A stretch of 62,599 bases of DNA, taken from positions 1-62,599 of the forward strand of contig DUSI01000007.1 of NCBI GenBank assembly GCA_012842685.1. Direction: 5' to 3'. Origin of the DNA: Candidatus Fermentithermobacillaceae bacterium. GTDB lineage: Bacteria > Bacillota > Sulfobacillia > Fermentithermobacillales > Fermentithermobacillaceae. This document shows, piece after piece, positions 1 to 62,599 of the stretch (within the stretch, counting starts at the first letter, position 1; each line of letters opens with the position of its first letter). Position numbers and translations under genes: made by a program. A model generated the notes under the pieces. That model had not been told where the DNA came from, ran no database searches, and saw only the letters and a program-made list of their open reading frames with translations.

Positions 1-74
1 CCAGCTACAACCTGTTCCATGACGTAAACTCTTCTTGCTTCCTTCGTAGACAAGAAAACGTCTCCTCTCGCCAT

Positions 75-120
75 GGTGACATTGTCTCTGTCTAGTTATG
101 GGGTGACAATATCACTGTCC
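75..120. repeat. two imperfect 19-bp direct repeats in the left-edge non-coding sequence
   Basis: Two related 19-bp stretches begin at 75 and 102, both starting GGTGACA and ending CTGTC(T/C), and match at about 15 of 19 positions. No gene could be supported in 1-213. The repeats may be the edge of a larger repeat lying outside the window or chance similarity. Confidence 0.3.
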
Positions 121-144
121 CGTAGCATCTGCATGTGCTTTTGC

Positions 145-173
145 TTGACCCGGAGTCATGCCGCGGATAAAAT
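145..173 (+). promoter_or_regulatory. sigma-70/A-type promoter candidate for rplM-rpsI
   Basis: TTGACC at 145-150 and TAAAAT at 168-173 are separated by exactly 17 bp, close to the housekeeping consensus. Transcription would start near 180, about 20 nt before the rplM ribosome binding site. The -10 element lies inside the left arm of the inverted repeat at 161-197. Confidence 0.5.
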
Positions 174-205
174 GTATGTTGCTTGTTTTATCGGCGGTAA
201 GGAGG
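161..205 (+). promoter_or_regulatory. 12-bp inverted repeat abutting the rplM Shine-Dalgarno; L13-leader-like
   Basis: Left arm 161-172 (CCGCGGATAAAA) and right arm 186-197 (TTTTATCGGCGG) pair at 11 of 12 positions around a 13-nt loop, and TAAGGAGG follows at once at 198-205. A stem just before the SD suits autogenous control of L13 operons, which have a known leader RNA family in Firmicutes. If transcription starts near 180, however, the element would act as a DNA operator and not as a complete RNA hairpin. Confidence 0.45.
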
Positions 206-213
206 TTTTCATT

Positions 214-651
214 TTGGGCGCGACGTACATGGCTAAGCCCTCGGAGGTCGACCGCAAGTGGTGGATCATCGACGCCTCAGGGAAGCCGCTTGGTAGGGTG
301 GCGTCTTTGGCCGCGTCGATACTTAGAGGAAAGATGAAGCCCACGTACACTCCCTCTGTGGACGCAGGGGACAGTGTCATCATTATAAACGCCGAGAAAG
401 TGAAGCTCACCGGCAACAAGCTGAAGGACAAGATCTTCTTTACCCACTCAGGATACCCGGGCGGCGCTAAGTATACGCCCTATGAAGTGATGCTGAAGAA
501 GAATCCAAGGCTCGTTGTGGAAACTGCGGTCAAGGGTATGCTGCCGCACAATCGTCTCGGACGGAAGCTCATAAAGAGGCTGTTTGTGTACACGGGCAAT
601 ACTCACCCGCACAGCGCGCAGAAACCGGCGTACTGGCAAGGAGGAGAGTAA
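214..651 (+). CDS. rplM: 50S ribosomal protein L13
   Basis: Structural protein of the large ribosomal subunit and an early 23S rRNA assembly protein. The product is 145 aa, the normal family size. It shows the L13 signatures [15 protein letters not shown] near the N-terminus, [18 protein letters not shown], the [12 protein letters not shown] block and the [11 protein letters not shown] tail. TTG at 214 is chosen because TAAGGAGG (198-205) sits 8 nt upstream. ATG 229 is too far from any SD, and the longer frame back to 73 adds non-homologous residues. rpsI follows after 3 nt, the conserved rplM-rpsI pair. Confidence 0.97.
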
Positions 652-654
652 GAC

Positions 655-1044
655 TTGGCAGATGCGATATTCGCAACGGGAAGACGGAAGACCGCGGTCG
701 CGCGTGTGAGGATTCTCCCCGGCACCGGCAAGATTGAGGTCAATGGGAAAGATTTGTCCAGTTATTTTATGAATCCGACCCTGGAGCACGAGGTTACCGC
801 TCCTTTCAGGATCACCGGAACAGAGGGGAAGTTCGACCTGTACGTCAACGTGCAGGGCGGTGGGCTTTCAGGGCAGGCTGGAGCCTGCAAGCACGGCGTC
901 GCCAGAGCCCTTACCTTGGCCGATGAGAGCCTGAGGCCGATTCTCAAGAAGGCCGGCTTCTTGACCCGCGACCCGCGCATGAAGGAGCGCAAGAAGTACG
1001 GTCTCAAGAAAGCGCGCAGGGCGCCTCAGTTCTCCAAGCGCTAA
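655..1044 (+). CDS. rpsI: 30S ribosomal protein S9
   Basis: Small-subunit protein whose basic C-terminal tail reaches the P-site tRNA. The 129-aa product has the family N-terminus [14 protein letters not shown], the [10 protein letters not shown] glycine-rich loop, the [20 protein letters not shown] segment and the invariant terminal Lys-Arg. It begins with TTG 3 nt after the rplM stop, with an SD (GGAGGA) inside the end of rplM, so the two are co-translated in fixed ratio. Nothing is unusual apart from the TTG start. Confidence 0.97.
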
Positions 1045-1118
1045 CCAATCATATTGCCCCTCGACCGCGAGTAATATTCCGAACGAAGGAATCGGAGAAC
1101 GGATCACGGGGGATTTGT

Positions 1119-1883
1119 ATGGAGAGAAGACGGGGTGTGCGAAGAAGACGCCGCCCCTTTTTCTACGTTTTCAGCACCCGCGCGGCGCTCTTCGTGCTCC
1201 TCATTGCCGCTTTCATCATCGGCTCGGGGGCTTTTTCTCGCGCCGTAGAAAGCATCATGCCCGCCTTAGAGCTACAGCCGGGTCCCCTCGATGGGGAAGT
1301 CATCTACATAGACCCCGGCCACGGTGGCATAGACCCAGGCGCCTGCGGTCGCACCGTGCTCGAAAAAGAAGTCGCCCTCCAGGTGGCGCTTTACCTGGGC
1401 GTGAGGCTCGAGCGGCAAGGCGCCAAAGTGGTGTATACGAGGACCGGAGATTACGACCTCGAATCTGAAGAGAAGAGCGACGTAAAGGCCAGGATCGATC
1501 TGATCAAGTCTTCAGGCGCCACTTTGGTTATATCCCTCCACTGCAATTCTTTCACCGACGCCTCCGAGTACGGAGCTCAGACCTTCTACAACGCCCAAAA
1601 GCACCCTGATTCCAGGCGACTGGCCGAGACGATCCAGAACGAGCTCAAGGAACACACGGATACCTACAGGGAAGCGTCTGCGCGCCTCGAGCACTTCATC
1701 TTGACAGCGGCGGAGGTACCGGCTGTCACGGTTGAGCTGGGCTTTCTGTCGAATCCCCACGAGGAGGCCCTCCTAGGGTCTGCTTCCTACCAGCAGAAGC
1801 TCGCCGATATTCTCGAACGGGCCATAGTGAGGTTCGTCCAGGAGACGAGAGCGGGATCCTCCGGAGAGTCGTCCGGGAGCTGA
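1119..1883 (+). CDS. cwlD: N-acetylmuramoyl-L-alanine amidase, CwlD type
   Basis: Zinc amidase (Amidase_3) that cleaves the amide between muramic acid and the stem peptide; CwlD is needed for muramic-lactam formation in spore cortex. The 254-aa protein has an Arg-rich N-terminus, one membrane/signal segment (about 19-45) and a catalytic domain. The zinc ligands are visible in DPGHGG, in the Glu of LEKEVAL and in the His of SLHCNS, with the catalytic Glu in VELGFLSN. ATG 1119 follows a G-rich SD. The position behind rpsI is that of cwlD in Bacillus, which supports sporulation over division amidase; the biochemical role is inferred. Confidence 0.9.
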   Translation: MERRRGVRRRRRPFFYVFSTRAALFVLLIAAFIIGSGAFSRAVESIMPALELQPGPLDGEVIYIDPGHGGIDPGACGRTVLEKEVALQVALYLGVRLERQGAKVVYTRTGDYDLESEEKSDVKARIDLIKSSGATLVISLHCNSFTDASEYGAQTFYNAQKHPDSRRLAETIQNELKEHTDTYREASARLEHFILTAAEVPAVTVELGFLSNPHEEALLGSASYQQKLADILERAIVRFVQETRAGSSGESSGS

Positions 1884-1913
1884 AACTGCCCATGGCGTCC
1901 TCCGGCAGGGGAC

Positions 1914-3473
1914 TCAGGGTTTTCCCTTACCAAGCCCGTGCTTGGCCATCCTGTAGTAGAGGGACTGCCTGCTTATGCCCAAATCCTTGGCGGCGCGTGA
2001 GATGTTCCCACCGGCCTTGTCGAGGGCTTCTTGTATGAGCCTGGCTTCCGCCCGGGCGATCTTGTCGTCAATGGTCCTGCCCGAGGACTGAGCCGCAGCT
2101 GCTCCCTTGTGCTCCCTTATCGCCTTTGGAAGGTCCGCAGCCGTGACTACGTCCCTTCCTAAAGAAAGGGTTAGGGCAGACTCGACGGCGTTTCTCAGTT
2201 CCCTCACGTTTCCCGGCCAGTCATAGGCTATGAGGTGATCCATGGCCTCATCTGAAAACACAGGCGCCTTGATGCCAAGGCTCTCCGCGTATGATCCAGC
2301 CATGCTCTGTACGAGCACCGGGATGTCTTCCCGGCGGTCCCTGAGAGGCGGCAGCTCAATGGAGATGGCTGCCAGCCGGTAGTAGAGGTCGTTCCTCAGG
2401 CGGCCTTGACTTACGGCCAGCATGGGGTCGCAGTTGATTGCGGCGATTATCCGCACGTTGACAGGTATGAGGCGGTTTTCTCCCACACGGCGGATGGCCT
2501 GCTCCTCGACTGCTCTTAGGAGCTTGGACTGGAGGGCCGGGCTCGCGGAGACCACCTCATCGAGGAACAAGGTACCTCCATCGGCTTGCTCGAAAAGGCC
2601 TTCTTTGTCCAGCGCTCCGGTGAAAGCCCCCTTGGCGGTCCCGAAAAGCATGCTCTCCGCTAGGGACTCGGGAAGGGCAGAGCAGTTTATAGCCACGAAG
2701 CGGTTTTTTGCCCTGGGGCTCGCGTTGTGTATGCTCTGGGCGAAGAGCTCCTTTCCCGAGCCGGTTTCTCCGATGATGAGCACGGGAGAGTCGGTCTTCG
2801 CCGCGTTTTCCGCGACGGCCTTCGCCTGGAGAAGCATCGGGCTGTACCCCAAGATGTCATCGAAGGTGTACATGGTGTAGTTCGGCCGGAGGGCGTGCCT
2901 GGGACCCATTCCAGCCGCTTCGCTACCTTCTTTCTTCCGGCATCCGGCCCGTTCTCCGGCCGGGCTTCCCGCGAGGGTCCCGGCCATCTCACCGGCGGCC
3001 TGTTCGCTCTGTATCTGGGCCAGTTTCTGCGAGAGACGTCTTACCCTCGACACGGTCTTCGCGACTTCCATGGCCGCCACGCACCTGCTCTCCACTATGA
3101 TGGGGATGGTGCTGTTAACGGTCGTGATGAGGTCTCCCGTTGGCGTCCTGTATGTCTGGACCACGTCGTAGATGGGCTCGCCCGTCTCCAGGACCTTGAG
3201 GAGGGTGCTGTTTTCGGGCGTGAGGTTGGGGAATACCTGCCGGAGGGGGAGGCCCAAGACTTTCTCCGGTTCGACCCCTTCTATCGCACCCATGGCCGCG
3301 TTGTAGAAGATGGTTATACCTTCATTGTTGACGATATGTATGCCTTCGTTGATGACAGAGAGGGCCGCGAAGTTGACAAGCGAGGAGTAATCTTCTTGGG
3401 CAGGCCACATGTCCGAGAGGCTCCTGGCGAGCCTCTGGGCTCCGCTGTCTGCCGGTTTTCCTTTTGAACACAT
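1914..3473 (-). CDS. sigma-54-dependent PAS/AAA+/Fis transcriptional activator (RocR/PrdR-like) of the ornithine genes
   Basis: 519-aa activator. A PAS-type sensor occupies about 30-135 and a low-complexity linker about 155-195. The AAA+ domain has Walker A GETGSGKE (235-242), the sigma-54-contacting GAFTGA loop (282-287) and Walker B GTLFLDE. A Fis-type HTH (GGNISRAAKDLGISRQSLYY) lies at the end. The loop region reads FGTAKGAFTGA, not the usual FGHEKGAFTGA. The start is fixed by GGAGG 7 nt upstream on the minus strand. It is divergent from ord, whose promoter is a clear -24/-12 element, so it is very likely the amino-acid-responsive activator of that operon. The ligand, probably ornithine or arginine, is inferred. 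Confidence 0.9.
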   Translation of the reverse strand: MCSKGKPADSGAQRLARSLSDMWPAQEDYSSLVNFAALSVINEGIHIVNNEGITIFYNAAMGAIEGVEPEKVLGLPLRQVFPNLTPENSTLLKVLETGEPIYDVVQTYRTPTGDLITTVNSTIPIIVESRCVAAMEVAKTVSRVRRLSQKLAQIQSEQAAGEMAGTLAGSPAGERAGCRKKEGSEAAGMGPRHALRPNYTMYTFDDILGYSPMLLQAKAVAENAAKTDSPVLIIGETGSGKELFAQSIHNASPRAKNRFVAINCSALPESLAESMLFGTAKGAFTGALDKEGLFEQADGGTLFLDEVVSASPALQSKLLRAVEEQAIRRVGENRLIPVNVRIIAAINCDPMLAVSQGRLRNDLYYRLAAISIELPPLRDRREDIPVLVQSMAGSYAESLGIKAPVFSDEAMDHLIAYDWPGNVRELRNAVESALTLSLGRDVVTAADLPKAIREHKGAAAAQSSGRTIDDKIARAEARLIQEALDKAGGNISRAAKDLGISRQSLYYRMAKHGLGKGKP

Positions 3474-3478
3474 GTGTT
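3467..3478. promoter_or_regulatory. AACACATGTGTT palindrome over the activator start codon
   Basis: A perfect 12-bp palindrome that includes the ATG of the sigma-54 activator. It shares the ACACATGTGT core with the site at 3600-3611, so it may be a second site for the same regulator, giving autocontrol. The overlap with coding sequence makes chance possible. Confidence 0.3.
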
Positions 3479-3599
3479 TTCCTCCGGCGTGTAACGCTTC
3501 TTGCCCGTCGGAACTTATCGGCCGGATGTCTCTTGAGAGAACGTCCAGGCGGGTGTCCCGGCGGATCCTAGCTTATGTCGCCGCGATGACCACTATATT

Positions 3600-3625
3600 G
3601 ACACATGTGTCTCATATTTGGACAC
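3600..3625. promoter_or_regulatory. candidate upstream activating sequence of GACAC/GTGTC half-sites
   Basis: A perfect palindrome GACACATGTGTC (3600-3611) is followed by another GACAC at 3621-3625, which forms a second inverted pair with the GTGTC of the first. The centre lies about 95 bp before the -24 element at 3701, a normal spacing for bound sigma-54 activators. It is assigned to the divergent Fis-type regulator by inference. Confidence 0.5.
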
Positions 3626-3699
3626 TTGCGGCCATATGACGATTCGACGGACCGGCGCGATCTCCCTCTTACACATGCGAGCCGCCTCTGTAATTTACG

Positions 3700-3715
3700 T
3701 GGCACGGTTTATGCT
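3700..3715 (+). promoter_or_regulatory. sigma-54 (-24/-12) promoter of the ornithine operon
   Basis: The sequence TGGCACGGTTTATGCT matches consensus TGGCACG-N4-TTGCW at all but one position. The invariant GG is at 3701-3702 and GC at 3713-3714, with the right 10-bp spacing. Transcription would start near 3726, giving a leader of about 35 nt before ord. It pairs with the sigma-54 activator encoded next door. Confidence 0.85.
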
Positions 3716-3760
3716 TAAGATACAAGTAGATAGATACTTTTTCCATCGGAGGGGATGCGA

Positions 3761-4804
3761 ATGAGTAAGGGACCCATTAAGGTGCTCTTGTGGGGACTCG
3801 GGGCCATGGGCAGCGGCATGGGCCGGATCCTCCTTGAGAAAGAGGGAGTTGAGATGGTCGCCGCGGTTGCCCAGACTCCCGCCAAAGCCGGCAAGGACCT
3901 CGGCGAAGTCCTCGGTGTAGAGAGGAAAACCGGAGTCGTAGTCACGAACGATGTTGAGCGCGCCCTGGATTCCAAGCCGGATATCGTCCTCCTCAATACC
4001 GCCTCCTTCGTGAAAGAGGTATTCCCGCAGATAAAGCTCGTCCTGGAGCGCGGCGCGGATGTCATAACCATCGCCGAAGAGATGGCCTATCCGTGGGCAG
4101 CTGAGCCTGAGCTTTCCGACGAGATCGACCGCCTCGCCAAGGCAGCCGGAAAGACGGTCCTTGGGACCGGAATCAACCCCGGCTTCATCCTGGATACTCT
4201 CGTTATCGCCCTTACGGGTATATGTGCCGACGTGAGACACATCCACGCGAAGCGCGTGAATAACCTCGCGCCCTTCGGGCCCACCGTGATGCGCACCCAG
4301 GGTGTCGGAACGACTCCCGAAGGTTTTGTTGAGGGCCTGAAGAAAGGTGAGATAGTGGGCCATGTTGGGTTCCCCCAGTCCATCCACCTCATCGCGAAGG
4401 CCGTTGGATGGAAGATAGACAGGATCGTCGAGGAACGGGAGCCCATCATCACGAACGTGCCAAGAAAGACCCAGTACATAGAAGTGGCGCCGGGCGATGT
4501 GGCCGGATGCAGGCATACCGCGAGGGCCTACGTTGGCGACAGGGAAGTCATTTTCCTGGAGCACCCGCAGCAGATTTGTCCCGAAGCCGAGGGCGTGGAG
4601 ACCGGCGACTACATCACCATCGACGGGAACCCGCCTGTGAACTTGGCCATCAAGCCCGAAGTGCCGGGCGGGATCGGGACTATGGCGATAGCGGTGAACA
4701 TGATCCCGGACGTTTTGGCGGCGAGACCCGGCCTTCTGACCATGGCCGATCTCCCCGTGCCCCGCGGGATCGTCGGTTCCTTCATCGAGGCGATGCGCGG
4801 ATAG
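3761..4804 (+). CDS. ord: 2,4-diaminopentanoate dehydrogenase
   Basis: NAD(P)-dependent enzyme that oxidatively deaminates (2R,4S)-2,4-diaminopentanoate to 2-amino-4-oxopentanoate, the third step of anaerobic ornithine oxidation. The 347-aa protein opens with a Rossmann loop ([12 protein letters not shown], about 9-20), as in dihydrodipicolinate-reductase-like dehydrogenases. It has the conserved [13 protein letters not shown] block mid-protein. ATG 3761 is preferred over ATG 3755 because GGAGG at 3748-3752 is 8 nt from 3761 and only 2 nt from 3755. It is first in the operon behind the sigma-54 promoter. Assignment rests on family resemblance plus the full pathway context. Confidence 0.9.
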
Positions 4805-4899
4805 GCAGTTTTCGAGGGCCCGGGCTCGGTCCGGGGATCTCATCCTTTGGAGGGCCACACAAACAGTATTCGGGCAATAACGGGAAAGGTAGGAGACTT

Positions 4900-5214
4900 A
4901 TGAGCCAGAGGTGCGCAAAAGGCGACTGGGTGATGATCCACCAGATCATCCTGGAGCCTCACGAGCGGAGCAAGGACATCCCTGAAGATACCGCCAAGGT
5001 GCCCCTGGAGGCCTGGATCAAGGGGTGGGCCAACGATAGCGCCGAAGTCGGCCAGGAAGTCGAGATAACCACCCCGTCAGGGAGGATCACCAAGGGGCGG
5101 CTGGTGGAAGTGAACCCGGGGTTCACTCACACGTATGGGCCTGCCGTACCTGAACTGAACCCCATAGCACAGGAGCTCAGGGCCGTCCTGAAGGAGGCGA
5201 AAAACCGTGGCTAG
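4900..5214 (+). CDS. ortA: 2-amino-4-oxopentanoate thiolase, alpha subunit
   Basis: Small (104 aa) subunit of the PLP-dependent thiolase that splits 2-amino-4-oxopentanoate with CoA into acetyl-CoA and D-alanine. Visible features are the GDWVMIHQIIL N-terminus, a P-x-D-T-x-x-VPLE segment and the closing NPGFTHTYGPAVPEL block shared with OrtA proteins. ATG 4900 has AGGAG 4 nt before it; the frame is open further upstream, but that part is antisense-like to ord. It overlaps ortB by 8 nt, implying coupled synthesis of the two subunits. Confidence 0.88.
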   Translation: MSQRCAKGDWVMIHQIILEPHERSKDIPEDTAKVPLEAWIKGWANDSAEVGQEVEITTPSGRITKGRLVEVNPGFTHTYGPAVPELNPIAQELRAVLKEAKNRG

Positions 5215-6631
5215 AGATACCTCTTACAGGGCCGTCATGGCCAGGCAGAACGAGATAATGAAGAAATCTCTGGGCATGGACTACGAAGAGTACGTGAAAG
5301 GCCCTATCGTCTTCGACTACGAGGCCATGATGTCCGGGTCAGGGTATACCCTGGAGAAAGTCCGGGAGATCCAGAGGGAAGTAGGGGTGGGAAATACCCC
5401 GCTCCTGGAGCTCAAGAACGTGACCGAGCTGGTGAGGCGCTATGCCAAGCCGGGATACGGCGCCAGGATCTGCGTTAAAGACGAAGCCTGCAACCCCTCT
5501 GGGAGCTTCAAAGACAGGAGGGCATCGGTCTCCCTCTACCACGCCGCCAAGAAGGGGTACCCGGGGGCCCTGGCGGCTACATCGGGAAACTATGGGGCAG
5601 CCGTGGCGTCTCAAGCGGCCATGAGGAACCTCGGGTGCATCATCGTGCAGGAGGTCTTCGACTCGAGGCACGTGGGACAGCCCGAGATCATAGAAAAGAC
5701 CAGGAAGTGCGAGGCTTTTGGCGCCGAGGTCGTGCAGCTTACCGTGGGGCCCGAGCTTTTCTACGTGGCGCTTTTGCTCCTCGAGGAGACCGGGTACTTC
5801 AACGCTTCGCTGTACAGCCCCTACGGGGTGGCAGGCATCGAGACCCTCGGCTACGAGATCGTTGAGCAGTGCCGCGCCCGCTACGGGAAAGACCCTGCCT
5901 ATGTGGTTGTGACCCACGCGGGGGGCGGTAACGTCACCGGTACCGCCAGAGGCCTCCGCAAGGCCGGGGCGCTGGGCACGAAGGTCGTCGGCGCTAGCGT
6001 CGACCTGACCGGGCTCCACATGGCTTCTGACCGGGACTTCAACCGGAAGTCTTTCACCACTGGCCACACCGGATTCGGCGTCCCCTTTGCCACGTGGCCT
6101 GACCGGACCGACGTGCCAAAGAACGCGGCGCGCCCCCTGAGGTACCTGGACAGGTATGTCACGGTCACCCAGGGCGAGGTCTTTTACGTGACCGAAGTCG
6201 TGGCCACGGTCGAAGGTCTCGAGCGCGGGCCGGCCGGGAACACATCCCTAGCCGCGGCGATCCCCCTCGCCGCAGAGCTCCCTGAAGACGAGATCGTCGT
6301 CGTCCAGGAGACTGAATACACGGGAGCGGGCAAGCATCCCCAGGCGCAGCTCGACTTCGCGAGGAGAAACGGCGTGGAAGTCAGGCGCGGCGATCCTAGG
6401 GAAAACGTTCCGGGCAAGCGCATCGTGATACCCGAGAAGTTCTCCCAGCTCCACGTCACCGAAATGCCCCTCGACCGCATGCGCAGGTCTTATATAAGGA
6501 ACGCCGTCCAGAAGAACGGTCTCAAAGAAATAAACGCAGAAGAGGTCCAATTCCTCGCGGAAGACTCCAAGCTCACCCCCGAGGAAGTGTGCCGGATTCT
6601 GGAAGAGCTTGAGGTGAAAGTACGTGCATAG
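5207..6631 (+). CDS. ortB: 2-amino-4-oxopentanoate thiolase, beta subunit (PLP)
   Basis: Catalytic 474-aa PLP subunit of the thiolase, fold type II (threonine-synthase-like). The cofactor lysine is expected in PSGSFKDRRA (about residue 102-106). The phosphate-binding glycine-rich stretch is THAGGGNVTGTARG, and TSGNYGAAVASQ is the substrate loop. Start GTG 5207 has AAGGAGG 9 nt upstream and overlaps ortA. With OrtA it yields acetyl-CoA, feeding ATP formation, and alanine. The downstream oraS start overlaps its end by 8 nt. Confidence 0.93.
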   Translation: MARDTSYRAVMARQNEIMKKSLGMDYEEYVKGPIVFDYEAMMSGSGYTLEKVREIQREVGVGNTPLLELKNVTELVRRYAKPGYGARICVKDEACNPSGSFKDRRASVSLYHAAKKGYPGALAATSGNYGAAVASQAAMRNLGCIIVQEVFDSRHVGQPEIIEKTRKCEAFGAEVVQLTVGPELFYVALLLLEETGYFNASLYSPYGVAGIETLGYEIVEQCRARYGKDPAYVVVTHAGGGNVTGTARGLRKAGALGTKVVGASVDLTGLHMASDRDFNRKSFTTGHTGFGVPFATWPDRTDVPKNAARPLRYLDRYVTVTQGEVFYVTEVVATVEGLERGPAGNTSLAAAIPLAAELPEDEIVVVQETEYTGAGKHPQAQLDFARRNGVEVRRGDPRENVPGKRIVIPEKFSQLHVTEMPLDRMRRSYIRNAVQKNGLKEINAEEVQFLAEDSKLTPEEVCRILEELEVKVRA

Positions 6632-6995
6632 AGACGAACTAGTGGCCCGGCGGTGGGCCGAGCTCAAGAAGCTTTCCGACGAAGAGCTCAAGGCCCGGTT
6701 TTGGCAGCTGGCCGAGGAGATAGTAAGGCCCCTCTACGATCTCGCCTATACCCACACCTCGCCTTCCATCGAACGTTCGGTCCTCCTCCGGATGGGGTTT
6801 TCGAGCCTCGAAGCCAAAGCCATAGTCTCCCAAGCCGAAAAGACGGGCCTCCTCGGAAAAGGCGCCGGCCATCTGGTGCTTAAACACGCAGAGATTTCAG
6901 GAAAGCATTATCTCGACGCCGGAAGAGAGCTTTGCGACAGCCCCGCTGCATGGGACGAGCTCAAAGCCGCCTTTGAAGGGGGGGCATCCCGGTGA
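6624..6995 (+). CDS. oraS: D-ornithine 4,5-aminomutase, small subunit
   Basis: 123-aa partner of OraE in the adenosylcobalamin/PLP aminomutase that moves the terminal amino group of D-ornithine to C4. Typical features are a charged helical N-terminus, YDLAYTHTSPSIERSVLLRMG and the GAGHLVLKHA segment near residue 80. Start GTG 6624 overlaps ortB by 8 nt, and the stop overlaps the oraE start (GTGA). The length equals the known OraS size of about 121 aa. Confidence 0.95.
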   Translation: MHRDELVARRWAELKKLSDEELKARFWQLAEEIVRPLYDLAYTHTSPSIERSVLLRMGFSSLEAKAIVSQAEKTGLLGKGAGHLVLKHAEISGKHYLDAGRELCDSPAAWDELKAAFEGGASR

Positions 6996-9253
6996 AGGAA
7001 GAGCGTCTCGAAAGGCAGACGCCGGCTACCCAGGGAGGCGGCCGGGTTGGTCTGGATCCTTCGCGGAAAATCGATGTCCGTGAGATACTCAAAGATCTCG
7101 AGCACTACCGCCCCAGAAGGCACGGCTGGACCTGGAGGAAGAAGGTTCCGGACAACCGGGTAGGTCCCTTCCGGTACAGGGAGACGTCGGAATCCCTCAA
7201 GCGGTCGGTTCCCCTTCCCGCGGCCAAGTACTTCGGCGGGATAGATCCCCAGCCCGATTGCGTGATAACGACAGAGATTGCTTCGGGGCGTTTTGAAGAC
7301 GACATAAGGCGCATGAGGATGGCTGCGTGGCACGGGGCCGACCACATAATGGTCATCCGCACCACGGGCCAGAGCCACATCGACGGGCTCCTGGAGGGTA
7401 CGCCCGAGGGAGTGGGCGGGATCCCCATCACCAGGAAGCAGCTCAGGGCAACGCGCAAGGCGCTTGACCTCATCGAGGACGAAGTTGGCCGCCCCATCAA
7501 CTTCCATTCGTACGTATCCGGAGTGGCGGGGCCCGAGATAGCGGTCCTCTTCGCGGAGGAAGGGGTCAACGGCGCCCATCAAGATCCCCAGTATAACGTC
7601 CTCTACAGGAACGTGAACATGGAGAGGTCGTTCGTCGACGCTGCGGTGGCCAAGAGGATCATGGCCGAATTCGGGCTCCTCCAGATAGACGGCGCACACA
7701 ACGCCAATGCTACGGCCCTCCAGGCTTGGAAGGTCATGCCCGAGCTCTTGGTCCAGCACGCCATAAACTGCGCCTTCTCCCGCATGGTCGGCATGAAGCC
7801 TGAAAACATAGCCCTTTCGTCGGTTCCGCCGACGGCGCCGCCTGCCCCGGCCATGTCTTACGATCTGCCCTACGCCGTGTGCCTCAGGTGGCTCTTTTCG
7901 GACTACAAGATAAGGGCCCAGCAGAATACAAGGTACATTGAGTCTGACATGCGGGAAGCCACGGTAACCCATACCCTTAACCTTCTCCTCACGAGGCTCA
8001 CTTCTGCCGACGTGCAGAGCACGATCACGCCGGACGAGGGAAGGAACGTCCCGTGGCATTACAACAACCTGGCGGCCGTAGATACCGCCAAGCAGACGCT
8101 CCTCGCGCTCGACGGCCTTAAAGACATGGTGGAGATAAAGAAGGAAGGTCCCTTCCGGGAGGCCGTGAGGGACCTCGCGGAGAGGGCCGTTTTGTTCCTC
8201 GAAGAGATAAAGGAACAGGGCTATTTCGAGGCCGTGGCCAGCGGCATGTTCGTAGACTCCGGGTTTTACCCGGTAAGGAACGGGGACGGCATAAGGCGCG
8301 ATCCGAACGGAGGCATTGGATACGGGACCATCGTAGAGAGAGACAAGGATTACTTCGCGCCCGTGTGCCACCACTTTGGGTATCAGGACCCTGCCAGGCT
8401 CAAAGATGGCAGGCCTTGTGATGCGATCGGAGGCTGCACCTTCTGCGATCCCGGCAAGATAGTATACATCGACGAGCTGGATCCCGAGGACAACGTGGAG
8501 AAGCGCCTCGAGAAGGTGGCCAAGGAAGTAGGGGATGACCTCATCAAGCCCGAAGTGCAGTGGGCCGGAGACGGGTATATCACCCTCACCATGTTCATCC
8601 CCGAGGCAGAGAGGGTCGCCGAGTACGCCGCACTGGAGATCGCGAAACGCCTCGGACTCGAAAACGCCGAGGTGATCCACAAGGGGATTGCCCATCCTGC
8701 CGAAGGCACAGTGGTCGAAGTGAAGGCCGTCGTGCCCTTCGGGATAGAGCGGGATTCCCTGAAGATCCCCGAGAAACCCTCTGTCCTTTCTGCCGAGGAG
8801 ATCCGCGAGGACATAAGGAAGCGGCCTATGAAGGTCGTCTGCGCGACGGTCGGCGAAGACGAGCATTCCGTCGGGATGAGGGAGATCATCGACATCAAGC
8901 ACGGGGGCATCGAAGGCTTCGGGATCAAGGCCGTCTACCTCGGGACTTCTGTGCCCGTTGAGAAGGTGGTAAACGCGGCGATAGAGGAAGACGCTGACGC
9001 TATCCTCATCTCCACCATAATCAGCCACGCCGACATCCACAGGAAGAATATGGAGCGCCTTGCGAGACTCTGCGAGGAAAAGGGCGTCAGGGATAGGTTC
9101 ATACTCGTTGGCGGCGGGACCCAGGTGACCAACGACCTTGCGGTCCAGGCGGGTCTCGACGCGGGATTCGGGCGCGGAACAAAGGGCATCGACGTAGCCT
9201 CGTTCCTCGTCAAGAAGCGGAGGGAACGCCTCGGATTGGAGAATCCTTCATGA
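6992..9253 (+). CDS. oraE: D-ornithine 4,5-aminomutase, large (E) subunit, B12 and PLP dependent
   Basis: 753-aa catalytic subunit. The N-terminal three-quarters form the TIM-barrel substrate domain (for example HGADHIMVIRTTGQSH). The C-terminal Rossmann-like domain carries the cobalamin motif DEHSVG at 623-628, with His625 as lower axial ligand. Lys636 lies 11 residues after it. In the Clostridium sticklandii enzyme the B12 histidine (618) and the PLP lysine (629) have the same +11 spacing, so both cofactor residues appear intact. It shares 4-nt overlaps with oraS before and the GlmL-like gene after, so it is translationally coupled on both sides. Confidence 0.97.
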   Translation: MKEERLERQTPATQGGGRVGLDPSRKIDVREILKDLEHYRPRRHGWTWRKKVPDNRVGPFRYRETSESLKRSVPLPAAKYFGGIDPQPDCVITTEIASGRFEDDIRRMRMAAWHGADHIMVIRTTGQSHIDGLLEGTPEGVGGIPITRKQLRATRKALDLIEDEVGRPINFHSYVSGVAGPEIAVLFAEEGVNGAHQDPQYNVLYRNVNMERSFVDAAVAKRIMAEFGLLQIDGAHNANATALQAWKVMPELLVQHAINCAFSRMVGMKPENIALSSVPPTAPPAPAMSYDLPYAVCLRWLFSDYKIRAQQNTRYIESDMREATVTHTLNLLLTRLTSADVQSTITPDEGRNVPWHYNNLAAVDTAKQTLLALDGLKDMVEIKKEGPFREAVRDLAERAVLFLEEIKEQGYFEAVASGMFVDSGFYPVRNGDGIRRDPNGGIGYGTIVERDKDYFAPVCHHFGYQDPARLKDGRPCDAIGGCTFCDPGKIVYIDELDPEDNVEKRLEKVAKEVGDDLIKPEVQWAGDGYITLTMFIPEAERVAEYAALEIAKRLGLENAEVIHKGIAHPAEGTVVEVKAVVPFGIERDSLKIPEKPSVLSAEEIREDIRKRPMKVVCATVGEDEHSVGMREIIDIKHGGIEGFGIKAVYLGTSVPVEKVVNAAIEEDADAILISTIISHADIHRKNMERLARLCEEKGVRDRFILVGGGTQVTNDLAVQAGLDAGFGRGTKGIDVASFLVKKRRERLGLENPS

Positions 9254-10593
9254 AGCCCGACGTCTTGGTGTTTGAAATAGGGAGCACGACTACCACAGTC
9301 AGCGCGTTCTTGCTCGGGGAGGATCCCCGGTTCTTGGGCCAGGGAATGGCACCCACTACGGTGGAGGCCGGGGATGTCCTCCTCGGCCTCGAAAAAGCCG
9401 TAGAGGACCTGGAGAAGAGGACAGGTCTTGAGCCGGCTCCCCTCATGCTCGCGGCATCCAGCGCCGCAGGCGGGCTCTCCATGACGGTCCACGGCCTGGT
9501 TTACGACATGACAGCCAGGGCCGCCAAGGAAGCGGCCCTGGGAGCCGGAGCGGTCGTGAGGTTCGTAACCGCCGGCGATATGACCGAGCACGACATCAGG
9601 GAGCTAAAGAGGATAAACCCCAAGATCATCCTGCTCGCCGGCGGTGTTGACTACGGCGAAAAAGCCACCGCCATAAGGAATGCGGAGCGCCTGGCCCAGG
9701 CGGGCCTGAGCGCCCCGGTGGTCTACGCGGGCAACATAGCGGCCAGGGCGGAAGTGGCCGAGATTTTCGAGCGTGCCGGCATAAAGTACTACCTTGTGGA
9801 CAACGTCTATCCGCGGGTCGACGAGCTGGTCGTGGAGCCCGCTAGAAGGATTATCCAGGATGCCTTCGAAGAACACATCGTGAAAGCCCCGGGTATGGAC
9901 AACTTGCGGGAGATGGTGAAGGGGACGGTCATGCCCACTCCCGGAGCCGTCATGGAGGCGTGCAAACTCCTCCACCCGGTCCTGGGAGATCTCCTTTGCC
10001 TGGATGTTGGAGGGGCCACGACCGATGTACATTCGGTGGCCCAAGGAAGTCCGGAGATACAGGCCATCCTGGAAAGCCCCGAGCCGGTTGCCAAAAGGAC
10101 GGTAGAGGGCGACTTGGGCATCTACAGGAACGCGCTGAACGTCTACGCGCTGGTCAAGGACAGGGCAGCGAGGGATCTCGGGTTCGACCCGACGCCGTAC
10201 CTGGAAAACCTGAAAGTGATACCCGAGACGCCCGAAGAGGTGGCGCTCGTAAGGTACCTCACCGCCCAGGCCTGCAAGGCCGCAGTTGCCCGGCACGCGG
10301 GCAGGATTAAGTACCTGTACGGGCCGTCCGGTAGGCGGACGGTGGCATCCGGCAAGGACCTCACAAGCGTCCACACGATAATCGGCACGGGTGGGCCGCT
10401 GACGAGGCTCCCGGGCATGGATGAGGTGCTCAAGGAGCTAACCGGCCAGGGTCCGGGGAGGGAGCTTTACCCGAGTGATGCAGCGGTGCTAATCGACAAG
10501 AACTACATCATGGCCGCTTGCGGCGTTTTGTCCAGACAGTTCCCCGAGGAGGCCAGGAGGATCCTCTTGGACGGATTGGAGGCCCGAAAGTGA
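9250..10593 (+). CDS. GlmL/MutL-family ATPase of the ornithine operon, probable aminomutase reactivase
   Basis: 447-aa ASKHA-fold protein of the glutamate-mutase-L family. Phosphate-1 loop EIGSTTTT starts at residue 9 and phosphate-2 motif DVGGATTD at 252-259, both intact. Family members sit beside B12-dependent mutases and are thought to act as chaperone ATPases or reactivases. Being locked between oraE (ATGA overlap) and orr (GTGA overlap), it most likely serves OraSE. It is one of three GlmL-family genes in this window, the others being at 42138 and 50142. The exact biochemical role is inferred. Confidence 0.85.
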   Translation: MKPDVLVFEIGSTTTTVSAFLLGEDPRFLGQGMAPTTVEAGDVLLGLEKAVEDLEKRTGLEPAPLMLAASSAAGGLSMTVHGLVYDMTARAAKEAALGAGAVVRFVTAGDMTEHDIRELKRINPKIILLAGGVDYGEKATAIRNAERLAQAGLSAPVVYAGNIAARAEVAEIFERAGIKYYLVDNVYPRVDELVVEPARRIIQDAFEEHIVKAPGMDNLREMVKGTVMPTPGAVMEACKLLHPVLGDLLCLDVGGATTDVHSVAQGSPEIQAILESPEPVAKRTVEGDLGIYRNALNVYALVKDRAARDLGFDPTPYLENLKVIPETPEEVALVRYLTAQACKAAVARHAGRIKYLYGPSGRRTVASGKDLTSVHTIIGTGGPLTRLPGMDEVLKELTGQGPGRELYPSDAAVLIDKNYIMAACGVLSRQFPEEARRILLDGLEARK

Positions 10594-11663
10594 AATACCC
10601 CTGCATGTCCATCGACGTGGAGAAGATCAGGCACAACGCTGTGACGGTTTCCAGGCTGCTCGCGGCCTCTGGGCTAAGGTTTGTCGCCGTGAACAAGGCG
10701 ACCTGCGGGCATCCGGAGGTCGCCCGGGCCATGCTGGAAGGCGACCCGCTGGCCGTGGCGGATTCCAGGATAGAGAACTTGAGGCGGCTTCGGGAAAGCG
10801 GCTATAAGGGCGAGACCGTCTTGCTCAGGGCGCCATCGCCGTCCCGGTGTGCCGAGGCCGTCGAGGTGGTGGATACCAGCCTGGTTTCCGAGGTGGCGAT
10901 AGCCGCTGCCCTGGGCGAGGCCGCCCGCGCGCGGGGGAAGGAGCACAAGGTCATCCTCATGGTGGACCTCGGGGACCGGAGAGAAGGAGTGCTGCCCGAG
11001 GACACGCCTGACGTGGCCAGGGCCGTGGCTTCCATCCCGGGCGTCCGCCTCGCCGGAATAGGGACAAACCTGGCCTGCTACGGGGCGGTCATCCCGACCC
11101 GCGAGAAGATGGAAGAGCTCCTTGAGGTGAAAGAGAAAGTCGAAGAGGCCGTGGGCTTTCCCCTGGAGCGCGTATCGGGCGGAAACTCGGCCAACATTCC
11201 CCTTGTCCTGAGGGGTGAGATGCCCCGCGGGATAACAGAGCTAAGGCTCGGAGAGAGCGTGATCCTCGGGACCGAGGCCGCGGAGAGGACCCTCATCCCG
11301 GGCTGTTTCGGGGACGCCTTCACCCTCCACGCGGAAGCCATCGAAGTCATCACGAAGCCATCCATGCCCTCGGGGAAAATAGGTCAGGACGCATTCGGTG
11401 AGGTTCCGGTCTTTGTTGATAGAGGCAACAGGAAGAGGGCGATCCTGGCCATCGGCAGGCAGGACGTAGACCCTGACGGTCTTACGCCCATAGACAAAGG
11501 CGTCACTGTCCTCGGCGCATCATCCGACCACCTCATCTGCGACGTTGAAGACGCTGAAGAAGACGTAAAGGTAGGCAGCGTGCTGTCTTTCGTGCCTAAC
11601 TACAGCGCGCTTCTCAGGCTGGCGACTTCACCATATGTTGAGAAGGTGGTGAAAAAGCCGTGA
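10590..11663 (+). CDS. orr: ornithine racemase (PLP, alanine-racemase N-domain type)
   Basis: 357-aa PLP enzyme that makes D-ornithine from L-ornithine, the entry step for OraSE. The barrel starts MSIDVEKIRHN and has the Schiff-base lysine in FVAVNKATCGHPEVAR (about residue 30). VMVDLGDRREGV and ERVSGGNSANIP are the phosphate/cofactor segments typical of Orr/YhfX proteins. GTG 10590 has GGAGG 7 nt upstream and overlaps the previous stop. The long N-terminal extension back to 10518 would lie inside the GlmL-like gene and is rejected. Its stop overlaps the next start by 4 nt. Confidence 0.9.
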   Translation: MKYPCMSIDVEKIRHNAVTVSRLLAASGLRFVAVNKATCGHPEVARAMLEGDPLAVADSRIENLRRLRESGYKGETVLLRAPSPSRCAEAVEVVDTSLVSEVAIAAALGEAARARGKEHKVILMVDLGDRREGVLPEDTPDVARAVASIPGVRLAGIGTNLACYGAVIPTREKMEELLEVKEKVEEAVGFPLERVSGGNSANIPLVLRGEMPRGITELRLGESVILGTEAAERTLIPGCFGDAFTLHAEAIEVITKPSMPSGKIGQDAFGEVPVFVDRGNRKRAILAIGRQDVDPDGLTPIDKGVTVLGASSDHLICDVEDAEEDVKVGSVLSFVPNYSALLRLATSPYVEKVVKKP

Positions 11664-13063
11664 AATCCGGCGTCGTACTTGCAGGCCTTTCGCCTCACCC
11701 GCCCATAATGATTCCCGAAGTGGGGAAGGGCGAGGAGCGAAACGCCCCGGATACTCTATGGGCCCTTGATGAACTGGGAAAACGGTTTGCCTCGGCTGAC
11801 TACGACACCTTGGTCGTCATCACTCCCCACGGCCTCGTCCTGCGGGACGCTGTCTCCATCAGGGGAGACGCGGTCCTCGAGGGCGATCTCGCGAGTTTCG
11901 GAGCCTATTCGGTGAACATCTCGCTGAAGAGCGACCTAGAGCTCGTGAGGGAAATCGCGGCTTCCGCGAAAGAGGACGACCTCAAGACGGTGCTCCTCGA
12001 CAGGTGGAGGCTGGACACCTACCTGACCGAGAGGCGCCTGGACCACGGGGTGGTGGTCCCCCTCTATTACCTTGTAAAGCACGGTTTCTCGAAGCCCGTG
12101 GCCGTGGTCAACATGGGCTTTCTTAGCCTCATGGATCTCTACCGGTACGGGATGGCGATAGCCAGGGCGGCGAAGCGGCTGGGGAGGAAAATCGCGGTGC
12201 TGGCCTCGGGGGACCTTTCCCACAGGCTCAAGCCCGACGCGCCCGCGGGGTACAACCCGAGAGGGAAGGTTTTCGATGAGACCCTTATGGCTAGACTCAG
12301 GGACTTTAGTCCTAGAGAAGTGCTTACCATGCCTGAGGACCTCATAGAGGACGCGGGCGAATGCGGCATGAGGCCGGTGTGCATGATGCTGGGCGCCCTC
12401 GATGACCTCGAGGTACGGAGCGAGGTGCTCTCGTACGAGGGGCCCTGGGGCGTGGGATACGGGATAGCCATATTTACCCCCGAAAGACAGCGGGAATCGC
12501 GGCTCGCCGAGATCCTGGCGGAGCGCGAACGCCGCATCCAGGAGATGAGGAAAAACGAGTCGTTCCCTGTGCGCCTAGCGAGGAGTGCGGTAGAGAACTA
12601 TGTCCGGACCGGCAAGCGCATAGGTGTGCCTGAAGACGTGCCTGAGGAGTTCAGGGTCCCTGCGGGCGTGTTCGTGTCCATCCATAAGGAGGGCATGCTC
12701 CGCGGCTGCATCGGCACCACTGGGCCGACTTGTCCCACGGCCGCCCATGAGATCATCCAGAACGCGATCTCGGCGGCGACGGCAGACCCAAGATTCGACG
12801 AGGTTACGGCCGGAGAGCTCCCCCTTCTCGAGTATTCGGTGGACGTCCTCTCGGAACCAGAGGAGGTGCCGGGAGAAGAACACCTGGATCCCAAGGTTTA
12901 CGGGGTGATCGTCGAACGGGGCGGCAGGAGGGGCCTGCTCCTTCCGGACCTTCCTGGGATAAACTCCGTAAGGGAGCAGGTTGACATAGCCAAGCGGAAG
13001 GCCGGCATAGGTCTCCGGGAACCCGTTAGGTATTTCAGGTTCACAGTGACGAGGTATCACTGA
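11660..13063 (+). CDS. fused class III extradiol dioxygenase-like (LigB/MEMO) and AMMECR1 protein
   Basis: 467-aa two-domain protein. Residues 1 to about 275 resemble class III non-haem extradiol dioxygenases (LigB/MEMO superfamily), with potential metal ligands in LSPHPPIMIPE and SGDLSHRLK. Residues about 295-467 form an AMMECR1 domain with the hallmark MLRGCIGT at about 346-353. These are the A and B parts of the AmmeMemoRadiSam triad, whose reaction is not established; the third part is the next gene. The GTG start overlaps the orr stop (GTGA), so it is co-translated with the ornithine genes, an unusual linkage. Confidence 0.88.
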   Translation: MKSGVVLAGLSPHPPIMIPEVGKGEERNAPDTLWALDELGKRFASADYDTLVVITPHGLVLRDAVSIRGDAVLEGDLASFGAYSVNISLKSDLELVREIAASAKEDDLKTVLLDRWRLDTYLTERRLDHGVVVPLYYLVKHGFSKPVAVVNMGFLSLMDLYRYGMAIARAAKRLGRKIAVLASGDLSHRLKPDAPAGYNPRGKVFDETLMARLRDFSPREVLTMPEDLIEDAGECGMRPVCMMLGALDDLEVRSEVLSYEGPWGVGYGIAIFTPERQRESRLAEILAERERRIQEMRKNESFPVRLARSAVENYVRTGKRIGVPEDVPEEFRVPAGVFVSIHKEGMLRGCIGTTGPTCPTAAHEIIQNAISAATADPRFDEVTAGELPLLEYSVDVLSEPEEVPGEEHLDPKVYGVIVERGGRRGLLLPDLPGINSVREQVDIAKRKAGIGLREPVRYFRFTVTRYH

Positions 13064-13137
13064 GGCAACTAAGCATCAAAGTAAACATCCAAGTAGTCGA
13101 AGCGTTACAGGTGGCCTGAGCGTTCCGGAGGGATATC

Positions 13138-14172
13138 GTGGCTGAAACATCGCGGGAGGCTCTGTTCTGGGAGGAAGCAGGAGACGGCAAAGTGAAGTGC
13201 CGCCTTTGTCCCCACTCTTGCGTCATCGCCCCGGGCAAGACGGGCATATGCGGGGTGAGGGAGAACAGGGACGGAACGCTATATACGCTCAATTACAACC
13301 TGGCTACTTCCCTGGCGCTGGATCCCGTCGAGAAAAAGCCGCTGTACCACGTTCATCCGGGCGGGTACCTGGTTTCGGCCGGTACCTTTGGCTGCAACTT
13401 CGCGTGCGAGTTCTGCCAGAATTGGCACATCTCACAGGTTTGTGAGGGACGCCCCCGGACTATGGCCATCTCCGCGGAGAACCTGGTGAGGACAACAATA
13501 CTTGAGCGAGCGAGGCACCCTGAAGTGGTGGGCATCGCCTATACCTATAACGAACCTACGGTCTGGATGGAGTTCGTCTTGGAGGCGGCGGAACTGGCCA
13601 AGAAGGAAGGCCTCGTGAACGCCCTGGTAACGAACGGATATGTGTCCAGAGAGGCGCTCAAAAAAGTGCTGCCCTTTATAGACGCCCTGAACATAGACGT
13701 CAAGTCCTGGCACGATGAGTTCTACAGGCGGATCGTCCACGGGAGGCTCAAGCCGGTGCTGGAGACGGTCGAGGAATCTCTCAAGCACGCGTGGGTTGAA
13801 GTGACGTACCTCGTAATCCCCATCGAGAACGACTCCGAAGACCAGGTTGGCGCGCTGGCCCGCTTCCTCGCCTCCCTCAGTCCCTCGGTGCCCCTGCATC
13901 TTTCGAGGTTTTTCCCAAATTACCGCATGGGCGGTGAGCCCACGCCCCTCTCAACCCTGGAGAGGCTGAGGGACGTCGCCTCGGAGCACCTCCACTATGT
14001 CTACATTGGGAACGCCTTGAGGCCCGGGTACGCAGATACGAGATGCCCGGAATGCGGGGCTACGCTCCTCAGGAGAGGCGGCCTTGCCCTTGAAAGGTCC
14101 TATCTGACCCGTGAGGGCAATTGCCCCGATTGCGGCCGGCCCCTGGAGATGGTCGGCCGCGTATGGGCATGA
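13138..14172 (+). CDS. amrS: AmmeMemoRadiSam system radical SAM enzyme
   Basis: 344-aa radical SAM protein related to pyruvate-formate-lyase activases. An N-terminal Cys region (CRLCPHSCVIAPGKTGICGVR) precedes the CX3CX2C cluster motif CNFACEFCQNW (about residue 86). The tail carries two CPxCG knuckles, probably a zinc ribbon. GTG 13138 has GGAGGG 5 nt upstream. The protein completes the triad with the preceding fusion and lies 75 nt downstream, probably in one transcript. Substrate unknown. Confidence 0.88.
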   Translation: MAETSREALFWEEAGDGKVKCRLCPHSCVIAPGKTGICGVRENRDGTLYTLNYNLATSLALDPVEKKPLYHVHPGGYLVSAGTFGCNFACEFCQNWHISQVCEGRPRTMAISAENLVRTTILERARHPEVVGIAYTYNEPTVWMEFVLEAAELAKKEGLVNALVTNGYVSREALKKVLPFIDALNIDVKSWHDEFYRRIVHGRLKPVLETVEESLKHAWVEVTYLVIPIENDSEDQVGALARFLASLSPSVPLHLSRFFPNYRMGGEPTPLSTLERLRDVASEHLHYVYIGNALRPGYADTRCPECGATLLRRGGLALERSYLTREGNCPDCGRPLEMVGRVWA

Positions 14173-14175
14173 TCA

Positions 14176-15819
14176 TCACACTATCTCAGACACTCGCCTC
14201 ACAAAGGAACTAAAGAGCTTCGGGTAGGCGCCGAGGTAGTACCTCAGGTCAAGCCTCTCCGTGTACTTATGTGCGTCGCGACCCGACGCGCCCACGTTTA
14301 CCACGGGGACGTCAAGCTTGAGCAGGGTGTCCAGGGGTAGGTCGTATACTTCGCCCCAGCCGGGCATGTTGGCGGCGAGAGGCACGAGGTCTTCCTTGTT
14401 TCCCTGGAATCCCATGTAGCTCAGGTCGCTTATCGCCTCAAAGTGTTCCCGCACCACAAGTTTTTCGCCGTATAGAGCCGAGGCTTCCGATATCAGATCC
14501 CCTACGGCGTCCATGAGAGCGAGCTCTCTCGGCGATTTCCGCCGGTTGCTCCTGTGGGGGTAATAGGGCGGGAGGAAACCTACGATAATGGCGGGGTCTT
14601 TGTCGGTGTAGAACCTCAGGACCTGACCCACGGTCTCGATGGATTTCATGCGGTCGTCCATGTCCTTGGGAAGGTTCCGTATGAAGCTCCTGAGATGCTC
14701 CTCGAGGGAAAGGCCCTCTCTAGCCATGTCTTCCTTGACCTTCCTGAAGACTTCCTCGTAGGTAAGAATCTTGGGTTCCCACGGGACATCCGCCTTCTCG
14801 GGCGAACCCTCGGAAAACTTGAGGGCGCTGTACCGGAGCCGGTCGAGGGCCATCCGGAATGCCCGCTCTGCGATGTCTTTCATCATCTCGAGGGCTACCT
14901 TAGGCGTCTTCTGGACCGTGAGCACGTTGAACCCGGCTACCACCCGGGCGGGGAGCGTGACCGAGTAGACCTCCCTCAAGTCACGGTGCCAGAGCGCCGC
15001 GGGCGGCGGGTACACCTCGGTGCCTGCCCGGTCCATCCACTCGGGCGAGCCTTCCAGGATCATGCTGACTGCCGAAGCCAGAAGGTTGGCGTTCAGGCCT
15101 TCGTAGTAGGAGCCAACGTGGGTTTCCCGCCCGACGCAATAGAACATGGGCATGAGTTTGCCGATCGTCCCGACCGATATGTACCGCGTATTGTCGCCGT
15201 GATACCTCTGGGCCACTCCTTCCGCGTTTACGCAGGCTATGAAATCGAGGCCCTCTTCCTGGAGGCGCTCGAGGTGTTTCACGGCCGATATCATCCCGGC
15301 GGAACGGTTTTCCTCATCGCAGACGAGGAGGAGGGCGATGTTGGCCTCAAGGTCACCAGGGTTCTCGGCGCATTCCTTGATAAACTCCATCTCCACCGCG
15401 ACCCCGCATTTCATGTCGAAGACTCCCCGGCCGAAGAGGTAGTTGCCTGAACGTAGATCGTCCATGGCTTCTCCGGGTAGCGTCAGTTTGGAAAGGGCCT
15501 GCGTGTAAGCGGGAGGGTCGAAGGCCATCTCGGCAAGGTCCCTGGCTTCAGCCGCATCTACCACGTCGATGTGTCCGAGGAGGATCACCGTCTTGGAAGT
15601 CTTCTTGGGGGACCTCACCATGGCGAAAACGCTGTGCCTGCCGTAAGGATCGTTTTCCACCGGCAGAAGGCGAAGCGCGTCCTCGTTGTTTCTGAAGTAC
15701 GGCAAGGCGGCCAGCCTGTCGTAGATTTCCTGGGCCAGCCTGGCTTCCTCTTTGCTTGGAGATACGCTGGGTATCTTCACCAGGTCCAGAAGGAGATTGC
15801 GGATATTCTCGGGTTTCAT
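14176..15819 (-). CDS. rocB: M20-family peptidase, RocB-like (arginine utilisation)
   Basis: 547-aa zinc hydrolase-fold protein. Metal-site elements are visible: LLGHIDVVD (His and Asp), the GRGVFDMKCG segment and a DEENR pair, with a late segment around GASGRDAHKYTERL. Overall length and the internal insertion match RocB of arginine/ornithine catabolism (about 566 aa), whose exact substrate is unclear. AAGGAGG lies 5 nt before the ATG on the minus strand. It converges on amrS with only 3 nt between stops. The neighbourhood of ornithine genes supports the RocB call. Confidence 0.8.
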   Translation of the reverse strand: MKPENIRNLLLDLVKIPSVSPSKEEARLAQEIYDRLAALPYFRNNEDALRLLPVENDPYGRHSVFAMVRSPKKTSKTVILLGHIDVVDAAEARDLAEMAFDPPAYTQALSKLTLPGEAMDDLRSGNYLFGRGVFDMKCGVAVEMEFIKECAENPGDLEANIALLLVCDEENRSAGMISAVKHLERLQEEGLDFIACVNAEGVAQRYHGDNTRYISVGTIGKLMPMFYCVGRETHVGSYYEGLNANLLASAVSMILEGSPEWMDRAGTEVYPPPAALWHRDLREVYSVTLPARVVAGFNVLTVQKTPKVALEMMKDIAERAFRMALDRLRYSALKFSEGSPEKADVPWEPKILTYEEVFRKVKEDMAREGLSLEEHLRSFIRNLPKDMDDRMKSIETVGQVLRFYTDKDPAIIVGFLPPYYPHRSNRRKSPRELALMDAVGDLISEASALYGEKLVVREHFEAISDLSYMGFQGNKEDLVPLAANMPGWGEVYDLPLDTLLKLDVPVVNVGASGRDAHKYTERLDLRYYLGAYPKLFSSFVRRVSEIV

Positions 15820-15861
15820 GAGAACCCTCCTTGTATTCCAGGAATACTTGCTTCAATGCTT

Positions 15862-16055
15862 ACCTTCCGCCAATACCGACGTTTGGGTGTCACTTGTGTT
15901 CCGGCGATGCCGCCTACTTAGCGGCGCCCGTGTTCCGGCGATACCGGCCCTTGTTCGGTACCCGTGTTCCGGCGATGCCGGCTCTTGAGCGGTACCTGTC
16001 TTCCGGCGATGCCGCCTCTTAAGCAGCACCCGTGTTCAGCCGCTACCGGCTATAG
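15862..16055. repeat. 34-bp tandem repeat array A (four close copies plus degenerate ends)
   Basis: Exact 34-bp spacing at 15896, 15930, 15964 and 15998. Each copy begins GT(G/C)TTCCGGCGAT(G/A)CCG. A partial copy starts at 16032 and a worn copy at 15862. Each unit holds a small inverted repeat (CCGGC-GAT-GCCGG). It lies upstream of the RocB-like gene. Frames through it are not credible genes. Confidence 0.85.
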
Positions 16056-16312
16056 TTCTGCCCCGTTCCCCTCGAGCGACCATGCGCCGTCGAAGCTAAG
16101 AGGGTATCGGGACCTTGTTTCCTTCGGTTATGCAGTTCTGTATAAATCCTGGGCGTTCCTGCCTTGGAGAGGAAGGATGTTCCACCGTTATGCACGAATG
16201 AATAATGTGCATATAGCTGCCTGCTACGAATGATGATGGCCACCAGGACGACGGCCAGACTGACATAGGGAGCAGGCAGGGAAACCGGGAATCAGAAGGG
16301 GGCATCTCTGGA
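16056..16312. other. intergenic sequence upstream of the GTPase with inverted repeat TATGCAC-N11-GTGCATA
   Basis: No gene is supported here. An inverted repeat with 7-bp arms at 16189-16195 and 16207-16213 encloses TGAATAAT, which recalls half of an ArgR/AhrC box. It could be an operator for the downstream gene. Promoter elements are only weak. Confidence 0.35.
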
Positions 16313-17635
16313 GTGGCAAGGAAAAAAGTCATCATAATGGGCGCCGCCGGACGCGATTTCCACAATTTCAACATGGTATACCGGGACAACCCCGACTACG
16401 AAGTGGTTGCCTTTACCGCGACGCAGATCCCCGACATAGAGGGCAGGGTCTACCCTCCTTCGCTGGCGGGGAAGCTTTATCCGCAAGGGATTCCTATTCA
16501 CTCCGAAGACGAACTCCTGGATCTGATCCAGAGGCACAAAGTCGACGAAGTGGTGTTCTCCTACAGCGACATCAGCCACGTTAGCGTCATGCACAAGGCT
16601 TCAATGGTTATCGCCGCCGGGGCCGACTTCAAGCTCCTGGGCTACGAATCCACGTCTCTTAAGTCCAAGAAGCCGGTGATATCCGTATGCGCCGTTAGGA
16701 CGGGAGTCGGAAAGAGCCAGACCACCCGCAGGGTAGCCGACATACTGAGATCTTCCGGCAAGAAAGTGGCAGTCGTGCGCCATCCCATGCCCTACGGCGA
16801 CCTGGAGAAGCAGGTCTGGCAGAGGTTTGCCACTTACGAGGACCTTGACATCCACAACTGCACCATCGAGGAGCGCGAGGAATACGAGCCCCATATCGAC
16901 CGCGGCATCGTCGTATACGCGGGAGTGGATTACGGCGAGATCCTGAAGAGGGCGGAAGAAGAAGCTGACGTCATCCTATGGGACGGCGGCAACAACGACA
17001 TACCGTTCTACAAGAGCGACTGCAAGATCGTCCTTGTGGATCCTCACAGGCCGGGCCACGAGCTCACGTATCACCCCGGCGAGGCCAACCTCAGGCAGGC
17101 CGACATCATCGTTATCAACAAGATTGACACCGCGGATCCTGAGAACGTGGAAGTGGTTCGCAGGAACATCAGGAAAGCCAACCCCAAGGCCATCGTCGTG
17201 GACGGCGCGTCGCCCGTGTTCCCCGAGAGGCCGGCGGAAATCGCGGGGAAGAGGGTCTTGGTCATCGAAGACGGCCCGACTCTCACCCACGGAGAGATGG
17301 GCTACGGAGCTGGCGTCATGGCCGCACGCAAGAACGGCGCCGCGGAACTGGTGGATCCGAGGCCGTGGGCAGTAGGTTCGATAGCCAAGACCTTCGAGAA
17401 ATACAGGCACATAGGCCCGCTCCTTCCCGCCATGGGTTACTCGCCCAAGCAGGTCAAGGAGCTGGAGGAGACGATCGCCGCCGTGGACTGCGACCTCGTG
17501 CTCATAGCGACGCCCATCGATATCAGGAGGGTCATAAAGATCGACAAGCCGTCCATGCGCGTCCGCTACGAGCTTCAGGAGATCGGTACTCCGACGCTGG
17601 CGGATGCCATCAAGATGGTCGGTGGGATTTTGTAG
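16313..17635 (+). CDS. COG2403-type GTPase, cyclic 2,3-diphosphoglycerate synthetase-like
   Basis: 440-aa cytosolic P-loop protein. The N-terminal Rossmann-like part (KVIIMGAAGRDFHNFN) precedes a P-loop VRTGVGKSQTTR at about 128-139. WDGGNNDIPF and the GTPase-like VINKID (about 264) follow. The family includes the archaeal cyclic 2,3-diphosphoglycerate synthetase, but bacterial members are mostly untested, so a carboxylate-phosphate ligase or GTPase role is only likely. GTG 16313 follows a G-rich SD. It is followed by a strong terminator at 17722, so it ends a transcription unit. Confidence 0.75.
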   Translation: MARKKVIIMGAAGRDFHNFNMVYRDNPDYEVVAFTATQIPDIEGRVYPPSLAGKLYPQGIPIHSEDELLDLIQRHKVDEVVFSYSDISHVSVMHKASMVIAAGADFKLLGYESTSLKSKKPVISVCAVRTGVGKSQTTRRVADILRSSGKKVAVVRHPMPYGDLEKQVWQRFATYEDLDIHNCTIEEREEYEPHIDRGIVVYAGVDYGEILKRAEEEADVILWDGGNNDIPFYKSDCKIVLVDPHRPGHELTYHPGEANLRQADIIVINKIDTADPENVEVVRRNIRKANPKAIVVDGASPVFPERPAEIAGKRVLVIEDGPTLTHGEMGYGAGVMAARKNGAAELVDPRPWAVGSIAKTFEKYRHIGPLLPAMGYSPKQVKELEETIAAVDCDLVLIATPIDIRRVIKIDKPSMRVRYELQEIGTPTLADAIKMVGGIL

Positions 17636-17721
17636 TCGGCAGTCTGGTCGCTTGAGTTGGGATAGCAGATCCGGACGTTAAACCCGGCATTTAGCAGGCA
17701 AGTCTCCAATTCAGATGCGTG

Positions 17722-17750
17722 CGGGGCCCTTCTCTCGGGCCCCGTTTCTT
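17722..17750 (+). terminator. rho-independent terminator after the GTPase gene
   Basis: Arms CGGGGCCC (17722-17729) and GGGCCCCG (17737-17744) form a perfect 8-bp GC stem with a 7-nt loop, followed by TTTCTT. Confidence 0.85.
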
Positions 17751-17754
17751 ACTT

Positions 17755-18735
17755 GTGGATCTTCTTTGCGGGTTTCTGAGGACTTGGTCGTTTCGCTGGC
17801 ACATTCTCGCCGACGTATTTTTTGAAGGCCTATGAGTGCCCCGTCGAGCCGAGTCTCCGGGCGAGCTCGTGTTTCGCCGGTATGTTCCGGAGGGCCTACG
17901 ATTTCTTCGGCCGGTTCTGGAAGACAAGCCGGTTTGGTCGGCCTGTCGCGAAAAACTTGGTGGTTTCAGCGGCTGGTTCCTGGGGCAATAACCGTTGTAG
18001 CCAGTCGGTCGCCGTCGACCGGGCGATTTGACGAGCCGACCCTCTGAGACATCACGGTTTGGTCGATATGTCCCCGAAGAGATGGAGAGTTCACCAGCCG
18101 GTTTTCCGGAGTTGGCCGGTGTGATCGGCTCATGCCGGCGAATTGGGGGATTTCTTCCACCGGTCCTCCAGGACTGCTGGATATGATCGACCTGTCGCGG
18201 CGGATTCGGCGATTTCATCGGCCGGTTTCTGACGATTGGGCGATCTGATCGGGATTGGCTTGGGGACTGGCGGATTTCATGGGTCGGTTTCTGAGGATAG
18301 GGCGATCTGATCGGGGTTTGCCTGTAATTGATGGATTTCATCGACCAATTTCCGAGGATAGGACGATCTGGTCGAGGTTTGCTTGGAGATCGGTGGATTT
18401 CATCGGCCGGTTCTTGACAATGTGGCGATCTGATCCAGGTTTTCTCAGGGATTGGCGGGTTTAACCTGCCGGTTCTTGAGGATGGGGAGATCTGATCGGA
18501 GTTTCCTCGGGGATTGGCGGGTTCAACCTGCCGGTTCTTGAGGATAATGCGATCTGACCGGAATTTCCTTGGGGATCGGCGGATATCACCGGCCCGTCTC
18601 GGAGGTTCGGGCGATTTGACCGGCGATTTCTTCTGGGATTGACGGATTCTTTCCGCCAGTTCCCGGAGACCGGCAGATCTGGTCGGCTCGTCTTCGCGGA
18701 TCTGGGGATTTCATCTGCCAATCGAGGGAGCGGGC
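17755..18735. repeat. array B: degenerate tandem array with about 62-bp period (about 15 units)
   Basis: The motif CGATCTGATCGG and its variants recurs with spacing 61-63: GATC-type anchors at 18180, 18242, 18304, 18365, 18427, 18489, 18551, 18612 and 18675, with worn copies back to about 17760. Each unit also holds GGCGGATTT(C)ATCGGCCGGTTTCTGAGGAT, and the two halves resemble each other, so the basic unit is about 31 bp. Since 62 is not a multiple of 3, a repeated protein is not expected. Long minus-strand frames here (Arg/Pro/Ser-rich) are treated as accidental. It fills the whole gap between the GTPase terminator and the glycosyltransferase. Confidence 0.85.
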
Positions 18736-18838
18736 TTCCCGGGCTTTCTCCCCGCTGCGTATAGGGGCAGCGCGGCGGCGCAACACTACCTTGGGCGACA
18801 AATTGCCTGCCGTGATAGAAAAGGGAGGCCCGCTCGTA

Positions 18839-20833
18839 GTGACGACTGCCCAGATTCTGTACCTCATCGCCTTCTCTGTGTACCTTGTTTTCTTCATCCT
18901 TTTCGCGAGGTTTTTCGTGTGGAAGGCTTACAGCGGCCGGAAGTACTGGAACCGCAGGTGCGTCCTGCGGATCGAAGATCTTAGGGATACGGCTGAGCGC
19001 CTCGGCAAGCCTCTTCCCTTCATAAGCATCTTGGTACCTGCTAGGAACGAATCCCTCGTCATCGAAAACACCATAACGCATCTTACGAAACTCAATTATC
19101 CGAAGGACTCCTACGAGATAATCATCATCACCGACGAGAAAGAAGCCATCCAAGCCCAGACGGACCGTGCCCTGATCGCGCGGATATCTCAAGGGATATT
19201 GAGCGGCACAGGTTCGAAGGAAGACGTGCCCCAGGGGCTCGAGCAAGCGGTAAGATTGGTTGTCCTTTCGTGTCTCGCGGATTACGCCCTCAAAGAGTAC
19301 TTCTCAAAGGGTTTCCAGAGGACCTATTCGGTGGGGCTGCCGGAGCTTTCAAACATCCCCGCGCCGGAGAGGCTCCAGATAGTGAGGGATATCTGCGCGG
19401 CCATATTGTCCGCCGTGGGCACGGCTCCCAAAGCGAAGCTCCAGGGTATTATCCGGAAGACTTGCCCCTGGCTGTCCAGGCTCGACCAAGAGAGGGTGTA
19501 CCCGGCCTGTCTGGCCGTAGCCGTCCCGGTGTTGGCCGCCTTCGCGGAGATCTATGACGGTGACTCCCGCAGGCTCCTGGCGAAGGCGATCAGCCACACG
19601 GTGAGGGCAAGCCACGAGCTTACCCAGGATATAGTCCGCAAGATGACGGATTTCATAGCCAGCCGCGTATCCAAGGCCGTGAGGAAAGGAGCCCTTTCGG
19701 GCGAGCTGGGCGCGAAAGTGCGCTTCTACGTGAAGGAGATGTTCCCCACCACTCAAGAAGTGGTGGAGAGGGTCAGGGCCCAAAACCTCACCGCGAGCGA
19801 ACCGGCCAACATAAAGCACGTGTCGGTGCCGGTGGATTTCGACGGCTTTCTCGGAGGGAAGAGGGTCGGTTACGAAGTCCCCTCGACCAAAGGAAGGGCG
19901 CTGAACTGGGGCATCGGATTCGTGGACAAGAGAACAGAAGTCTGCGGGTTTTACGACGCCGAAAGCCGGCCTGATAAGGACGTGCTCCTCTATGTTGCTT
20001 ACCGCCGGCTCATCGACCCGGTAGAATCGCGCGTCCTGCAAGGACCTGTCTTCCAGGTTCGGAATTTCTACCAGATGACCCCGTTCTGCCGGATAGCGTC
20101 GCTCTACCAGGCCATCGCCCATGACTGGTACCTCCCGTGGCTGTTCCGCACGCTCCCCTTTGTGGGCGGGACCAACGTGTTTGTCGAGCGGAAGCTCCTT
20201 TGCGACGTGGGAGGGTGGGACTGTACCGTGCTCACCGAAGACCTGGAGTTTGGCGCCAGGGCTTACCTCTTGCAGGAAGCCTGGCCGGAATACCTCCCGT
20301 ACCCGTCTTCGGAGCAGACTCCCGTGACGTTCCGCGCCTTCTTCCGCCAGCGCCTGAGGTGGGGTACGGGCCACCTGCAGGTCGTGGAGAAGGTTGCGCG
20401 GGATAGAAGCTCGGAACCTGCGAAACGCAAAAGGCTTTGGCTGAACCTCATCATAAAGGGCCAGGTTGAGTGGATAGCTTACCAGCTTGCGACCTTCGTG
20501 CCGCCCACCGCGATGGTACTCCACTACAATAACTTGCTGGACCCCGAAGTGGTGCCGCCGGCGGGCCAGATCATGCTCCAGTGCTTCTCCCTGATCTACT
20601 TGGCGTTCACAATTTACGCGTACAAGAGGTATAGCAGTTTCCTTGACCATTCCCTTCGGCCGGAGAGCCTCGTGAGCAGGCTTGGAGTCTACCTCGGGCT
20701 GCTTCTCCTGCCCCTCGCGGCCTTCGTTTTCCCGGTGCCGTACACGAGCGCTCTGGTGCTCAAGACTCTGGGGAAGGAGCCAAAGTCGTGGGTGAAGACT
20801 CCCAGGTCTGAAGAGAGCAAGGCGGCAAGTTAG
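18839..20833 (+). CDS. membrane family-2 glycosyltransferase with a large internal insertion
   Basis: 664-aa processive-type GT2 (cellulose/hyaluronan-synthase-like). An N-terminal membrane helix (about 5-25) precedes the nucleotide-binding part (FISILVPARNES about 60, TDE about 98-100). A mainly helical stretch of about 215 residues follows (105-320), then DAES (373-376), TED (466-468) and QRLRW (504-508). Two or three C-terminal membrane segments close the protein. The insertion between the UDP-sugar and acceptor halves is unusual. GTG 18839 is chosen because GGGAGG lies 10 nt upstream; TTG 18791 is possible but has no SD. It probably makes an extracellular polysaccharide; the sugar is unknown. 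Confidence 0.83.
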   Translation: MTTAQILYLIAFSVYLVFFILFARFFVWKAYSGRKYWNRRCVLRIEDLRDTAERLGKPLPFISILVPARNESLVIENTITHLTKLNYPKDSYEIIIITDEKEAIQAQTDRALIARISQGILSGTGSKEDVPQGLEQAVRLVVLSCLADYALKEYFSKGFQRTYSVGLPELSNIPAPERLQIVRDICAAILSAVGTAPKAKLQGIIRKTCPWLSRLDQERVYPACLAVAVPVLAAFAEIYDGDSRRLLAKAISHTVRASHELTQDIVRKMTDFIASRVSKAVRKGALSGELGAKVRFYVKEMFPTTQEVVERVRAQNLTASEPANIKHVSVPVDFDGFLGGKRVGYEVPSTKGRALNWGIGFVDKRTEVCGFYDAESRPDKDVLLYVAYRRLIDPVESRVLQGPVFQVRNFYQMTPFCRIASLYQAIAHDWYLPWLFRTLPFVGGTNVFVERKLLCDVGGWDCTVLTEDLEFGARAYLLQEAWPEYLPYPSSEQTPVTFRAFFRQRLRWGTGHLQVVEKVARDRSSEPAKRKRLWLNLIIKGQVEWIAYQLATFVPPTAMVLHYNNLLDPEVVPPAGQIMLQCFSLIYLAFTIYAYKRYSSFLDHSLRPESLVSRLGVYLGLLLLPLAAFVFPVPYTSALVLKTLGKEPKSWVKTPRSEESKAAS

Positions 20834-20849
20834 GAAGTCCGAGGAGGAT

Positions 20850-20900
20850 ATGCTAGAGTGGAAGGACAACCGCGCTTGTGTGCCTAACATTCTGTGTTGA
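20850..20900 (+). CDS. possible 16-codon leader peptide upstream of the GDT1-family gene
   Basis: A short frame (ATG 20850, TGA 20898-20900) encoding MLEWKDNRACVPNILC, with a near-perfect SD GAGGAGG 2 nt before it. It stops 41 nt before the likely GDT1 start, which itself lacks a well-placed SD. It could be a regulatory or coupling mini-gene. It is too short to show coding bias. Confidence 0.3.
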   Translation: MLEWKDNRACVPNILC

Positions 20901-20941
20901 CACAAGCGCAAGGGAGGGAAGAGCCTCCTGGCTCTCTCAGC

Positions 20942-21214
20942 GTGAACTGGAACATAGTTGTCTCGACCTTTGTGGCGGTATTCCTTGCCGAGCTTGGGGA
21001 TAAGACACAGATCTCCACCATGATGCTTGCTTCGTCGAAGAAAGCCCCTGTCAGCGTCTTTGTCGGCTCGGCAATTGCCCTAGTACTGTCATCCCTCATA
21101 GGAGTGTTGGTCGGCGATACCCTGTGCAGGGTGGTCCCCGCCCACGTGATACGGATCGCGGCGGGAGCCGGCTTCATCGTAATAGGGGCCCTGACGATAC
21201 TCGGAAAGATATAG
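20942..21214 (+). CDS. half-size GDT1/TMEM165 (UPF0016) cation transporter
   Basis: 90-aa membrane protein with three hydrophobic segments and one copy of the family signature ELGDKTQ (about residue 16-22). Full-length relatives carry two such halves and export Mn2+ or exchange Ca2+; half-size bacterial forms must dimerise, often with a neighbouring second half. None is encoded here, so a homodimer is inferred. GTG 20942 gives the family N-terminus MNWNIVVSTF. GTG 20894 is an alternative. The nearest SD (GGGAGGG, 20912-20918) is poorly spaced for either start. Confidence 0.78.
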   Translation: MNWNIVVSTFVAVFLAELGDKTQISTMMLASSKKAPVSVFVGSAIALVLSSLIGVLVGDTLCRVVPAHVIRIAAGAGFIVIGALTILGKI

Positions 21215-21321
21215 GTAGGCGGTTCGGTTGGTGGGCCAGGCAATCCGTCTTTCCGCGGCAAAGGCCCGGGCAAGCGGGCGGCTCACCCTCTCGGGCAGGC
21301 ATTCCGCCAAGCAGCACAAAC

Positions 21322-21350
21322 TTGTTTGCGGTGGCTTTCGGGTATATAAT
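21322..21350 (+). promoter_or_regulatory. housekeeping promoter of tRNA-Arg
   Basis: TTGTTT (21322-21327), 17-bp spacer and a perfect TATAAT (21345-21350). The start point near 21357 is about 20 nt before the mature tRNA. Confidence 0.75.
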
Positions 21351-21376
21351 CTTATAGCTAGCGTCGTAGACCGCGT

Positions 21377-21453
21377 GCGCCCGTAGCTCAATCGGATAGA
21401 GTGTTGGCCTCCGGAGCCAGAGGTTGCGCGTTCGAATCGCGCCGGGCGCACCA
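21377..21453 (+). tRNA. tRNA-Arg (anticodon CCG)
   Basis: 77-nt cloverleaf. Acceptor GCGCCCG pairs with CGGGCGC, and the D arm begins GCTC. The anticodon stem TTGGC/GCCAG holds loop CTCCGGA with anticodon CCG (reads CGG). The T arm has GTTCGAATC, and the CCA end is encoded. A strong promoter lies just upstream, and the NYN gene begins 44 nt downstream. Confidence 0.96.
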
Positions 21454-21497
21454 AATCATTGTCGAGAGACTTTTCCCCTAAACAGGAGGTCCTGCCT

Positions 21498-22103
21498 TTG
21501 AGGAGCGATCTGTACAGTGCTTCCCGCGTTGCAGTCTTCGTAGACGGATGGAACTTCAAATACGCTACATATGATTCGTTTGGGATTCACGTAGACTTTG
21601 TAAAATTCTTGAAGGTACTCGTCAAAGACGACATCCTCATCCGCGCTTATTTTTACACCGGCGAATGGACTACCGACAGCATCGACCAGTTCGTGAAACT
21701 CTCCAATAGCCCCGACCCGCAGGCGTTGAAAGAAAGCCTCGAGGAACAGCGGCGCCGCTCCCAGTCGTTCCACAGGTTCTTGAACAGAAACGGGTATATG
21801 GTCGTAAGGAAACCCCTAAAGGTATTCGCGGGAGGTTCCATCAAGGCCGATCTGGACCTGGAACTTGCCATCGACATGCTATCGCTCGTGGACAGGTGCG
21901 ACAAATACATCCTGTGCTCTGGAGATGGCGATTTCGTCCCGCTCGTGAAAGCCGTTGCCCAGAGAGGCGTCAGGATCCAGGTGGTATCCACCCAGCACCC
22001 CGACGCCTATCAAAGATGCAACTACAAGGCCGCAGATGAACTGGTCGACGCGGCAGACGAGTTCGTGGAGCTGTCGGAACTGCTGGACGAGATCAAAAGA
22101 TAG
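21498..22103 (+). CDS. NYN-domain (PIN-like, LabA/DUF88) putative RNase
   Basis: 201-aa single-domain protein of the NYN superfamily of PIN-fold nucleases. The acidic metal-site residues are visible in VAVFVDGWN (about 10-18), KADLDLELAIDM and CSGDGDFVPLV. It is soluble with no signal peptide. TTG 21498 has AGGAGG 8 nt upstream. It sits directly behind tRNA-Arg and may share its promoter, suggesting a possible RNA-processing role. Substrate unknown. Confidence 0.85.
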   Translation: MRSDLYSASRVAVFVDGWNFKYATYDSFGIHVDFVKFLKVLVKDDILIRAYFYTGEWTTDSIDQFVKLSNSPDPQALKESLEEQRRRSQSFHRFLNRNGYMVVRKPLKVFAGGSIKADLDLELAIDMLSLVDRCDKYILCSGDGDFVPLVKAVAQRGVRIQVVSTQHPDAYQRCNYKAADELVDAADEFVELSELLDEIKR

Positions 22104-22166
22104 CGCATTCCAGTCGCATTCGGTGTTGAGGCGGGCAGCCGCCTAGAAGCGCGCTTGGTCCGTGTG

Positions 22167-22493
22167 CTAGTACTGGCGCACTTCCACGAGGGATGTCGCT
22201 GCTATCTGGTCCCTCACTACATCCCCGAGGTGTACAGGGAAAACGGGGTCCTCGGCACGCTTTAGGGTGTCGAAGATGCGCCTGCCGACTTCGGGATGGA
22301 TATAGGTGAGCTCGACGGAGGCGCGGGATTCGGTCTCTGGTCCGGCGTCTCTTGATTCTTTGAGGACTGCCCTTATGACGAACCGACTATGTCCGCCGGC
22401 ATCCTCTTCGCAGAAGAAGTACTTGACGGTGAAATTCCGACCTTCCACTTCGAAGGATCTGGTGCATTCCTCGATGATGCGGTCCTCGACCAT
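22167..22493 (-). CDS. small hypothetical protein (possibly DUF6514 family)
   Basis: 108-aa soluble protein, acidic/charged, with a beta-rich N-terminal part (FTVKYFFCEE) and a helical C-terminal half. The minus-strand ATG has AGGAG 7 nt upstream, which supports it as real. No catalytic motif is seen. Resemblance to the small clostridial DUF6514 proteins is from memory and weak. It is transcribed convergently with the NYN gene. Confidence 0.55.
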   Translation of the reverse strand: MVEDRIIEECTRSFEVEGRNFTVKYFFCEEDAGGHSRFVIRAVLKESRDAGPETESRASVELTYIHPEVGRRIFDTLKRAEDPVFPVHLGDVVRDQIAATSLVEVRQY

Positions 22494-22797
22494 TCAGTAT
22501 CTCCTGCCTTCTCCAGTAGTGAAGTGGGGGGACGTTTTCTGGATGTTCTTGTGGATACCCTTGTGGACAAGGGAGAATCGTTCGACCGGGAGCGACAGGA
22601 TAATACTACTCGATCTATGTAAATTGGAGAGCCGGCATCCGAAGCCGCAGCGTCTGGAATCGGGACGAAAATCGCTCCGTCGAATTAGATCGACAAGCGA
22701 CGAACGGATCTCTGAGAGATCTCGAAGGGCGGCGATCTGTGGAGCTAAACTGAAGCCGGAGTCCTGGGCATACTAGGACAAAAGGAGGGATGAACCA
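22494..22797. other. intergenic region with two DnaA-box-like sites and a GATCTCT palindrome
   Basis: No gene is supported. TGTGGATAC (22550-22558) and TGTGGACAA (22562-22570) each differ by one base from the DnaA box TGTGGATAA and lie 12 bp apart. GATCTCT-G-AGAGATC spans 22707-22721. The region serves as the divergent promoter space of the two flanking genes; no clear -35/-10 pair was found. Confidence 0.35.
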
Positions 22798-23517
22798 TTG
22801 GCGCGCAGTGTATCGCGGGGATGGAAGATTAAGGTACTCATGTTCTCCATGCTTCTCATGCTACTGGTTTCTGCGCCGGCCTGCAGGCCCAGGGTCTTCA
22901 ACGACGGCACCTTCACCGGTATCTCCCAGGCCGACTCCCACGGATATGCCATCGCAGAGGTGAGAATCGAGAAAGACAAGATCGCCAGCGTGAAGCTCAC
23001 GGAGATGACCGAGGTCGGAGTGGAGAAAGACTACGAGACCTACCCGTGGCCCCAGGCGAAAGAAGCCAAGGACACTCTCGAGAAGGCATTTGTGGGAAGG
23101 CAGGATACGAACGTAGACGTAGTAGCCCAGGCTACGAACTCGTCAAACAAGTTCAAGGAAGCCGTCGGCTTCGCCCTTGAGAAGGCGCGAAAAAAGCCCA
23201 CGATCAACTCGACCTACTTCGAGGGCACCTTCATGGGCAAGTCAAAAGAAGATGACCATGGGTGGGGCGTCGCGTGGGTGACCATCCAGGGGGACAAGAT
23301 CACCGACGTGGAGGTTGAGGACGTAACTCCCGACGGAGAGTTCAAAGACTGGGCTACGTACTCGTACACGCCTGCCATCGAAGCCAAGGCTGAGATGCCC
23401 AAGAGGTTTGTCGAGGCGAACTCCGCGGTTGTAGACGTATACACTGGGGCGACCAACAGCTCCACCAAGTGGATGGAGGCTGTCTCCGCGGCCCTTGCTG
23501 CGGCGAAGATCCGTTAG
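22798..23517 (+). CDS. secreted or membrane-anchored protein with two FMN-binding domains
   Basis: 239-aa exported protein. The signal segment (about 10-28) ends in SAPAC, a weak lipobox since the -3 residue is Ala. Two tandem FMN_bind domains follow (about 35-130 and 140-238). The second has the full flavinylation-type motif TGATNSS, where the Thr can carry covalent FMN; the first reads AQATNSS and lacks the Gly. An ApbE-type flavin transferase would be needed and is not in this window. TTG 22798 has AAAGGAGGG 8 nt upstream. Likely extracytoplasmic electron transfer. Confidence 0.8.
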   Translation: MARSVSRGWKIKVLMFSMLLMLLVSAPACRPRVFNDGTFTGISQADSHGYAIAEVRIEKDKIASVKLTEMTEVGVEKDYETYPWPQAKEAKDTLEKAFVGRQDTNVDVVAQATNSSNKFKEAVGFALEKARKKPTINSTYFEGTFMGKSKEDDHGWGVAWVTIQGDKITDVEVEDVTPDGEFKDWATYSYTPAIEAKAEMPKRFVEANSAVVDVYTGATNSSTKWMEAVSAALAAAKIR

Positions 23518-23759
23518 GGTAAGTGATAGGGTAAGTGAGCAAGTTAGGGCAGGAACCGGCTGGTTTCGCTGTCTGCCGCTGTCTCCGAGGAGCGTCCCGG
23601 AGCCGCAAAGGGGGAGGTCAGGAGACAGGGTAAGAGCGCTTCAAGTGGTGTCAGCAGGTCAGTTGGCCGGTTTGGTACGTCATGTTCCAGGGGCCGGACA
23701 TCCCGGCCCATTTGATTCTTCCAAACTCTTGCCGTGTGCTATAATCCAAATGTATGTAA

Positions 23760-23981
<222 letters not shown>

Positions 23982-24014
23982 TAGGGTTTTAGGTACGAGA
24001 AGAGGTTCTGAAGG

Positions 24015-24050
24015 ATGCCAGGTCTCTTTCGTGGAGTCCTGGCATTTTGC
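24015..24050 (+). terminator. probable terminator after the ferredoxin gene
   Basis: ATGCCAGG (24015-24022) pairs with CCTGGCAT (24038-24045) around a 15-nt loop and is followed by TTTGC. The T-tract is short, so termination may be partial, with read-through into the dipeptidase gene. Confidence 0.5.
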
Positions 24051-24065
24051 TAAGGGGGAGAAAAT

Positions 24066-25076
24066 ATGGACGCCCAAAGGATACATAGGGAATCAATAAT
24101 CATCGACGCTCATTGCGATACCCTCCTGAGTCTCATGGACAGGCCGTGGCCGGGCTACGTGAAGAGAGACTTCTTCACCCGCGGCGACAGGGGTCACATC
24201 GACCTCCCGAGGCTAAAGGAAGGCGGCGTCACATGCCAGGTGATGGCCGTCTACATAGAGCCCCAGTACAAGCCGGTCAGGTCCGCGAGAAGGGCCATGG
24301 AGATGCTGGACACCTTCTATTCGCTTGTCGACGAATCCGAGGATTTCACGCTGGCCACCTGCGCGCGGGATATCGAGGAAGCGAAAGCCGCCGGCAAGAC
24401 GTGCGCTCTTCTCAGCATCGAAGGCGGAGAGGCCGTTGAAGGAAGCCTTGCCCTCCTGCGCGGGTTCTACCGGCTGGGTGTGAGGGCGATGGGCCTAACC
24501 TGGAACCAGCGGAACGATATCGCCGACGGAGTGGGCGAAAAGTCAGCTGGCTCGGGCCTTACCGATTTCGGTGTCTCGCTGGTCAAAGAGATGGAACGGA
24601 TAGGGATGCTGGTGGACGTATCCCACCTTTCCGACAGCTCATTCTGGGCCGTCGCTAAGGTCGCGGAGAGGCCTTTTATCGCCTCCCATTCCAACTGCAG
24701 GGCTTTGGCATCCCACCCGCGCAACCTCACCGATGAACAGATCGAGGCCATCGCCAAGAAGGGCGGGGTCATCGGAGTCGTGTATTGCCCCGCTTTCGTG
24801 GACGACAGCCCCGAGAACGTCTCCCTCAAACGTCTCTGCGACCACATAGACCACATAAAGTCCGTTGCGGGGATAGACCACGTAGGTCTGGGTTCCGATT
24901 TCGACGGATTTGGCTCTCCCTTGGGAGGTCCGGATGCCGCCAAAGTCGTCCTTAAGGACGTGAGCGAGCTCCCGAAACTCACCGAAGAACTCGCCTCAAG
25001 AGGGTATACCGAAGAGGAGATAAGGAAGGTCCTCGGCGGCAACTGGCTCAGGGTCTACAGGGAAGTGCTCGGCTAG
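24066..25076 (+). CDS. membrane-dipeptidase family (M19) zinc dipeptidase
   Basis: 336-aa TIM-barrel metalloenzyme that hydrolyses dipeptides, in bacteria often including L-D or D-amino-acid dipeptides. Zinc ligands are seen in DAHCDT (residue 15-20), the Glu of LSIEGGEA, DVSHLSD and ASHSNCRA. The late SDFDGF block is also typical. There is no signal peptide, so it is cytosolic. GGGGGAG precedes ATG 24066. It fits peptide/amino-acid fermentation and is unlinked to an obvious operon. Confidence 0.92.
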   Translation: MDAQRIHRESIIIDAHCDTLLSLMDRPWPGYVKRDFFTRGDRGHIDLPRLKEGGVTCQVMAVYIEPQYKPVRSARRAMEMLDTFYSLVDESEDFTLATCARDIEEAKAAGKTCALLSIEGGEAVEGSLALLRGFYRLGVRAMGLTWNQRNDIADGVGEKSAGSGLTDFGVSLVKEMERIGMLVDVSHLSDSSFWAVAKVAERPFIASHSNCRALASHPRNLTDEQIEAIAKKGGVIGVVYCPAFVDDSPENVSLKRLCDHIDHIKSVAGIDHVGLGSDFDGFGSPLGGPDAAKVVLKDVSELPKLTEELASRGYTEEEIRKVLGGNWLRVYREVLG

Positions 25077-25144
25077 CTCAGCGCCACTGCCGAGGTTTGC
25101 CGAGGTATTGCCACGGATAATCAACAAAGGCGGCGATAGACAGC

Positions 25145-25185
25145 ACGCGGTCTCCCGGGTGCGTCCGAGAGACCGCGTTTTGCTT
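25145..25185 (+). terminator. rho-independent terminator after the M19 dipeptidase
   Basis: Perfect 10-bp stem: ACGCGGTCTC (25145-25154) with GAGACCGCGT (25169-25178), followed by TTGCTT after the stem's last T. It separates the convergent dipeptidase and beta-lactamase-like genes. Confidence 0.8.
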
Positions 25186-25193
25186 GCATCCGC

Positions 25194-26021
25194 TTACGAC
25201 CTACCCAGTTCGGTGCATTCGGCAAGGAGCTTCATGTAGCCAAAGGCGGTCCGCACCACCTCCGCGGTGGCTTGCTCGGGCTCCCCCGGCAGGAAGCTCC
25301 CGCACACGGCGAGGGCGAACGGGCGGTCTTGGGTGGGCCAGATTATCCCCGCGTCGACCGAGAGATTGCCCAAACCACCGGGTTTGTTGGCCCTCTTTAC
25401 GCCCTCGGGAAGCCCAAGAGTGAACGGCCCACTCTTTGGCAGGGAAAGGATGGAGAGCACATCTTCCGCCACGGCGTCCGGTATGCCGTCTCGCTCGTAG
25501 ATCTTGGAAACCAAGGCGCACAGCTCGCCCGGGGTGGAGACGTTTTCATCCCCGCGCCTTGCCGCCTCGATGTCCATCATCTTGCGCCTCAGCATGGTGT
25601 GCTTGAGGCCCAGAGACTTCATGGTCTTGTTCACGAAGTCCATGGTGGCGAGGTCGATGCAGATGTTGGTGGCCGTGTTGTCCGATACGCATATCATGAG
25701 GCCGGCCACGTCGCGGAGCGCCAGATCGGCTTTGTAGGCGAAGTGGCCGAGCACCCCGCTTCCTCCCACTTTGTCCTTATCTTCTACCGTCACCCTCTGG
25801 GCCCAGTCCAGCTCCCCCCTGTGGACGCGCAAGGCTATCCCGAGAAGGATGGGGATCTTTATGGTGCTGGCCGTAGGGAACAGGACGTCCTCCCTGAAAC
25901 CTGCCTTCCGCCCCGTCTTGAGGTCATGGATGGAGTACCCCATGACTCCGGTCTCACTGCAGATTTCCTCCAGTTCACCGGCCATCTTTGCCCAGATTAT
26001 GTCCAAAGATCTCTCGCTCAC
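25194..26021 (-). CDS. cytoplasmic serine hydrolase with beta-lactamase class A fold
   Basis: 275-aa protein with the penicillin-recognising motifs in order: STIK (Ser about 52), SDN (about 113) and KPG in place of KTG (about 214). There is no signal peptide, and no clear ExxLN omega-loop Glu166 motif, so true beta-lactamase activity is doubtful. An amidase or peptidase acting on intracellular substrates is more likely. It converges with the M19 dipeptidase gene; co-function in peptide turnover is speculation. The start is less certain, with only a G-rich upstream stretch. Confidence 0.8.
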   Translation of the reverse strand: MSERSLDIIWAKMAGELEEICSETGVMGYSIHDLKTGRKAGFREDVLFPTASTIKIPILLGIALRVHRGELDWAQRVTVEDKDKVGGSGVLGHFAYKADLALRDVAGLMICVSDNTATNICIDLATMDFVNKTMKSLGLKHTMLRRKMMDIEAARRGDENVSTPGELCALVSKIYERDGIPDAVAEDVLSILSLPKSGPFTLGLPEGVKRANKPGGLGNLSVDAGIIWPTQDRPFALAVCGSFLPGEPEQATAEVVRTAFGYMKLLAECTELGRS

Positions 26022-26398
26022 TTTCTCCCCCTTGTCGGGGACTCATCTCCTTTCGCGCGTTTTTCCCACTAACCATTTTGACCTTATTGACTCTCAATGC
26101 CGGCTTATCTCTCCAGTTCACTTTCGTCTTCCTATCCCGGACATCCTGCCGGAAAAGCAGTCTCAAGCCGCCATACTTATTTCCACAAAAAGGACTTTGC
26201 GAAGAGGCCCGGCGAGAAGTCATGATCGAAAAGACGGTACGAAGCGGGTGCCCACGGGAACGACTTCAGCCCAAGGGCCGTCTTAGCGGATAAACCTGCG
26301 AGGCAAGCGGAGCTTCCCGGTTCGAGACACGCATCCGGGGAGACTTGTCTCAGCGGATAGCCAAGACCGAGATATGAAACGGGACCGGAGAAGAGCCA
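26022..26398. other. 377-bp intergenic region with no supported gene
   Basis: Divergent promoter space of the hydrolase (minus) and GH18 (plus) genes. AGCGGATA occurs twice (near 26284 and 26353). No terminator, RNA or convincing -35/-10 pair was recognised. Confidence 0.4.
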
Positions 26399-28081
26399 AT
26401 GTCTATTGCCCCTAGGGCTACTAGAAGAAAAAGAAGGCCTGGCCTTGTATGGCCTCTCCTGTTTATCGCCCTGATCTCCATCGGGGTGGCTTTGGCTGTG
26501 CCTTCTTTCCTTTACGTCGAAAAACCCCCTGCCTCACGCCCGTACTTAATCTTCAGGGGAGAGAAGCAGGAGTTCCCGGTGGTGATGGAGCGCGGTGAGG
26601 CTTACGTCCCGTACAGTTTCATCAAGACGGAGATAGACCCGGAAGTTTTTTGGGACGAAGAGACCGGAACGGTGGTCGTGACGACCAAAGATAAGGTGGT
26701 AAAGCTAAAGACAGCCTCCCTTACGGCCCACGTAAACCAGAATCCCGTCGACCTAATGTTCCCTGTGGTCCTGGACGGCGGGGAGCCGTACATCCCCGCT
26801 TCGGTGCTGGAGATCTTGTACCCCTTGTCTGCCTCATATTATCCCGGCGAAGGAGTATTTATAGTGAGACCAAGAGACGAGGTGTCTCTGGTCGGGATCT
26901 CCGTGAAAGACGTGATCGTGCGGGAAAGCCCCTCGATCCTGTCTAAACGCATAGGGATTGCCCCTGCGGGGACCGAACTCAGCATCCACACCGTGAAAGG
27001 CGGGTGGCTTAGAGTGGACACGGACAAAGGCCTGGTTGGATGGGTGCCGGCTCGCGACGTCGACAAGGCGGAGTGGAGAAAGCCTTCTTACACACCACCC
27101 AAAGACTACACGCCGAAGCCCCTGGGGGCCCGCAAAGTAGCCTTGGTGTGGGAACAGGTGGATAAGTATAACCCCGATACGTCGAAGATCGGGGACATGC
27201 CGGGACTAAACGTCGTGTCGCCTACCTGGTTCCGCCTGGGCGAAAAACCCGGCGAGGTTGAAAACTACGCTGATTTTCGCTACGTGGCCTGGGCCCACGA
27301 GCGCGGCTACCAGGTGTGGGCTCTTTTCTCCAACTCCTTTGAGCTCGAGAGGACCCGGGCCGTGCTCCGGAACTCTGATCTCAGGGATAAGGTAATCTCA
27401 CAGATACTCATGTACGCGCGCCTGTATTCCCTGGACGGGATAAACATAGACTTCGAGAACGTCTACCAGGACGACGCGCCTTATCTCACCCAGTTTGTCA
27501 GGGAGCTTACGCCGCTCCTCCACGAAGCAGGGCTCACCGTGTCCATAGACATAACGGTGAAGTCCATGAGCCCGACGTGGTCTCTGTGCTACGAGCGCGA
27601 CCGCCTGGCCGAAGTCGTGGATTACGTCATGCTCATGGCCTACGACGAGTACTGGGCCGGCTCTCCAGTGGCGGGACCTACGGCGTCGCTCCCCTGGACG
27701 GAATGGTGCGTCAAGAAGACCCTCGAGGAAGTGCCAGCGGAAAAGCTTGTCCTGGGCGTGCCTTTCTACACGAGGCTCTGGACCGAAGTGAAAGATGGAT
27801 CAGGCGTGAAGGTAAGCCAGACGGCTTACGGCATGACGTCGGCCGAGGGCTGGCTCAAGACCCAAGGGGTAGAGGCGAGAGTCGATCCCAGAAGCGGCCT
27901 CAGGTACGCCGAGAAGACCGTGGGCGATAGGACATACAAGATATGGCTGGAAGATGCCGGGTCCATGGCCGAACGCATGGAGATAGCCGAGAAGTACGGC
28001 CTGGCCGGAATCGCCGCTTGGCGTCGCGGGCTTGAGACTCCCGACATCTGGGATGTCATCGCGGACTACGTCAAGAAGTGA
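26399..28081 (+). CDS. cell-wall-associated GH18 protein with copper-amine-oxidase-N-like and SH3 domains
   Basis: 560-aa exported protein. A basic N-terminus and a membrane anchor (about 15-38) precede a copper-amine-oxidase N-like domain (about 45-160) and a bacterial SH3 domain (about 163-222, ending GWVPARDV). A GH18 barrel occupies about 240-558. The catalytic motif DGINIDFE lies at about 345-352, with its final Glu intact; MAYDEYW and the late AAWRRG Trp also fit. Related proteins (YaaH/YdhD type) act on spore cortex or peptidoglycan. ATG 26399 has only a modest SD. Confidence 0.88.
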   Translation: MSIAPRATRRKRRPGLVWPLLFIALISIGVALAVPSFLYVEKPPASRPYLIFRGEKQEFPVVMERGEAYVPYSFIKTEIDPEVFWDEETGTVVVTTKDKVVKLKTASLTAHVNQNPVDLMFPVVLDGGEPYIPASVLEILYPLSASYYPGEGVFIVRPRDEVSLVGISVKDVIVRESPSILSKRIGIAPAGTELSIHTVKGGWLRVDTDKGLVGWVPARDVDKAEWRKPSYTPPKDYTPKPLGARKVALVWEQVDKYNPDTSKIGDMPGLNVVSPTWFRLGEKPGEVENYADFRYVAWAHERGYQVWALFSNSFELERTRAVLRNSDLRDKVISQILMYARLYSLDGINIDFENVYQDDAPYLTQFVRELTPLLHEAGLTVSIDITVKSMSPTWSLCYERDRLAEVVDYVMLMAYDEYWAGSPVAGPTASLPWTEWCVKKTLEEVPAEKLVLGVPFYTRLWTEVKDGSGVKVSQTAYGMTSAEGWLKTQGVEARVDPRSGLRYAEKTVGDRTYKIWLEDAGSMAERMEIAEKYGLAGIAAWRRGLETPDIWDVIADYVKK

Positions 28082-28114
28082 TGCCGTGAGGAAAGGGATT
28101 CCACACGAGGGGGG

Positions 28115-28873
28115 GTGGCTCTGTTGTCGCGCCTCTTACGCTACACCGACCTCCACTGCCACATCCTGCCCGGTTTGGATGACGGCGCATCTACCTGGGA
28201 CGAAGCAATGGACATGGCCCGGAACGCCGTAAAGGCAGGAGCCGCCAGGGTCGTTGCCACACCCCACGTGATGCGGGGAGCCTACATGCCGAGGCCCGGC
28301 GATATGAGAGAAAAGGTCGCCGAACTCCAGGCACGCCTCAAAGCCGCCGGAATCTCCCTGACTGTAGTCCCCGGGGCCGAGGTTTTCCTTGCATCGGGAA
28401 CCGCCCGTGAGTACCGGGCCGGTAGGCTTCAGACCATAGGCGACAGTGACTACATACTGGTGGAGCTCCCGCCACTGAGTTTCCCGAAATACGCGTGGGC
28501 CGAGATCCGCGCTCTTCTCCACGCGGGCGCCGGCGTGATAATCGCCCATCCCGAGCGAAACATCGAGATCTGCCAGGACCGCGCCATCTTGAAGGAACTC
28601 ATTGGTCACGGCGTGTTCTTTCAGCTGAACGCCGGCAGCCTCACCGGCGCCTTCGGACGGATGGCCCGAGATTGCGCCGAGTTCCTGGTGGAAGAAAACC
28701 TCGTCCATTTTTTGGGCTCCGACGCCCATTCGGGTCTGCCTGCCGCTCTTTCCGCCGTGGGGGCAGATATCTCCTGCGCCTTAGAACGGCTTATGGACCT
28801 CTCTCCTTCCGGACCCGCCGTCCTGGAACAGATCGAGGCGAGGGTCGGGAGGCTTCTCTCTGGGAAACTCTGA
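28115..28873 (+). CDS. PHP-domain tyrosine phosphatase, CpsB/YwqE family
   Basis: 252-aa metal-dependent phosphoesterase. PHP metal ligands are visible in DLHCHILPGLDD (about 12-23), ATPHV, the Glu of PGAEV, IIAHPER and the late GSDAHS. Family members dephosphorylate bacterial tyrosine kinases that control capsule or exopolysaccharide export. No kinase or polymerase lies beside it; the GT2 gene is 8 kb away. Start GTG 28115 or TTG 28124: the G-rich SD (28107-28115) fits the latter slightly better. Confidence 0.85.
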   Translation: MALLSRLLRYTDLHCHILPGLDDGASTWDEAMDMARNAVKAGAARVVATPHVMRGAYMPRPGDMREKVAELQARLKAAGISLTVVPGAEVFLASGTAREYRAGRLQTIGDSDYILVELPPLSFPKYAWAEIRALLHAGAGVIIAHPERNIEICQDRAILKELIGHGVFFQLNAGSLTGAFGRMARDCAEFLVEENLVHFLGSDAHSGLPAALSAVGADISCALERLMDLSPSGPAVLEQIEARVGRLLSGKL

Positions 28874-29109
28874 GAGCGAGATTCGCCGCGCCCCTCCCAA
28901 CCTGCCGAGTCCCGGTGCCATGAGAAGCGGGTAGATCTAGTAGACCTATCTGGTCTCCGGGCAGCCCAGGCTCCCTCATCCACATCGCGGGAGGCTCCCG
29001 TTGCTGTCGCGTTCATCAGGCCTCGAGTCCTAAGCCCATTTCCGAAACGCTTTAGGAAATTAGACCTATTCCCTCCCCGACATATCAAAGAAAATCCGAG
29101 CGAGTCAGG

Positions 29110-29137
29110 TAAATTCCCCCCTTTACCGTTTCGATAC
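29110..29137 (+). promoter_or_regulatory. possible sigma-28/SigD-like promoter of the chemotaxis operon
   Basis: TAAA (29110-29113), 16-bp spacer, then TTCGATAC (29130-29137), compared with TAAA-N15-GCCGATAA. Position and operon content fit a motility sigma factor, but two mismatches and the spacer make this tentative. The rest of 28874-29161 shows no gene. Confidence 0.3.
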
Positions 29138-29161
29138 ATAGGGAGCAGGGGGGATATCCTT

Positions 29162-29677
29162 ATGTCCATCCACGATAGCGGAACTCTAAGCTCTTCCTCA
29201 GGCGGCGAGCGCCAGATAGTTGCTTTCTCGCTGGGGCAGGAAACGTACGGCGTGGACATTGCCTCCGTACGCGAGATAATCCCCATCCAGAAGATAGTCC
29301 CTGTCCCGCGGGCTCCTGACTTCGTCGAGGGAATAATCAACCTCCGCGGTAGGGTCATCCCGGTGCTCGACCTGCGCAAGCAGTTCGGGTTTGAGGAGAA
29401 GAAAGGCGACCCGAACCAGCGGATCGTGTTGGTTGAATCCGGCGAAGACTCCATCGGCGTCATCGTCGATTCGGTGTCTTCGGTGATGAGGATCTCCGAG
29501 GATTCAGTTGAACCTCCGGCCTCCGTGGTGGTTGGGAACGAAATCGAGTACATCCAGGGCATCGCCAAGGTCGGAGAAGATCTCATAGTGCTCCTGGACC
29601 TTACAAAGATCATCTCGGATGCGGAGAAACGGACTCTTCGCGAGGCCGATCTACGCGCAGCCGTAGTGCATGAGTGA
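29162..29677 (+). CDS. cheW: chemotaxis coupling protein CheW
   Basis: 171-aa adaptor that links chemoreceptors to CheA in the signalling array. It is one CheW/SH3-like double barrel, with the hallmark IINLRGRVIPVLDLR near 58-72 and the closing IVLLDL segment. ATG 29162 has a G-rich SD. It is first of eight chemotaxis genes and about 290 bp from the upstream PHP gene, so it probably carries the operon promoter. Its end overlaps the region of the cheA start. Confidence 0.95.
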   Translation: MSIHDSGTLSSSSGGERQIVAFSLGQETYGVDIASVREIIPIQKIVPVPRAPDFVEGIINLRGRVIPVLDLRKQFGFEEKKGDPNQRIVLVESGEDSIGVIVDSVSSVMRISEDSVEPPASVVVGNEIEYIQGIAKVGEDLIVLLDLTKIISDAEKRTLREADLRAAVVHE

Positions 29678-29684
29678 GGGCAAT

Positions 29685-31937
29685 ATGGCAGACGTCCGCG
29701 ATGAATTCCAACAGGACCTAGAGATACTTCTGGCCGAAGTCGGAGAGCTCCTGGCCGTCACAGAAGAAAGCCTCGTGGAGCTCGAAAAAGCCCCTGACAA
29801 CGCGGATATCATCCAAGAGGTCTTCCGCGTCATGCACACGATAAAAGGTGGGGCTGCTACGCTCGGGCTCCAGGAAGCCGTGGACGTAAGCCACGGCATG
29901 GAAAGCCTCCTCGACCAGATCCGTTCCGGCAAGCGCCGCGTCACGACGGAGTTCATGAACGTGCTCTTCCAGGCGGTTGACTGGCTGAAAGAGTGGAAGG
30001 CCGCGCTGGAAGAGCGGCGCGAGGTCCCTCCCAACGCCGAACTGGTCGAGATGATTGGGTGCGTGGCCGAAGAGGCAGATGCGGCCGGTCCTCAGGCAAG
30101 TGAGGATCCCGTGGCCTGGGACGCCGCGCAGGGCGGCTCTGGGTCTGGGGCCGCCTATGACGGGGCTTCTCACGCAACCGTGGACCTTGACGCCCTTCCC
30201 GAGGCGACCGCCAAGAAACTCGAGTCCGCCATTGCCGACGGCAAGAGCCTCGTTGCGCTGACGGTAAAGTTCCGCGCCGATGCCGCGCTCCTGTCGGTGC
30301 GCTGTTTCCAGATCCTCACCCTGCTCGATGAAATCGTGGAGGTCGTGGCTTCCATCCCCTCTCAAGAGGAGATCGAGGAAGACAAGGTGAGCTCTACCCT
30401 GGTTGTGTTCGTGGCTGCCGATGACGGCGGGCGGGGAGCGATGGAGCTCGTGGCCACGAGCCCGGACGTTGCCGAGGTGCTGGCCGAGAGGTTCCAGCCG
30501 GTGGTCATGTTCGACCCGCTTGAAGCGGAGATGCTTGAGAAAGAAACCGCGGGCTCGAAGGGCCGCCACGGTGAAGAACCTGCATCCTCCGGAGATAGGC
30601 TTGCCACGGCGGCCGGGGAAATAGGCGAAGGAAAGGCCTCATTGCCTTCAGACACCGGGGCTGAGGGAACACGGGAGGCGACGAAAGCATCCTCCAAGCC
30701 TGCGGGCGACGCATCCAGAGCGGCTGCATCGAAGCCATCTCAAGATGCGCCCATCCCCCGCAGATCCGACCTGGGGAGGACAGTAAGGGTCGACGTTGCC
30801 CTCTTGGACTTCCTCATGAACATGGTGGGCGAGCTGGTCATCGACCGGACGAGGCTTTCCCAGATCGCCGCCCAGCTCATGAGGAACCCGGAGACCGCTT
30901 CAGTGGGTAGCGAGATAAGCTCCTTAGCGGCGCACCTGCAGCGGACGTCCTCAGAGCTCCAGGAAGGAATCATGCAGGCCAGGCTCCTTCCCGTGAAGAG
31001 CATTTTCTCTAAGTTCCCGCGGATGATGCGGGACCTGAGCCGAAGGTGCGGCAAGGAGATAGACTTCGAGATCCAAGGAGAAAACACCGAGCTCGACCGG
31101 ACGGTCCTCGAAGCCATCGACGACCCGCTCATCCACATCCTGAGGAACGCAGTGGACCACGGGATAGAGCTTCCCGAGAAGCGCGTGGCCATGGGTAAAC
31201 CCAGGAAAGGCAGGGTGGTGCTGTCGGCGGTCCACGAAGAGAACCAGGTCGTTGTGCGAGTCGAGGACGACGGCGCCGGTATAGACGCCGAGAAAGTGAA
31301 GCGCTCGGCCATAAAGAAGGGTCTCATCACAGAAGAAGCAGCCCAGAAGATGTCCGAGAAGGATGCCCTGGAACTCATCTTCATGCCGGGCTTCTCGACT
31401 GCCGAGGTGGCTACCGAGGTTTCGGGACGCGGCGTCGGGATGGACGTGGTGAGGTCAAACCTGGAGAAGGTAAACGGGCAGATCGAAGTGCGTACCAAGA
31501 TGGGCGAGGGCACTACCGTGACGCTGAGGTTGCCTCTCACGCTAGCCATCATGCGGGCACTTCTGGTGCAATGTGGCGACCAGGTGTACGCCATCCCCAC
31601 GTCGTCGGTGGAAGAGGTCCTGGCCATGGAGGACGTCACGGTTGGGAGCATACAGGGGAAGCCCGCCATGAACGTGAGGGGAAAAGTAGTACCCCTGGTT
31701 TCCCTGGAAGGAGCCCTTCGCGACGACCCTTGGGCGGGCAACGGGCACAAGTATGCTCTCCTCACCAGGTCGACCGACCAGCCCCTGGCCATTGGCGTCG
31801 GCGGGCTCATCGGGGAAGAGGAGGTTGTCGTGAAAGAGATGGGCCGGATGCTCTCGAGGCTCAAGGGCATCGCCGGCGCTACTATACTCGCCCAGGGAGA
31901 CCCGGCGGTAATCCTGGACGTGAACAGGGTCGTCTAG
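29685..31937 (+). CDS. cheA: chemotaxis histidine kinase CheA
   Basis: 750-aa kinase with the P1-P5 layout. The HPt domain has phospho-His in MHTIKGGAATLG (about 47-58). A P2-like response-regulator-binding domain (about 170-290) and a long Ala/Ser/Glu-rich linker (290-365) follow. P3 is the dimerisation helix pair. The P4 ATPase has NAVDHGIE (N box), DDGAGI (G1) and GRGVGMDV (G2). The C-terminal P5 is CheW-like. ATG 29685 is preferred since GAGGG lies 5 nt upstream; ATG 29670 lies inside the end of cheW and lacks an SD. Confidence 0.95.
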   Translation: MADVRDEFQQDLEILLAEVGELLAVTEESLVELEKAPDNADIIQEVFRVMHTIKGGAATLGLQEAVDVSHGMESLLDQIRSGKRRVTTEFMNVLFQAVDWLKEWKAALEERREVPPNAELVEMIGCVAEEADAAGPQASEDPVAWDAAQGGSGSGAAYDGASHATVDLDALPEATAKKLESAIADGKSLVALTVKFRADAALLSVRCFQILTLLDEIVEVVASIPSQEEIEEDKVSSTLVVFVAADDGGRGAMELVATSPDVAEVLAERFQPVVMFDPLEAEMLEKETAGSKGRHGEEPASSGDRLATAAGEIGEGKASLPSDTGAEGTREATKASSKPAGDASRAAASKPSQDAPIPRRSDLGRTVRVDVALLDFLMNMVGELVIDRTRLSQIAAQLMRNPETASVGSEISSLAAHLQRTSSELQEGIMQARLLPVKSIFSKFPRMMRDLSRRCGKEIDFEIQGENTELDRTVLEAIDDPLIHILRNAVDHGIELPEKRVAMGKPRKGRVVLSAVHEENQVVVRVEDDGAGIDAEKVKRSAIKKGLITEEAAQKMSEKDALELIFMPGFSTAEVATEVSGRGVGMDVVRSNLEKVNGQIEVRTKMGEGTTVTLRLPLTLAIMRALLVQCGDQVYAIPTSSVEEVLAMEDVTVGSIQGKPAMNVRGKVVPLVSLEGALRDDPWAGNGHKYALLTRSTDQPLAIGVGGLIGEEEVVVKEMGRMLSRLKGIAGATILAQGDPAVILDVNRVV

Positions 31938-32008
31938 CGGCCGGTCGCCTGGCCATTTTGAGGTGACCGGGACCTACGGCCATCAGTTATTGAAACAGCG
32001 GAGGAGTT

Positions 32009-32611
32009 ATGGAAAGGAAAGCGCTGGAGTATTCGCGGTTTTACGAGTCAGCCGTGCAGGGTCTGGAAAGCGCCCGGGAGCTTCTTTCGGCTTATACGGG
32101 CAGGCCGCTCAGGCTTGTCGCGGTTCGGAGCGACTTTGTCGAGCTAAGCAAGGTACCGCTTCTCTCCGGCTCTCCGGAAGACGTGGTGCTTAGCTCCTAC
32201 GTTACTTTCAGCGGAGACGTGGAAGGTCAGCTCCTCATACTCTTCAGGCCCGAGTCGGCCGAGAAGCTTGCGAATCTCATGGCGCCTCACGTGTTTGGTC
32301 CCCTCGCGGACCAAAGGAGCCCGGCACTCATTGAGTCTCTCATCGGGGAGATAGCCAACATAGTCGGTTCGGCCGTCCTCAACAAAGTGGCCGACGGCTT
32401 CGGGATAAAGATCGTACCCGTGCCGCCCGTCATCATCCGGGAGATGGCCGGAGCGGTCTTGAGTTCCGCGATGGCATACGCCGGGCTCGACGGAGATTCG
32501 ACGTACGTAGCGTACATGAAGGCCACGCTCGATAAGGAGCAGGCGAGCTTTGAAATAGTCTTCTTGCCCAGGGTGGCCAAATTGCAAGGTACATCACACA
32601 AGACGGAGTAG
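32009..32611 (+). CDS. cheC: CheY-P phosphatase CheC
   Basis: 200-aa CheC/CheX/FliY-family protein. The active-site helix carries E-x-x-N in LIGEIANIVGSAVLN (about 111-125). The second pseudo-symmetric helix EMAGAVLSSAM has lost the motif, so one catalytic site is expected. CheC partners CheD, the next gene, in adaptation of Gram-positive and archaeal systems. GGAGGAG lies just before ATG 32009. Confidence 0.85.
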   Translation: MERKALEYSRFYESAVQGLESARELLSAYTGRPLRLVAVRSDFVELSKVPLLSGSPEDVVLSSYVTFSGDVEGQLLILFRPESAEKLANLMAPHVFGPLADQRSPALIESLIGEIANIVGSAVLNKVADGFGIKIVPVPPVIIREMAGAVLSSAMAYAGLDGDSTYVAYMKATLDKEQASFEIVFLPRVAKLQGTSHKTE

Positions 32612-32615
32612 TGGG

Positions 32616-33137
32616 ATGCGCAATCCTCTGGTAGTTGGCCTTGCAGAAGTTAAGTGGTCAGTTTTGCCCGAGGATGTCCTGGTGGCATTCTCGCTTGGTT
32701 CTTGTGTAGGAGTAGCCCTTTGGGATCCAGTGCTCAGGGCGGGAGTGCTTGCCCACGTCATGCTGCCGTCTTCATCAAGGAGGGCAGTAAATGGAAACGG
32801 GAAAGGCTCGGGACAAGCTCCTCCCGTTGAAAAACCGGGTAAGTACGCGGATACGGCAGTTGAGTACGCGGTGAGATGCCTTACTGCTATTGGGGCCGAG
32901 CCTTCGAGGGTGACGGTCTGGATGGCGGGAGGCGCCCACGTCATCCCGGGGTTCAAACTACGGGGCGGCGACATCGGCTCCCTGAACATCCAGGCCGTGA
33001 AAGACGCACTCGAGAGGCACGGCCTTCCTAGACCCAGGGAGGATACCGGCGGAGACTACGGTCGAACAATGAAACTCTACGTCGGTGAGGGGCGCGTTAC
33101 CGTGTACTCTGTCTCGCGCGGCGAGAAGGAGATATAG
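32616..33137 (+). CDS. cheD: chemoreceptor glutamine deamidase CheD
   Basis: 173-aa enzyme that deamidates receptor glutamines and binds CheC. The catalytic Cys is in FSLGSCVGVAL (Cys about 30) and the His in GVLAHVMLP (about 48); KYADTAV provides the Thr. An insertion of about 15 Gly/Asn/Pro residues (NGNGKGSGQAPP) sits between them. It starts 4 nt after cheC, as expected for the CheC-CheD pair. No receptor gene is in the window. Confidence 0.93.
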   Translation: MRNPLVVGLAEVKWSVLPEDVLVAFSLGSCVGVALWDPVLRAGVLAHVMLPSSSRRAVNGNGKGSGQAPPVEKPGKYADTAVEYAVRCLTAIGAEPSRVTVWMAGGAHVIPGFKLRGGDIGSLNIQAVKDALERHGLPRPREDTGGDYGRTMKLYVGEGRVTVYSVSRGEKEI

Positions 33138-33189
33138 AAAACACATCCACTCCACGGGCAAAGAGGTCACAGCGAAAGGGTGATTAGAG

Positions 33190-33552
33190 TTGCCGAAGGT
33201 TCTAGTTGTGGACGATGCGATGTTCATGCGGTCTAAGGCCTCAAAACTGCTGATTCAGGAAGGGTACCAAGTGGTCGAAGCTTCCAACGGTGCCGAAGCG
33301 GTAGAGACCTACAAGGCCGAAAAGCCCGACCTCGTGCTCATGGACATCACCATGCCCGTAATGGATGGGATTGAGGCGGTGAAGAACATCAAGGCCTATG
33401 ACAGCGAGGCCAAGGTCATCATGGTCACCGCCCTCGGACAGAGGAGCATGGTGCTCGAGGCGATCCGGGCAGGGGCCAAAGACTTTGTCGTCAAGCCGTT
33501 CCAGGCCGAGAAGCTCATCGAGGCGGTAAAGAGGCTTTGCCCGATCTCCTGA
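33190..33552 (+). CDS. cheY: response regulator CheY
   Basis: 120-aa single receiver domain. The acidic pocket is VVDDA, phospho-acceptor Asp54 is in LVLMDITMP, Thr is in VTALG and Lys in VVKPF, all canonical. It is phosphorylated by CheA and dephosphorylated by CheC/CheX. It starts with TTG 33190 behind a weak GAAAGGGTGA SD. In the absence of flagellar genes here, the target (flagellar switch or type IV pili) is unknown. Confidence 0.93.
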   Translation: MPKVLVVDDAMFMRSKASKLLIQEGYQVVEASNGAEAVETYKAEKPDLVLMDITMPVMDGIEAVKNIKAYDSEAKVIMVTALGQRSMVLEAIRAGAKDFVVKPFQAEKLIEAVKRLCPIS

Positions 33553-33568
33553 AAGGAAGCGCTTTGGG

Positions 33569-34630
33569 ATGGTATCTGTCCTTATAGCGGATGACTCCGT
33601 ATTCATGAGGCATATGCTCAGGCGCGCCCTGGGACGTCATCCCGACATTCAAGTTGTCGCGGAGGCCCGTGACGGGCTCGAAGCGATCGAGAAGAACCGG
33701 GGACTTAAGCCCGATGTAGTGATCCTGGACGTGGAGATGCCCAGGGTAGACGGCCTCAAGGCCCTCAAGGCCATGATGGAAGAGAGGCCGGTCCCGGTCG
33801 TCATGTTCTCGTCCCTCACCCACAAAGGGGCGCAAGTCACCCTGGAAGCTCTATCCCTCGGCGCCGTGGATTTTCTGCCCAAGCCTGCCTCCGCCTTCGA
33901 CATGGAGAAAGTCGGCGAAGAGCTGTGCGGCAAGGTCCTCGCCGCGGCCTCTGCTAAGGTGCGGGTGAGGAGAGAGCCGCCCGTTCCGGTCTCCAGGGCG
34001 CAGCGGGCTTCGAAGCAGGCTGTTACAACCGGCGGAAAAGACTCCGGCGAGGCCGAGTCCCTGGTGGTGATCGGTTCTTCCGCTGGGGGTCCTCAGGCTT
34101 TGGAAGAGCTGGTGCCCTATCTCCCGGGAGAACTCGATGCCGGAGTGGTCATCTGCCAGCACATGCCCGCGGGTTTTACCGCCTCTATGGCCAGAAGGCT
34201 CGACCAGTCCTGCGCCTTGCCTGTAAGGGAGGCCGCAGACGGTGACGTCATAAGGGCAGGAGAGGTGCTTGTCGCGCCTGGAGGGTACCATCTCAGGATT
34301 CTCAGGGACGAAAGCGGAAAGGGCGCGAGGGTACTCATGGACAAGGGGCCCCCCGTCCACGGTGTCAGGCCGGCCGTAGACGTAACCCTTGAGGACGCCG
34401 CTCCCATATTCGGCCAGAGGCTCATGGTTGTCATCCTGTCGGGTATGGGAAGCGACGGGGCCCGCGGGGCCAGGAAAGCCAAGGAGTACGGCGCCAGAGT
34501 GGTCGTCCAAGACGAAAGCACCTCGGTCGTGTGGGGCATGCCGAGGGCCTGCTACGAACTGGGTGTACCGGACAAGGTGCTCCCCATAGGCCAGATAGCC
34601 GGGGAGATAGCCGGGTGGAGAGTAGGCTAA
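33569..34630 (+). CDS. cheB: chemoreceptor methylesterase/deamidase CheB
   Basis: 353-aa two-domain enzyme. The N-terminal receiver (about 1-120; ADDS, phospho-Asp in VVILDVEMP, KPAS) joins via a short linker to the C-terminal methylesterase. The catalytic triad is visible as Ser in IGSSAGGP (about 170), His in ICQHMPAGF (about 196) and Asp in GMGSDGARG (about 292). It removes receptor methyl groups opposite to CheR, which is encoded next. Confidence 0.95.
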   Translation: MVSVLIADDSVFMRHMLRRALGRHPDIQVVAEARDGLEAIEKNRGLKPDVVILDVEMPRVDGLKALKAMMEERPVPVVMFSSLTHKGAQVTLEALSLGAVDFLPKPASAFDMEKVGEELCGKVLAAASAKVRVRREPPVPVSRAQRASKQAVTTGGKDSGEAESLVVIGSSAGGPQALEELVPYLPGELDAGVVICQHMPAGFTASMARRLDQSCALPVREAADGDVIRAGEVLVAPGGYHLRILRDESGKGARVLMDKGPPVHGVRPAVDVTLEDAAPIFGQRLMVVILSGMGSDGARGARKAKEYGARVVVQDESTSVVWGMPRACYELGVPDKVLPIGQIAGEIAGWRVG

Positions 34631-34670
34631 AGCGCAACATAGGGCGGAGAGGAGACAGAAGGAGACGGAA

Positions 34671-35486
34671 GTGGCGAAGGAACTCGTTGGTCCCAGCGAC
34701 GACATCAAGAGCTACGGTGCAGACTACGTTTATTTCTGCCTGAAGCTCAAGAAACTCACGGGGATTGACCTCTCTTCGTACAAGCCCCGGCAGATGCACC
34801 GGAGGCTGGAAAACTACCGTAACCGGCTTGGGTTTACCGACTTCTACGCGTTTTCAGTTGCGATCCAGAAGGACGAGGGGAAGCTCCGGGCGCTCCTGGA
34901 TTTCATCACCATCAACGTGTCCGAGTTCTTCCGGAACCCCGAGCAATGGAAGGTTCTAAAGGAATCAGTTCTTCCTCCGATCTTGGCATATAGGAGGGGC
35001 AAGCCCGTCCGGATATGGAGCGCCGGGTCGTCGGCGGGGCAAGAGGCCTACTCGTTGGCGATAACGGTGCTGGATGCAGGGGGTGTGCCCCAGGTCCTGG
35101 GGACAGACATAGACCAGGCCAGCCTCGAAAAGGCCAGGGCAGGGGTTTATTCAAAGGAAGAGATTAAGGGCCTGAGCAGGTTTTACCTGGCTAAGTATTT
35201 TGAGCCGCACGGAGATGGATACAGGGTCCAAGATGTCCTGAGGCGGGTAGTTTCGTTTGAGAGGCGGAACCTCCTCACCGACGAGTATCCCAGGGACCTG
35301 GACCTGGCCGTGTGCAGAAATGTTCTCATCTACTTCACCGAGCAGGGCAAGCAGCGGGTCTTGAGAGGCTTGGCTGAGTCCTTGAGGCCCGGAGGGGTGT
35401 TGTTCACAGGCGCCACCGAACCGGTTTTCAACCCGGCGGCCTACGGGCTTACCCAGATTTATCCGTTCTTTTACCAGCGAAGTTAG
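34671..35486 (+). CDS. cheR: chemoreceptor methyltransferase CheR
   Basis: 271-aa SAM-dependent glutamyl O-methyltransferase. The N-terminal helical domain (about 15-80) precedes ITINVSEFFRNPEQW. The SAM loop WSAGSSAGQEAYSLA is at about 106-120, and LDLAVCRNVLIYF is the catalytic-fold strand. Complete. With CheB and CheD it gives a full receptor-adaptation set. Confidence 0.95.
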   Translation: MAKELVGPSDDIKSYGADYVYFCLKLKKLTGIDLSSYKPRQMHRRLENYRNRLGFTDFYAFSVAIQKDEGKLRALLDFITINVSEFFRNPEQWKVLKESVLPPILAYRRGKPVRIWSAGSSAGQEAYSLAITVLDAGGVPQVLGTDIDQASLEKARAGVYSKEEIKGLSRFYLAKYFEPHGDGYRVQDVLRRVVSFERRNLLTDEYPRDLDLAVCRNVLIYFTEQGKQRVLRGLAESLRPGGVLFTGATEPVFNPAAYGLTQIYPFFYQRS

Positions 35487-35500
35487 GAGGTAATGTCTCT

Positions 35501-35974
35501 ATGTTGAAAGCGGGACTCGTAAATCCGTTCGTCGAATCGGCTTACAAGTTCCTCCGAGATGAAGTCCACATGGAGGTGACAAGGGGCCAGCTGAGGCTCG
35601 AATCCTCCAAAGCGACCGAGGGGGAGATCAACGTAGCCCTCGGCGTCACGGGAGACGCCGAAGGCATCGTGATCTACAGCATGTCTGAGAAGGTAGCCAA
35701 AGCCATCGCCTCGGCGCTCATCGGCGACGCCGTCCCCGTGTTTGACGAGCTCGCAGAGTCGTCCATAGCGGAGATGGGCAATATCATCACGGGTCAGGCT
35801 GCTGCCGGGCTTGAGGAACACGGGTATATCTGCAAACTCACCCCGCCCACCATCATCGCGGGTAAGGGCGTAATGATCTCTACGGTAGACATACAGCGGC
35901 TGGTTATCCCCATAGAGCTTCCTGTGGGGCTGATGGAGATATCCGTGGCGCTCCGCTACTACAACAGGAAGTAA
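35501..35974 (+). CDS. cheX: CheX-type CheY-P phosphatase
   Basis: 157-aa CheC/CheX-family protein. The active-site motif is in ESSIAEMGNIITGQAA (E-x-x-N, about 87-102). Members dimerise and dephosphorylate CheY. AGGAGG lies 9 nt before the ATG. It gives the operon a second phosphatase beside CheC. A terminator follows at 36004, so this is the last gene of the operon. Confidence 0.85.
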   Translation: MLKAGLVNPFVESAYKFLRDEVHMEVTRGQLRLESSKATEGEINVALGVTGDAEGIVIYSMSEKVAKAIASALIGDAVPVFDELAESSIAEMGNIITGQAAAGLEEHGYICKLTPPTIIAGKGVMISTVDIQRLVIPIELPVGLMEISVALRYYNRK

Positions 35975-36003
35975 GCCATCAAGGTTTGATATACCGGACT
36001 TGA

Positions 36004-36035
36004 CCGAGGTCCTCCACGGGCCTCGGCGTTTTCTT
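36004..36035 (+). terminator. terminator of the chemotaxis operon
   Basis: CCGAGG (36004-36009) pairs with CCTCGG (36021-36026) and is followed by CGTTTTCTT. Flanking bases extend the stem slightly. Confidence 0.65.
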
Positions 36036-36179
36036 GCGCTGACGGGCGCGTTCACCAAAAGTACTGATATACTGGGGAAAATGGAACACCCGCAGGGCTT
36101 TGGGCGTCGATCCGAGAAGGACCCTCGGAAACGAGGAGCGACCTGAAGGCCATGAGGAACCGGATGGGGGAGCCGCCAG

Positions 36180-37745
36180 ATGCGCAGCAGAAGGGCACGG
36201 AAAAGGGAGTCGGACCTACTTAAGCAGCTCGAACTCTTGGCAGGCCCGGGCGACGGGAGAGACACGGGAGGGCGCAGTGCCGGCAGTCTTGCCGGTAGCC
36301 CGGCGGACGATGGGATGAGTCTCCCTGGCGGTCGCCCTTCGAGGGCGCGCGCCGAGGTCGCGGCCACAGCGACGAGAAGCGCGGCGAGGCGGAGGAAGAG
36401 ACCCGCTGTGAAGTGGGGTGACCTGGTAGCGGTCTTCTTGGTGCTCGCGCTGTCGTGCATAGCTGCCTACAACCAGGGTCTCCTGGACAGTGTGCTTGCG
36501 AGGCTCGGGTGGTCAGCCTCCGGTGCCACGGGTGATGTGGGACAGTCAGGCCAGCCCGGGACTCCGGAGCAAGGTGCCCCAGGCGAATGGACGCCATCTC
36601 AGACCGGGCAAACTGGTGAGACGGGGGGCAGCGGCCAAGGAGGTTCCACGCTCCCTTCGGGACGGCCCGGCGAAGAGGGCGATTCCGGAGGACCGGGCGA
36701 ACCCGGCCAGCCCGATGGGCCTCTGGCGCCCCTCGAGATGGCTCTTTCTGCCCGCGCTTTGTACCTGACGATGGATACGGCAGGTACCCCCTCCCGCATG
36801 GCGTCTATCATGAAATACGTGAGAGCCCACGAGGGGCTCAACTCCTTTGTAATCGATATCAAAGACAATAACGGCCGCGTCCCGGCCAGGCCCCCCGAGC
36901 ACATCCCGGCTAAGGCGGCGGGGTACAGCCACCTGCCCGGCCTCATAAAGATCCTCGCCGACCTGGACTACTACATGATCGCGCGGATCGTCGCTTTTCA
37001 GGATCCATACCGCGCGGAGCAGGAACCGGAACGAGCCATACGCCGGGCCGACGGCAGCCTGTGGCGTGACCGCGACGGCAGGTTGTGGCTCAACCCTTAC
37101 GACAAGAAGAACTGGGAGTACGTGAGGGACATAGCCCTCTGGGCCGTGGAGATGGGTTTCCACGAGATCCAGCTGGACTATGTGAGGTTCCCCGACAGCG
37201 CCAGGGGTCTCGAGACGTCGGGTACCGTCATCATGCCGGGCTACGAGGAGTACGAGAGCAGGGGGGACTGCATCGCGGCTTTCCTTGAATACATGAGCGA
37301 AGCCCTGGAAGGTAAGGCCTACCTGGGCGCCGACATCTTCGGCTTTGCGACTATCGCCTCAGACGATATGGGAATCGGCCACAAATGGGAGCAGCTCGCA
37401 GACAAGGTGGACTTCATGTGTCCCATGGTTTACCCATCCCACTACTACAACCCCGGCATCTATGGTTTTCAGGTGCCGGAAGCCCATCCCTACGAAGTTG
37501 TGTACAAGGCCATGGGGGAAGCCCTTGAGAGGTCGGAGGGCCTGAGGGCCAAGGTAAGGCCCTGGCTCCAGGATTTCTCGCTGCGGATCAAGTACGGCTC
37601 AAAGGAAGTTTCCGATCAGATACGGGCTACCTTCGAACGCGGGATCACTACCTACATGCTCTGGAACCCCGCGAATGTCTATACCGACGGAGTGGACTAC
37701 GTGCCCGAGGTGGAGGTCTTGCCTGAGGACGCAGACACGGGTTAA
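36180..37745 (+). CDS. membrane-anchored putative glycoside hydrolase (DUF4015/GHL-like)
   Basis: 521-aa protein. An Arg/Ala-rich cytosolic N-terminus (about 1-78) and one membrane helix (about 80-98) precede a Gly/Pro/Gln/Ser-rich collagen-like linker (about 108-185, many GxPG steps). A TIM-barrel domain (about 190-515) resembles DUF4015 putative glycosidases, with conserved acidic segments FVIDIKDNNG, IQLDYVRFP and ADIFGF. The likely role is in cell-wall or polysaccharide hydrolysis outside the membrane. The alternating Gly/Pro linker is unusually long. The start is uncertain; the G-rich stretch 36165-36172 acts as SD. Confidence 0.8.
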   Translation: MRSRRARKRESDLLKQLELLAGPGDGRDTGGRSAGSLAGSPADDGMSLPGGRPSRARAEVAATATRSAARRRKRPAVKWGDLVAVFLVLALSCIAAYNQGLLDSVLARLGWSASGATGDVGQSGQPGTPEQGAPGEWTPSQTGQTGETGGSGQGGSTLPSGRPGEEGDSGGPGEPGQPDGPLAPLEMALSARALYLTMDTAGTPSRMASIMKYVRAHEGLNSFVIDIKDNNGRVPARPPEHIPAKAAGYSHLPGLIKILADLDYYMIARIVAFQDPYRAEQEPERAIRRADGSLWRDRDGRLWLNPYDKKNWEYVRDIALWAVEMGFHEIQLDYVRFPDSARGLETSGTVIMPGYEEYESRGDCIAAFLEYMSEALEGKAYLGADIFGFATIASDDMGIGHKWEQLADKVDFMCPMVYPSHYYNPGIYGFQVPEAHPYEVVYKAMGEALERSEGLRAKVRPWLQDFSLRIKYGSKEVSDQIRATFERGITTYMLWNPANVYTDGVDYVPEVEVLPEDADTG

Positions 37746-37868
37746 CAGGTACCTTGCCTGCCCGCGTACCGTTTCGCGTGTCCCAGGCACGGGCGCTATC
37801 CGCCTCGCTGTTAACATAACCTCTTTTCCCTACATACCATGGAGAGCACAGGGAAAGGAGGTATCAGC

Positions 37869-38429
37869 GTGCTCAAGATAAGTCCCGCCTGCAAAGTGCT
37901 GGAGAAAGTCGATAGCATCTTGGACCTGCTCAAAAGCCCACGGTTTGGCCTGAAGGAGATCAAAGACGAAGTCCGGGATATTGAGGAAGCCGTCAGTAAC
38001 CTCACGCCCGTGAAAGGGCCTCTCACAACCGGACCGCTGGCCCTGACCGGCCCCGCGAGCATCCAGGTCTCTGTCCAGAACACCGGCAGGGGCTGCGTAG
38101 ATGCGGTCGTAAGGGTGTTCGACGTCGGTTGCTGTCCGCCGAAGCAGGTAGATCGGGCAGTCCTCCGGAACATCGGACGCTGCTGTGCCGAGCAGGCAGT
38201 GGTCACGGCACCTTCGGGCATCTTCGAGGTCGCCGTCTGCCCCAAGCCTGATAGGGCCGCCATAAGGGCCTTTGTGACCGTCCAACCGCTGGTGAACGGC
38301 ACGGTGACCGATAGCCCGCTCCGTTACAGGACTTGCGACCTGCTTCCTCTCGTATGCCCCTTCTGCAAGAAGGAGAAGGACCGCTGCGAACCGTGTGACG
38401 CGGAAAGCGTCGAAAGCTGCGAAAACTAA
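37869..38429 (+). CDS. Cys-rich protein of unknown function
   Basis: 186-aa protein, no signal peptide. A helical N-terminal segment (about 8-50) precedes a beta-rich domain with regularly spaced Val/Thr (TGPASIQVSVQNTGRG). The C-terminus is rich in Cys: GCCPP, GRCCAEQ, CDLLPLVCPFC and CEPCDAESVESC, about 15 Cys in all. The late CPFCKK...CEPC pattern could bind metal. GTG 37869 has AAAGGAGG 7 nt upstream; an upstream ATG at 37839 lacks one. It recalls spore-coat or exosporium proteins in composition only; I do not recognise the family. Confidence 0.6.
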   Translation: MLKISPACKVLEKVDSILDLLKSPRFGLKEIKDEVRDIEEAVSNLTPVKGPLTTGPLALTGPASIQVSVQNTGRGCVDAVVRVFDVGCCPPKQVDRAVLRNIGRCCAEQAVVTAPSGIFEVAVCPKPDRAAIRAFVTVQPLVNGTVTDSPLRYRTCDLLPLVCPFCKKEKDRCEPCDAESVESCEN

Positions 38430-38456
38430 AGAGGGTGAAGATTGCCATACAAGGAT

Positions 38457-38492
38457 AGACTCCGCTCCGGCACAAGCCAGCGAGCGGAGTCT
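38457..38492. terminator. bidirectional hairpin between the Cys-rich gene and guaB
   Basis: Perfect 11-bp stem AGACTCCGCTC (38457-38467) with GAGCGGAGTCT (38482-38492), 14-nt loop. T-tracts on either side are poor, but the position between convergent stops supports a shared terminator. Confidence 0.6.
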
Positions 38493-38508
38493 CCTTATCT
38501 GGAGGTTT

Positions 38509-40030
<1,522 letters not shown>

Positions 40031-40050
40031 TATGTAAATTGTTTGGTTAT

Positions 40051-40079
40051 TTCACTGTGCCTGCCAGAGACTGTATACT
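40051..40079 (+). promoter_or_regulatory. sigma-A promoter of the M20D amidohydrolase
   Basis: TTCACT (40051-40056), 17-bp spacer, TATACT (40074-40079). It is divergent from the guaB promoter, with start points about 90 bp apart. Confidence 0.5.
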
Positions 40080-40129
40080 GTTTGTGTCATCGAGAACTAT
40101 CTCTTCATCATCCACCGGAGGTGCCGCCA

Positions 40130-41332
40130 GTGAACGAAAACTCGAAAGAGAAGCAAGACAAGAAGCCTGAGATAGTGAAAGCTGTCGATTCTTTGCGTCC
40201 GGTAATCGAGGACATCGCCGTTTCCCTGTACAAGAACCCCGAGACGGGCCTCAATGAGTATTTCGCGTCTGAAAAATTGACGGGCATCTTGAAGGAAAAC
40301 GGGTTCTCAGTGGAAGCCGGCGTCGCCGACCTCCCGACCGCTTTCGTCGCGCGGGTGGGGGCAAACAGGCCGAACATAGCCTTCATGGCAGAGTATGATG
40401 CCCTTCCGGGGATAGGCCACGGGTGCGGGCACAACCTCATGGCTGCCGTCGCCGTAGCGGCAGGCATAGCCATGTCCAGGGTCTGTCCTCCCGAAGAGTG
40501 CGGGGCTTCCTGGACTGTCCTCGGCACTCCGGCGGAGGAAACCGTGGGCGGAAAAGTGATCATGGTTGAAAAGGGAGTGTTCAAGGACGTAGACGCGGCC
40601 TTCATAGCCCATCCGGGCCAGACAAACAGCGTGGGCGGAGGCGTCTACTGGGCTTCCCACCCTCTGGAGATAACCTTCCACGGCAGGACTTCCCACGCGG
40701 GCGGGAATCCCGAAGCAGGCATAAACGCGCTTGACGCGTGCGTTCATGCCTACATAGCCATAAGGAATCTGCGGAACCACCTAAAGGACTCCGTGCGCAT
40801 AGCCGGGATCATCACCCACGGGGGGCATGCCCAAAACATAGTGCCCGACGTCGCCCAGATGAGGTTCACTTTGCGTTCCACCGACTGGCGGTACCTCGAA
40901 AATGTGGTTATCCCCAAAGTGAAGCAGGCCGCCGAAGGCGCGGCCCAGATGGTCGGCTGTACTGTGGATTTCCGCCACCACGAGATGCTTTTCAGGGAGA
41001 CCCTCGAGTATCCTGTGCTGAAGAGGATCTGCGCCCAGAACTTCGCGTACGTAGGTGCAGAGGTTCCTCCTCCGGATCCTTCCTACGCAGGAGGCGGCGT
41101 TACGGACGTAGGCAGCGTGACGTGGGTCGTGCCGGCGATACAGATAGGCTTTAGCGCCACTTCCGCGAGGGGACACTCGGTTGAGTTCGCCGAATCCACG
41201 GTCACCCCGCGGGGGATCGACGCAGCCGTGATGGCCGCGAAGGTGCTGGCCCTTTCGGCCTACGATATCGTCGCGGAGCCTCACCTCCTCGAAGAGGCAA
41301 AAGCCCACCTCAGGGAAAGACTGAGCACGTAG
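40130..41332 (+). CDS. M20D amidohydrolase (AbgB/peptidase M20 family)
   Basis: 400-aa di-zinc aminoacylase-like enzyme. Metal-site blocks are seen: AEYDALPGIGHGCGHN (about 85-100), GTPAEETVGGK, the His of FIAHPGQT, and HGRTSHAGGNPEAG for the lid/dimerisation domain. The closing ARGHSVEF segment is typical of AbgB-like members. It cleaves N-acyl amino acids or aminobenzoyl-type amides; substrate not determinable. GTG 40130 has CCGGAGG 8 nt upstream. It has its own promoter and is not obviously part of the ABC locus 68 nt downstream, though read-through is possible. Confidence 0.88.
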   Translation: MNENSKEKQDKKPEIVKAVDSLRPVIEDIAVSLYKNPETGLNEYFASEKLTGILKENGFSVEAGVADLPTAFVARVGANRPNIAFMAEYDALPGIGHGCGHNLMAAVAVAAGIAMSRVCPPEECGASWTVLGTPAEETVGGKVIMVEKGVFKDVDAAFIAHPGQTNSVGGGVYWASHPLEITFHGRTSHAGGNPEAGINALDACVHAYIAIRNLRNHLKDSVRIAGIITHGGHAQNIVPDVAQMRFTLRSTDWRYLENVVIPKVKQAAEGAAQMVGCTVDFRHHEMLFRETLEYPVLKRICAQNFAYVGAEVPPPDPSYAGGGVTDVGSVTWVVPAIQIGFSATSARGHSVEFAESTVTPRGIDAAVMAAKVLALSAYDIVAEPHLLEEAKAHLRERLST

Positions 41333-41399
41333 GCCAATGGGCAGGAGTATTTCGTGAGGCGGAGAAGCAATCATCAATTCGCGCTTTGGGGGTATACCC

Positions 41400-42122
41400 A
41401 TGGACCAGCCCATCCTACGCACCGTGAACCTCCGGAAGTCTTTCTTCCTGGGTCAGACAATCTATGCCGTAAACGACGTGAACCTTGAGGTCGACCAGGG
41501 CGAATTTGTGGTGATCATGGGGCCGTCGGGGAGCGGAAAGAGCACCTTGCTTTCCCTCCTGGGAGGGCTGGACCGGCCCCAGTCGGGGGACGTGATCCTG
41601 GACGGGGAGAGGTACTCCAAGCTTTCCGAGAATGGCCTCGCCAGGATCCGCAGGAACAAGGTGGGGTTCGTGTTCCAGTTCTTCAACCTCATACCTCACC
41701 TCACCGCCCTTGAGAACGTCATGCTTCCGATGAGGTTTGGGAAGCTCACCAAGCGCCAGATGGAAGATAGGGCGAGGGAACTCCTGGAAACGGTCGGCCT
41801 TGGCGCCAGGAAGAACCACAAGCCTCCGGAGCTCTCCGGAGGGGAGCAGCAGCGGGTCGCCATCGCCAGGGCCCTGGCCAACGAGCCTGCGGTTGTCCTC
41901 GCCGACGAACCCACGGGCAACCTCGACAGGAAGACTTCCGCCGAGATAGGCGAGATATTCCACAGGCTGAACAGTGAGAAGGGACAGACGTTCGTTATCG
42001 TTTCCCACGATCCGTCCCTCACGAAGTGGGCCCACAGGGTGGTGAACATGCTCGACGGGCGGATCGTCGAGATAACCGGAGGGGGCATGGAGGGCGTTCC
42101 TCTCACCCCCCTACACAGCTAG
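41400..42122 (+). CDS. ABC transporter ATPase, LolD/MacB type (copy 1)
   Basis: 240-aa ATPase: Walker A GPSGSGKS (about 41-48), Q-loop FVFQFFNLIPH, signature LSGGEQQ (about 142), Walker B VVLADEPTG and the H-loop SHD. This is the lipoprotein/macrolide-exporter (FtsE/LolD/MacB) subgroup, which powers mechanotransmission across the membrane without moving substrate through a channel. No permease follows it directly; a GlmL-like gene starts 15 nt later. The closest permeases are at 47334 and 49427. It is 55-60 percent like copy 2 by eye. Confidence 0.93.
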   Translation: MDQPILRTVNLRKSFFLGQTIYAVNDVNLEVDQGEFVVIMGPSGSGKSTLLSLLGGLDRPQSGDVILDGERYSKLSENGLARIRRNKVGFVFQFFNLIPHLTALENVMLPMRFGKLTKRQMEDRARELLETVGLGARKNHKPPELSGGEQQRVAIARALANEPAVVLADEPTGNLDRKTSAEIGEIFHRLNSEKGQTFVIVSHDPSLTKWAHRVVNMLDGRIVEITGGGMEGVPLTPLHS

Positions 42123-42137
42123 GAAGGATTGCTGGAG

Positions 42138-43853
42138 ATGGTAAGAAGATACGTTCACTTGGATATCGGTACCACGGTCACCAGGGCCAGAGCGTGGGAC
42201 GTTTCAGGTCGCAGGGCTGAGCTCAAGGGTTACGCTCTTGCCCCCACACCGCCGCCCTCGGATGATGCCGATCTAACGGAGGGTGTTCGCCTCGCGTATT
42301 CGGAACTGACGTCGCGCCTGGGGGAAAGCCGGTTTGACCCGGAAGAGGTCTTGGTTACGGTGAGCGCGGGAGGAGAGCCTAAGGTCGCGTGCGCCGGAGT
42401 CGTGAAGGGGATTTCGGGAGACTCGGCGAGGAGGGCCGCCCTTTCCGCTGGGGCCACGGTGACGGACCTTCTGGCCGTCGACGACGGTCGTTTCGAGTAC
42501 CAGCGTATCCTTGACCTCAAGAGACAAGACATATCCATGGTCTTGATGGCCGGAGGCGTGGACGAAGAGATAATCGGGCAGGGTCGCCACCAGCTCTACA
42601 ACGTGGCGCGGGTCGTCGCCCAAGGCCTGCCTGAGCGGAGGGGGACGGGGAAGAGAGTACCCGTGGTCTACGCCGCTTCGGTGGATGGCCGCGAAGAAGT
42701 GAGCAAGATCTTCGGTGATTCGATCCAAGTCGTCTGGACAGAGAACGTGAGGTCCCGCCTGGAAGAGGAGAACCTCGACCCGGCCAGGGACGCCGTGCTG
42801 GGAGTCTTTTCATCGAGCATAAGGCAAGACCCGAGATTCACCGGTCTCGGCCGGTTCGGGGCAGCCAAGGTGCTCCCCTCGGGTCATGCCCTGGGGCTTG
42901 CGGTCCGCAGGATTGCCGAAAGCCTCGGGCAGAACGTGATGGTGATCTCCCTGGATGGAGACGCCGTCCAGGTACTGACGGTTATCAAGGGGGTTTTCAC
43001 CAGGACGGTAACTCCCGTAACCCTCGTAGGAGCCAAAGATGTGGCCAGGTGGCTTCCTTCGGCGAGGCTCGCCGGCCTGCTTGAAGACACGCTCGCCTGC
43101 TGGAAGATGGCGCCCGGGTCGCTCCCTGCTTCCTGGGATGACCTGGCGGTCTATTTGGCCGTGCAGAAGCAGGCGCTTCTTGAGGCGATCCGCGAGCACT
43201 CGTCTACCGCCATCGAGCTCCGCGGCATCCACAGGCAAAGGCAGATCGGAGAGACCTTCCAGGTAAACGTCAAAGGTGGGGACACCCTGGTCAGGATGGA
43301 GCGGATAGGTACCGTATGCGTGACCGGGTACTTGGCCGGGCTCCTTTCTCCCGCGGCGCACGTTTCCCTGCTCGTGGATGCCCTGGATGATCACGGGGCC
43401 ACGAAGGTTTACCTGGACAGAGACGGTATCTTGGAATCCCTGGCTGCAGTCTCGAATGATGGCGCTATCATGCCCGGCGACGCGCTCTCTCCGGTCGCGC
43501 TCTTGCTAAGCCCCGGGAGAAACGAGGAGCGCGTCGGACCTAAGTGGGCATTCCTGCGGGCGGGCCCGGCTCCCGAACCGCTACAGGTGGTCCAGGGAGA
43601 GATATCTCGAGTACCCATCCCAGCCGGCAAGCGGCCGGTCGTCGAACTCCACCCGTCGGCGAGGGGAGACGTGGGAGACGGCGAGGGCCGTCGGGTTGCC
43701 GTCCTTGCCGAAGGCTTTGGTTCTATCTACGTGGATGCCAGACCGCGGGGCAGGAGGACGGGCGACCTCTACCGCGAGAACGTTAGGACATACAGGGCGC
43801 TGGGAGTGTTTCCCGAGGATGTCCTGGCAGGATGGGAAAGGGGGGCTAGATGA
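42138..43853 (+). CDS. GlmL/MutL-like ASKHA protein with degenerate phosphate-2 motif (copy 1)
   Basis: 571-aa protein related to the GlmL-family gene at 50142. The phosphate-1 loop is present (LDIGTTVT, about 8-15). SAGGEP, MAGGVDEE and VVYAASVDGREEV correspond to SSAGGG, TGGTDGG and VIYAGNVDARDMV of copy 2. The phosphate-2 block, DIGGATTDV in copy 2, is here SLDGDAVQVL, so ATP hydrolysis may be lost. A C-terminal part of about 200 residues is specific to these longer members. ATG 42138 has GGAAGG 10 nt upstream. It overlaps the next gene by 4 nt (ATGA). Function unknown; no B12 mutase is nearby. Confidence 0.75.
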   Translation: MVRRYVHLDIGTTVTRARAWDVSGRRAELKGYALAPTPPPSDDADLTEGVRLAYSELTSRLGESRFDPEEVLVTVSAGGEPKVACAGVVKGISGDSARRAALSAGATVTDLLAVDDGRFEYQRILDLKRQDISMVLMAGGVDEEIIGQGRHQLYNVARVVAQGLPERRGTGKRVPVVYAASVDGREEVSKIFGDSIQVVWTENVRSRLEEENLDPARDAVLGVFSSSIRQDPRFTGLGRFGAAKVLPSGHALGLAVRRIAESLGQNVMVISLDGDAVQVLTVIKGVFTRTVTPVTLVGAKDVARWLPSARLAGLLEDTLACWKMAPGSLPASWDDLAVYLAVQKQALLEAIREHSSTAIELRGIHRQRQIGETFQVNVKGGDTLVRMERIGTVCVTGYLAGLLSPAAHVSLLVDALDDHGATKVYLDRDGILESLAAVSNDGAIMPGDALSPVALLLSPGRNEERVGPKWAFLRAGPAPEPLQVVQGEISRVPIPAGKRPVVELHPSARGDVGDGEGRRVAVLAEGFGSIYVDARPRGRRTGDLYRENVRTYRALGVFPEDVLAGWERGAR

Positions 43854-45073
43854 TGGCGCTCTACGCTTTGAGCCGCCCGAGGGTCATGAAGGGCGCTTCC
43901 ATCAGGAGGCTGCGCATTTTCCCATCCGCCGGCGAGCCGCTGGTATCGCCAGGTTCGGAAGTCTCCGCCGAGACCATCATCGGCAAGTACTCATCGCGGC
44001 AGCGACTCAGGTATGTGAGGATGGAGTCTTCCGGCGAACAGATAATCGCGACTTTGCTCGTGACCGAAGGGCAGAAAGTAAAGCGCGGGGAAGTCCTCGG
44101 GTATTATTCGTACATGTTTGGCCTTGGCTACACCGAGTACACTTCGCCTTGCGACGGCGAGGTGGTGGAGATAAGCCACGCCACCGGACGCGTCGCGATA
44201 AGAGAAGAACCGTCTGAGCTGGCGTGCCACCTTCCCGGCACTGTCGAGCATGTGGACGCAGCCGTCGGAGTGCTGGTGCGTTCCCGGGGAGATATAGTCA
44301 TGGGCGCCGCAGGCGCGGGTTTCGCGCGGTCGGGTATCCTCGTGAGGAAAGCAGAGGACCCCGGCGAGGCCGTATCGCCTCAGAAGATCGGTCCGCAAGA
44401 CGCAGACCGGGTGATCCTCGCGGGTTCCACCGTGACTAGGGAGCTCTTGGAAGCGTGCCTAAGGTACCGGGTTTCGGGGATCGTCGCCGGGAGCGCTCCG
44501 GCGAGCGTGGTCGGGTGGTACGAAAACCTGGTACAGGAGCTGGACTGGGACGAGTTCCTGGCCAGGTATTGGACCAGGGAGCTCAAGAAGAGAGACGCGG
44601 CGGTGCCGCGTCCCACGGAGATCGCGCCTTCTCTTGTCCTGGTCGAAGGCTATGGGAAGATGCCCATGTCGGTCGAGGCGTTTGAATGCCTGAGGTCTTT
44701 CGAAGGCGAAAAGGTGTTCATAGACGGCGCCAGCCTACACCAGGTAGCTGCAGGCAGGTGGGACGCAGGGCCCTGCGTGATAAGACCTGTCCTCGATGAA
44801 GGAGATCTTGTGAGCGCCGGGGACGCGCCCGGAGATCGATGCCGAAACACCTCTTACGAGAACGGAAAGCGCAGCTTCCTGCGGGAGATAGCTCCAGGCG
44901 CGAGGGTAAGAGTCTTCGGCCTTACGTCCGGACCCGTCGAGGGCGTGGTTGAAGGATATGTCCAGGAAGGCCCGGACTTCCGGCCCATGGTTCCCGTGGA
45001 GCATGTCCGCGTCTCGACACTCACCGGCGAGAGGATTACCGTACCGGTGTTTAACGTGTATGTCTTGGAGTGA
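43850..45073 (+). CDS. barrel-sandwich/EGYG-MPM protein (copy 1), unknown function
   Basis: 407-aa cytosolic protein paralogous to the one at 51963. The N-terminal half has lipoyl-like barrel-sandwich features, with turns PGSEV, EGQKVKRGEVLGYY and YTSPCDGEVVEIS. The central part has VSGIVAG. The shared C-terminal signature is LVEGYGKMPM followed by FIDGASLHQVAAG (copy 2: VMEGFGPMPM and SIDGTTHIRAG). No catalytic residues are recognisable. The start overlaps the GlmL-like stop, so the pair is co-translated. The final domain is beta-rich and ends PVFNVYVLE. Confidence 0.7.
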   Translation: MMALYALSRPRVMKGASIRRLRIFPSAGEPLVSPGSEVSAETIIGKYSSRQRLRYVRMESSGEQIIATLLVTEGQKVKRGEVLGYYSYMFGLGYTEYTSPCDGEVVEISHATGRVAIREEPSELACHLPGTVEHVDAAVGVLVRSRGDIVMGAAGAGFARSGILVRKAEDPGEAVSPQKIGPQDADRVILAGSTVTRELLEACLRYRVSGIVAGSAPASVVGWYENLVQELDWDEFLARYWTRELKKRDAAVPRPTEIAPSLVLVEGYGKMPMSVEAFECLRSFEGEKVFIDGASLHQVAAGRWDAGPCVIRPVLDEGDLVSAGDAPGDRCRNTSYENGKRSFLREIAPGARVRVFGLTSGPVEGVVEGYVQEGPDFRPMVPVEHVRVSTLTGERITVPVFNVYVLE

Positions 45074-45085
45074 TCCGGCTATCGA

Positions 45086-46102
45086 ATGAGGTCCCAGGAC
45101 ATCTTCAGGATAAACCTCCGCCGCGCCATGGCGGAGCAAGGGCTCAAGGTGAAGGACTTGGCCGATATGGTAGGGCTGAGTCCTTCTTATCTTTCCCTCA
45201 TACTTTCCGGCGAAAGGCAGAACCTGAGCGACTACCACAAAGACGCCCTGGCCATGGCTCTGGGGACGACAGTGGCTGCCCTTTACACTCCGGGTGCCTT
45301 CGGCCCCGCTTACGAGGAAGGTACCCCCGAGCGCGGGGACGGGGAATCCTTGCCGGAACCCTCGGTATCTCAGAGAGGCACCGTTCGGCCGTCCGGGGCA
45401 TTTGTGCCCGCGGCTAAACTCCCGGGCCGGGACATAGGGGCCTTTGAGGACTTCCTTAGGGCTTTGAACGTAAGAGACGACGTGCTCACCGCCGCATATT
45501 ACAGGGAACTGAGCAGCCTTTCAGACGACGAGATACGGCGCTTCGGGGAAGTGATCCGGAGGGTAATCAACGCCTGGCAGGCTCGCTTGGCTGACCGGCG
45601 GGAACGCGATAGAGGCCAAACCGTCACGGGAGAGCTTGCCCAGGAGGCGCCACGGGGGCATGGGGCTTCAGGAGCTGAACCTGAGGCCGGAGTGGCAGGC
45701 GCCTTTCCGGAGAGACCGCCCCTTTCCGCCGAATGCCGGATTCTCGCCGGTCTTGTGGGCTATCTTGCTCCGATCTTGGGCGACGTCCCCCTGGAGGCGC
45801 TGGAGATAGCCTGCGGGTGGCCGAAGGCCAAGGTTTACCGCCTGGCGGGGACCCTGGAGGCGTCGGGAGCTATCTCATTGGGTTCCGGCAGTGAGGACAG
45901 CGTTACCGTCCGGCTGGATTCCGGTATTGACCCGCGTGTTGCCAGGAGCTGGATCCGGTCTCCCGCGAAGGAAGAGTGCCTCGGCAGGTTTGCCGCGCAG
46001 CTGAGCTCCCTCCTGGAACCCATTTACGAAGAAGAAGCCCGGGAGAAGCAGACCCCTGACCGTCGGAGCCCACGCCTGGAGGGTTGCCAAAGAGCACCTT
46101 GA
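45086..46102 (+). CDS. XRE-family HTH regulator with second winged-helix-like domain
   Basis: 338-aa DNA-binding protein. The N-terminal XRE HTH (about 7-62) contains KVKDLADMVGLSPSYLSLIL. A disordered Gly/Glu/Pro-rich segment follows, with a helical region about 115-170. A second HTH-like part lies at about 215-285 (LEALEIACGWPKAKVYRLAG). The last 15 codons (after 46056) are Arg/Pro-rich and look out of frame, while the next gene's frame reads as good helix upstream of its start. The real product may therefore be an HTH-TPR fusion split by a frameshift at the CCCC run 46053-46056. It is probably the local regulator of the ABC/GlmL locus. Confidence 0.75.
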   Translation: MRSQDIFRINLRRAMAEQGLKVKDLADMVGLSPSYLSLILSGERQNLSDYHKDALAMALGTTVAALYTPGAFGPAYEEGTPERGDGESLPEPSVSQRGTVRPSGAFVPAAKLPGRDIGAFEDFLRALNVRDDVLTAAYYRELSSLSDDEIRRFGEVIRRVINAWQARLADRRERDRGQTVTGELAQEAPRGHGASGAEPEAGVAGAFPERPPLSAECRILAGLVGYLAPILGDVPLEALEIACGWPKAKVYRLAGTLEASGAISLGSGSEDSVTVRLDSGIDPRVARSWIRSPAKEECLGRFAAQLSSLLEPIYEEEAREKQTPDRRSPRLEGCQRAP

Positions 46103-46106
46103 GACC

Positions 46107-47096
46107 GTGCTGATGCTAGAAGGAATCCTAGGGATAGAGCCTGCCGAAAGAGCCCAGACATACCAGACGATGGCCGATGTGTGTCTAAACCTGGGCGATG
46201 TGGATGAAGCTCTTGTTTACCAGGAACGCAACATCGCCTATTGGGAGAGCGCCGGGCGTACCGCGGACGTAGTTATGGGACTCCTCAGGGCTGGCCTCAT
46301 GCTGGCGCGGCGTTCTGATTGGGGCAAGGCCAAAGACTACCTCGAACGCGCCATAAGGCTGTCTTCCAACGACCTGGTGCTCCAGGCGCGATCGAGGATA
46401 GGTCTGGCTTCGATTTTGGCTTCCAGCGGTTCCCTACGGGCCGCGTTCGACGAGCTTCAAAAAGCGCTGGACATTGGTACCCGCCTCAACGAACCGGCCA
46501 TCATAGTGAGGTCCCTACTGGGGCTCGGCCGGGCGTATCTCGCCCGCGGCGACCTGCGCAGGGCTTCGGTTGCCCTCAACCAGGCTCTCTCCCTTGCAGA
46601 GCGGAAAGACCCTGTCGCGCGGGTCTGGGTGGGGATCGAACTGGGCCGTCTTCTCACGGAAGAAGGAGATTTCATCAGGGCGCGACAGGAGCTAGAAGCC
46701 TCGGCGCGTCTCGCCAGGGAAGGAAAGAGGCCGGCCGACGAACACCTGGCGAGAAGCTACCTCGCGATATGCCTCAGCATGGAGCAGGACGGAGCGGAAC
46801 TCAGGGAAGCGTGGGATCAGGCCGATGCGGCCCGGAGGTTCTTCGAAGGCACGGGTGACTTCCGGGGGATGGTCGTGTCTCAGGTCGCTTGCGCAAAGGT
46901 GCTCGCGGCTCTGGGCGATCCGGCGCTTGCGGCAAGGTATTTCGACCAAGCGGCACGGAAGGGCAGGGAATCGGAAGATCCCGTCCTCGAAGCTTTCGCG
47001 TGCCGCGCATACGGCGAATACCTGGCTGGGATCCACGACGAGATGGCCACCGTGATGCTCCAGAGGGCCAATTGGGCCCGGGGCAAGCTCAGATAA
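46107..47096 (+). CDS. TPR-repeat protein, possible C-terminal half of the HTH regulator
   Basis: 329-aa all-helical protein built of about eight TPR-like repeats, with patterns such as AYLARGDLRRASVALNQAL and ADVCLNLGDVDEALVYQ. No signal peptide. GTG 46107 and ATG 46113 have no SD. The frame continues open upstream to about 46056 with a TPR-like helix (AHAWRVAKEHLETV), overlapping the end of the HTH gene. HTH plus TPR proteins are a known regulator layout (PlcR/Rgg style), so a split or frameshifted regulator is likely. Ligand unknown. Confidence 0.75.
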   Translation: MLMLEGILGIEPAERAQTYQTMADVCLNLGDVDEALVYQERNIAYWESAGRTADVVMGLLRAGLMLARRSDWGKAKDYLERAIRLSSNDLVLQARSRIGLASILASSGSLRAAFDELQKALDIGTRLNEPAIIVRSLLGLGRAYLARGDLRRASVALNQALSLAERKDPVARVWVGIELGRLLTEEGDFIRARQELEASARLAREGKRPADEHLARSYLAICLSMEQDGAELREAWDQADAARRFFEGTGDFRGMVVSQVACAKVLAALGDPALAARYFDQAARKGRESEDPVLEAFACRAYGEYLAGIHDEMATVMLQRANWARGKLR

Positions 47097-47333
47097 ACAG
47101 TTCTTTTTCTGCAAATTGTATGACACTTCTGTGCCTCGGTGCTGCGAGAGTTCTTGGATGTTACCAGGGATAATTCCGCCGCCGAATATCCGGCTGGATT
47201 GCTGATAGTGAAGCTCTTCTTTGACTGCCGGAAAGCCGCTCCTACAATTACTCGTGGAAAACGCCGGGCCGGGCATGTCCCTTTTCGGGCCCGTATAATG
47301 GTAACTGGGAGATAAGGGACGGAGGGGATGCCT
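47097..47333. other. 237-bp intergenic region with a TATAAT before the ABC permease operon
   Basis: TATAAT at 47294-47299 is a perfect -10, but no good -35 lies 17 bp upstream, as expected if an activator such as the adjacent HTH protein is needed. No gene is supported. Confidence 0.35.
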
Positions 47334-48740
47334 ATGGATTTTGTCCGCCTCGCCGTGAGAGATGTCCGGAAGAACGGCTCGCGGACGGCCCTCGCCATCG
47401 CGGCTACAGCCCTCGCCACAGCAATCCTCGTGCTTTCCAGGATCGTCCCCCAAGGCTACATGAAGTACCTCGTCTACGCCGAGCGTTCGTTCGCAGACGC
47501 GGATATTCTGGTGCTCAGGGCTCCCCAGCACGTGTACTCGCAAGACGCTTCACCCCTGGAGTGGAGACCGTGGGCGGGAGAAGAGTGGCAGTCTTACGCC
47601 GAGTACTTCATGCCCGGCCTCAAGGAAAGCGGATACGTAGCCCCGGCCGGCGCACCGCCCTGGGGACCGCTGGATTCCGCACTCCTTTCATCCCTCATAT
47701 CCACTGTGGAAGGAGTTCAAGAAGTCTCGCCCTACCTGTCATTTCCCTGCAAGGTGGACACGGGAGACAGCTACGCAGACGCTATCCTGAGGGGTAGAGC
47801 GTTCGGGGGACCGGCTGAGCCCTTGGCCATGGACTGGATGGTGAAGCGCGGGAGGGCCTTGGGTCCCGAAGACGAAGGCCGGCCGGCTGCCCTGGTCCCT
47901 CAGGTCAGCACGCCGGTCATTCCCTTCAGCGCCGGCATGCGGATGGAAATACTCCTCCCGCGGTCTTCCGGGGCAGCCGGTGGAGCCGGAGGCCCGCATG
48001 GAGAGCCGGCTCTAAGATGGGATGATCCGGTTGCCGTGGACCTAGACGTAGTGGGGTTGTACAAGGTGGAGCTGGGAGCAGTCCCCCTCGAACACCTGGG
48101 GGAGCAGGAGCCTACGGGGATCTGGGGCAGGCCGGAGATCCTGGTGAGCCGCACGACGTTCCTGGACCTCGTAAGAGAGGTGGCGCCGGAGCCGCCGGTG
48201 TACCAGATGCTGGTGAAGGTGGCCCGCCATTCTGAGACAAAGGCCGTCGTTCAAAGGCTCCGTGAGACGCTCGGCCCGGATTACGGGGTGTATGCGATCG
48301 CGGAGCTCGTCGTGTCCGGAGGAAACATGGGAGGGGTAAGCCTCATCGTCCCAGACATGTCGCGCCTCGTGAGGTGGATGATAATCACGATGGCGGCCGG
48401 GATCGTTGCCGGGTCGGTATACATCCTCCTCGCCCTCCAGACCCCGAAGATCGGCCTGCTCAGGGCTATAGGCGCCACTTCGAGAGACATCATGGTCTAC
48501 GCACTGTCGGCCGTGGCATACACGACCCTCTTCGGCATCGGGATAGGGTTCGCTCTAGGCAAGGTCATCACCCTGACGGTCGTAACGGCCACCGGTTTTT
48601 CCCTCCTCGAATGGCTCAAGATGGCGGGCTACGACGCGCTCCTGTCCCTTTCGGGGATGGTGATCCCGCTGGTTTTTGGTCTAGGTGTCGCTATATGGGC
48701 TTCCCGGATACCTTGCGCGGAGGTGCTTAGGCGTGAGTGA
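47334..48740 (+). CDS. MacB/FtsX-type ABC permease with extracytoplasmic domain (permease 1)
   Basis: 468-aa membrane protein: TM1 (about 18-40), an extracytoplasmic MacB-PCD-like domain (about 50-325), then three TM helices (about 338-455) with the FtsX-type loop GLLRAIGATSRDI at 371-383. It ends in a short cytosolic RRE. ATG 47334 is chosen since GGAGG (47321-47325) is 8 nt upstream; ATG 47328 is too close. It overlaps the next ATPase gene by 8 nt. Likely moves or strains envelope components, lipids or lipoproteins in concert with the ATPase. Confidence 0.88.
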   Translation: MDFVRLAVRDVRKNGSRTALAIAATALATAILVLSRIVPQGYMKYLVYAERSFADADILVLRAPQHVYSQDASPLEWRPWAGEEWQSYAEYFMPGLKESGYVAPAGAPPWGPLDSALLSSLISTVEGVQEVSPYLSFPCKVDTGDSYADAILRGRAFGGPAEPLAMDWMVKRGRALGPEDEGRPAALVPQVSTPVIPFSAGMRMEILLPRSSGAAGGAGGPHGEPALRWDDPVAVDLDVVGLYKVELGAVPLEHLGEQEPTGIWGRPEILVSRTTFLDLVREVAPEPPVYQMLVKVARHSETKAVVQRLRETLGPDYGVYAIAELVVSGGNMGGVSLIVPDMSRLVRWMIITMAAGIVAGSVYILLALQTPKIGLLRAIGATSRDIMVYALSAVAYTTLFGIGIGFALGKVITLTVVTATGFSLLEWLKMAGYDALLSLSGMVIPLVFGLGVAIWASRIPCAEVLRRE

Positions 48741-49488
48741 TTGGCTCGGTCCCATCTTGCACTGTCACGAGATAACGAAGCTCTACACCGTGGGAGAAGG
48801 ACTGTCTGCCCTCAAGAACGTGGAACTTGAGGTGGAGAAGGGCCAGTTTGTGGTGATAACCGGGCCATCTGGGTCTGGGAAGACCACCCTCCTCAACATC
48901 CTCGGAGGCATCGACCGGCCTACCCACGGCGAGGTCATACTCAAAGGCCGCAAGTACTCGAGGCTCAGCGAAGACGACCTGGCTCTCCTGAGAAGGCGGG
49001 ATATCGGGATGGTCTTCCAGTTCTTCAACCTCATACCCGAGCTCACCGCAGCAGAAAACATAGGTTTTCCGATGAGGCTCTTGGGCTGGGACGAAAAGGC
49101 GCTTGTGGAGAGGCTTACCTATCTTATGGAGGCAGTAGGGATAAGCGGCAGGTCCGAGCACTACCCGTCTGAGCTCTCAGGTGGTGAGCAGCAGCGGGTC
49201 GCCATCGCCAGGGCGCTGGCCGTTAAGCCTGCGGTGGTCTTGGCCGACGAGCCCACCGGGAACCTGGACTCGGCGAGATCCCGGGAGATAATGGAGCTTT
49301 TCGCCAAGTTCAACAAGGAAGAAGGGCAGACCTTCGTCGTGGTCACCCACGAGCGCGGGTTTGAGGACTACGCGGATGTGGTCGTAAGGCTTTCGGACGG
49401 AAGAGTGGTTGAGAGGGTGGTGAAGGATGGTAGGCGCGACGGCGGCGGAAAGAGTCAGGATCCCTCCAGTGCCGTTACATCTGCTTAA
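48733..49488 (+). CDS. ABC transporter ATPase, LolD/MacB type (copy 2)
   Basis: 251-aa ATPase with Walker A GPSGSGKT, MVFQFFNLIPE, LSGGEQQR, VVLADEPTG and THE motifs in order. GTG 48733 has GGAGG 9 nt upstream and overlaps permease 1 by 8 nt. The C-terminus (about 20 residues, Gly/Asp/Ser-rich) overlaps the start of permease 2 by 62 nt. Flanked by two different permeases, it could power a LolCE-like heterodimer. Confidence 0.93.
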   Translation: MSDWLGPILHCHEITKLYTVGEGLSALKNVELEVEKGQFVVITGPSGSGKTTLLNILGGIDRPTHGEVILKGRKYSRLSEDDLALLRRRDIGMVFQFFNLIPELTAAENIGFPMRLLGWDEKALVERLTYLMEAVGISGRSEHYPSELSGGEQQRVAIARALAVKPAVVLADEPTGNLDSARSREIMELFAKFNKEEGQTFVVVTHERGFEDYADVVVRLSDGRVVERVVKDGRRDGGGKSQDPSSAVTSA

Positions 49489-50122
49489 GGCGATAGCCCT
49501 GAGGAGGGTTAGTACCCACAAGGCGATCGCCGCGTTCGTGTCCCTTTCGACTGCCCTCGCCATAGCCGCGTCTTTCACAGTCACGGCGATGACCGAGGCC
49601 ATGGTCTGGAGAATGGAGGACAGGGCCGTAGGAGGACTGAGCCCTGAAGCCGCGGGCAAGGCGGCGGAGATGGTGCGCCGGGCGGCTCGCGCGGCCTACC
49701 TTCCGTGGCACGCCGTATCCCTGGCGGCGGCCGTCGTGGCCCTTTCCGGGATCGCCTGCGTGCTGTCGGTCAGTTTCGTGGGGCGGAAGAAGAGCCTCGG
49801 GATCATGAAGACCTTGGGTGGGACGACCCGTGACCTCATGAGGCTCATGGCCCTTGAGGCCACGTTTATGGCTGCTTTCGGCATCCCCTTGGGGCTTCTG
49901 GGAGGGGCCTTGATGACCGGTGTCTACCTTGGTCCCCAGGCGATTAGCCCACTTTGCTTTGTAGTGTCACTTGTGTTCGGCGTCTTGTCCCTTGGGGCCG
50001 GCGTATACATGCCGGTCAGGCTGGTGAGAAACGCAAGCTGTGCCGCGCTGCTCCTGAACAGGCCCGTCTATGCGTTCTCGAACCCGTCGTGTGCCCAGTG
50101 CGGTCTTTGCGGCGGATTTTGA
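49427..50122 (+). CDS. minimal FtsX-like ABC permease with C-terminal CxxCxxC tail (permease 2)
   Basis: 231-aa membrane protein: four TM helices with only a short external loop (about 55-92), and the FtsX-type loop LGIMKTLGGTTRDLM at about 124-138. So it lacks the large extracytoplasmic domain of permease 1. The last residues read SNPSCAQCGLCGGF, a CxxCxxC cluster at the cytosolic end that is not a normal permease feature and could bind iron-sulfur or zinc. ATG 49427 lies inside the ATPase gene; the GAGGG nearby is a fair SD. Confidence 0.8.
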   Translation: MVGATAAERVRIPPVPLHLLKAIALRRVSTHKAIAAFVSLSTALAIAASFTVTAMTEAMVWRMEDRAVGGLSPEAAGKAAEMVRRAARAAYLPWHAVSLAAAVVALSGIACVLSVSFVGRKKSLGIMKTLGGTTRDLMRLMALEATFMAAFGIPLGLLGGALMTGVYLGPQAISPLCFVVSLVFGVLSLGAGVYMPVRLVRNASCAALLLNRPVYAFSNPSCAQCGLCGGF

Positions 50123-50141
50123 TTAAGAGGGAGGGAGATAT

Positions 50142-51962
50142 ATGAAGAGGATTTTGGCGGCTGATGTGGGGAGCACCACGACCAAAGTTACGCTCTTTGT
50201 GAAGGACGACGGGGGCTGGAGGCTGGCCGGCAAGATGGTGGCGCCCACCACGGTCGAGGCTCCCGACCTTGACGTCATGATAGGGCTCAGGAACGCCATA
50301 GCCAAGCTGGAACGGCGCACGGGCATAAAGCTCATGGACGGAGCAAGGCTGCTCGTTCCCCCCGTGGGCGACTACGGCGCGGACGTCTTTGTGGCGACCT
50401 CGAGCGCCGGCGGCGGACTGCAGATGATGGTCACGGGCTTGGTCGGCACCATGACTGCGGAATCTGCCCATAGGGCGGCCCTCGGCGCGGGCGCGGTGGT
50501 GTCGGACGTGGTCTCCCTGGACGACTCACGCACGCTCATAGAACGCCTCGAAGCCATAAAGGCGATGAAGCCCGACATGATCTTGCTCACCGGCGGCACC
50601 GATGGCGGCAACATAAGCGAAGTGGCAGCCATAGCCGAGTACATCGCCATGGCCAGGCCGGAACCGAGGTTTGGCGAGGATTACAAGATCCCGGTCATCT
50701 ACGCGGGCAACGTAGACGCCAGGGATATGGTCGACGATGTTTTGAGGGAAACGAATGACATAACATATACGGACAACATAAGGCCGGAACTTGAAGTTGA
50801 GCGTCTGGACCCCGCGCGGGAGGCCATAAGCAGGATCTTCCTCGAGCACGTGATGATGAGGGCTCCGGGCTATAAGACGCTTGTGAGCTGGACGAACGGA
50901 GCCGTGAGGCCTACGCCGGTCGCCGTAGGAGAAGCGCTTAAGTACGCGTCAGAGCATTTTGGGACCGATGTCTTGGGAGTCGACATAGGCGGCGCCACAA
51001 CCGACGTCTTCTCAGTGATAGGAGGACGGCTCTACCGCACGGTCTCTGCCAACCTCGGTATGTCCTACAGCATGGCCAACGTCCTCGCCGAGGCGAAGCC
51101 CGAATCCATCCTCAGGTGGCTGCCGTGGCAGTTTGACGAGAACCTGGTCAGGAACTGGCAGTTCAACAAAATGGTGAGGCCCACTACGCTTCCCCAGACC
51201 CTCGAGGACCTCATGCTGGAGCAGGCGGTGGCCACGGAAGCCTTGCGGCTTGCCTTCGAGCACCACAAATCCCTCGTGAGGGGCCTGAAAGGTGTGCAGC
51301 AGAGGCGGACCGTAAGTGACATATTCGAACAGACCGGCACGGGAGATACTCTGGTGGACATGCTGAGGACCGGAGCCATAGTAGGTTCCGGCGGGGCGCT
51401 GTCCCACGCGCCCAGGTGGAGCCAGGCCGCTCTGATTATGGTGAACGCCTTCCAGCCCGAGGGGATCACAGAACTCTGGGTCGACAACCTGTTCCTCCTC
51501 CCCCATGTCGGAGCGCTCCTGGAGACGGTCCGGGGTTCTGCTGAGGATGCGATACTCGAGATCCTGACTCGTGAAGCGCTCGTCCCCGTCGCGACCGTGA
51601 TAGCGCCTGTCGGGCCCGCCGCCGGCGATGGGTCGGTCATAGCCGAGGTCAGGGCCGGAGGTGAGTCTCTGCCCGTGACGGCCGGAGATATGGAGGCTTT
51701 CAGCGTCCCTGGCGGCGGAATGGAAGTAGAGGTCCTTCCGAAGAAGGAGTACAACGTAGGGAACGGCCCGGGAATGCCCGTGAGATTCGTGGTAAAGAAG
51801 GGTATGCCCCTCGTCATCCTGGACGGAAGGCGCAGGCCGCTAATGCTCCCCCGGGATTCCCGGAGGCGAATCGAGGCCATCAGGAGATGGCACAGGGTCT
51901 TATCGGCATATCCTGACGGCGCAGAGACGCCTGCGCCGGCTCGCGCCAGGGAGGTGAGCTGA
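50142..51962 (+). CDS. GlmL/MutL-family ASKHA ATPase with C-terminal extension (copy 2)
   Basis: 606-aa protein. Phosphate-1 loop DVGSTTTK (8-15), SSAGGG (about 87-92), TGGTDGG, VIYAGNVDARDM and phosphate-2 DIGGATTD (281-288) are all intact, so it should bind and hydrolyse ATP. About 150 residues beyond the core GlmL domain form a beta-rich extension. It resembles the ornithine-operon member at 9250 (APTTVEA follows in both) but stands next to ABC permeases, not a mutase. RBS GGGAGGGAG before ATG. The stop directly abuts the next ATG. Confidence 0.85.
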   Translation: MKRILAADVGSTTTKVTLFVKDDGGWRLAGKMVAPTTVEAPDLDVMIGLRNAIAKLERRTGIKLMDGARLLVPPVGDYGADVFVATSSAGGGLQMMVTGLVGTMTAESAHRAALGAGAVVSDVVSLDDSRTLIERLEAIKAMKPDMILLTGGTDGGNISEVAAIAEYIAMARPEPRFGEDYKIPVIYAGNVDARDMVDDVLRETNDITYTDNIRPELEVERLDPAREAISRIFLEHVMMRAPGYKTLVSWTNGAVRPTPVAVGEALKYASEHFGTDVLGVDIGGATTDVFSVIGGRLYRTVSANLGMSYSMANVLAEAKPESILRWLPWQFDENLVRNWQFNKMVRPTTLPQTLEDLMLEQAVATEALRLAFEHHKSLVRGLKGVQQRRTVSDIFEQTGTGDTLVDMLRTGAIVGSGGALSHAPRWSQAALIMVNAFQPEGITELWVDNLFLLPHVGALLETVRGSAEDAILEILTREALVPVATVIAPVGPAAGDGSVIAEVRAGGESLPVTAGDMEAFSVPGGGMEVEVLPKKEYNVGNGPGMPVRFVVKKGMPLVILDGRRRPLMLPRDSRRRIEAIRRWHRVLSAYPDGAETPAPARAREVS

Positions 51963-53366
51963 ATGGCACTTAGCTCCAACCTTAGGGTCCTAGAAAAAGC
52001 ACTCTTGAAAAAGACGAGGAAGCTCTCGGTGCCCGGTGAGGTCCTCGTTTCCCAGGGGCAGACGGTGGGGCCTGACGATATCATCGCCAGGACCGACCTG
52101 GTCCCGGGTGCGCCGCGCGTCATAGACCTCACCGCCGAACTGGGGGTGAAGCTGTCTCCCGAGGAAGTCGACAAGATCATCACCAAGAAGCCGGGAGACA
52201 AGGTGACCAAGCAAGAAGTGCTCGGGACATACAGGAAGTCCTTCTGGCAGGGCGGGAAGAGCGTATACTCACCCTGCGACGGCACGATCGAGTACATCTC
52301 GAAGACCCAGAGACGCATCATCATACGCGAGGACCCGCGTTCTGCCACCCCGATGTCCATCGTGTCAGTGGCTTCCAAGCTGTCGATATGGCCCTGGACC
52401 ATCAGGATGTACACGACGGTGGAAGAAGGGGATGAGGTGTTTGCCGGGCAGGTCATCGCGGCGGCGTCAAACGTAGGCACCGCTGACTACGTGTACGCGC
52501 CCATGGCCGGCGTGGTCCAGAAGATATGCCCCAAGACCGGCAGCGTGACCATCGTGCGCCCGGTTAGGCCCAGCCAGGTCAAAGCCCACCTGGGCGGAGT
52601 CGTGACGGAGGTGATCCCCGAATACGGGGCGGTTATCGAGGCGACCGGGTCGTATATCGAAGGGATCTTCGGAATAGGTGGGGAGCGGTCCGGAGAGATC
52701 GTGATGGCGACGGACGGACCTAACGGCGACCTCGGCGAGGCCGGGGTAGATGTCTCCCACAAGGGGAAGATCTTGGTCGCCGGGCGGTTCGTATCCCTTG
52801 AGGCCTTGAAGAAGGCGAAGATGATCGGGGTATCGGGCATCATTGCCGGCGGCGTAAACAACCTGGATCTCGTCCAGCTCTTGGGCAAGGAGATCGTCGT
52901 GGGTATCACGGGGCAGGAAGACTCCGAACTCACCATCATCGTGATGGAAGGTTTCGGCCCCATGCCCATGAACGAAAAGGTTTGGAACCTCCTGGCTTCC
53001 AGGGCGGGAAAAGCAGCGTCCATCGACGGAACGACCCACATAAGGGCGGGTGCCGTAAGGCCCCAGATCCTCATAAGCGACGGGGCGCTGGAGCCTGAGG
53101 CCGGGACCAAGCCGTGGCCGGGTGAGCAGGTGACGAGGCAGGACCGCCCGCTCATAACCAACCTCTCGGTCGGCGACAGGGTGAGGTGTGTGAGGAACCC
53201 CTATTTCGGGCTCTGGGGAGTGGTCGTGGACCTGCCCGCGGAGCCGAGGGAGGTCGAATCGGGCTCTCTCATGGAAGTCGCCCTGGTTAGGCTTGACGAC
53301 GGCAGGGAAGTTTGGATAGCCGAAGCCAACCTGGAGGTATTCAGAGAACTGGAAACCCCGGCGTGA
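51963..53366 (+). CDS. barrel-sandwich/EGFG-MPM protein (copy 2), unknown function
   Basis: 467-aa paralogue of the gene at 43850. It has N-terminal lipoyl/RnfC-N-like turns (VPGEVLVSQGQTVG, GDKVTKQEVLGTY, YSPCDGTIEYIS), then a second BSH-like part (EEGDEVFAGQVIAAAS). GEIVMATDG and VSGIIAGG follow, then the signature VMEGFGPMPM with SIDGTTHIRAG. A KOW/SH3-like end (VGDRVRCVRNPYFGLWGVVV) is found only in this copy. No catalytic motif. ATG directly follows the GlmL-like stop, so the pair is coupled. A strong terminator follows. Confidence 0.72.
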   Translation: MALSSNLRVLEKALLKKTRKLSVPGEVLVSQGQTVGPDDIIARTDLVPGAPRVIDLTAELGVKLSPEEVDKIITKKPGDKVTKQEVLGTYRKSFWQGGKSVYSPCDGTIEYISKTQRRIIIREDPRSATPMSIVSVASKLSIWPWTIRMYTTVEEGDEVFAGQVIAAASNVGTADYVYAPMAGVVQKICPKTGSVTIVRPVRPSQVKAHLGGVVTEVIPEYGAVIEATGSYIEGIFGIGGERSGEIVMATDGPNGDLGEAGVDVSHKGKILVAGRFVSLEALKKAKMIGVSGIIAGGVNNLDLVQLLGKEIVVGITGQEDSELTIIVMEGFGPMPMNEKVWNLLASRAGKAASIDGTTHIRAGAVRPQILISDGALEPEAGTKPWPGEQVTRQDRPLITNLSVGDRVRCVRNPYFGLWGVVVDLPAEPREVESGSLMEVALVRLDDGREVWIAEANLEVFRELETPA

Positions 53367-53388
53367 CGGCGCGGGGCAATAAGAAGGA

Positions 53389-53430
53389 CCGGTACCGAGG
53401 TGCTCGCCGAGGTACCGGCTCGATTTTTTT
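53389..53430 (+). terminator. rho-independent terminator closing the ABC/GlmL locus
   Basis: CCGGTACC (53389-53396) with GGTACCGG (53411-53418), 14-nt loop, followed by CTCGA and seven Ts (53424-53430). Confidence 0.88.
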
Positions 53431-53442
53431 GGGCGGGCGCCC

Positions 53443-53634
53443 TCAGTTCGGGCTTTCGGGCATGATCACGGCTGCGACGAAGTAGAATATGAGGCCCGGG
53501 ATAATGCCGGTGGCGACCGTCAGGAATGCGACTCCGAGCCTGACGATGGTCTCGTCCACGTCGAAATACTCGGCGATGCCCCCGCAGACGCCGGCGACCA
53601 TTTTCCTCGTCCGCGAGCGGTAAAGTCTTTTCAT
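53443..53634 (-). CDS. PspC-domain membrane protein
   Basis: 63-aa protein: basic N-terminus MKRLYRSRTRKMVAGVCGG, the PspC hallmark GGIAEYFDVDETIVRLG and one long hydrophobic segment (about 36-58). PspC proteins respond to envelope stress. The start is fixed by GAGGAGG 9 nt upstream on the minus strand; the long upstream extension of this frame is rejected. The gene is convergent with the ABC/GlmL locus. Confidence 0.9.
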   Translation of the reverse strand: MKRLYRSRTRKMVAGVCGGIAEYFDVDETIVRLGVAFLTVATGIIPGLIFYFVAAVIMPESPN

Positions 53635-53888
53635 GGGCCGATTCCTCCTCGGAACCATCTTCCGGCGTGACTGCCAGTACACCCTTATGATACGCAGAAA
53701 AGGCCCCCGGGTAACGGCAAATCCACGTGTTAACCACAGGTGCTGTCTGCCGGCACAGGTGTCCGAAGACCCCACGGGATGTGTCACAGAGATTTGTTAC
53801 ACAATTTGTCTATTTTGAGATCCTTATTGCCTCTGGGGAATTGCGGTGATAAGTTGAACCTAGAAGAATACTTGGCGAGGTGTAACTC

Positions 53889-54473
53889 ATGTCAGAGTCC
53901 CGCGAAAAGGTTAGTGTACTCATAAGCCAAGAAGAGCTGCAGAAACGCATAAAGGAGCTGGCACAGGAGATCTGCCGGGATTACGAAGGGAAAGACCTGC
54001 TCCTCATCGGCGTCCTGAAGGGCAGCTTTATGTTCCTCGCCGACCTCTTGAGGTATCTCCCGCCGAACACAGCGGTGGATTTCATGGGGACCTCGAGCTA
54101 CGGTGCGTCTACCCAGTCATCGGGAGAAGTGAGGATAACCAAAGACCTGGAGCACAGCCCCGCCGGGAAGCACGTGCTCCTCGTGGAAGACATCGTGGAT
54201 ACCGGTCTTACTTTGAGATACCTCCTCGATACCCTGCGGGCCCGCCAGCCTGCGAGCATCAAGGTATGCGCGCTCCTGGACAAGCCCGCCAGAAGGAGGG
54301 TGCGGGTGAGCCTCGACTACTACGGGTTCATCATACCCAACGCCTTTGTGGTGGGGTACGGCCTCGACTACCAGGAGAGATACAGGGGGCTTCCCTACGT
54401 GGGCGTGCTCGAGGAGACGGGTGAAAGTTCAAACGACGCCGGAGACGGCGATGCGTCCGCGGGCGAGAGGTGA
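53889..54473 (+). CDS. hpt: hypoxanthine phosphoribosyltransferase
   Basis: 194-aa salvage enzyme that makes IMP/GMP from hypoxanthine/guanine and PRPP. The PRPP loop LLVEDIVDTGLT lies at about 99-110, with GVLKGSFMF for the flexible loop. The C-terminus carries an extra Ser/Asp/Gly-rich tail of about 15 residues. It heads the purine genes, so salvage and de novo synthesis would be co-expressed. GAGG lies before ATG 53889. No purine riboswitch was recognised upstream. Confidence 0.93.
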   Translation: MSESREKVSVLISQEELQKRIKELAQEICRDYEGKDLLLIGVLKGSFMFLADLLRYLPPNTAVDFMGTSSYGASTQSSGEVRITKDLEHSPAGKHVLLVEDIVDTGLTLRYLLDTLRARQPASIKVCALLDKPARRRVRVSLDYYGFIIPNAFVVGYGLDYQERYRGLPYVGVLEETGESSNDAGDGDASAGER

Positions 54474-54478
54474 TAGCC

Positions 54479-55006
54479 TTGGCAGTCGAAGTTGGAGTGG
54501 TCCTCGGAAGCGCTTCCGATCTGGAAAAAGTAAAGCCTGTCTTTGAGATCCTGGAGCAGTTCGGGATTCCTTACGATGTGGCCGTGATCTCGGCCCATAG
54601 GACCCCGGACCTCGTCGAAAAATACGCCCGCAGCGTGGCCGAGAGGGGAGTCAAGGTTATCATCGCTGCAGCGGGCTTAGCCGCCGCGCTTCCAGGCGCG
54701 ATCGCCGCGCTTGTGGATGTGCCCGTGATCGGTCTTCCCATTGGCGGCGGGCCGGTTATGGGGATGGACGCGCTGCTTTCCATCACCGATATGCCCCCAG
54801 GCGTGCCCGTCGCGGGTGTGGGAGTAGACTCGGCAAGGAACGCGGCGCTTCTCGCCGCCAGGATACTCGCCGTGGGGGACCTGGAGCTCAGGAAGAAGCT
54901 TGAGGCTTACCGGAGCAAGATGTCTTCCGAGACGAGGGACAAGTCAAAAGTCTTGAGGGAAAAGGGTCTTCCTGTCTGGCAGTGGGAAATTAGCGATTGG
55001 AGTTGA
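54479..55006 (+). CDS. purE: 5-(carboxyamino)imidazole ribonucleotide mutase
   Basis: 175-aa PurE: substrate-loop motifs GSASDLEKV (about 9-17) and SAHRTP (about 39-44), with the gly/ala-rich IAAAGLAAALPG. The isomerisation converts N5-CAIR to CAIR when a PurK exists; no purK is in the window, so a direct AIR carboxylase (class II) mode is possible. TTG 54479 has AGAGG 8 nt upstream; GTG 54470 is an alternative. It overlaps or abuts hpt. Confidence 0.92.
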   Translation: MAVEVGVVLGSASDLEKVKPVFEILEQFGIPYDVAVISAHRTPDLVEKYARSVAERGVKVIIAAAGLAAALPGAIAALVDVPVIGLPIGGGPVMGMDALLSITDMPPGVPVAGVGVDSARNAALLAARILAVGDLELRKKLEAYRSKMSSETRDKSKVLREKGLPVWQWEISDWS

Positions 55007-55013
55007 GTTGCGG

Positions 55014-56456
55014 ATGAGCGGCGAAATCCGTGAGGAATGCGGGGTGTTCGCGGTAGTGGGACACCCAAGGGCAGTTGAGCTCTGCTACTACGGCCTCTAT
55101 GCCCTCCAGCACCGGGGCCAGGAATCGGCCGGGATCGCCTGGAGGCAGGGGGTTAGGTTGAGAGTCCACAAAGGCATGGGACTCGTATCAGATGTTTTCC
55201 CGCCCGAGGCGATAGCTTCCATGAGCGGCGATATGGCTTTGGGCCACGTCCGCTACAGCACAACGGGCGAGAGCAGGATCGAGAACGCCCAGCCCCTCCT
55301 CGTCAAGATGTACAGGGGGCAGTTTGCCCTCGCCCACAACGGGAACCTTACAAATGCCGCGCGCCTGAGGAGGGAGCTCGAGCGGGAAGGTTCCATCTTC
55401 CAGACCACCTCCGATAGCGAGGTTATCCCCCACCTGGTGGCCAAATCCGGCCAAGAGGACATGTTGGGGGCGCTCGGTTCCGCCCTCGAGAAGGTCCAGG
55501 GGGCCTATTCTCTAGTCGCCCTCACGCCTCACGGGCTCATCGCCGCCAAAGACCCCTTTGGGTTCCGCCCCCTGTGCCTGGGACGGCTCGATGGCGCTTA
55601 CGTGATCTCATCCGAGACATGCGGCCTGGATTCGGTCGGCGCCGAATTCCTGCGGGAGATAGAGCCCGGCGAGATGGTCGAGATACTGCTTCCGGCAGAA
55701 GGTGGAGCCGAGCCGTCTATCCGGACCGTCTCAAGGGCGGAGAGCGCAAGGCACGCCCTCTGCGTATTTGAGTTTATCTACTTCGCGAGGCCTGACTCGG
55801 ACATCTACGGTCTCAACGTCCACAAAGCCCGGAAGCAGCTGGGGCGGGTCCTCGCCAAGAAAGGCCCAGTGGAAGCAGACCTGGTGACCGGAGTGCCCGA
55901 TTCTTCCCTCTCCGCGGCTTCGGGGTTTGCCGAAGAGGCAGGGATCCCCTTTGAGACCGGGCTCGTGAAGAACCGCTACATCGGCCGCACCTTCATATCT
56001 CCCGAGCAGTCCCTCAGGGAGCTGGCAGTGAGGATCAAGCTGAACCCTCTGAGGACCCTCCTCAAGGGGAAGCGCGTGGTCCTGGTGGACGACTCGATCG
56101 TCCGTGGTACCACCTCGCGGCACATCGTCGGCCTCCTGAGGAGCGCCGGGGCCAAGGAGGTCCACGTGAGGATCAGCTCGCCGCCCTACAAGTATCCCTG
56201 CTACTACGGGATAGATACGTCGTCGAGGGGAGAGCTGGCGGCCGCCTCTATGTCGGTTGAAGAGATAAGGCAGGCCATAGGGGCCGATAGTCTCGTGTTC
56301 TTGGACCTCGAAGACCTCCAGGAAGTGCTGGGGACTGCCATAGACGGCTTCTGCTACTCGTGCTTCACGGGGGACTATCCGGTCCCCGTTCCAGGGATCC
56401 AAAAGGAGGACGGACTCAATGATCTATTCGAAGAAGCCGGGAGTGGACGTAGGTAA
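55014..56456 (+). CDS. purF: amidophosphoribosyltransferase
   Basis: 480-aa enzyme for the first step of de novo purine synthesis (PRPP to phosphoribosylamine). The nucleophile Cys is in EECGVF (about 8), exposed after a short propeptide, followed by the glutaminase domain. The PRTase PRPP loop is VVLVDDSIVRGTT. The four Cys ligands of the Bacillus-type [4Fe-4S] cluster are seen in LCVFEF, KYPCYYG and FCYSCFTGDYP. It overlaps purM by 38 nt. Confidence 0.95.
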   Translation: MSGEIREECGVFAVVGHPRAVELCYYGLYALQHRGQESAGIAWRQGVRLRVHKGMGLVSDVFPPEAIASMSGDMALGHVRYSTTGESRIENAQPLLVKMYRGQFALAHNGNLTNAARLRRELEREGSIFQTTSDSEVIPHLVAKSGQEDMLGALGSALEKVQGAYSLVALTPHGLIAAKDPFGFRPLCLGRLDGAYVISSETCGLDSVGAEFLREIEPGEMVEILLPAEGGAEPSIRTVSRAESARHALCVFEFIYFARPDSDIYGLNVHKARKQLGRVLAKKGPVEADLVTGVPDSSLSAASGFAEEAGIPFETGLVKNRYIGRTFISPEQSLRELAVRIKLNPLRTLLKGKRVVLVDDSIVRGTTSRHIVGLLRSAGAKEVHVRISSPPYKYPCYYGIDTSSRGELAAASMSVEEIRQAIGADSLVFLDLEDLQEVLGTAIDGFCYSCFTGDYPVPVPGIQKEDGLNDLFEEAGSGRR

Positions 56457-57399
56457 GATCGCCGGTCTCGCTTCCCGGTCCTACGGAAAGGGAGTTGTCT
56501 CCGGGATCGGAGGGTTCGCAGGGATTTTTGACCCTTCGGTCTTTGGGTTTAAGGATATGGTCCTTGCGGCCGGCGCCGACGGTGTCGGCACCAAGGTGAA
56601 GATCGCGCAGGCCCTCGACAAACACGACACGGTGGGCATCGACCTCGTGGCTATGAACGCCGACGACGTGGTGACCTGTGGCGCCCGGCCCCTTTTCTTC
56701 CTGGACTACATCGCCATCGGCAAGGCTAGGCCGGGTATCGTGGAAGAGATCGTAAAGGGCATAGTCGACGGATGTGAGATGGCCGGGTGTGCCCTCTTGG
56801 GAGGGGAGACTGCCACGATGCCCGCCATTTACGATGATGGAGAGTATGACCTCGCGGGTTTCTGCGTCGGCGGAGTCGAGCGGGACGGGATTATTGACGG
56901 GTCAGAGATAGTCCCTGGCGACGTTGTCTTGGGCCTCGAGTCCTCCGGGATCCATTCCAACGGCTACACCACCGCCCGCAGGGTGCTCCTGGAAGAAGGC
57001 AAGATGAAGCTGGGGGACTATATCGCCGAACTGGGGAGGACTCTTGGGGAGGAGCTCCTGGAACCTACGAGGATATACGCAAAGGCCCTCGTGTACGCCA
57101 TGGCCCACGTGCGCCCCAAGGGCATGGCCCACGTGACAGAAGGCGGCATCATGGGCAACATCCGGAGAGTGCTCCCTCAGGGCATGAGCTTTGTGAAGAC
57201 GGGCAAGTGGCCCGTGCCCCCCATATTCGACATAATCAGAAAGACAGGAAACCTTGACGACGCCGAGATGGACCGCGTCTTCAATATGGGCATCGGCATG
57301 GTCGTCATAGTTGACCCGGCCCATGCCGCGGAGTTCGCGAGGCTTCTCAAGGGTCACGGGATAAACGCCTATCACATAGGAGAGGTAGTGAAAGCATGA
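56419..57399 (+). CDS. purM: phosphoribosylformylglycinamidine cyclo-ligase (AIR synthetase)
   Basis: 326-aa ATP-dependent cyclase, FGAM to AIR. Signatures: GADGVGTKVKIA (about 54-65), MNADDVVTCGARPLFFLDY and GGETATMP (about 133-140); late HVTEGGIMGNI. AAAGGAGG lies inside purF, 9 nt before ATG 56419. It shares ATGA with purN. Its substrate FGAM must come from PurL/Q/S encoded elsewhere. Confidence 0.97.
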   Translation: MIYSKKPGVDVGKIAGLASRSYGKGVVSGIGGFAGIFDPSVFGFKDMVLAAGADGVGTKVKIAQALDKHDTVGIDLVAMNADDVVTCGARPLFFLDYIAIGKARPGIVEEIVKGIVDGCEMAGCALLGGETATMPAIYDDGEYDLAGFCVGGVERDGIIDGSEIVPGDVVLGLESSGIHSNGYTTARRVLLEEGKMKLGDYIAELGRTLGEELLEPTRIYAKALVYAMAHVRPKGMAHVTEGGIMGNIRRVLPQGMSFVKTGKWPVPPIFDIIRKTGNLDDAEMDRVFNMGIGMVVIVDPAHAAEFARLLKGHGINAYHIGEVVKA

Positions 57400-58043
57400 G
57401 CGCCTCCAAATTGAAGCTGGGGGTCCTCGTGTCGGGTCGCGGGACAAACCTCCAAGCCATACTGGACGGCTGCGCCGCGGGCGAGATCCCGGCGGAGGTC
57501 GCCGTGGTGGTATCCAACAGGCCGGGAGTGCCTGCCCTGGAACGGGCCAAGAAGGCCGGCGTGCCGTCAGTCACCATACCTCACTCCCGTTACGGGAAAT
57601 GGCCGGGGTGCAGGCCTGCGTACGAGCGAGACCTGGTGCGGACCCTCACCGAATGGGACGTCCAGCTGGTCGTGTGCGCCGGGTACGACCGCCTCGTGGG
57701 AGAGACGCTCCTTGACGCCTTCAGGGGACGCATCCTCAACATCCATCCTTCCCTCTTGCCCTCGTTCCCAGGCCTCCATGCCCAGGCGGACGCCCTGGCG
57801 TACGGGGTGAAGGTGACCGGCGCCACGGTCTTTTTCGTGGACGAAACCGTGGACGGAGGGCCCATCATCCTGCAGGAACCCGTGAGGGTCTTGGATGGAG
57901 ATACCGTGGAATCCCTATCGGCGAGGATACTTGAGGTTGAGCACCGGATCTTGCCTCTGGCGATCACCCTCATAGCTGAAAAACGGGTGATCTTGGAAGG
58001 GCGGAAGGTAAGGATCCTCGAGAAAAGCGGAGGTGCATCGTGA
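57396..58043 (+). CDS. purN: phosphoribosylglycinamide formyltransferase
   Basis: 215-aa 10-formyl-THF-dependent GAR transformylase. Phosphate loop VSGRGTNLQA (about 13-22), catalytic NIHPSLLPSFPG (about 112-123) and GATVFFVDETVDGG are complete. ATG 57396 overlaps purM by 4 nt, and the stop overlaps the purH start. Confidence 0.95.
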   Translation: MSASKLKLGVLVSGRGTNLQAILDGCAAGEIPAEVAVVVSNRPGVPALERAKKAGVPSVTIPHSRYGKWPGCRPAYERDLVRTLTEWDVQLVVCAGYDRLVGETLLDAFRGRILNIHPSLLPSFPGLHAQADALAYGVKVTGATVFFVDETVDGGPIILQEPVRVLDGDTVESLSARILEVEHRILPLAITLIAEKRVILEGRKVRILEKSGGAS

Positions 58044-59599
58044 TGCGTCGGGCTATAGTCAGCGTGGCAGACAAGACCGGTATCGTGGAATTCGCTAAGG
58101 AGCTCGTGGAGCTCGGGTGGGAGATCATCTCCACCGGAGGCACCGCGCGCTTCTTGAAAGACGGGGGAGTCACGGTCACCGAGGTCCAGGAGCTCACGGG
58201 GTTTCCCGAGATCCTGGGAGGCCGGGTGAAAACGCTCCACCCGACGATACATGGGGGCATCCTGGCCAGGCGGGATAACACCTCGGACATGGCCGAGCTC
58301 AGCGCCCTCAAGATCACTCCGGTGGATATGGTGGTCTGTAATCTCTATCCTTTCGTGAAGACCGCGAGCAGGCCGTCGGCTACGCTGGAAGAGGTGATCG
58401 AGGAGATCGACATCGGCGGCCCGACGCTGCTTAGGGCCTCGGCCAAGAACTGGAACTGGGTCATCACCGTGTGTAACCCGGCCAGGTACGAAGAAATCCT
58501 GAGGCAGATAAAGCTGACGGGCGATGTAGACAAGATCACCCGCCGGCGCCTCGCGGTGGAGGTGTTCAACCACACGGCTACATACGACGCGGCGATAGCG
58601 TCCTATTTGGGCAGCCTGTGGGAGAACTGGCCCCTGGATTTCCCCGACGAGATCGCCTTCGGTTACAAGAAGGCTTTCGCCCTGAGATACGGGGAGAATC
58701 CCCACCAGAAGGCGGCCTTCTACGAGCCCGTCATGGGGAGTTATATCCCGTCTCTTGAAGGCAGGCAGCTCCATGGGAAAGAGCTGTCTTACAACAACAT
58801 AAACGACGCCGACTGCGCCTTGAGGACGGTATGGGATTTCCCGGCGCCGGCTTGCGCGGCCGTAAAGCATGCGGCGCCTTGCGGCGTTGCGGTAGGTTCC
58901 ACGCCCAGAGAAGCGTTCGAACGGACCTTTGAGGCCGACCCTGTCTCTATTTTCGGCGGCGTGGTCGCCTTCAACTGCCCAGTGGACGAAGAGACGGCGG
59001 AAGCGATGAAGAAGGTGTTCTTGGAAGTCCTCCTGGCTCCGGAGTTCACGCCGGGTGCCCTGGAGATACTCAAGGGCAAGAAAGACCTGAGGATCTTGGC
59101 GATCGCCCCAAACGGGTGCGATGGAAAAGGAAAGGTCCCCGCCCGGTATTCAACCCGGTCCGCCATGGGAGGCATCCTGGTGCAGGAGATCGATACGCTT
59201 CTCCCGGCAGATGAAGAGTGGCAGGTGGTTTCAAGACGGGCTCCCACAGATCAGGAGATCAAAGACCTGCGTTTCGCCATGACGGTCTGCAAGCACGTGA
59301 AGTCCAACGCCATCGTCCTCGCCAAGGACGGCGCGACCGTGGGTATCGGCGGCGGGCAGCCCAACAGGGTCGACTGCGTGAGGATAGCGGTGGAGAGAGC
59401 TAAGGAGAAAGCCCACGGGTCTGTTATGGCTTCCGATGCGTTCTTCCCGTTCCCGGACTCGGTCATCGAGGCTGCCAAAGCCGGAGTGACGGCCATAGTG
59501 CACCCCGGCGGGTCCATAAGGGACGCCGAGTCCCTCGCCGTGGCCGATGCCAACAACATAGCGATGGTCGTGAGCGGGAAGCGCCACTTCCTGCACTGA
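58043..59599 (+). CDS. purH: bifunctional AICAR transformylase/IMP cyclohydrolase
   Basis: 518-aa bifunctional enzyme for the last two steps to IMP. An N-terminal MGS-like cyclohydrolase domain (about 1-140; ISTGGTARFL, GGRVKTLHP) joins the C-terminal transformylase (RYGENPHQKAAFY, KHAAPCGVA; late HPGGSIRD). ATG 58043 (or GTG 58040) follows GGAGG. Complete. Its IMP feeds guaB. Confidence 0.96.
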   Translation: MRRAIVSVADKTGIVEFAKELVELGWEIISTGGTARFLKDGGVTVTEVQELTGFPEILGGRVKTLHPTIHGGILARRDNTSDMAELSALKITPVDMVVCNLYPFVKTASRPSATLEEVIEEIDIGGPTLLRASAKNWNWVITVCNPARYEEILRQIKLTGDVDKITRRRLAVEVFNHTATYDAAIASYLGSLWENWPLDFPDEIAFGYKKAFALRYGENPHQKAAFYEPVMGSYIPSLEGRQLHGKELSYNNINDADCALRTVWDFPAPACAAVKHAAPCGVAVGSTPREAFERTFEADPVSIFGGVVAFNCPVDEETAEAMKKVFLEVLLAPEFTPGALEILKGKKDLRILAIAPNGCDGKGKVPARYSTRSAMGGILVQEIDTLLPADEEWQVVSRRAPTDQEIKDLRFAMTVCKHVKSNAIVLAKDGATVGIGGGQPNRVDCVRIAVERAKEKAHGSVMASDAFFPFPDSVIEAAKAGVTAIVHPGGSIRDAESLAVADANNIAMVVSGKRHFLH

Positions 59600-59612
59600 G
59601 GAGGGGACGCCC

Positions 59613-60953
59613 ATGAACGTACTGGTGACAGGTTCAGGCGGGAGGGAACACGCCCTTGCCTGGAGGATAGCGCGGAGCCCTTCGGTGCGGCGCGTGTTCG
59701 TTGCGCCTGGAAATCCCGGCACGGCCTCCACGGAAAACGCCGAAAACGTTGCCCTGGACATAGCGCCTTCGGGCTTTGAGGACATAGCGCGCTTTAGCCG
59801 CGAGAAAGAAGTAGAGCTCGTGGTCGTTGGCCCCGAAAACCACCTGGCGGACGGCCTGGCCGATTACCTGAGGGCTGCCGGGATAAATGTATTCGGGCCG
59901 GGCAAGGCAGGCACCATGCTCGAAGCGAGCAAGAGTTTCGGGATGGAGTTCGCCCGCCGGCACGGCATCCCCCACCCCAGCTCCGAGACCTTTGACGACC
60001 GGAGAGAAGCCGAGGATTACGTGAAGAACACGCCCGGGCCGTGGGTCATAAAGACCGACGGTCTCGCCCTCGGAAAAGGCGTAACCATCGCCACAGGCCG
60101 CGAGGCGGCCCTGGAGACCGTAAGGAAGGTTATGGACGAGGGCGCCTTGGGAGAAGCCGGTCGCCGCGTGGTGTTCCAGGAGTTTCTCGAGGGCCAGGAA
60201 GTCACCGCCATGTGCATAACAGACGGCGAGTACATGGTGCCCTTGCCTCTCGCGAGGGACCACAAGCGGGTGGGCGAGGGGGACACCGGGCCGATGACCG
60301 GCGGCATGGGTGCCTTTTCCCCTGTCGACCTCCGGCGGTACGGGGAGGGCTTGGAAGAGGCCATCAGGAAAGAAGTGCTTGAGAGGGCCGTGGAAGGGCT
60401 GAGGGCCGACGGGATCGACTACCGCGGGGTCCTCTACGCGGGACTCATGCTGACTCGGGGCGGTCCTAAGGTGCTCGAGTTCAACGTAAGGTTCGGCGAT
60501 CCGGAGACCCAGTGCGTGCTTCCCCGTCTGGAAGGCGACTTCGCCAGGGTCCTCCTTGCCTGCGCCAAGAGAGAGCTCAGAGAGTATATGACCGGCGACG
60601 CGGTTCGCCCGGAGGATCGCCTGCGGGTGAAAGTCGAAGCCTGCGCTACGGTGGTAATGGCTTCAGCCGGGTATCCCGGTTCATATAAGAAGGGCGTACC
60701 CATTCACGGCCTTGCCCTCAGCGGCGGCGCTCAGGCCCCCTCGCATCCCGCGGGTGCCTCGGGCCGAGAGGACGTAATAGTCTTCCACGCAGGGACCAAG
60801 ATCGAAGGTGGGACCCTGGTTACGTCCGGTGGGCGGGTCTTGAGCGTAACCGCCCTGGCTCCTTCCCTCGATGAGGCTTTGAGACTTGCCTACGACAAGG
60901 TCTCATCCATAGAATTTGAGGGAGCATTCTACCGGAGGGACATAGGAAGGTAG
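59613..60953 (+). CDS. purD: phosphoribosylamine-glycine ligase
   Basis: 446-aa ATP-grasp enzyme, PRA to GAR. The N-terminal GSGGREHALAW, the mid KTDGLALGKGV ATP-binding loop, and GVLYAGLMLTRGGPKVLEFNVRFGDPE metal/substrate block are all present. It has a slightly longer C-terminal domain with a Gly/Ala/Pro insert (around 375). It follows purH by 13 nt. Confidence 0.96.
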   Translation: MNVLVTGSGGREHALAWRIARSPSVRRVFVAPGNPGTASTENAENVALDIAPSGFEDIARFSREKEVELVVVGPENHLADGLADYLRAAGINVFGPGKAGTMLEASKSFGMEFARRHGIPHPSSETFDDRREAEDYVKNTPGPWVIKTDGLALGKGVTIATGREAALETVRKVMDEGALGEAGRRVVFQEFLEGQEVTAMCITDGEYMVPLPLARDHKRVGEGDTGPMTGGMGAFSPVDLRRYGEGLEEAIRKEVLERAVEGLRADGIDYRGVLYAGLMLTRGGPKVLEFNVRFGDPETQCVLPRLEGDFARVLLACAKRELREYMTGDAVRPEDRLRVKVEACATVVMASAGYPGSYKKGVPIHGLALSGGAQAPSHPAGASGREDVIVFHAGTKIEGGTLVTSGGRVLSVTALAPSLDEALRLAYDKVSSIEFEGAFYRRDIGR

Positions 60954-60957
60954 CCAC

Positions 60958-61449
60958 GTGCTGTCGTTAAGGGTACTTGCAAGGGTAGGCGTCTTGGCGG
61001 CTGTCTATGCTCTCCTCACGATCTTGCCGCCCCTGAACGCCTTGGGATACGGTCCCGTGCAGGTCAGGGTTTCAGAGGCGCTCACCGTCCTGCCTTTTGT
61101 GTTTCCCTGGGCGACGTGGGGTCTTTATATGGGCTGTATCCTTGCGAACCTGGGAAGCCCGTTCCTCGTTTGGGACCTGACGCTAGGGGCATTTTCCAGC
61201 CTCGCCGCGGCGTTTCTCACGCGGAGGATGCCCCGGGCGTCCCTCGCGCCTCTTCCGCCCGTCATCGTGAACGCCCTCCTCGTCTCGGTCTACGTTGCGC
61301 CCCTTTCCGGGATGCCGTATCTCCTAGTCGCGATGTACATCGCGGCGGGGCAGGCGGTGGCGTGCTACGGGCTGGGATACCCGCTCCTCGTGTATATCCT
61401 CAAGAACCGCCGTCTCCGGGAGATCCTCGAAGGAGGAGAAAACCCGTAG
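60958..61449 (+). CDS. queT: QueT-family ECF substrate-binding subunit (queuosine precursor)
   Basis: 163-aa membrane protein with five or six hydrophobic segments and the QueT hallmark YGPVQVRVSEALTVLPF (about 31-47), followed by GLYMGCILAN. It is the S-component of an energy-coupling-factor transporter; the EcfA/T module must be shared from elsewhere. GTG 60958 follows purD by 4 nt, so it is co-transcribed. Specificity for queuosine precursors is predicted from the family; no PreQ1 riboswitch seen. Confidence 0.85.
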   Translation: MLSLRVLARVGVLAAVYALLTILPPLNALGYGPVQVRVSEALTVLPFVFPWATWGLYMGCILANLGSPFLVWDLTLGAFSSLAAAFLTRRMPRASLAPLPPVIVNALLVSVYVAPLSGMPYLLVAMYIAAGQAVACYGLGYPLLVYILKNRRLREILEGGENP

Positions 61450-61528
61450 GAAAGCCTTGGCGGACGGGATGATGACGGGATGGCTCGGTCTACGCTGGTT
61501 TGCTCGCGTCCTGGGGCAAGCGCATTCC

Positions 61529-61909
61529 TCACCGGATCACTGAGTCTACCTCGTTCTCTGCGCCTTCTACAGTGATCGTGGTGTGGTTTGGGACGCAGAC
61601 AATGGACTGGCCCGGCCTTGAGATGTAACCCGTCTTCCAGCAGATGCCGTTGGGACAAACGCTGCTGGGGAGAGGCAAGATGCGGATTTTCCCCTGGCCG
61701 AACTCTACCGTTGCCGTTCCGTTCAGGATTTCCACGTCCTTCTGTTCCAGGTCCGGGCCGTCGATCCTGACCCTCAATACTTCCTTTCCGTCTACTTGCA
61801 CAACGGCTTCAAGCCGTTCGGCGCTGGGGGAGAGGAACCTGAACCCTGCCCAGGCGAGGATGGAAAACCCGAGGGCCACGGCGACTATGAGAACGTCTCC
61901 TTTTTTCAT
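61529..61909 (-). CDS. exported NusG-domain-II protein
   Basis: 126-aa protein: one N-terminal hydrophobic segment (about 6-26), then a NusG_II beta-domain. Two Cys in SSVCPNGICWKTG (about 84-96) and a third in SIVCVPNHTT could form a disulfide or bind metal. Related small proteins stand near electron-transport (Rnf/flavin) genes in Clostridia, but none is here. It is convergent with queT. Confidence 0.85.
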   Translation of the reverse strand: MKKGDVLIVAVALGFSILAWAGFRFLSPSAERLEAVVQVDGKEVLRVRIDGPDLEQKDVEILNGTATVEFGQGKIRILPLPSSVCPNGICWKTGYISRPGQSIVCVPNHTTITVEGAENEVDSVIR

Positions 61910-61949
61910 GGCGCGCTCCTTTCAAGCGCAATTATACCAGTCCTGAGCC

Positions 61950-62400
61950 CCAAGCCCACGAAATGTCCCGGGCCTACTGAAGTCATGGACAAGACGGAAC
62001 GGAGAACTCCGGCTCATGGACGAGATGTAACCGAGAGCCGGCAGACACGGACAAGAAGGCGCAGACTGAGCCCGGCTCACGGACGAGATGTAACTGAGAA
62101 CCGGTAGGCAAGGACAAGAAGGCACAGACTAGGTCCGGCTCATGGACAAGATGTAACTGAGAAACGGTAGACATGGACAAAATGGGGCAGACAAGTCCGG
62201 CTCATGGACGATACGTCCTAGTCCAGTTGGTGTCATGGACAGGATGTAACCGTGTCAGGCGGAGTCATGACAAAACGGAACAGACAGGTCGAGCTGAGAG
62301 ACAAAACGTAACTAAGAGAAGTAAGTCGTGGACGAAAAGGGACCGACTGGCAAAGCTATCGGACAAAACGTAACTGGACGTTTCCCAAGAAAACTCGAGG
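61950..62400. repeat. array C: tandem array with about 63-bp period
   Basis: CCGGCTCA(T/C)GGAC recurs at 62009, 62072, 62135 and 62197, spacing 63, 63 and 62. Each unit has two half-units with GGAC(A/G)AGA, so a basic unit of about 31 bp. Degenerate copies (GGACA/GACAAAA...GTAACTG) run on to about 62380. The complement contains CCGGTTCTCAG, which shares its start with arrays A and B. No gene is supported here; 62400-62599 shows nothing recognisable. Confidence 0.85.
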
Positions 62401-62599
62401 TTTCAATCCTTGAATGCTATCTGCAGTAGAGGTACAATAAAAGTTTACCCTTGTCGGCAGGAATTCCGCATACAAGGACGAATATGAATGGAGCAAGGGC
62501 ACGGAACTACTCCGGACGCACCGGAGCCGTACTTCGGGACACGGTCTAGACACAGCACCCCATCTGCACTCCTTTGTGTGTTTCCTGTGTTTGTTTTCG

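Follow-up and report, generated by a model that had tools for sequence, protein, structure and literature searches.

An ATP-site-degenerate, class-wide lineage of MutL/GlmL-family proteins that travels with barrel-sandwich and ABC/FtsX genes

We analyzed a window of 62,599 nucleotides (contig DUSI01000007.1) from a Candidatus Fermentithermobacillaceae bacterium, whose 1.89-Mb genome encodes six proteins of the MutL family (PF13941). Two of them lie in one gene cluster, in which all GlmL, ABC, FtsX, and barrel-sandwich genes are on the forward strand. Copy 1 (42138..43853; 571 aa) starts 15 bp downstream of the gene for ABC1 (41400..42122), a LolD-type ABC ATPase with intact Walker A, Walker B, and signature motifs, and overlaps by 4 bp the gene for BSH1 (43850..45073), a barrel-sandwich (biotinyl/NqrA-like) protein with weak matches to the Pfam profiles Biotin_lipoyl_2 and NQRA_N. 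There follow genes for an HTH and a TPR protein, FtsX-like permease 1 (47328..48740; Pfam FtsX, below the cut-off), a second LolD-type ATPase with intact motifs (ABC2; 48742..49488), FtsX-like permease 2 (49427..50122; Pfam FtsX), copy 2 (50142..51962), which is a long GlmL with intact ATP-site motifs (Pfam MutL, 389 bits), and its partner BSH2 (51963..53366), a barrel-sandwich/KOW-like protein (Pfam RnfC_N and Biotin_lipoyl). The junctions, in this order, are mostly tiny or overlapping (15, −4, 12, 4, 231, 1, −62, 19, and 0 bp). A canonical short GlmL/Or-4 (9250..10593, forward strand), used here as the family reference and outgroup, adjoins and lies downstream of an OraE-like aminomutase gene (6992..9253). 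No B12-dependent mutase gene adjoins copy 1, its neighbors being the ABC/FtsX and barrel-sandwich genes.

The HTH (45086–46102) and TPR (46107–47096) genes correspond to one continuous ORF of 655–695 aa in relatives (L039 and L043), and since the two ORFs are in different frames, the gene appears to be split here. FtsX-like permease 2 is a shortened permease of 231 aa, compared with 229–271 aa in the genus and 382–459 aa in other relatives, and is shorter than in G007.

Copy 1 is a full-length member of the MutL family, with residues 6–440 matching positions 2–436 of the 450-position Pfam profile (156.7 bits; cut-off, 27). It scores below every NCBIfam GlmL cut-off (64.1 against 204 bits for TIGR01319, 89.3 against 475 for NF040745, and 95.5 against 600 for NF040744); copy 2 is also below the GlmL cut-off (181.6 against 204 bits). 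Other family motifs are still present in copy 1, including AGA.V.D...DDGR and NVRSRLEEE (NxR..LE.E in the family). The extra C-terminal region of approximately 130 aa in the long GlmL proteins (42138–43853 and 50142–51962) gives a weak match to a double-psi beta-barrel profile (E = 0.06).

Three of the 4 nucleotide-site loops are altered in copy 1, the phosphate-1 loop alone (LDIGTTVT, with DIGTTVT at residues 9–15; 42162..42182) being intact. At the phosphate-2 position (residues 271–279; 42948..42974), copy 1 reads SLDGDAVQV, which departs from the ASKHA motif D-x-G-G-x-[ST] and stands opposite DIGGATTDV of copy 2 (50982..51008). The block is gap-free between the flanking conserved strands (NVMVISLDGDAVQVLTVIKG in copy 1 versus DVLGVDIGGATTDVFSVIGG in copy 2), and the alignment gives the same ungapped pairing of VMVISLDGDAVQVLTVIKG in copy 1 on VLGVDIGGATTDVFSVIGG in copy 2, such that Asp is replaced by Ser, the first Gly by Asp, and Thr-Thr-Asp by Ala-Val-Gln. 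Where the family loop GGTDGG, or more generally GG(T/V)DGG, is expected, copy 1 has GGVDEE (residues 139–144; 42552..42569) followed by an insert. The adenosine Gly-Gly motif is likewise lost: TGYLAGLLS (residues 396–404; 43323..43349) contains one Gly fewer than GSGGALSHA, with TG-YLAGLLSP aligned to GSGGALSHAP. The sequence-only reading, according to which copy 1 had lost its phosphate-2 motif and retained the phosphate-1 loop, thus holds on both points; no second DxGGxxT occurs anywhere in the copy 1 sequence, which removes the possibility of an intact site elsewhere in the protein, and the loss is broader than that reading had stated, extending to the GG(T/V)DGG and adenosine Gly-Gly loops.

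The predicted structure of copy 1 (pLDDT 80.6, pTM 0.85) keeps the hairpins of both phosphate-1 (strands 2–10 and 14–23) and phosphate-2 (267–272 and 276–283). Foldseek matched the model to acetone/acetophenone carboxylase, PilM, diol dehydratase reactivase, FtsA, and DnaK, with a best E-value of 5e-9 and values of 1e-7 to 1e-5 for PilM, FtsA, DnaK, and the reactivase, at TM-scores of only 0.2–0.4. Sequence searches found no homologue with a solved structure. As modeled, the fold of copy 1 is of the ASKHA (actin/Hsp70) type, with change confined to loop residues. For the model of the barrel-sandwich protein, all matches were weak and local (NqrA and biotin carrier), and no carrier lysine motif was seen in the BSH1 sequence.

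Orthologues of copy 1 are encoded by 3 further species of the genus and by one species of another genus in the family (73%, 72%, 65%, and 50% identity). All four contain SLDGDxxQ and GGVDEEI, and because SLDGDxxQ is identical across the five species, the SLDGD change does not reflect chance or sequencing error. Together with more distant relatives, these proteins make up a group, denoted type 1, of at least 12 species: the 5 core species, 5 more distant ones in the class, and 2 detected through the barrel-sandwich neighbor. Alignment with other MutL-family proteins showed the full phosphate-2 motif in nearly all of the others and in no type-1 member. In a survey of 80 MutL-family proteins, gathered before the last two type-1 members turned up, the strict phosphate-2 pattern D-x-G-G-A-x-T-D was found in 69 of 70 non-type-1 proteins versus none of 10 type-1 proteins (Fisher p = 7e-12); the two additional members also lack the full motif, bringing the count to 0 of 12. 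The decayed residues differ by lineage (for example, DAGAESVD, DIGELATS, DLGAAGAD, GLHGTAAE, and DLGGESVD), and phosphate-1, intact in the core clade, is changed too in several wider type-1 lineages. Common to all type-1 members is GGVD[E/D/A] followed by the insert. No type-1 protein was found outside the class among 398 genomes of the phylum at the threshold used, in a search that may miss some members, as the class search missed G065; the two best outside-class matches carry an intact DIGGATTD.

Two further GlmL genes are of note. A second FtsX-ABC-FtsX-GlmL-BSH cluster in G004 (L172:8185-10041) encodes a GlmL with partly changed motifs (GNILTK, DVGGSTVD, and ASGIPLSC) and GGTDGG kept, which may mark the early stage of a separate loss of the ATP site. 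The coding sequence of an active-type long GlmL in G042 (L072:5294-7194) is divided between two ORFs.

In trees inferred after all four motif blocks had been cut out of the alignment, ten type-1 proteins formed one clade (support 100/100), and a quicker tree with all twelve recovered the clade with a support of 99. The tree program flagged long-branch joins, and all wider type-1 branches are long. Three independent signs nevertheless agree with the clade, namely, the insert common to its members, the BSH1 clade in a tree of its own, and the ABC1-type neighbor. A topology constrained to place copy 1 as sister to the copy 2 orthologues was rejected (AU test, p = 2e-6), so that copy 1 is a paralogue of old standing rather than a duplicate that was disabled recently; both the test and the tree rule out that it arose by recent duplication of copy 2. 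As judged from these comparisons, copy 1 is shown to belong to an old, class-wide paralogous lineage.

Within the genus, dN/dS is 0.13–0.16 for copy 1 and 0.09–0.12 for copy 2, the ratio being given only where dS is measurable, as copy 1 dS is saturated against G007. Copy 1 evolves at approximately double the rate of copy 2 (73% versus 84% identity for the same species pair), and the type-1 frame is open in all 12 species. In the core clade, 25 of 35 positions in the former nucleotide-site loops are invariant versus 222 of 571 (39%) overall (p = 6e-5), with AGGVDEEI invariant at 8/8 positions and the phosphate-2 loop, taken alone, at 6/9, which is not significant. The copy 1 pocket therefore looks repurposed rather than drifting, to judge by its residues, and varies across the wider type-1 clade.

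A BSH1-type gene lies directly downstream of the type-1 gene in 12 of 12 cases, and the BSH1 proteins form their own clade (support 100), which matches that of type-1 GlmL and also includes the BSH1-type proteins of G042 and G060. An ABC1-type ATPase is encoded near 11 of the 12 type-1 genes, the exception being G029, in which no ABC gene is close, and FtsX genes lie within or next to the clusters; the ABC proteins adjoining type-1 GlmL in other families are 65%–71% identical to ABC1. Outside the family, the gene order is ABC1-FtsX-FtsX-GlmL1-BSH1 in G058, G019, and G065, FtsX-ABC1-FtsX-GlmL1-BSH1 in G043, FtsX-ABC1-(gap)-GlmL1-BSH1 in G017, and ABC1-GlmL1-BSH1-GlmL2-BSH2-FtsX-ABC2-FtsX in G028, which has in addition a divergent HlyD-FtsX set. 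A barrel-sandwich gene follows every long GlmL gene that was checked with downstream sequence, except in G063, where none was recognized among the listed ORFs. In G002 (L037:1506-2967), BSH1 is split into two ORFs next to an intact GlmL1. In three genomes of one genus (G042, G060, and G063; L073, L070, and L170), BSH1-type genes lie between or beside ABC genes, GlmL1 is absent, and an active GlmL gene is located downstream, indicating that type-1 GlmL is not essential to the BSH1/ABC module everywhere.

In ASKHA proteins, phosphate-2 secures Mg and the beta and gamma phosphates through its Asp and Gly-Gly, and the adenosine motif secures the nucleoside through its own Gly-Gly. With the phosphate-2 Asp gone, Asp in place of the phosphate-binding Gly, and the adenosine Gly-Gly lost, normal Mg-ATP binding by copy 1 should be abolished. 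That copy 1 is a pseudo-ATPase, as the sequence-only reading had suggested, is a well-supported prediction, resting on the alteration of three of the four loops, purifying selection, and a whole clade without the motif. We consider it probable that copy 1 is an ATP-dead ASKHA-fold subunit that is held in one state and scaffolds an exporter module of barrel-sandwich and ABC-FtsX proteins, perhaps alongside an active GlmL. Not binding Mg-ATP, copy 1 would be locked in one conformation and, as its gene neighborhood suggests, could serve, together with BSH1, as a scaffolding or regulatory subunit docked on an ABC exporter of the LolD/FtsX type; the docking target would be ABC1 and, in this genus, also the adjoining FtsX1-ABC2-FtsX2, and any switching driven by nucleotide may come from an active GlmL, for instance copy 2. 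Consistent with this reading are the SLDGD state, dN/dS, the frequent invariance of the pocket loops, the type-1 clade and its lack of a full phosphate-2 motif, the constant BSH1 and nearly constant ABC1-type neighbors, the tight spacing, and the matches of the model to nucleotide-binding ASKHA proteins (PilM, FtsA, and diol dehydratase reactivase). Counting against it are the intact phosphate-1 of the core clade, which leaves room for residual or unusual ligand binding, the low TM-scores to ASKHA structures, and the G029 type-1 gene. A broader and distinctly speculative extension holds that, in this Firmicutes class, FtsX/LolD-type ABC exporters have GlmL-family and barrel-sandwich proteins as dedicated subunits on the cytoplasmic side, and that ATP-competent type 2 and ATP-dead type 1 would together form an asymmetric transporter regulator.

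The sequence-only reading had also cast the two copies as an active/inactive pair, with copy 1 as structural partner of copy 2. Such a partnership is plausible at most, copy 1 being no duplicate of copy 2, and copy 2 orthologues occur in the absence of copy 1 in most of the family, namely, in nine other genomes. The stronger version, in which the copies form an obligate active/inactive hetero-oligomer resembling TsaD/TsaB and copy 1 completes or regulates the ATP cycle of copy 2, is possible but doubtful. The two genes share one cluster in the core genus and G007 and lie together in every genome of the family that has copy 1 and whose contigs permit a check; in two other families (G028 and G029), no more than 3.5 kb separates the type-1 gene from an active long GlmL gene, with a rough chance of such proximity of 0.002, from an assumed 4.5% per lineage. 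There is also a precedent in YeaZ/TsaB, a partner of TsaD that has lost the ability to bind ATP (PMC2954210, PMC11648230). Nevertheless, the nine genomes and the rejected sister relationship weigh against it, no active GlmL is encoded in the 20 kb around the type-1 gene of G017, and tandem origin alone may explain the proximity. Type-1 genomes do carry long GlmL proteins with intact motifs alongside the inactive one; copy 1 could also have a partner other than copy 2, since the genome of the window encodes four more MutL-family proteins that are motif-bearing or canonical.

The remaining alternatives bear on copy 1 itself. It is unlikely that copy 1 still binds a nucleotide or other ligand in a remodeled pocket, with phosphate-1 kept and SLDGD forming a new metal or ligand loop: the intact phosphate-1 and the above-average conservation of the core-clade pocket loops, including S271-D275 and GGVDEE, would fit, but the adenosine Gly-Gly loop is shortened, Asp occupies the place of a phosphate-contacting Gly, and other type-1 lineages altered the pocket differently, phosphate-1 included. 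Less probable still is a type-1 clade that is partly a long-branch artefact uniting active GlmL paralogues that lost the site independently; the long branches, the program warning, and the differing decayed residues point that way, whereas the shared GGVD[E/D/A] insert lies outside the tree columns, the BSH1 partner clade was recovered independently, and the ABC1-type neighbor is the same. Decay of copy 1 as a pseudogene is scarcely credible, its roughly twofold faster evolution notwithstanding: the low dN/dS and the intact frames of all type-1 species refute it, and the motif substitutions, SLDGD among them, are kept between orthologues only 50% identical.

To our knowledge, B12 mutase helper is the sole annotated role of the MutL/GlmL family, and in the open literature we found no account of long GlmL or of an association between GlmL and ABC exporters. 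An ATP-dead, class-wide branch traveling with its own barrel-sandwich partner and ABC/FtsX genes suggests a second, unrecognized job of the family, and type 1 versus active GlmL offers a natural dead/active comparison for the purpose of the ATP cycle. Actin/Hsp70-fold pseudo-ATPases are, as far as we know, few, with TsaB best known, which would make a further independent case useful.

Copy 1 shares with the MutL/GlmL family (PF13941; TIGR01319, NF040745, and NF040744) a full-length match and the family motifs, and differs in its extra C-terminal domain, lost loops, and lack of an adjoining B12 mutase. Diol/glycerol dehydratase reactivase (2d0o and 1nbw), which acts much like a chaperone near B12 enzymes, a role also supposed for canonical GlmL, has an ASKHA fold matching that of copy 1 but retains its nucleotide, whereas copy 1 neighbors transporter genes. 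PilM and FtsA, among the best fold matches, are ASKHA proteins of the cytoplasm and attach to machinery in the membrane; unlike copy 1, as predicted here, both bind ATP, and no sequence relationship to copy 1 was detected. A further parallel is TsaB/YeaZ, the inactive ASKHA partner of TsaD (PMC2954210, PMC11648230), which likewise combines an actin/Hsp70 fold, a lost nucleotide site, conservation, and an active paralogue in the genome, but belongs to another family, and its complex with the active paralogue is proven, whereas such a complex of copy 1 is hypothetical.
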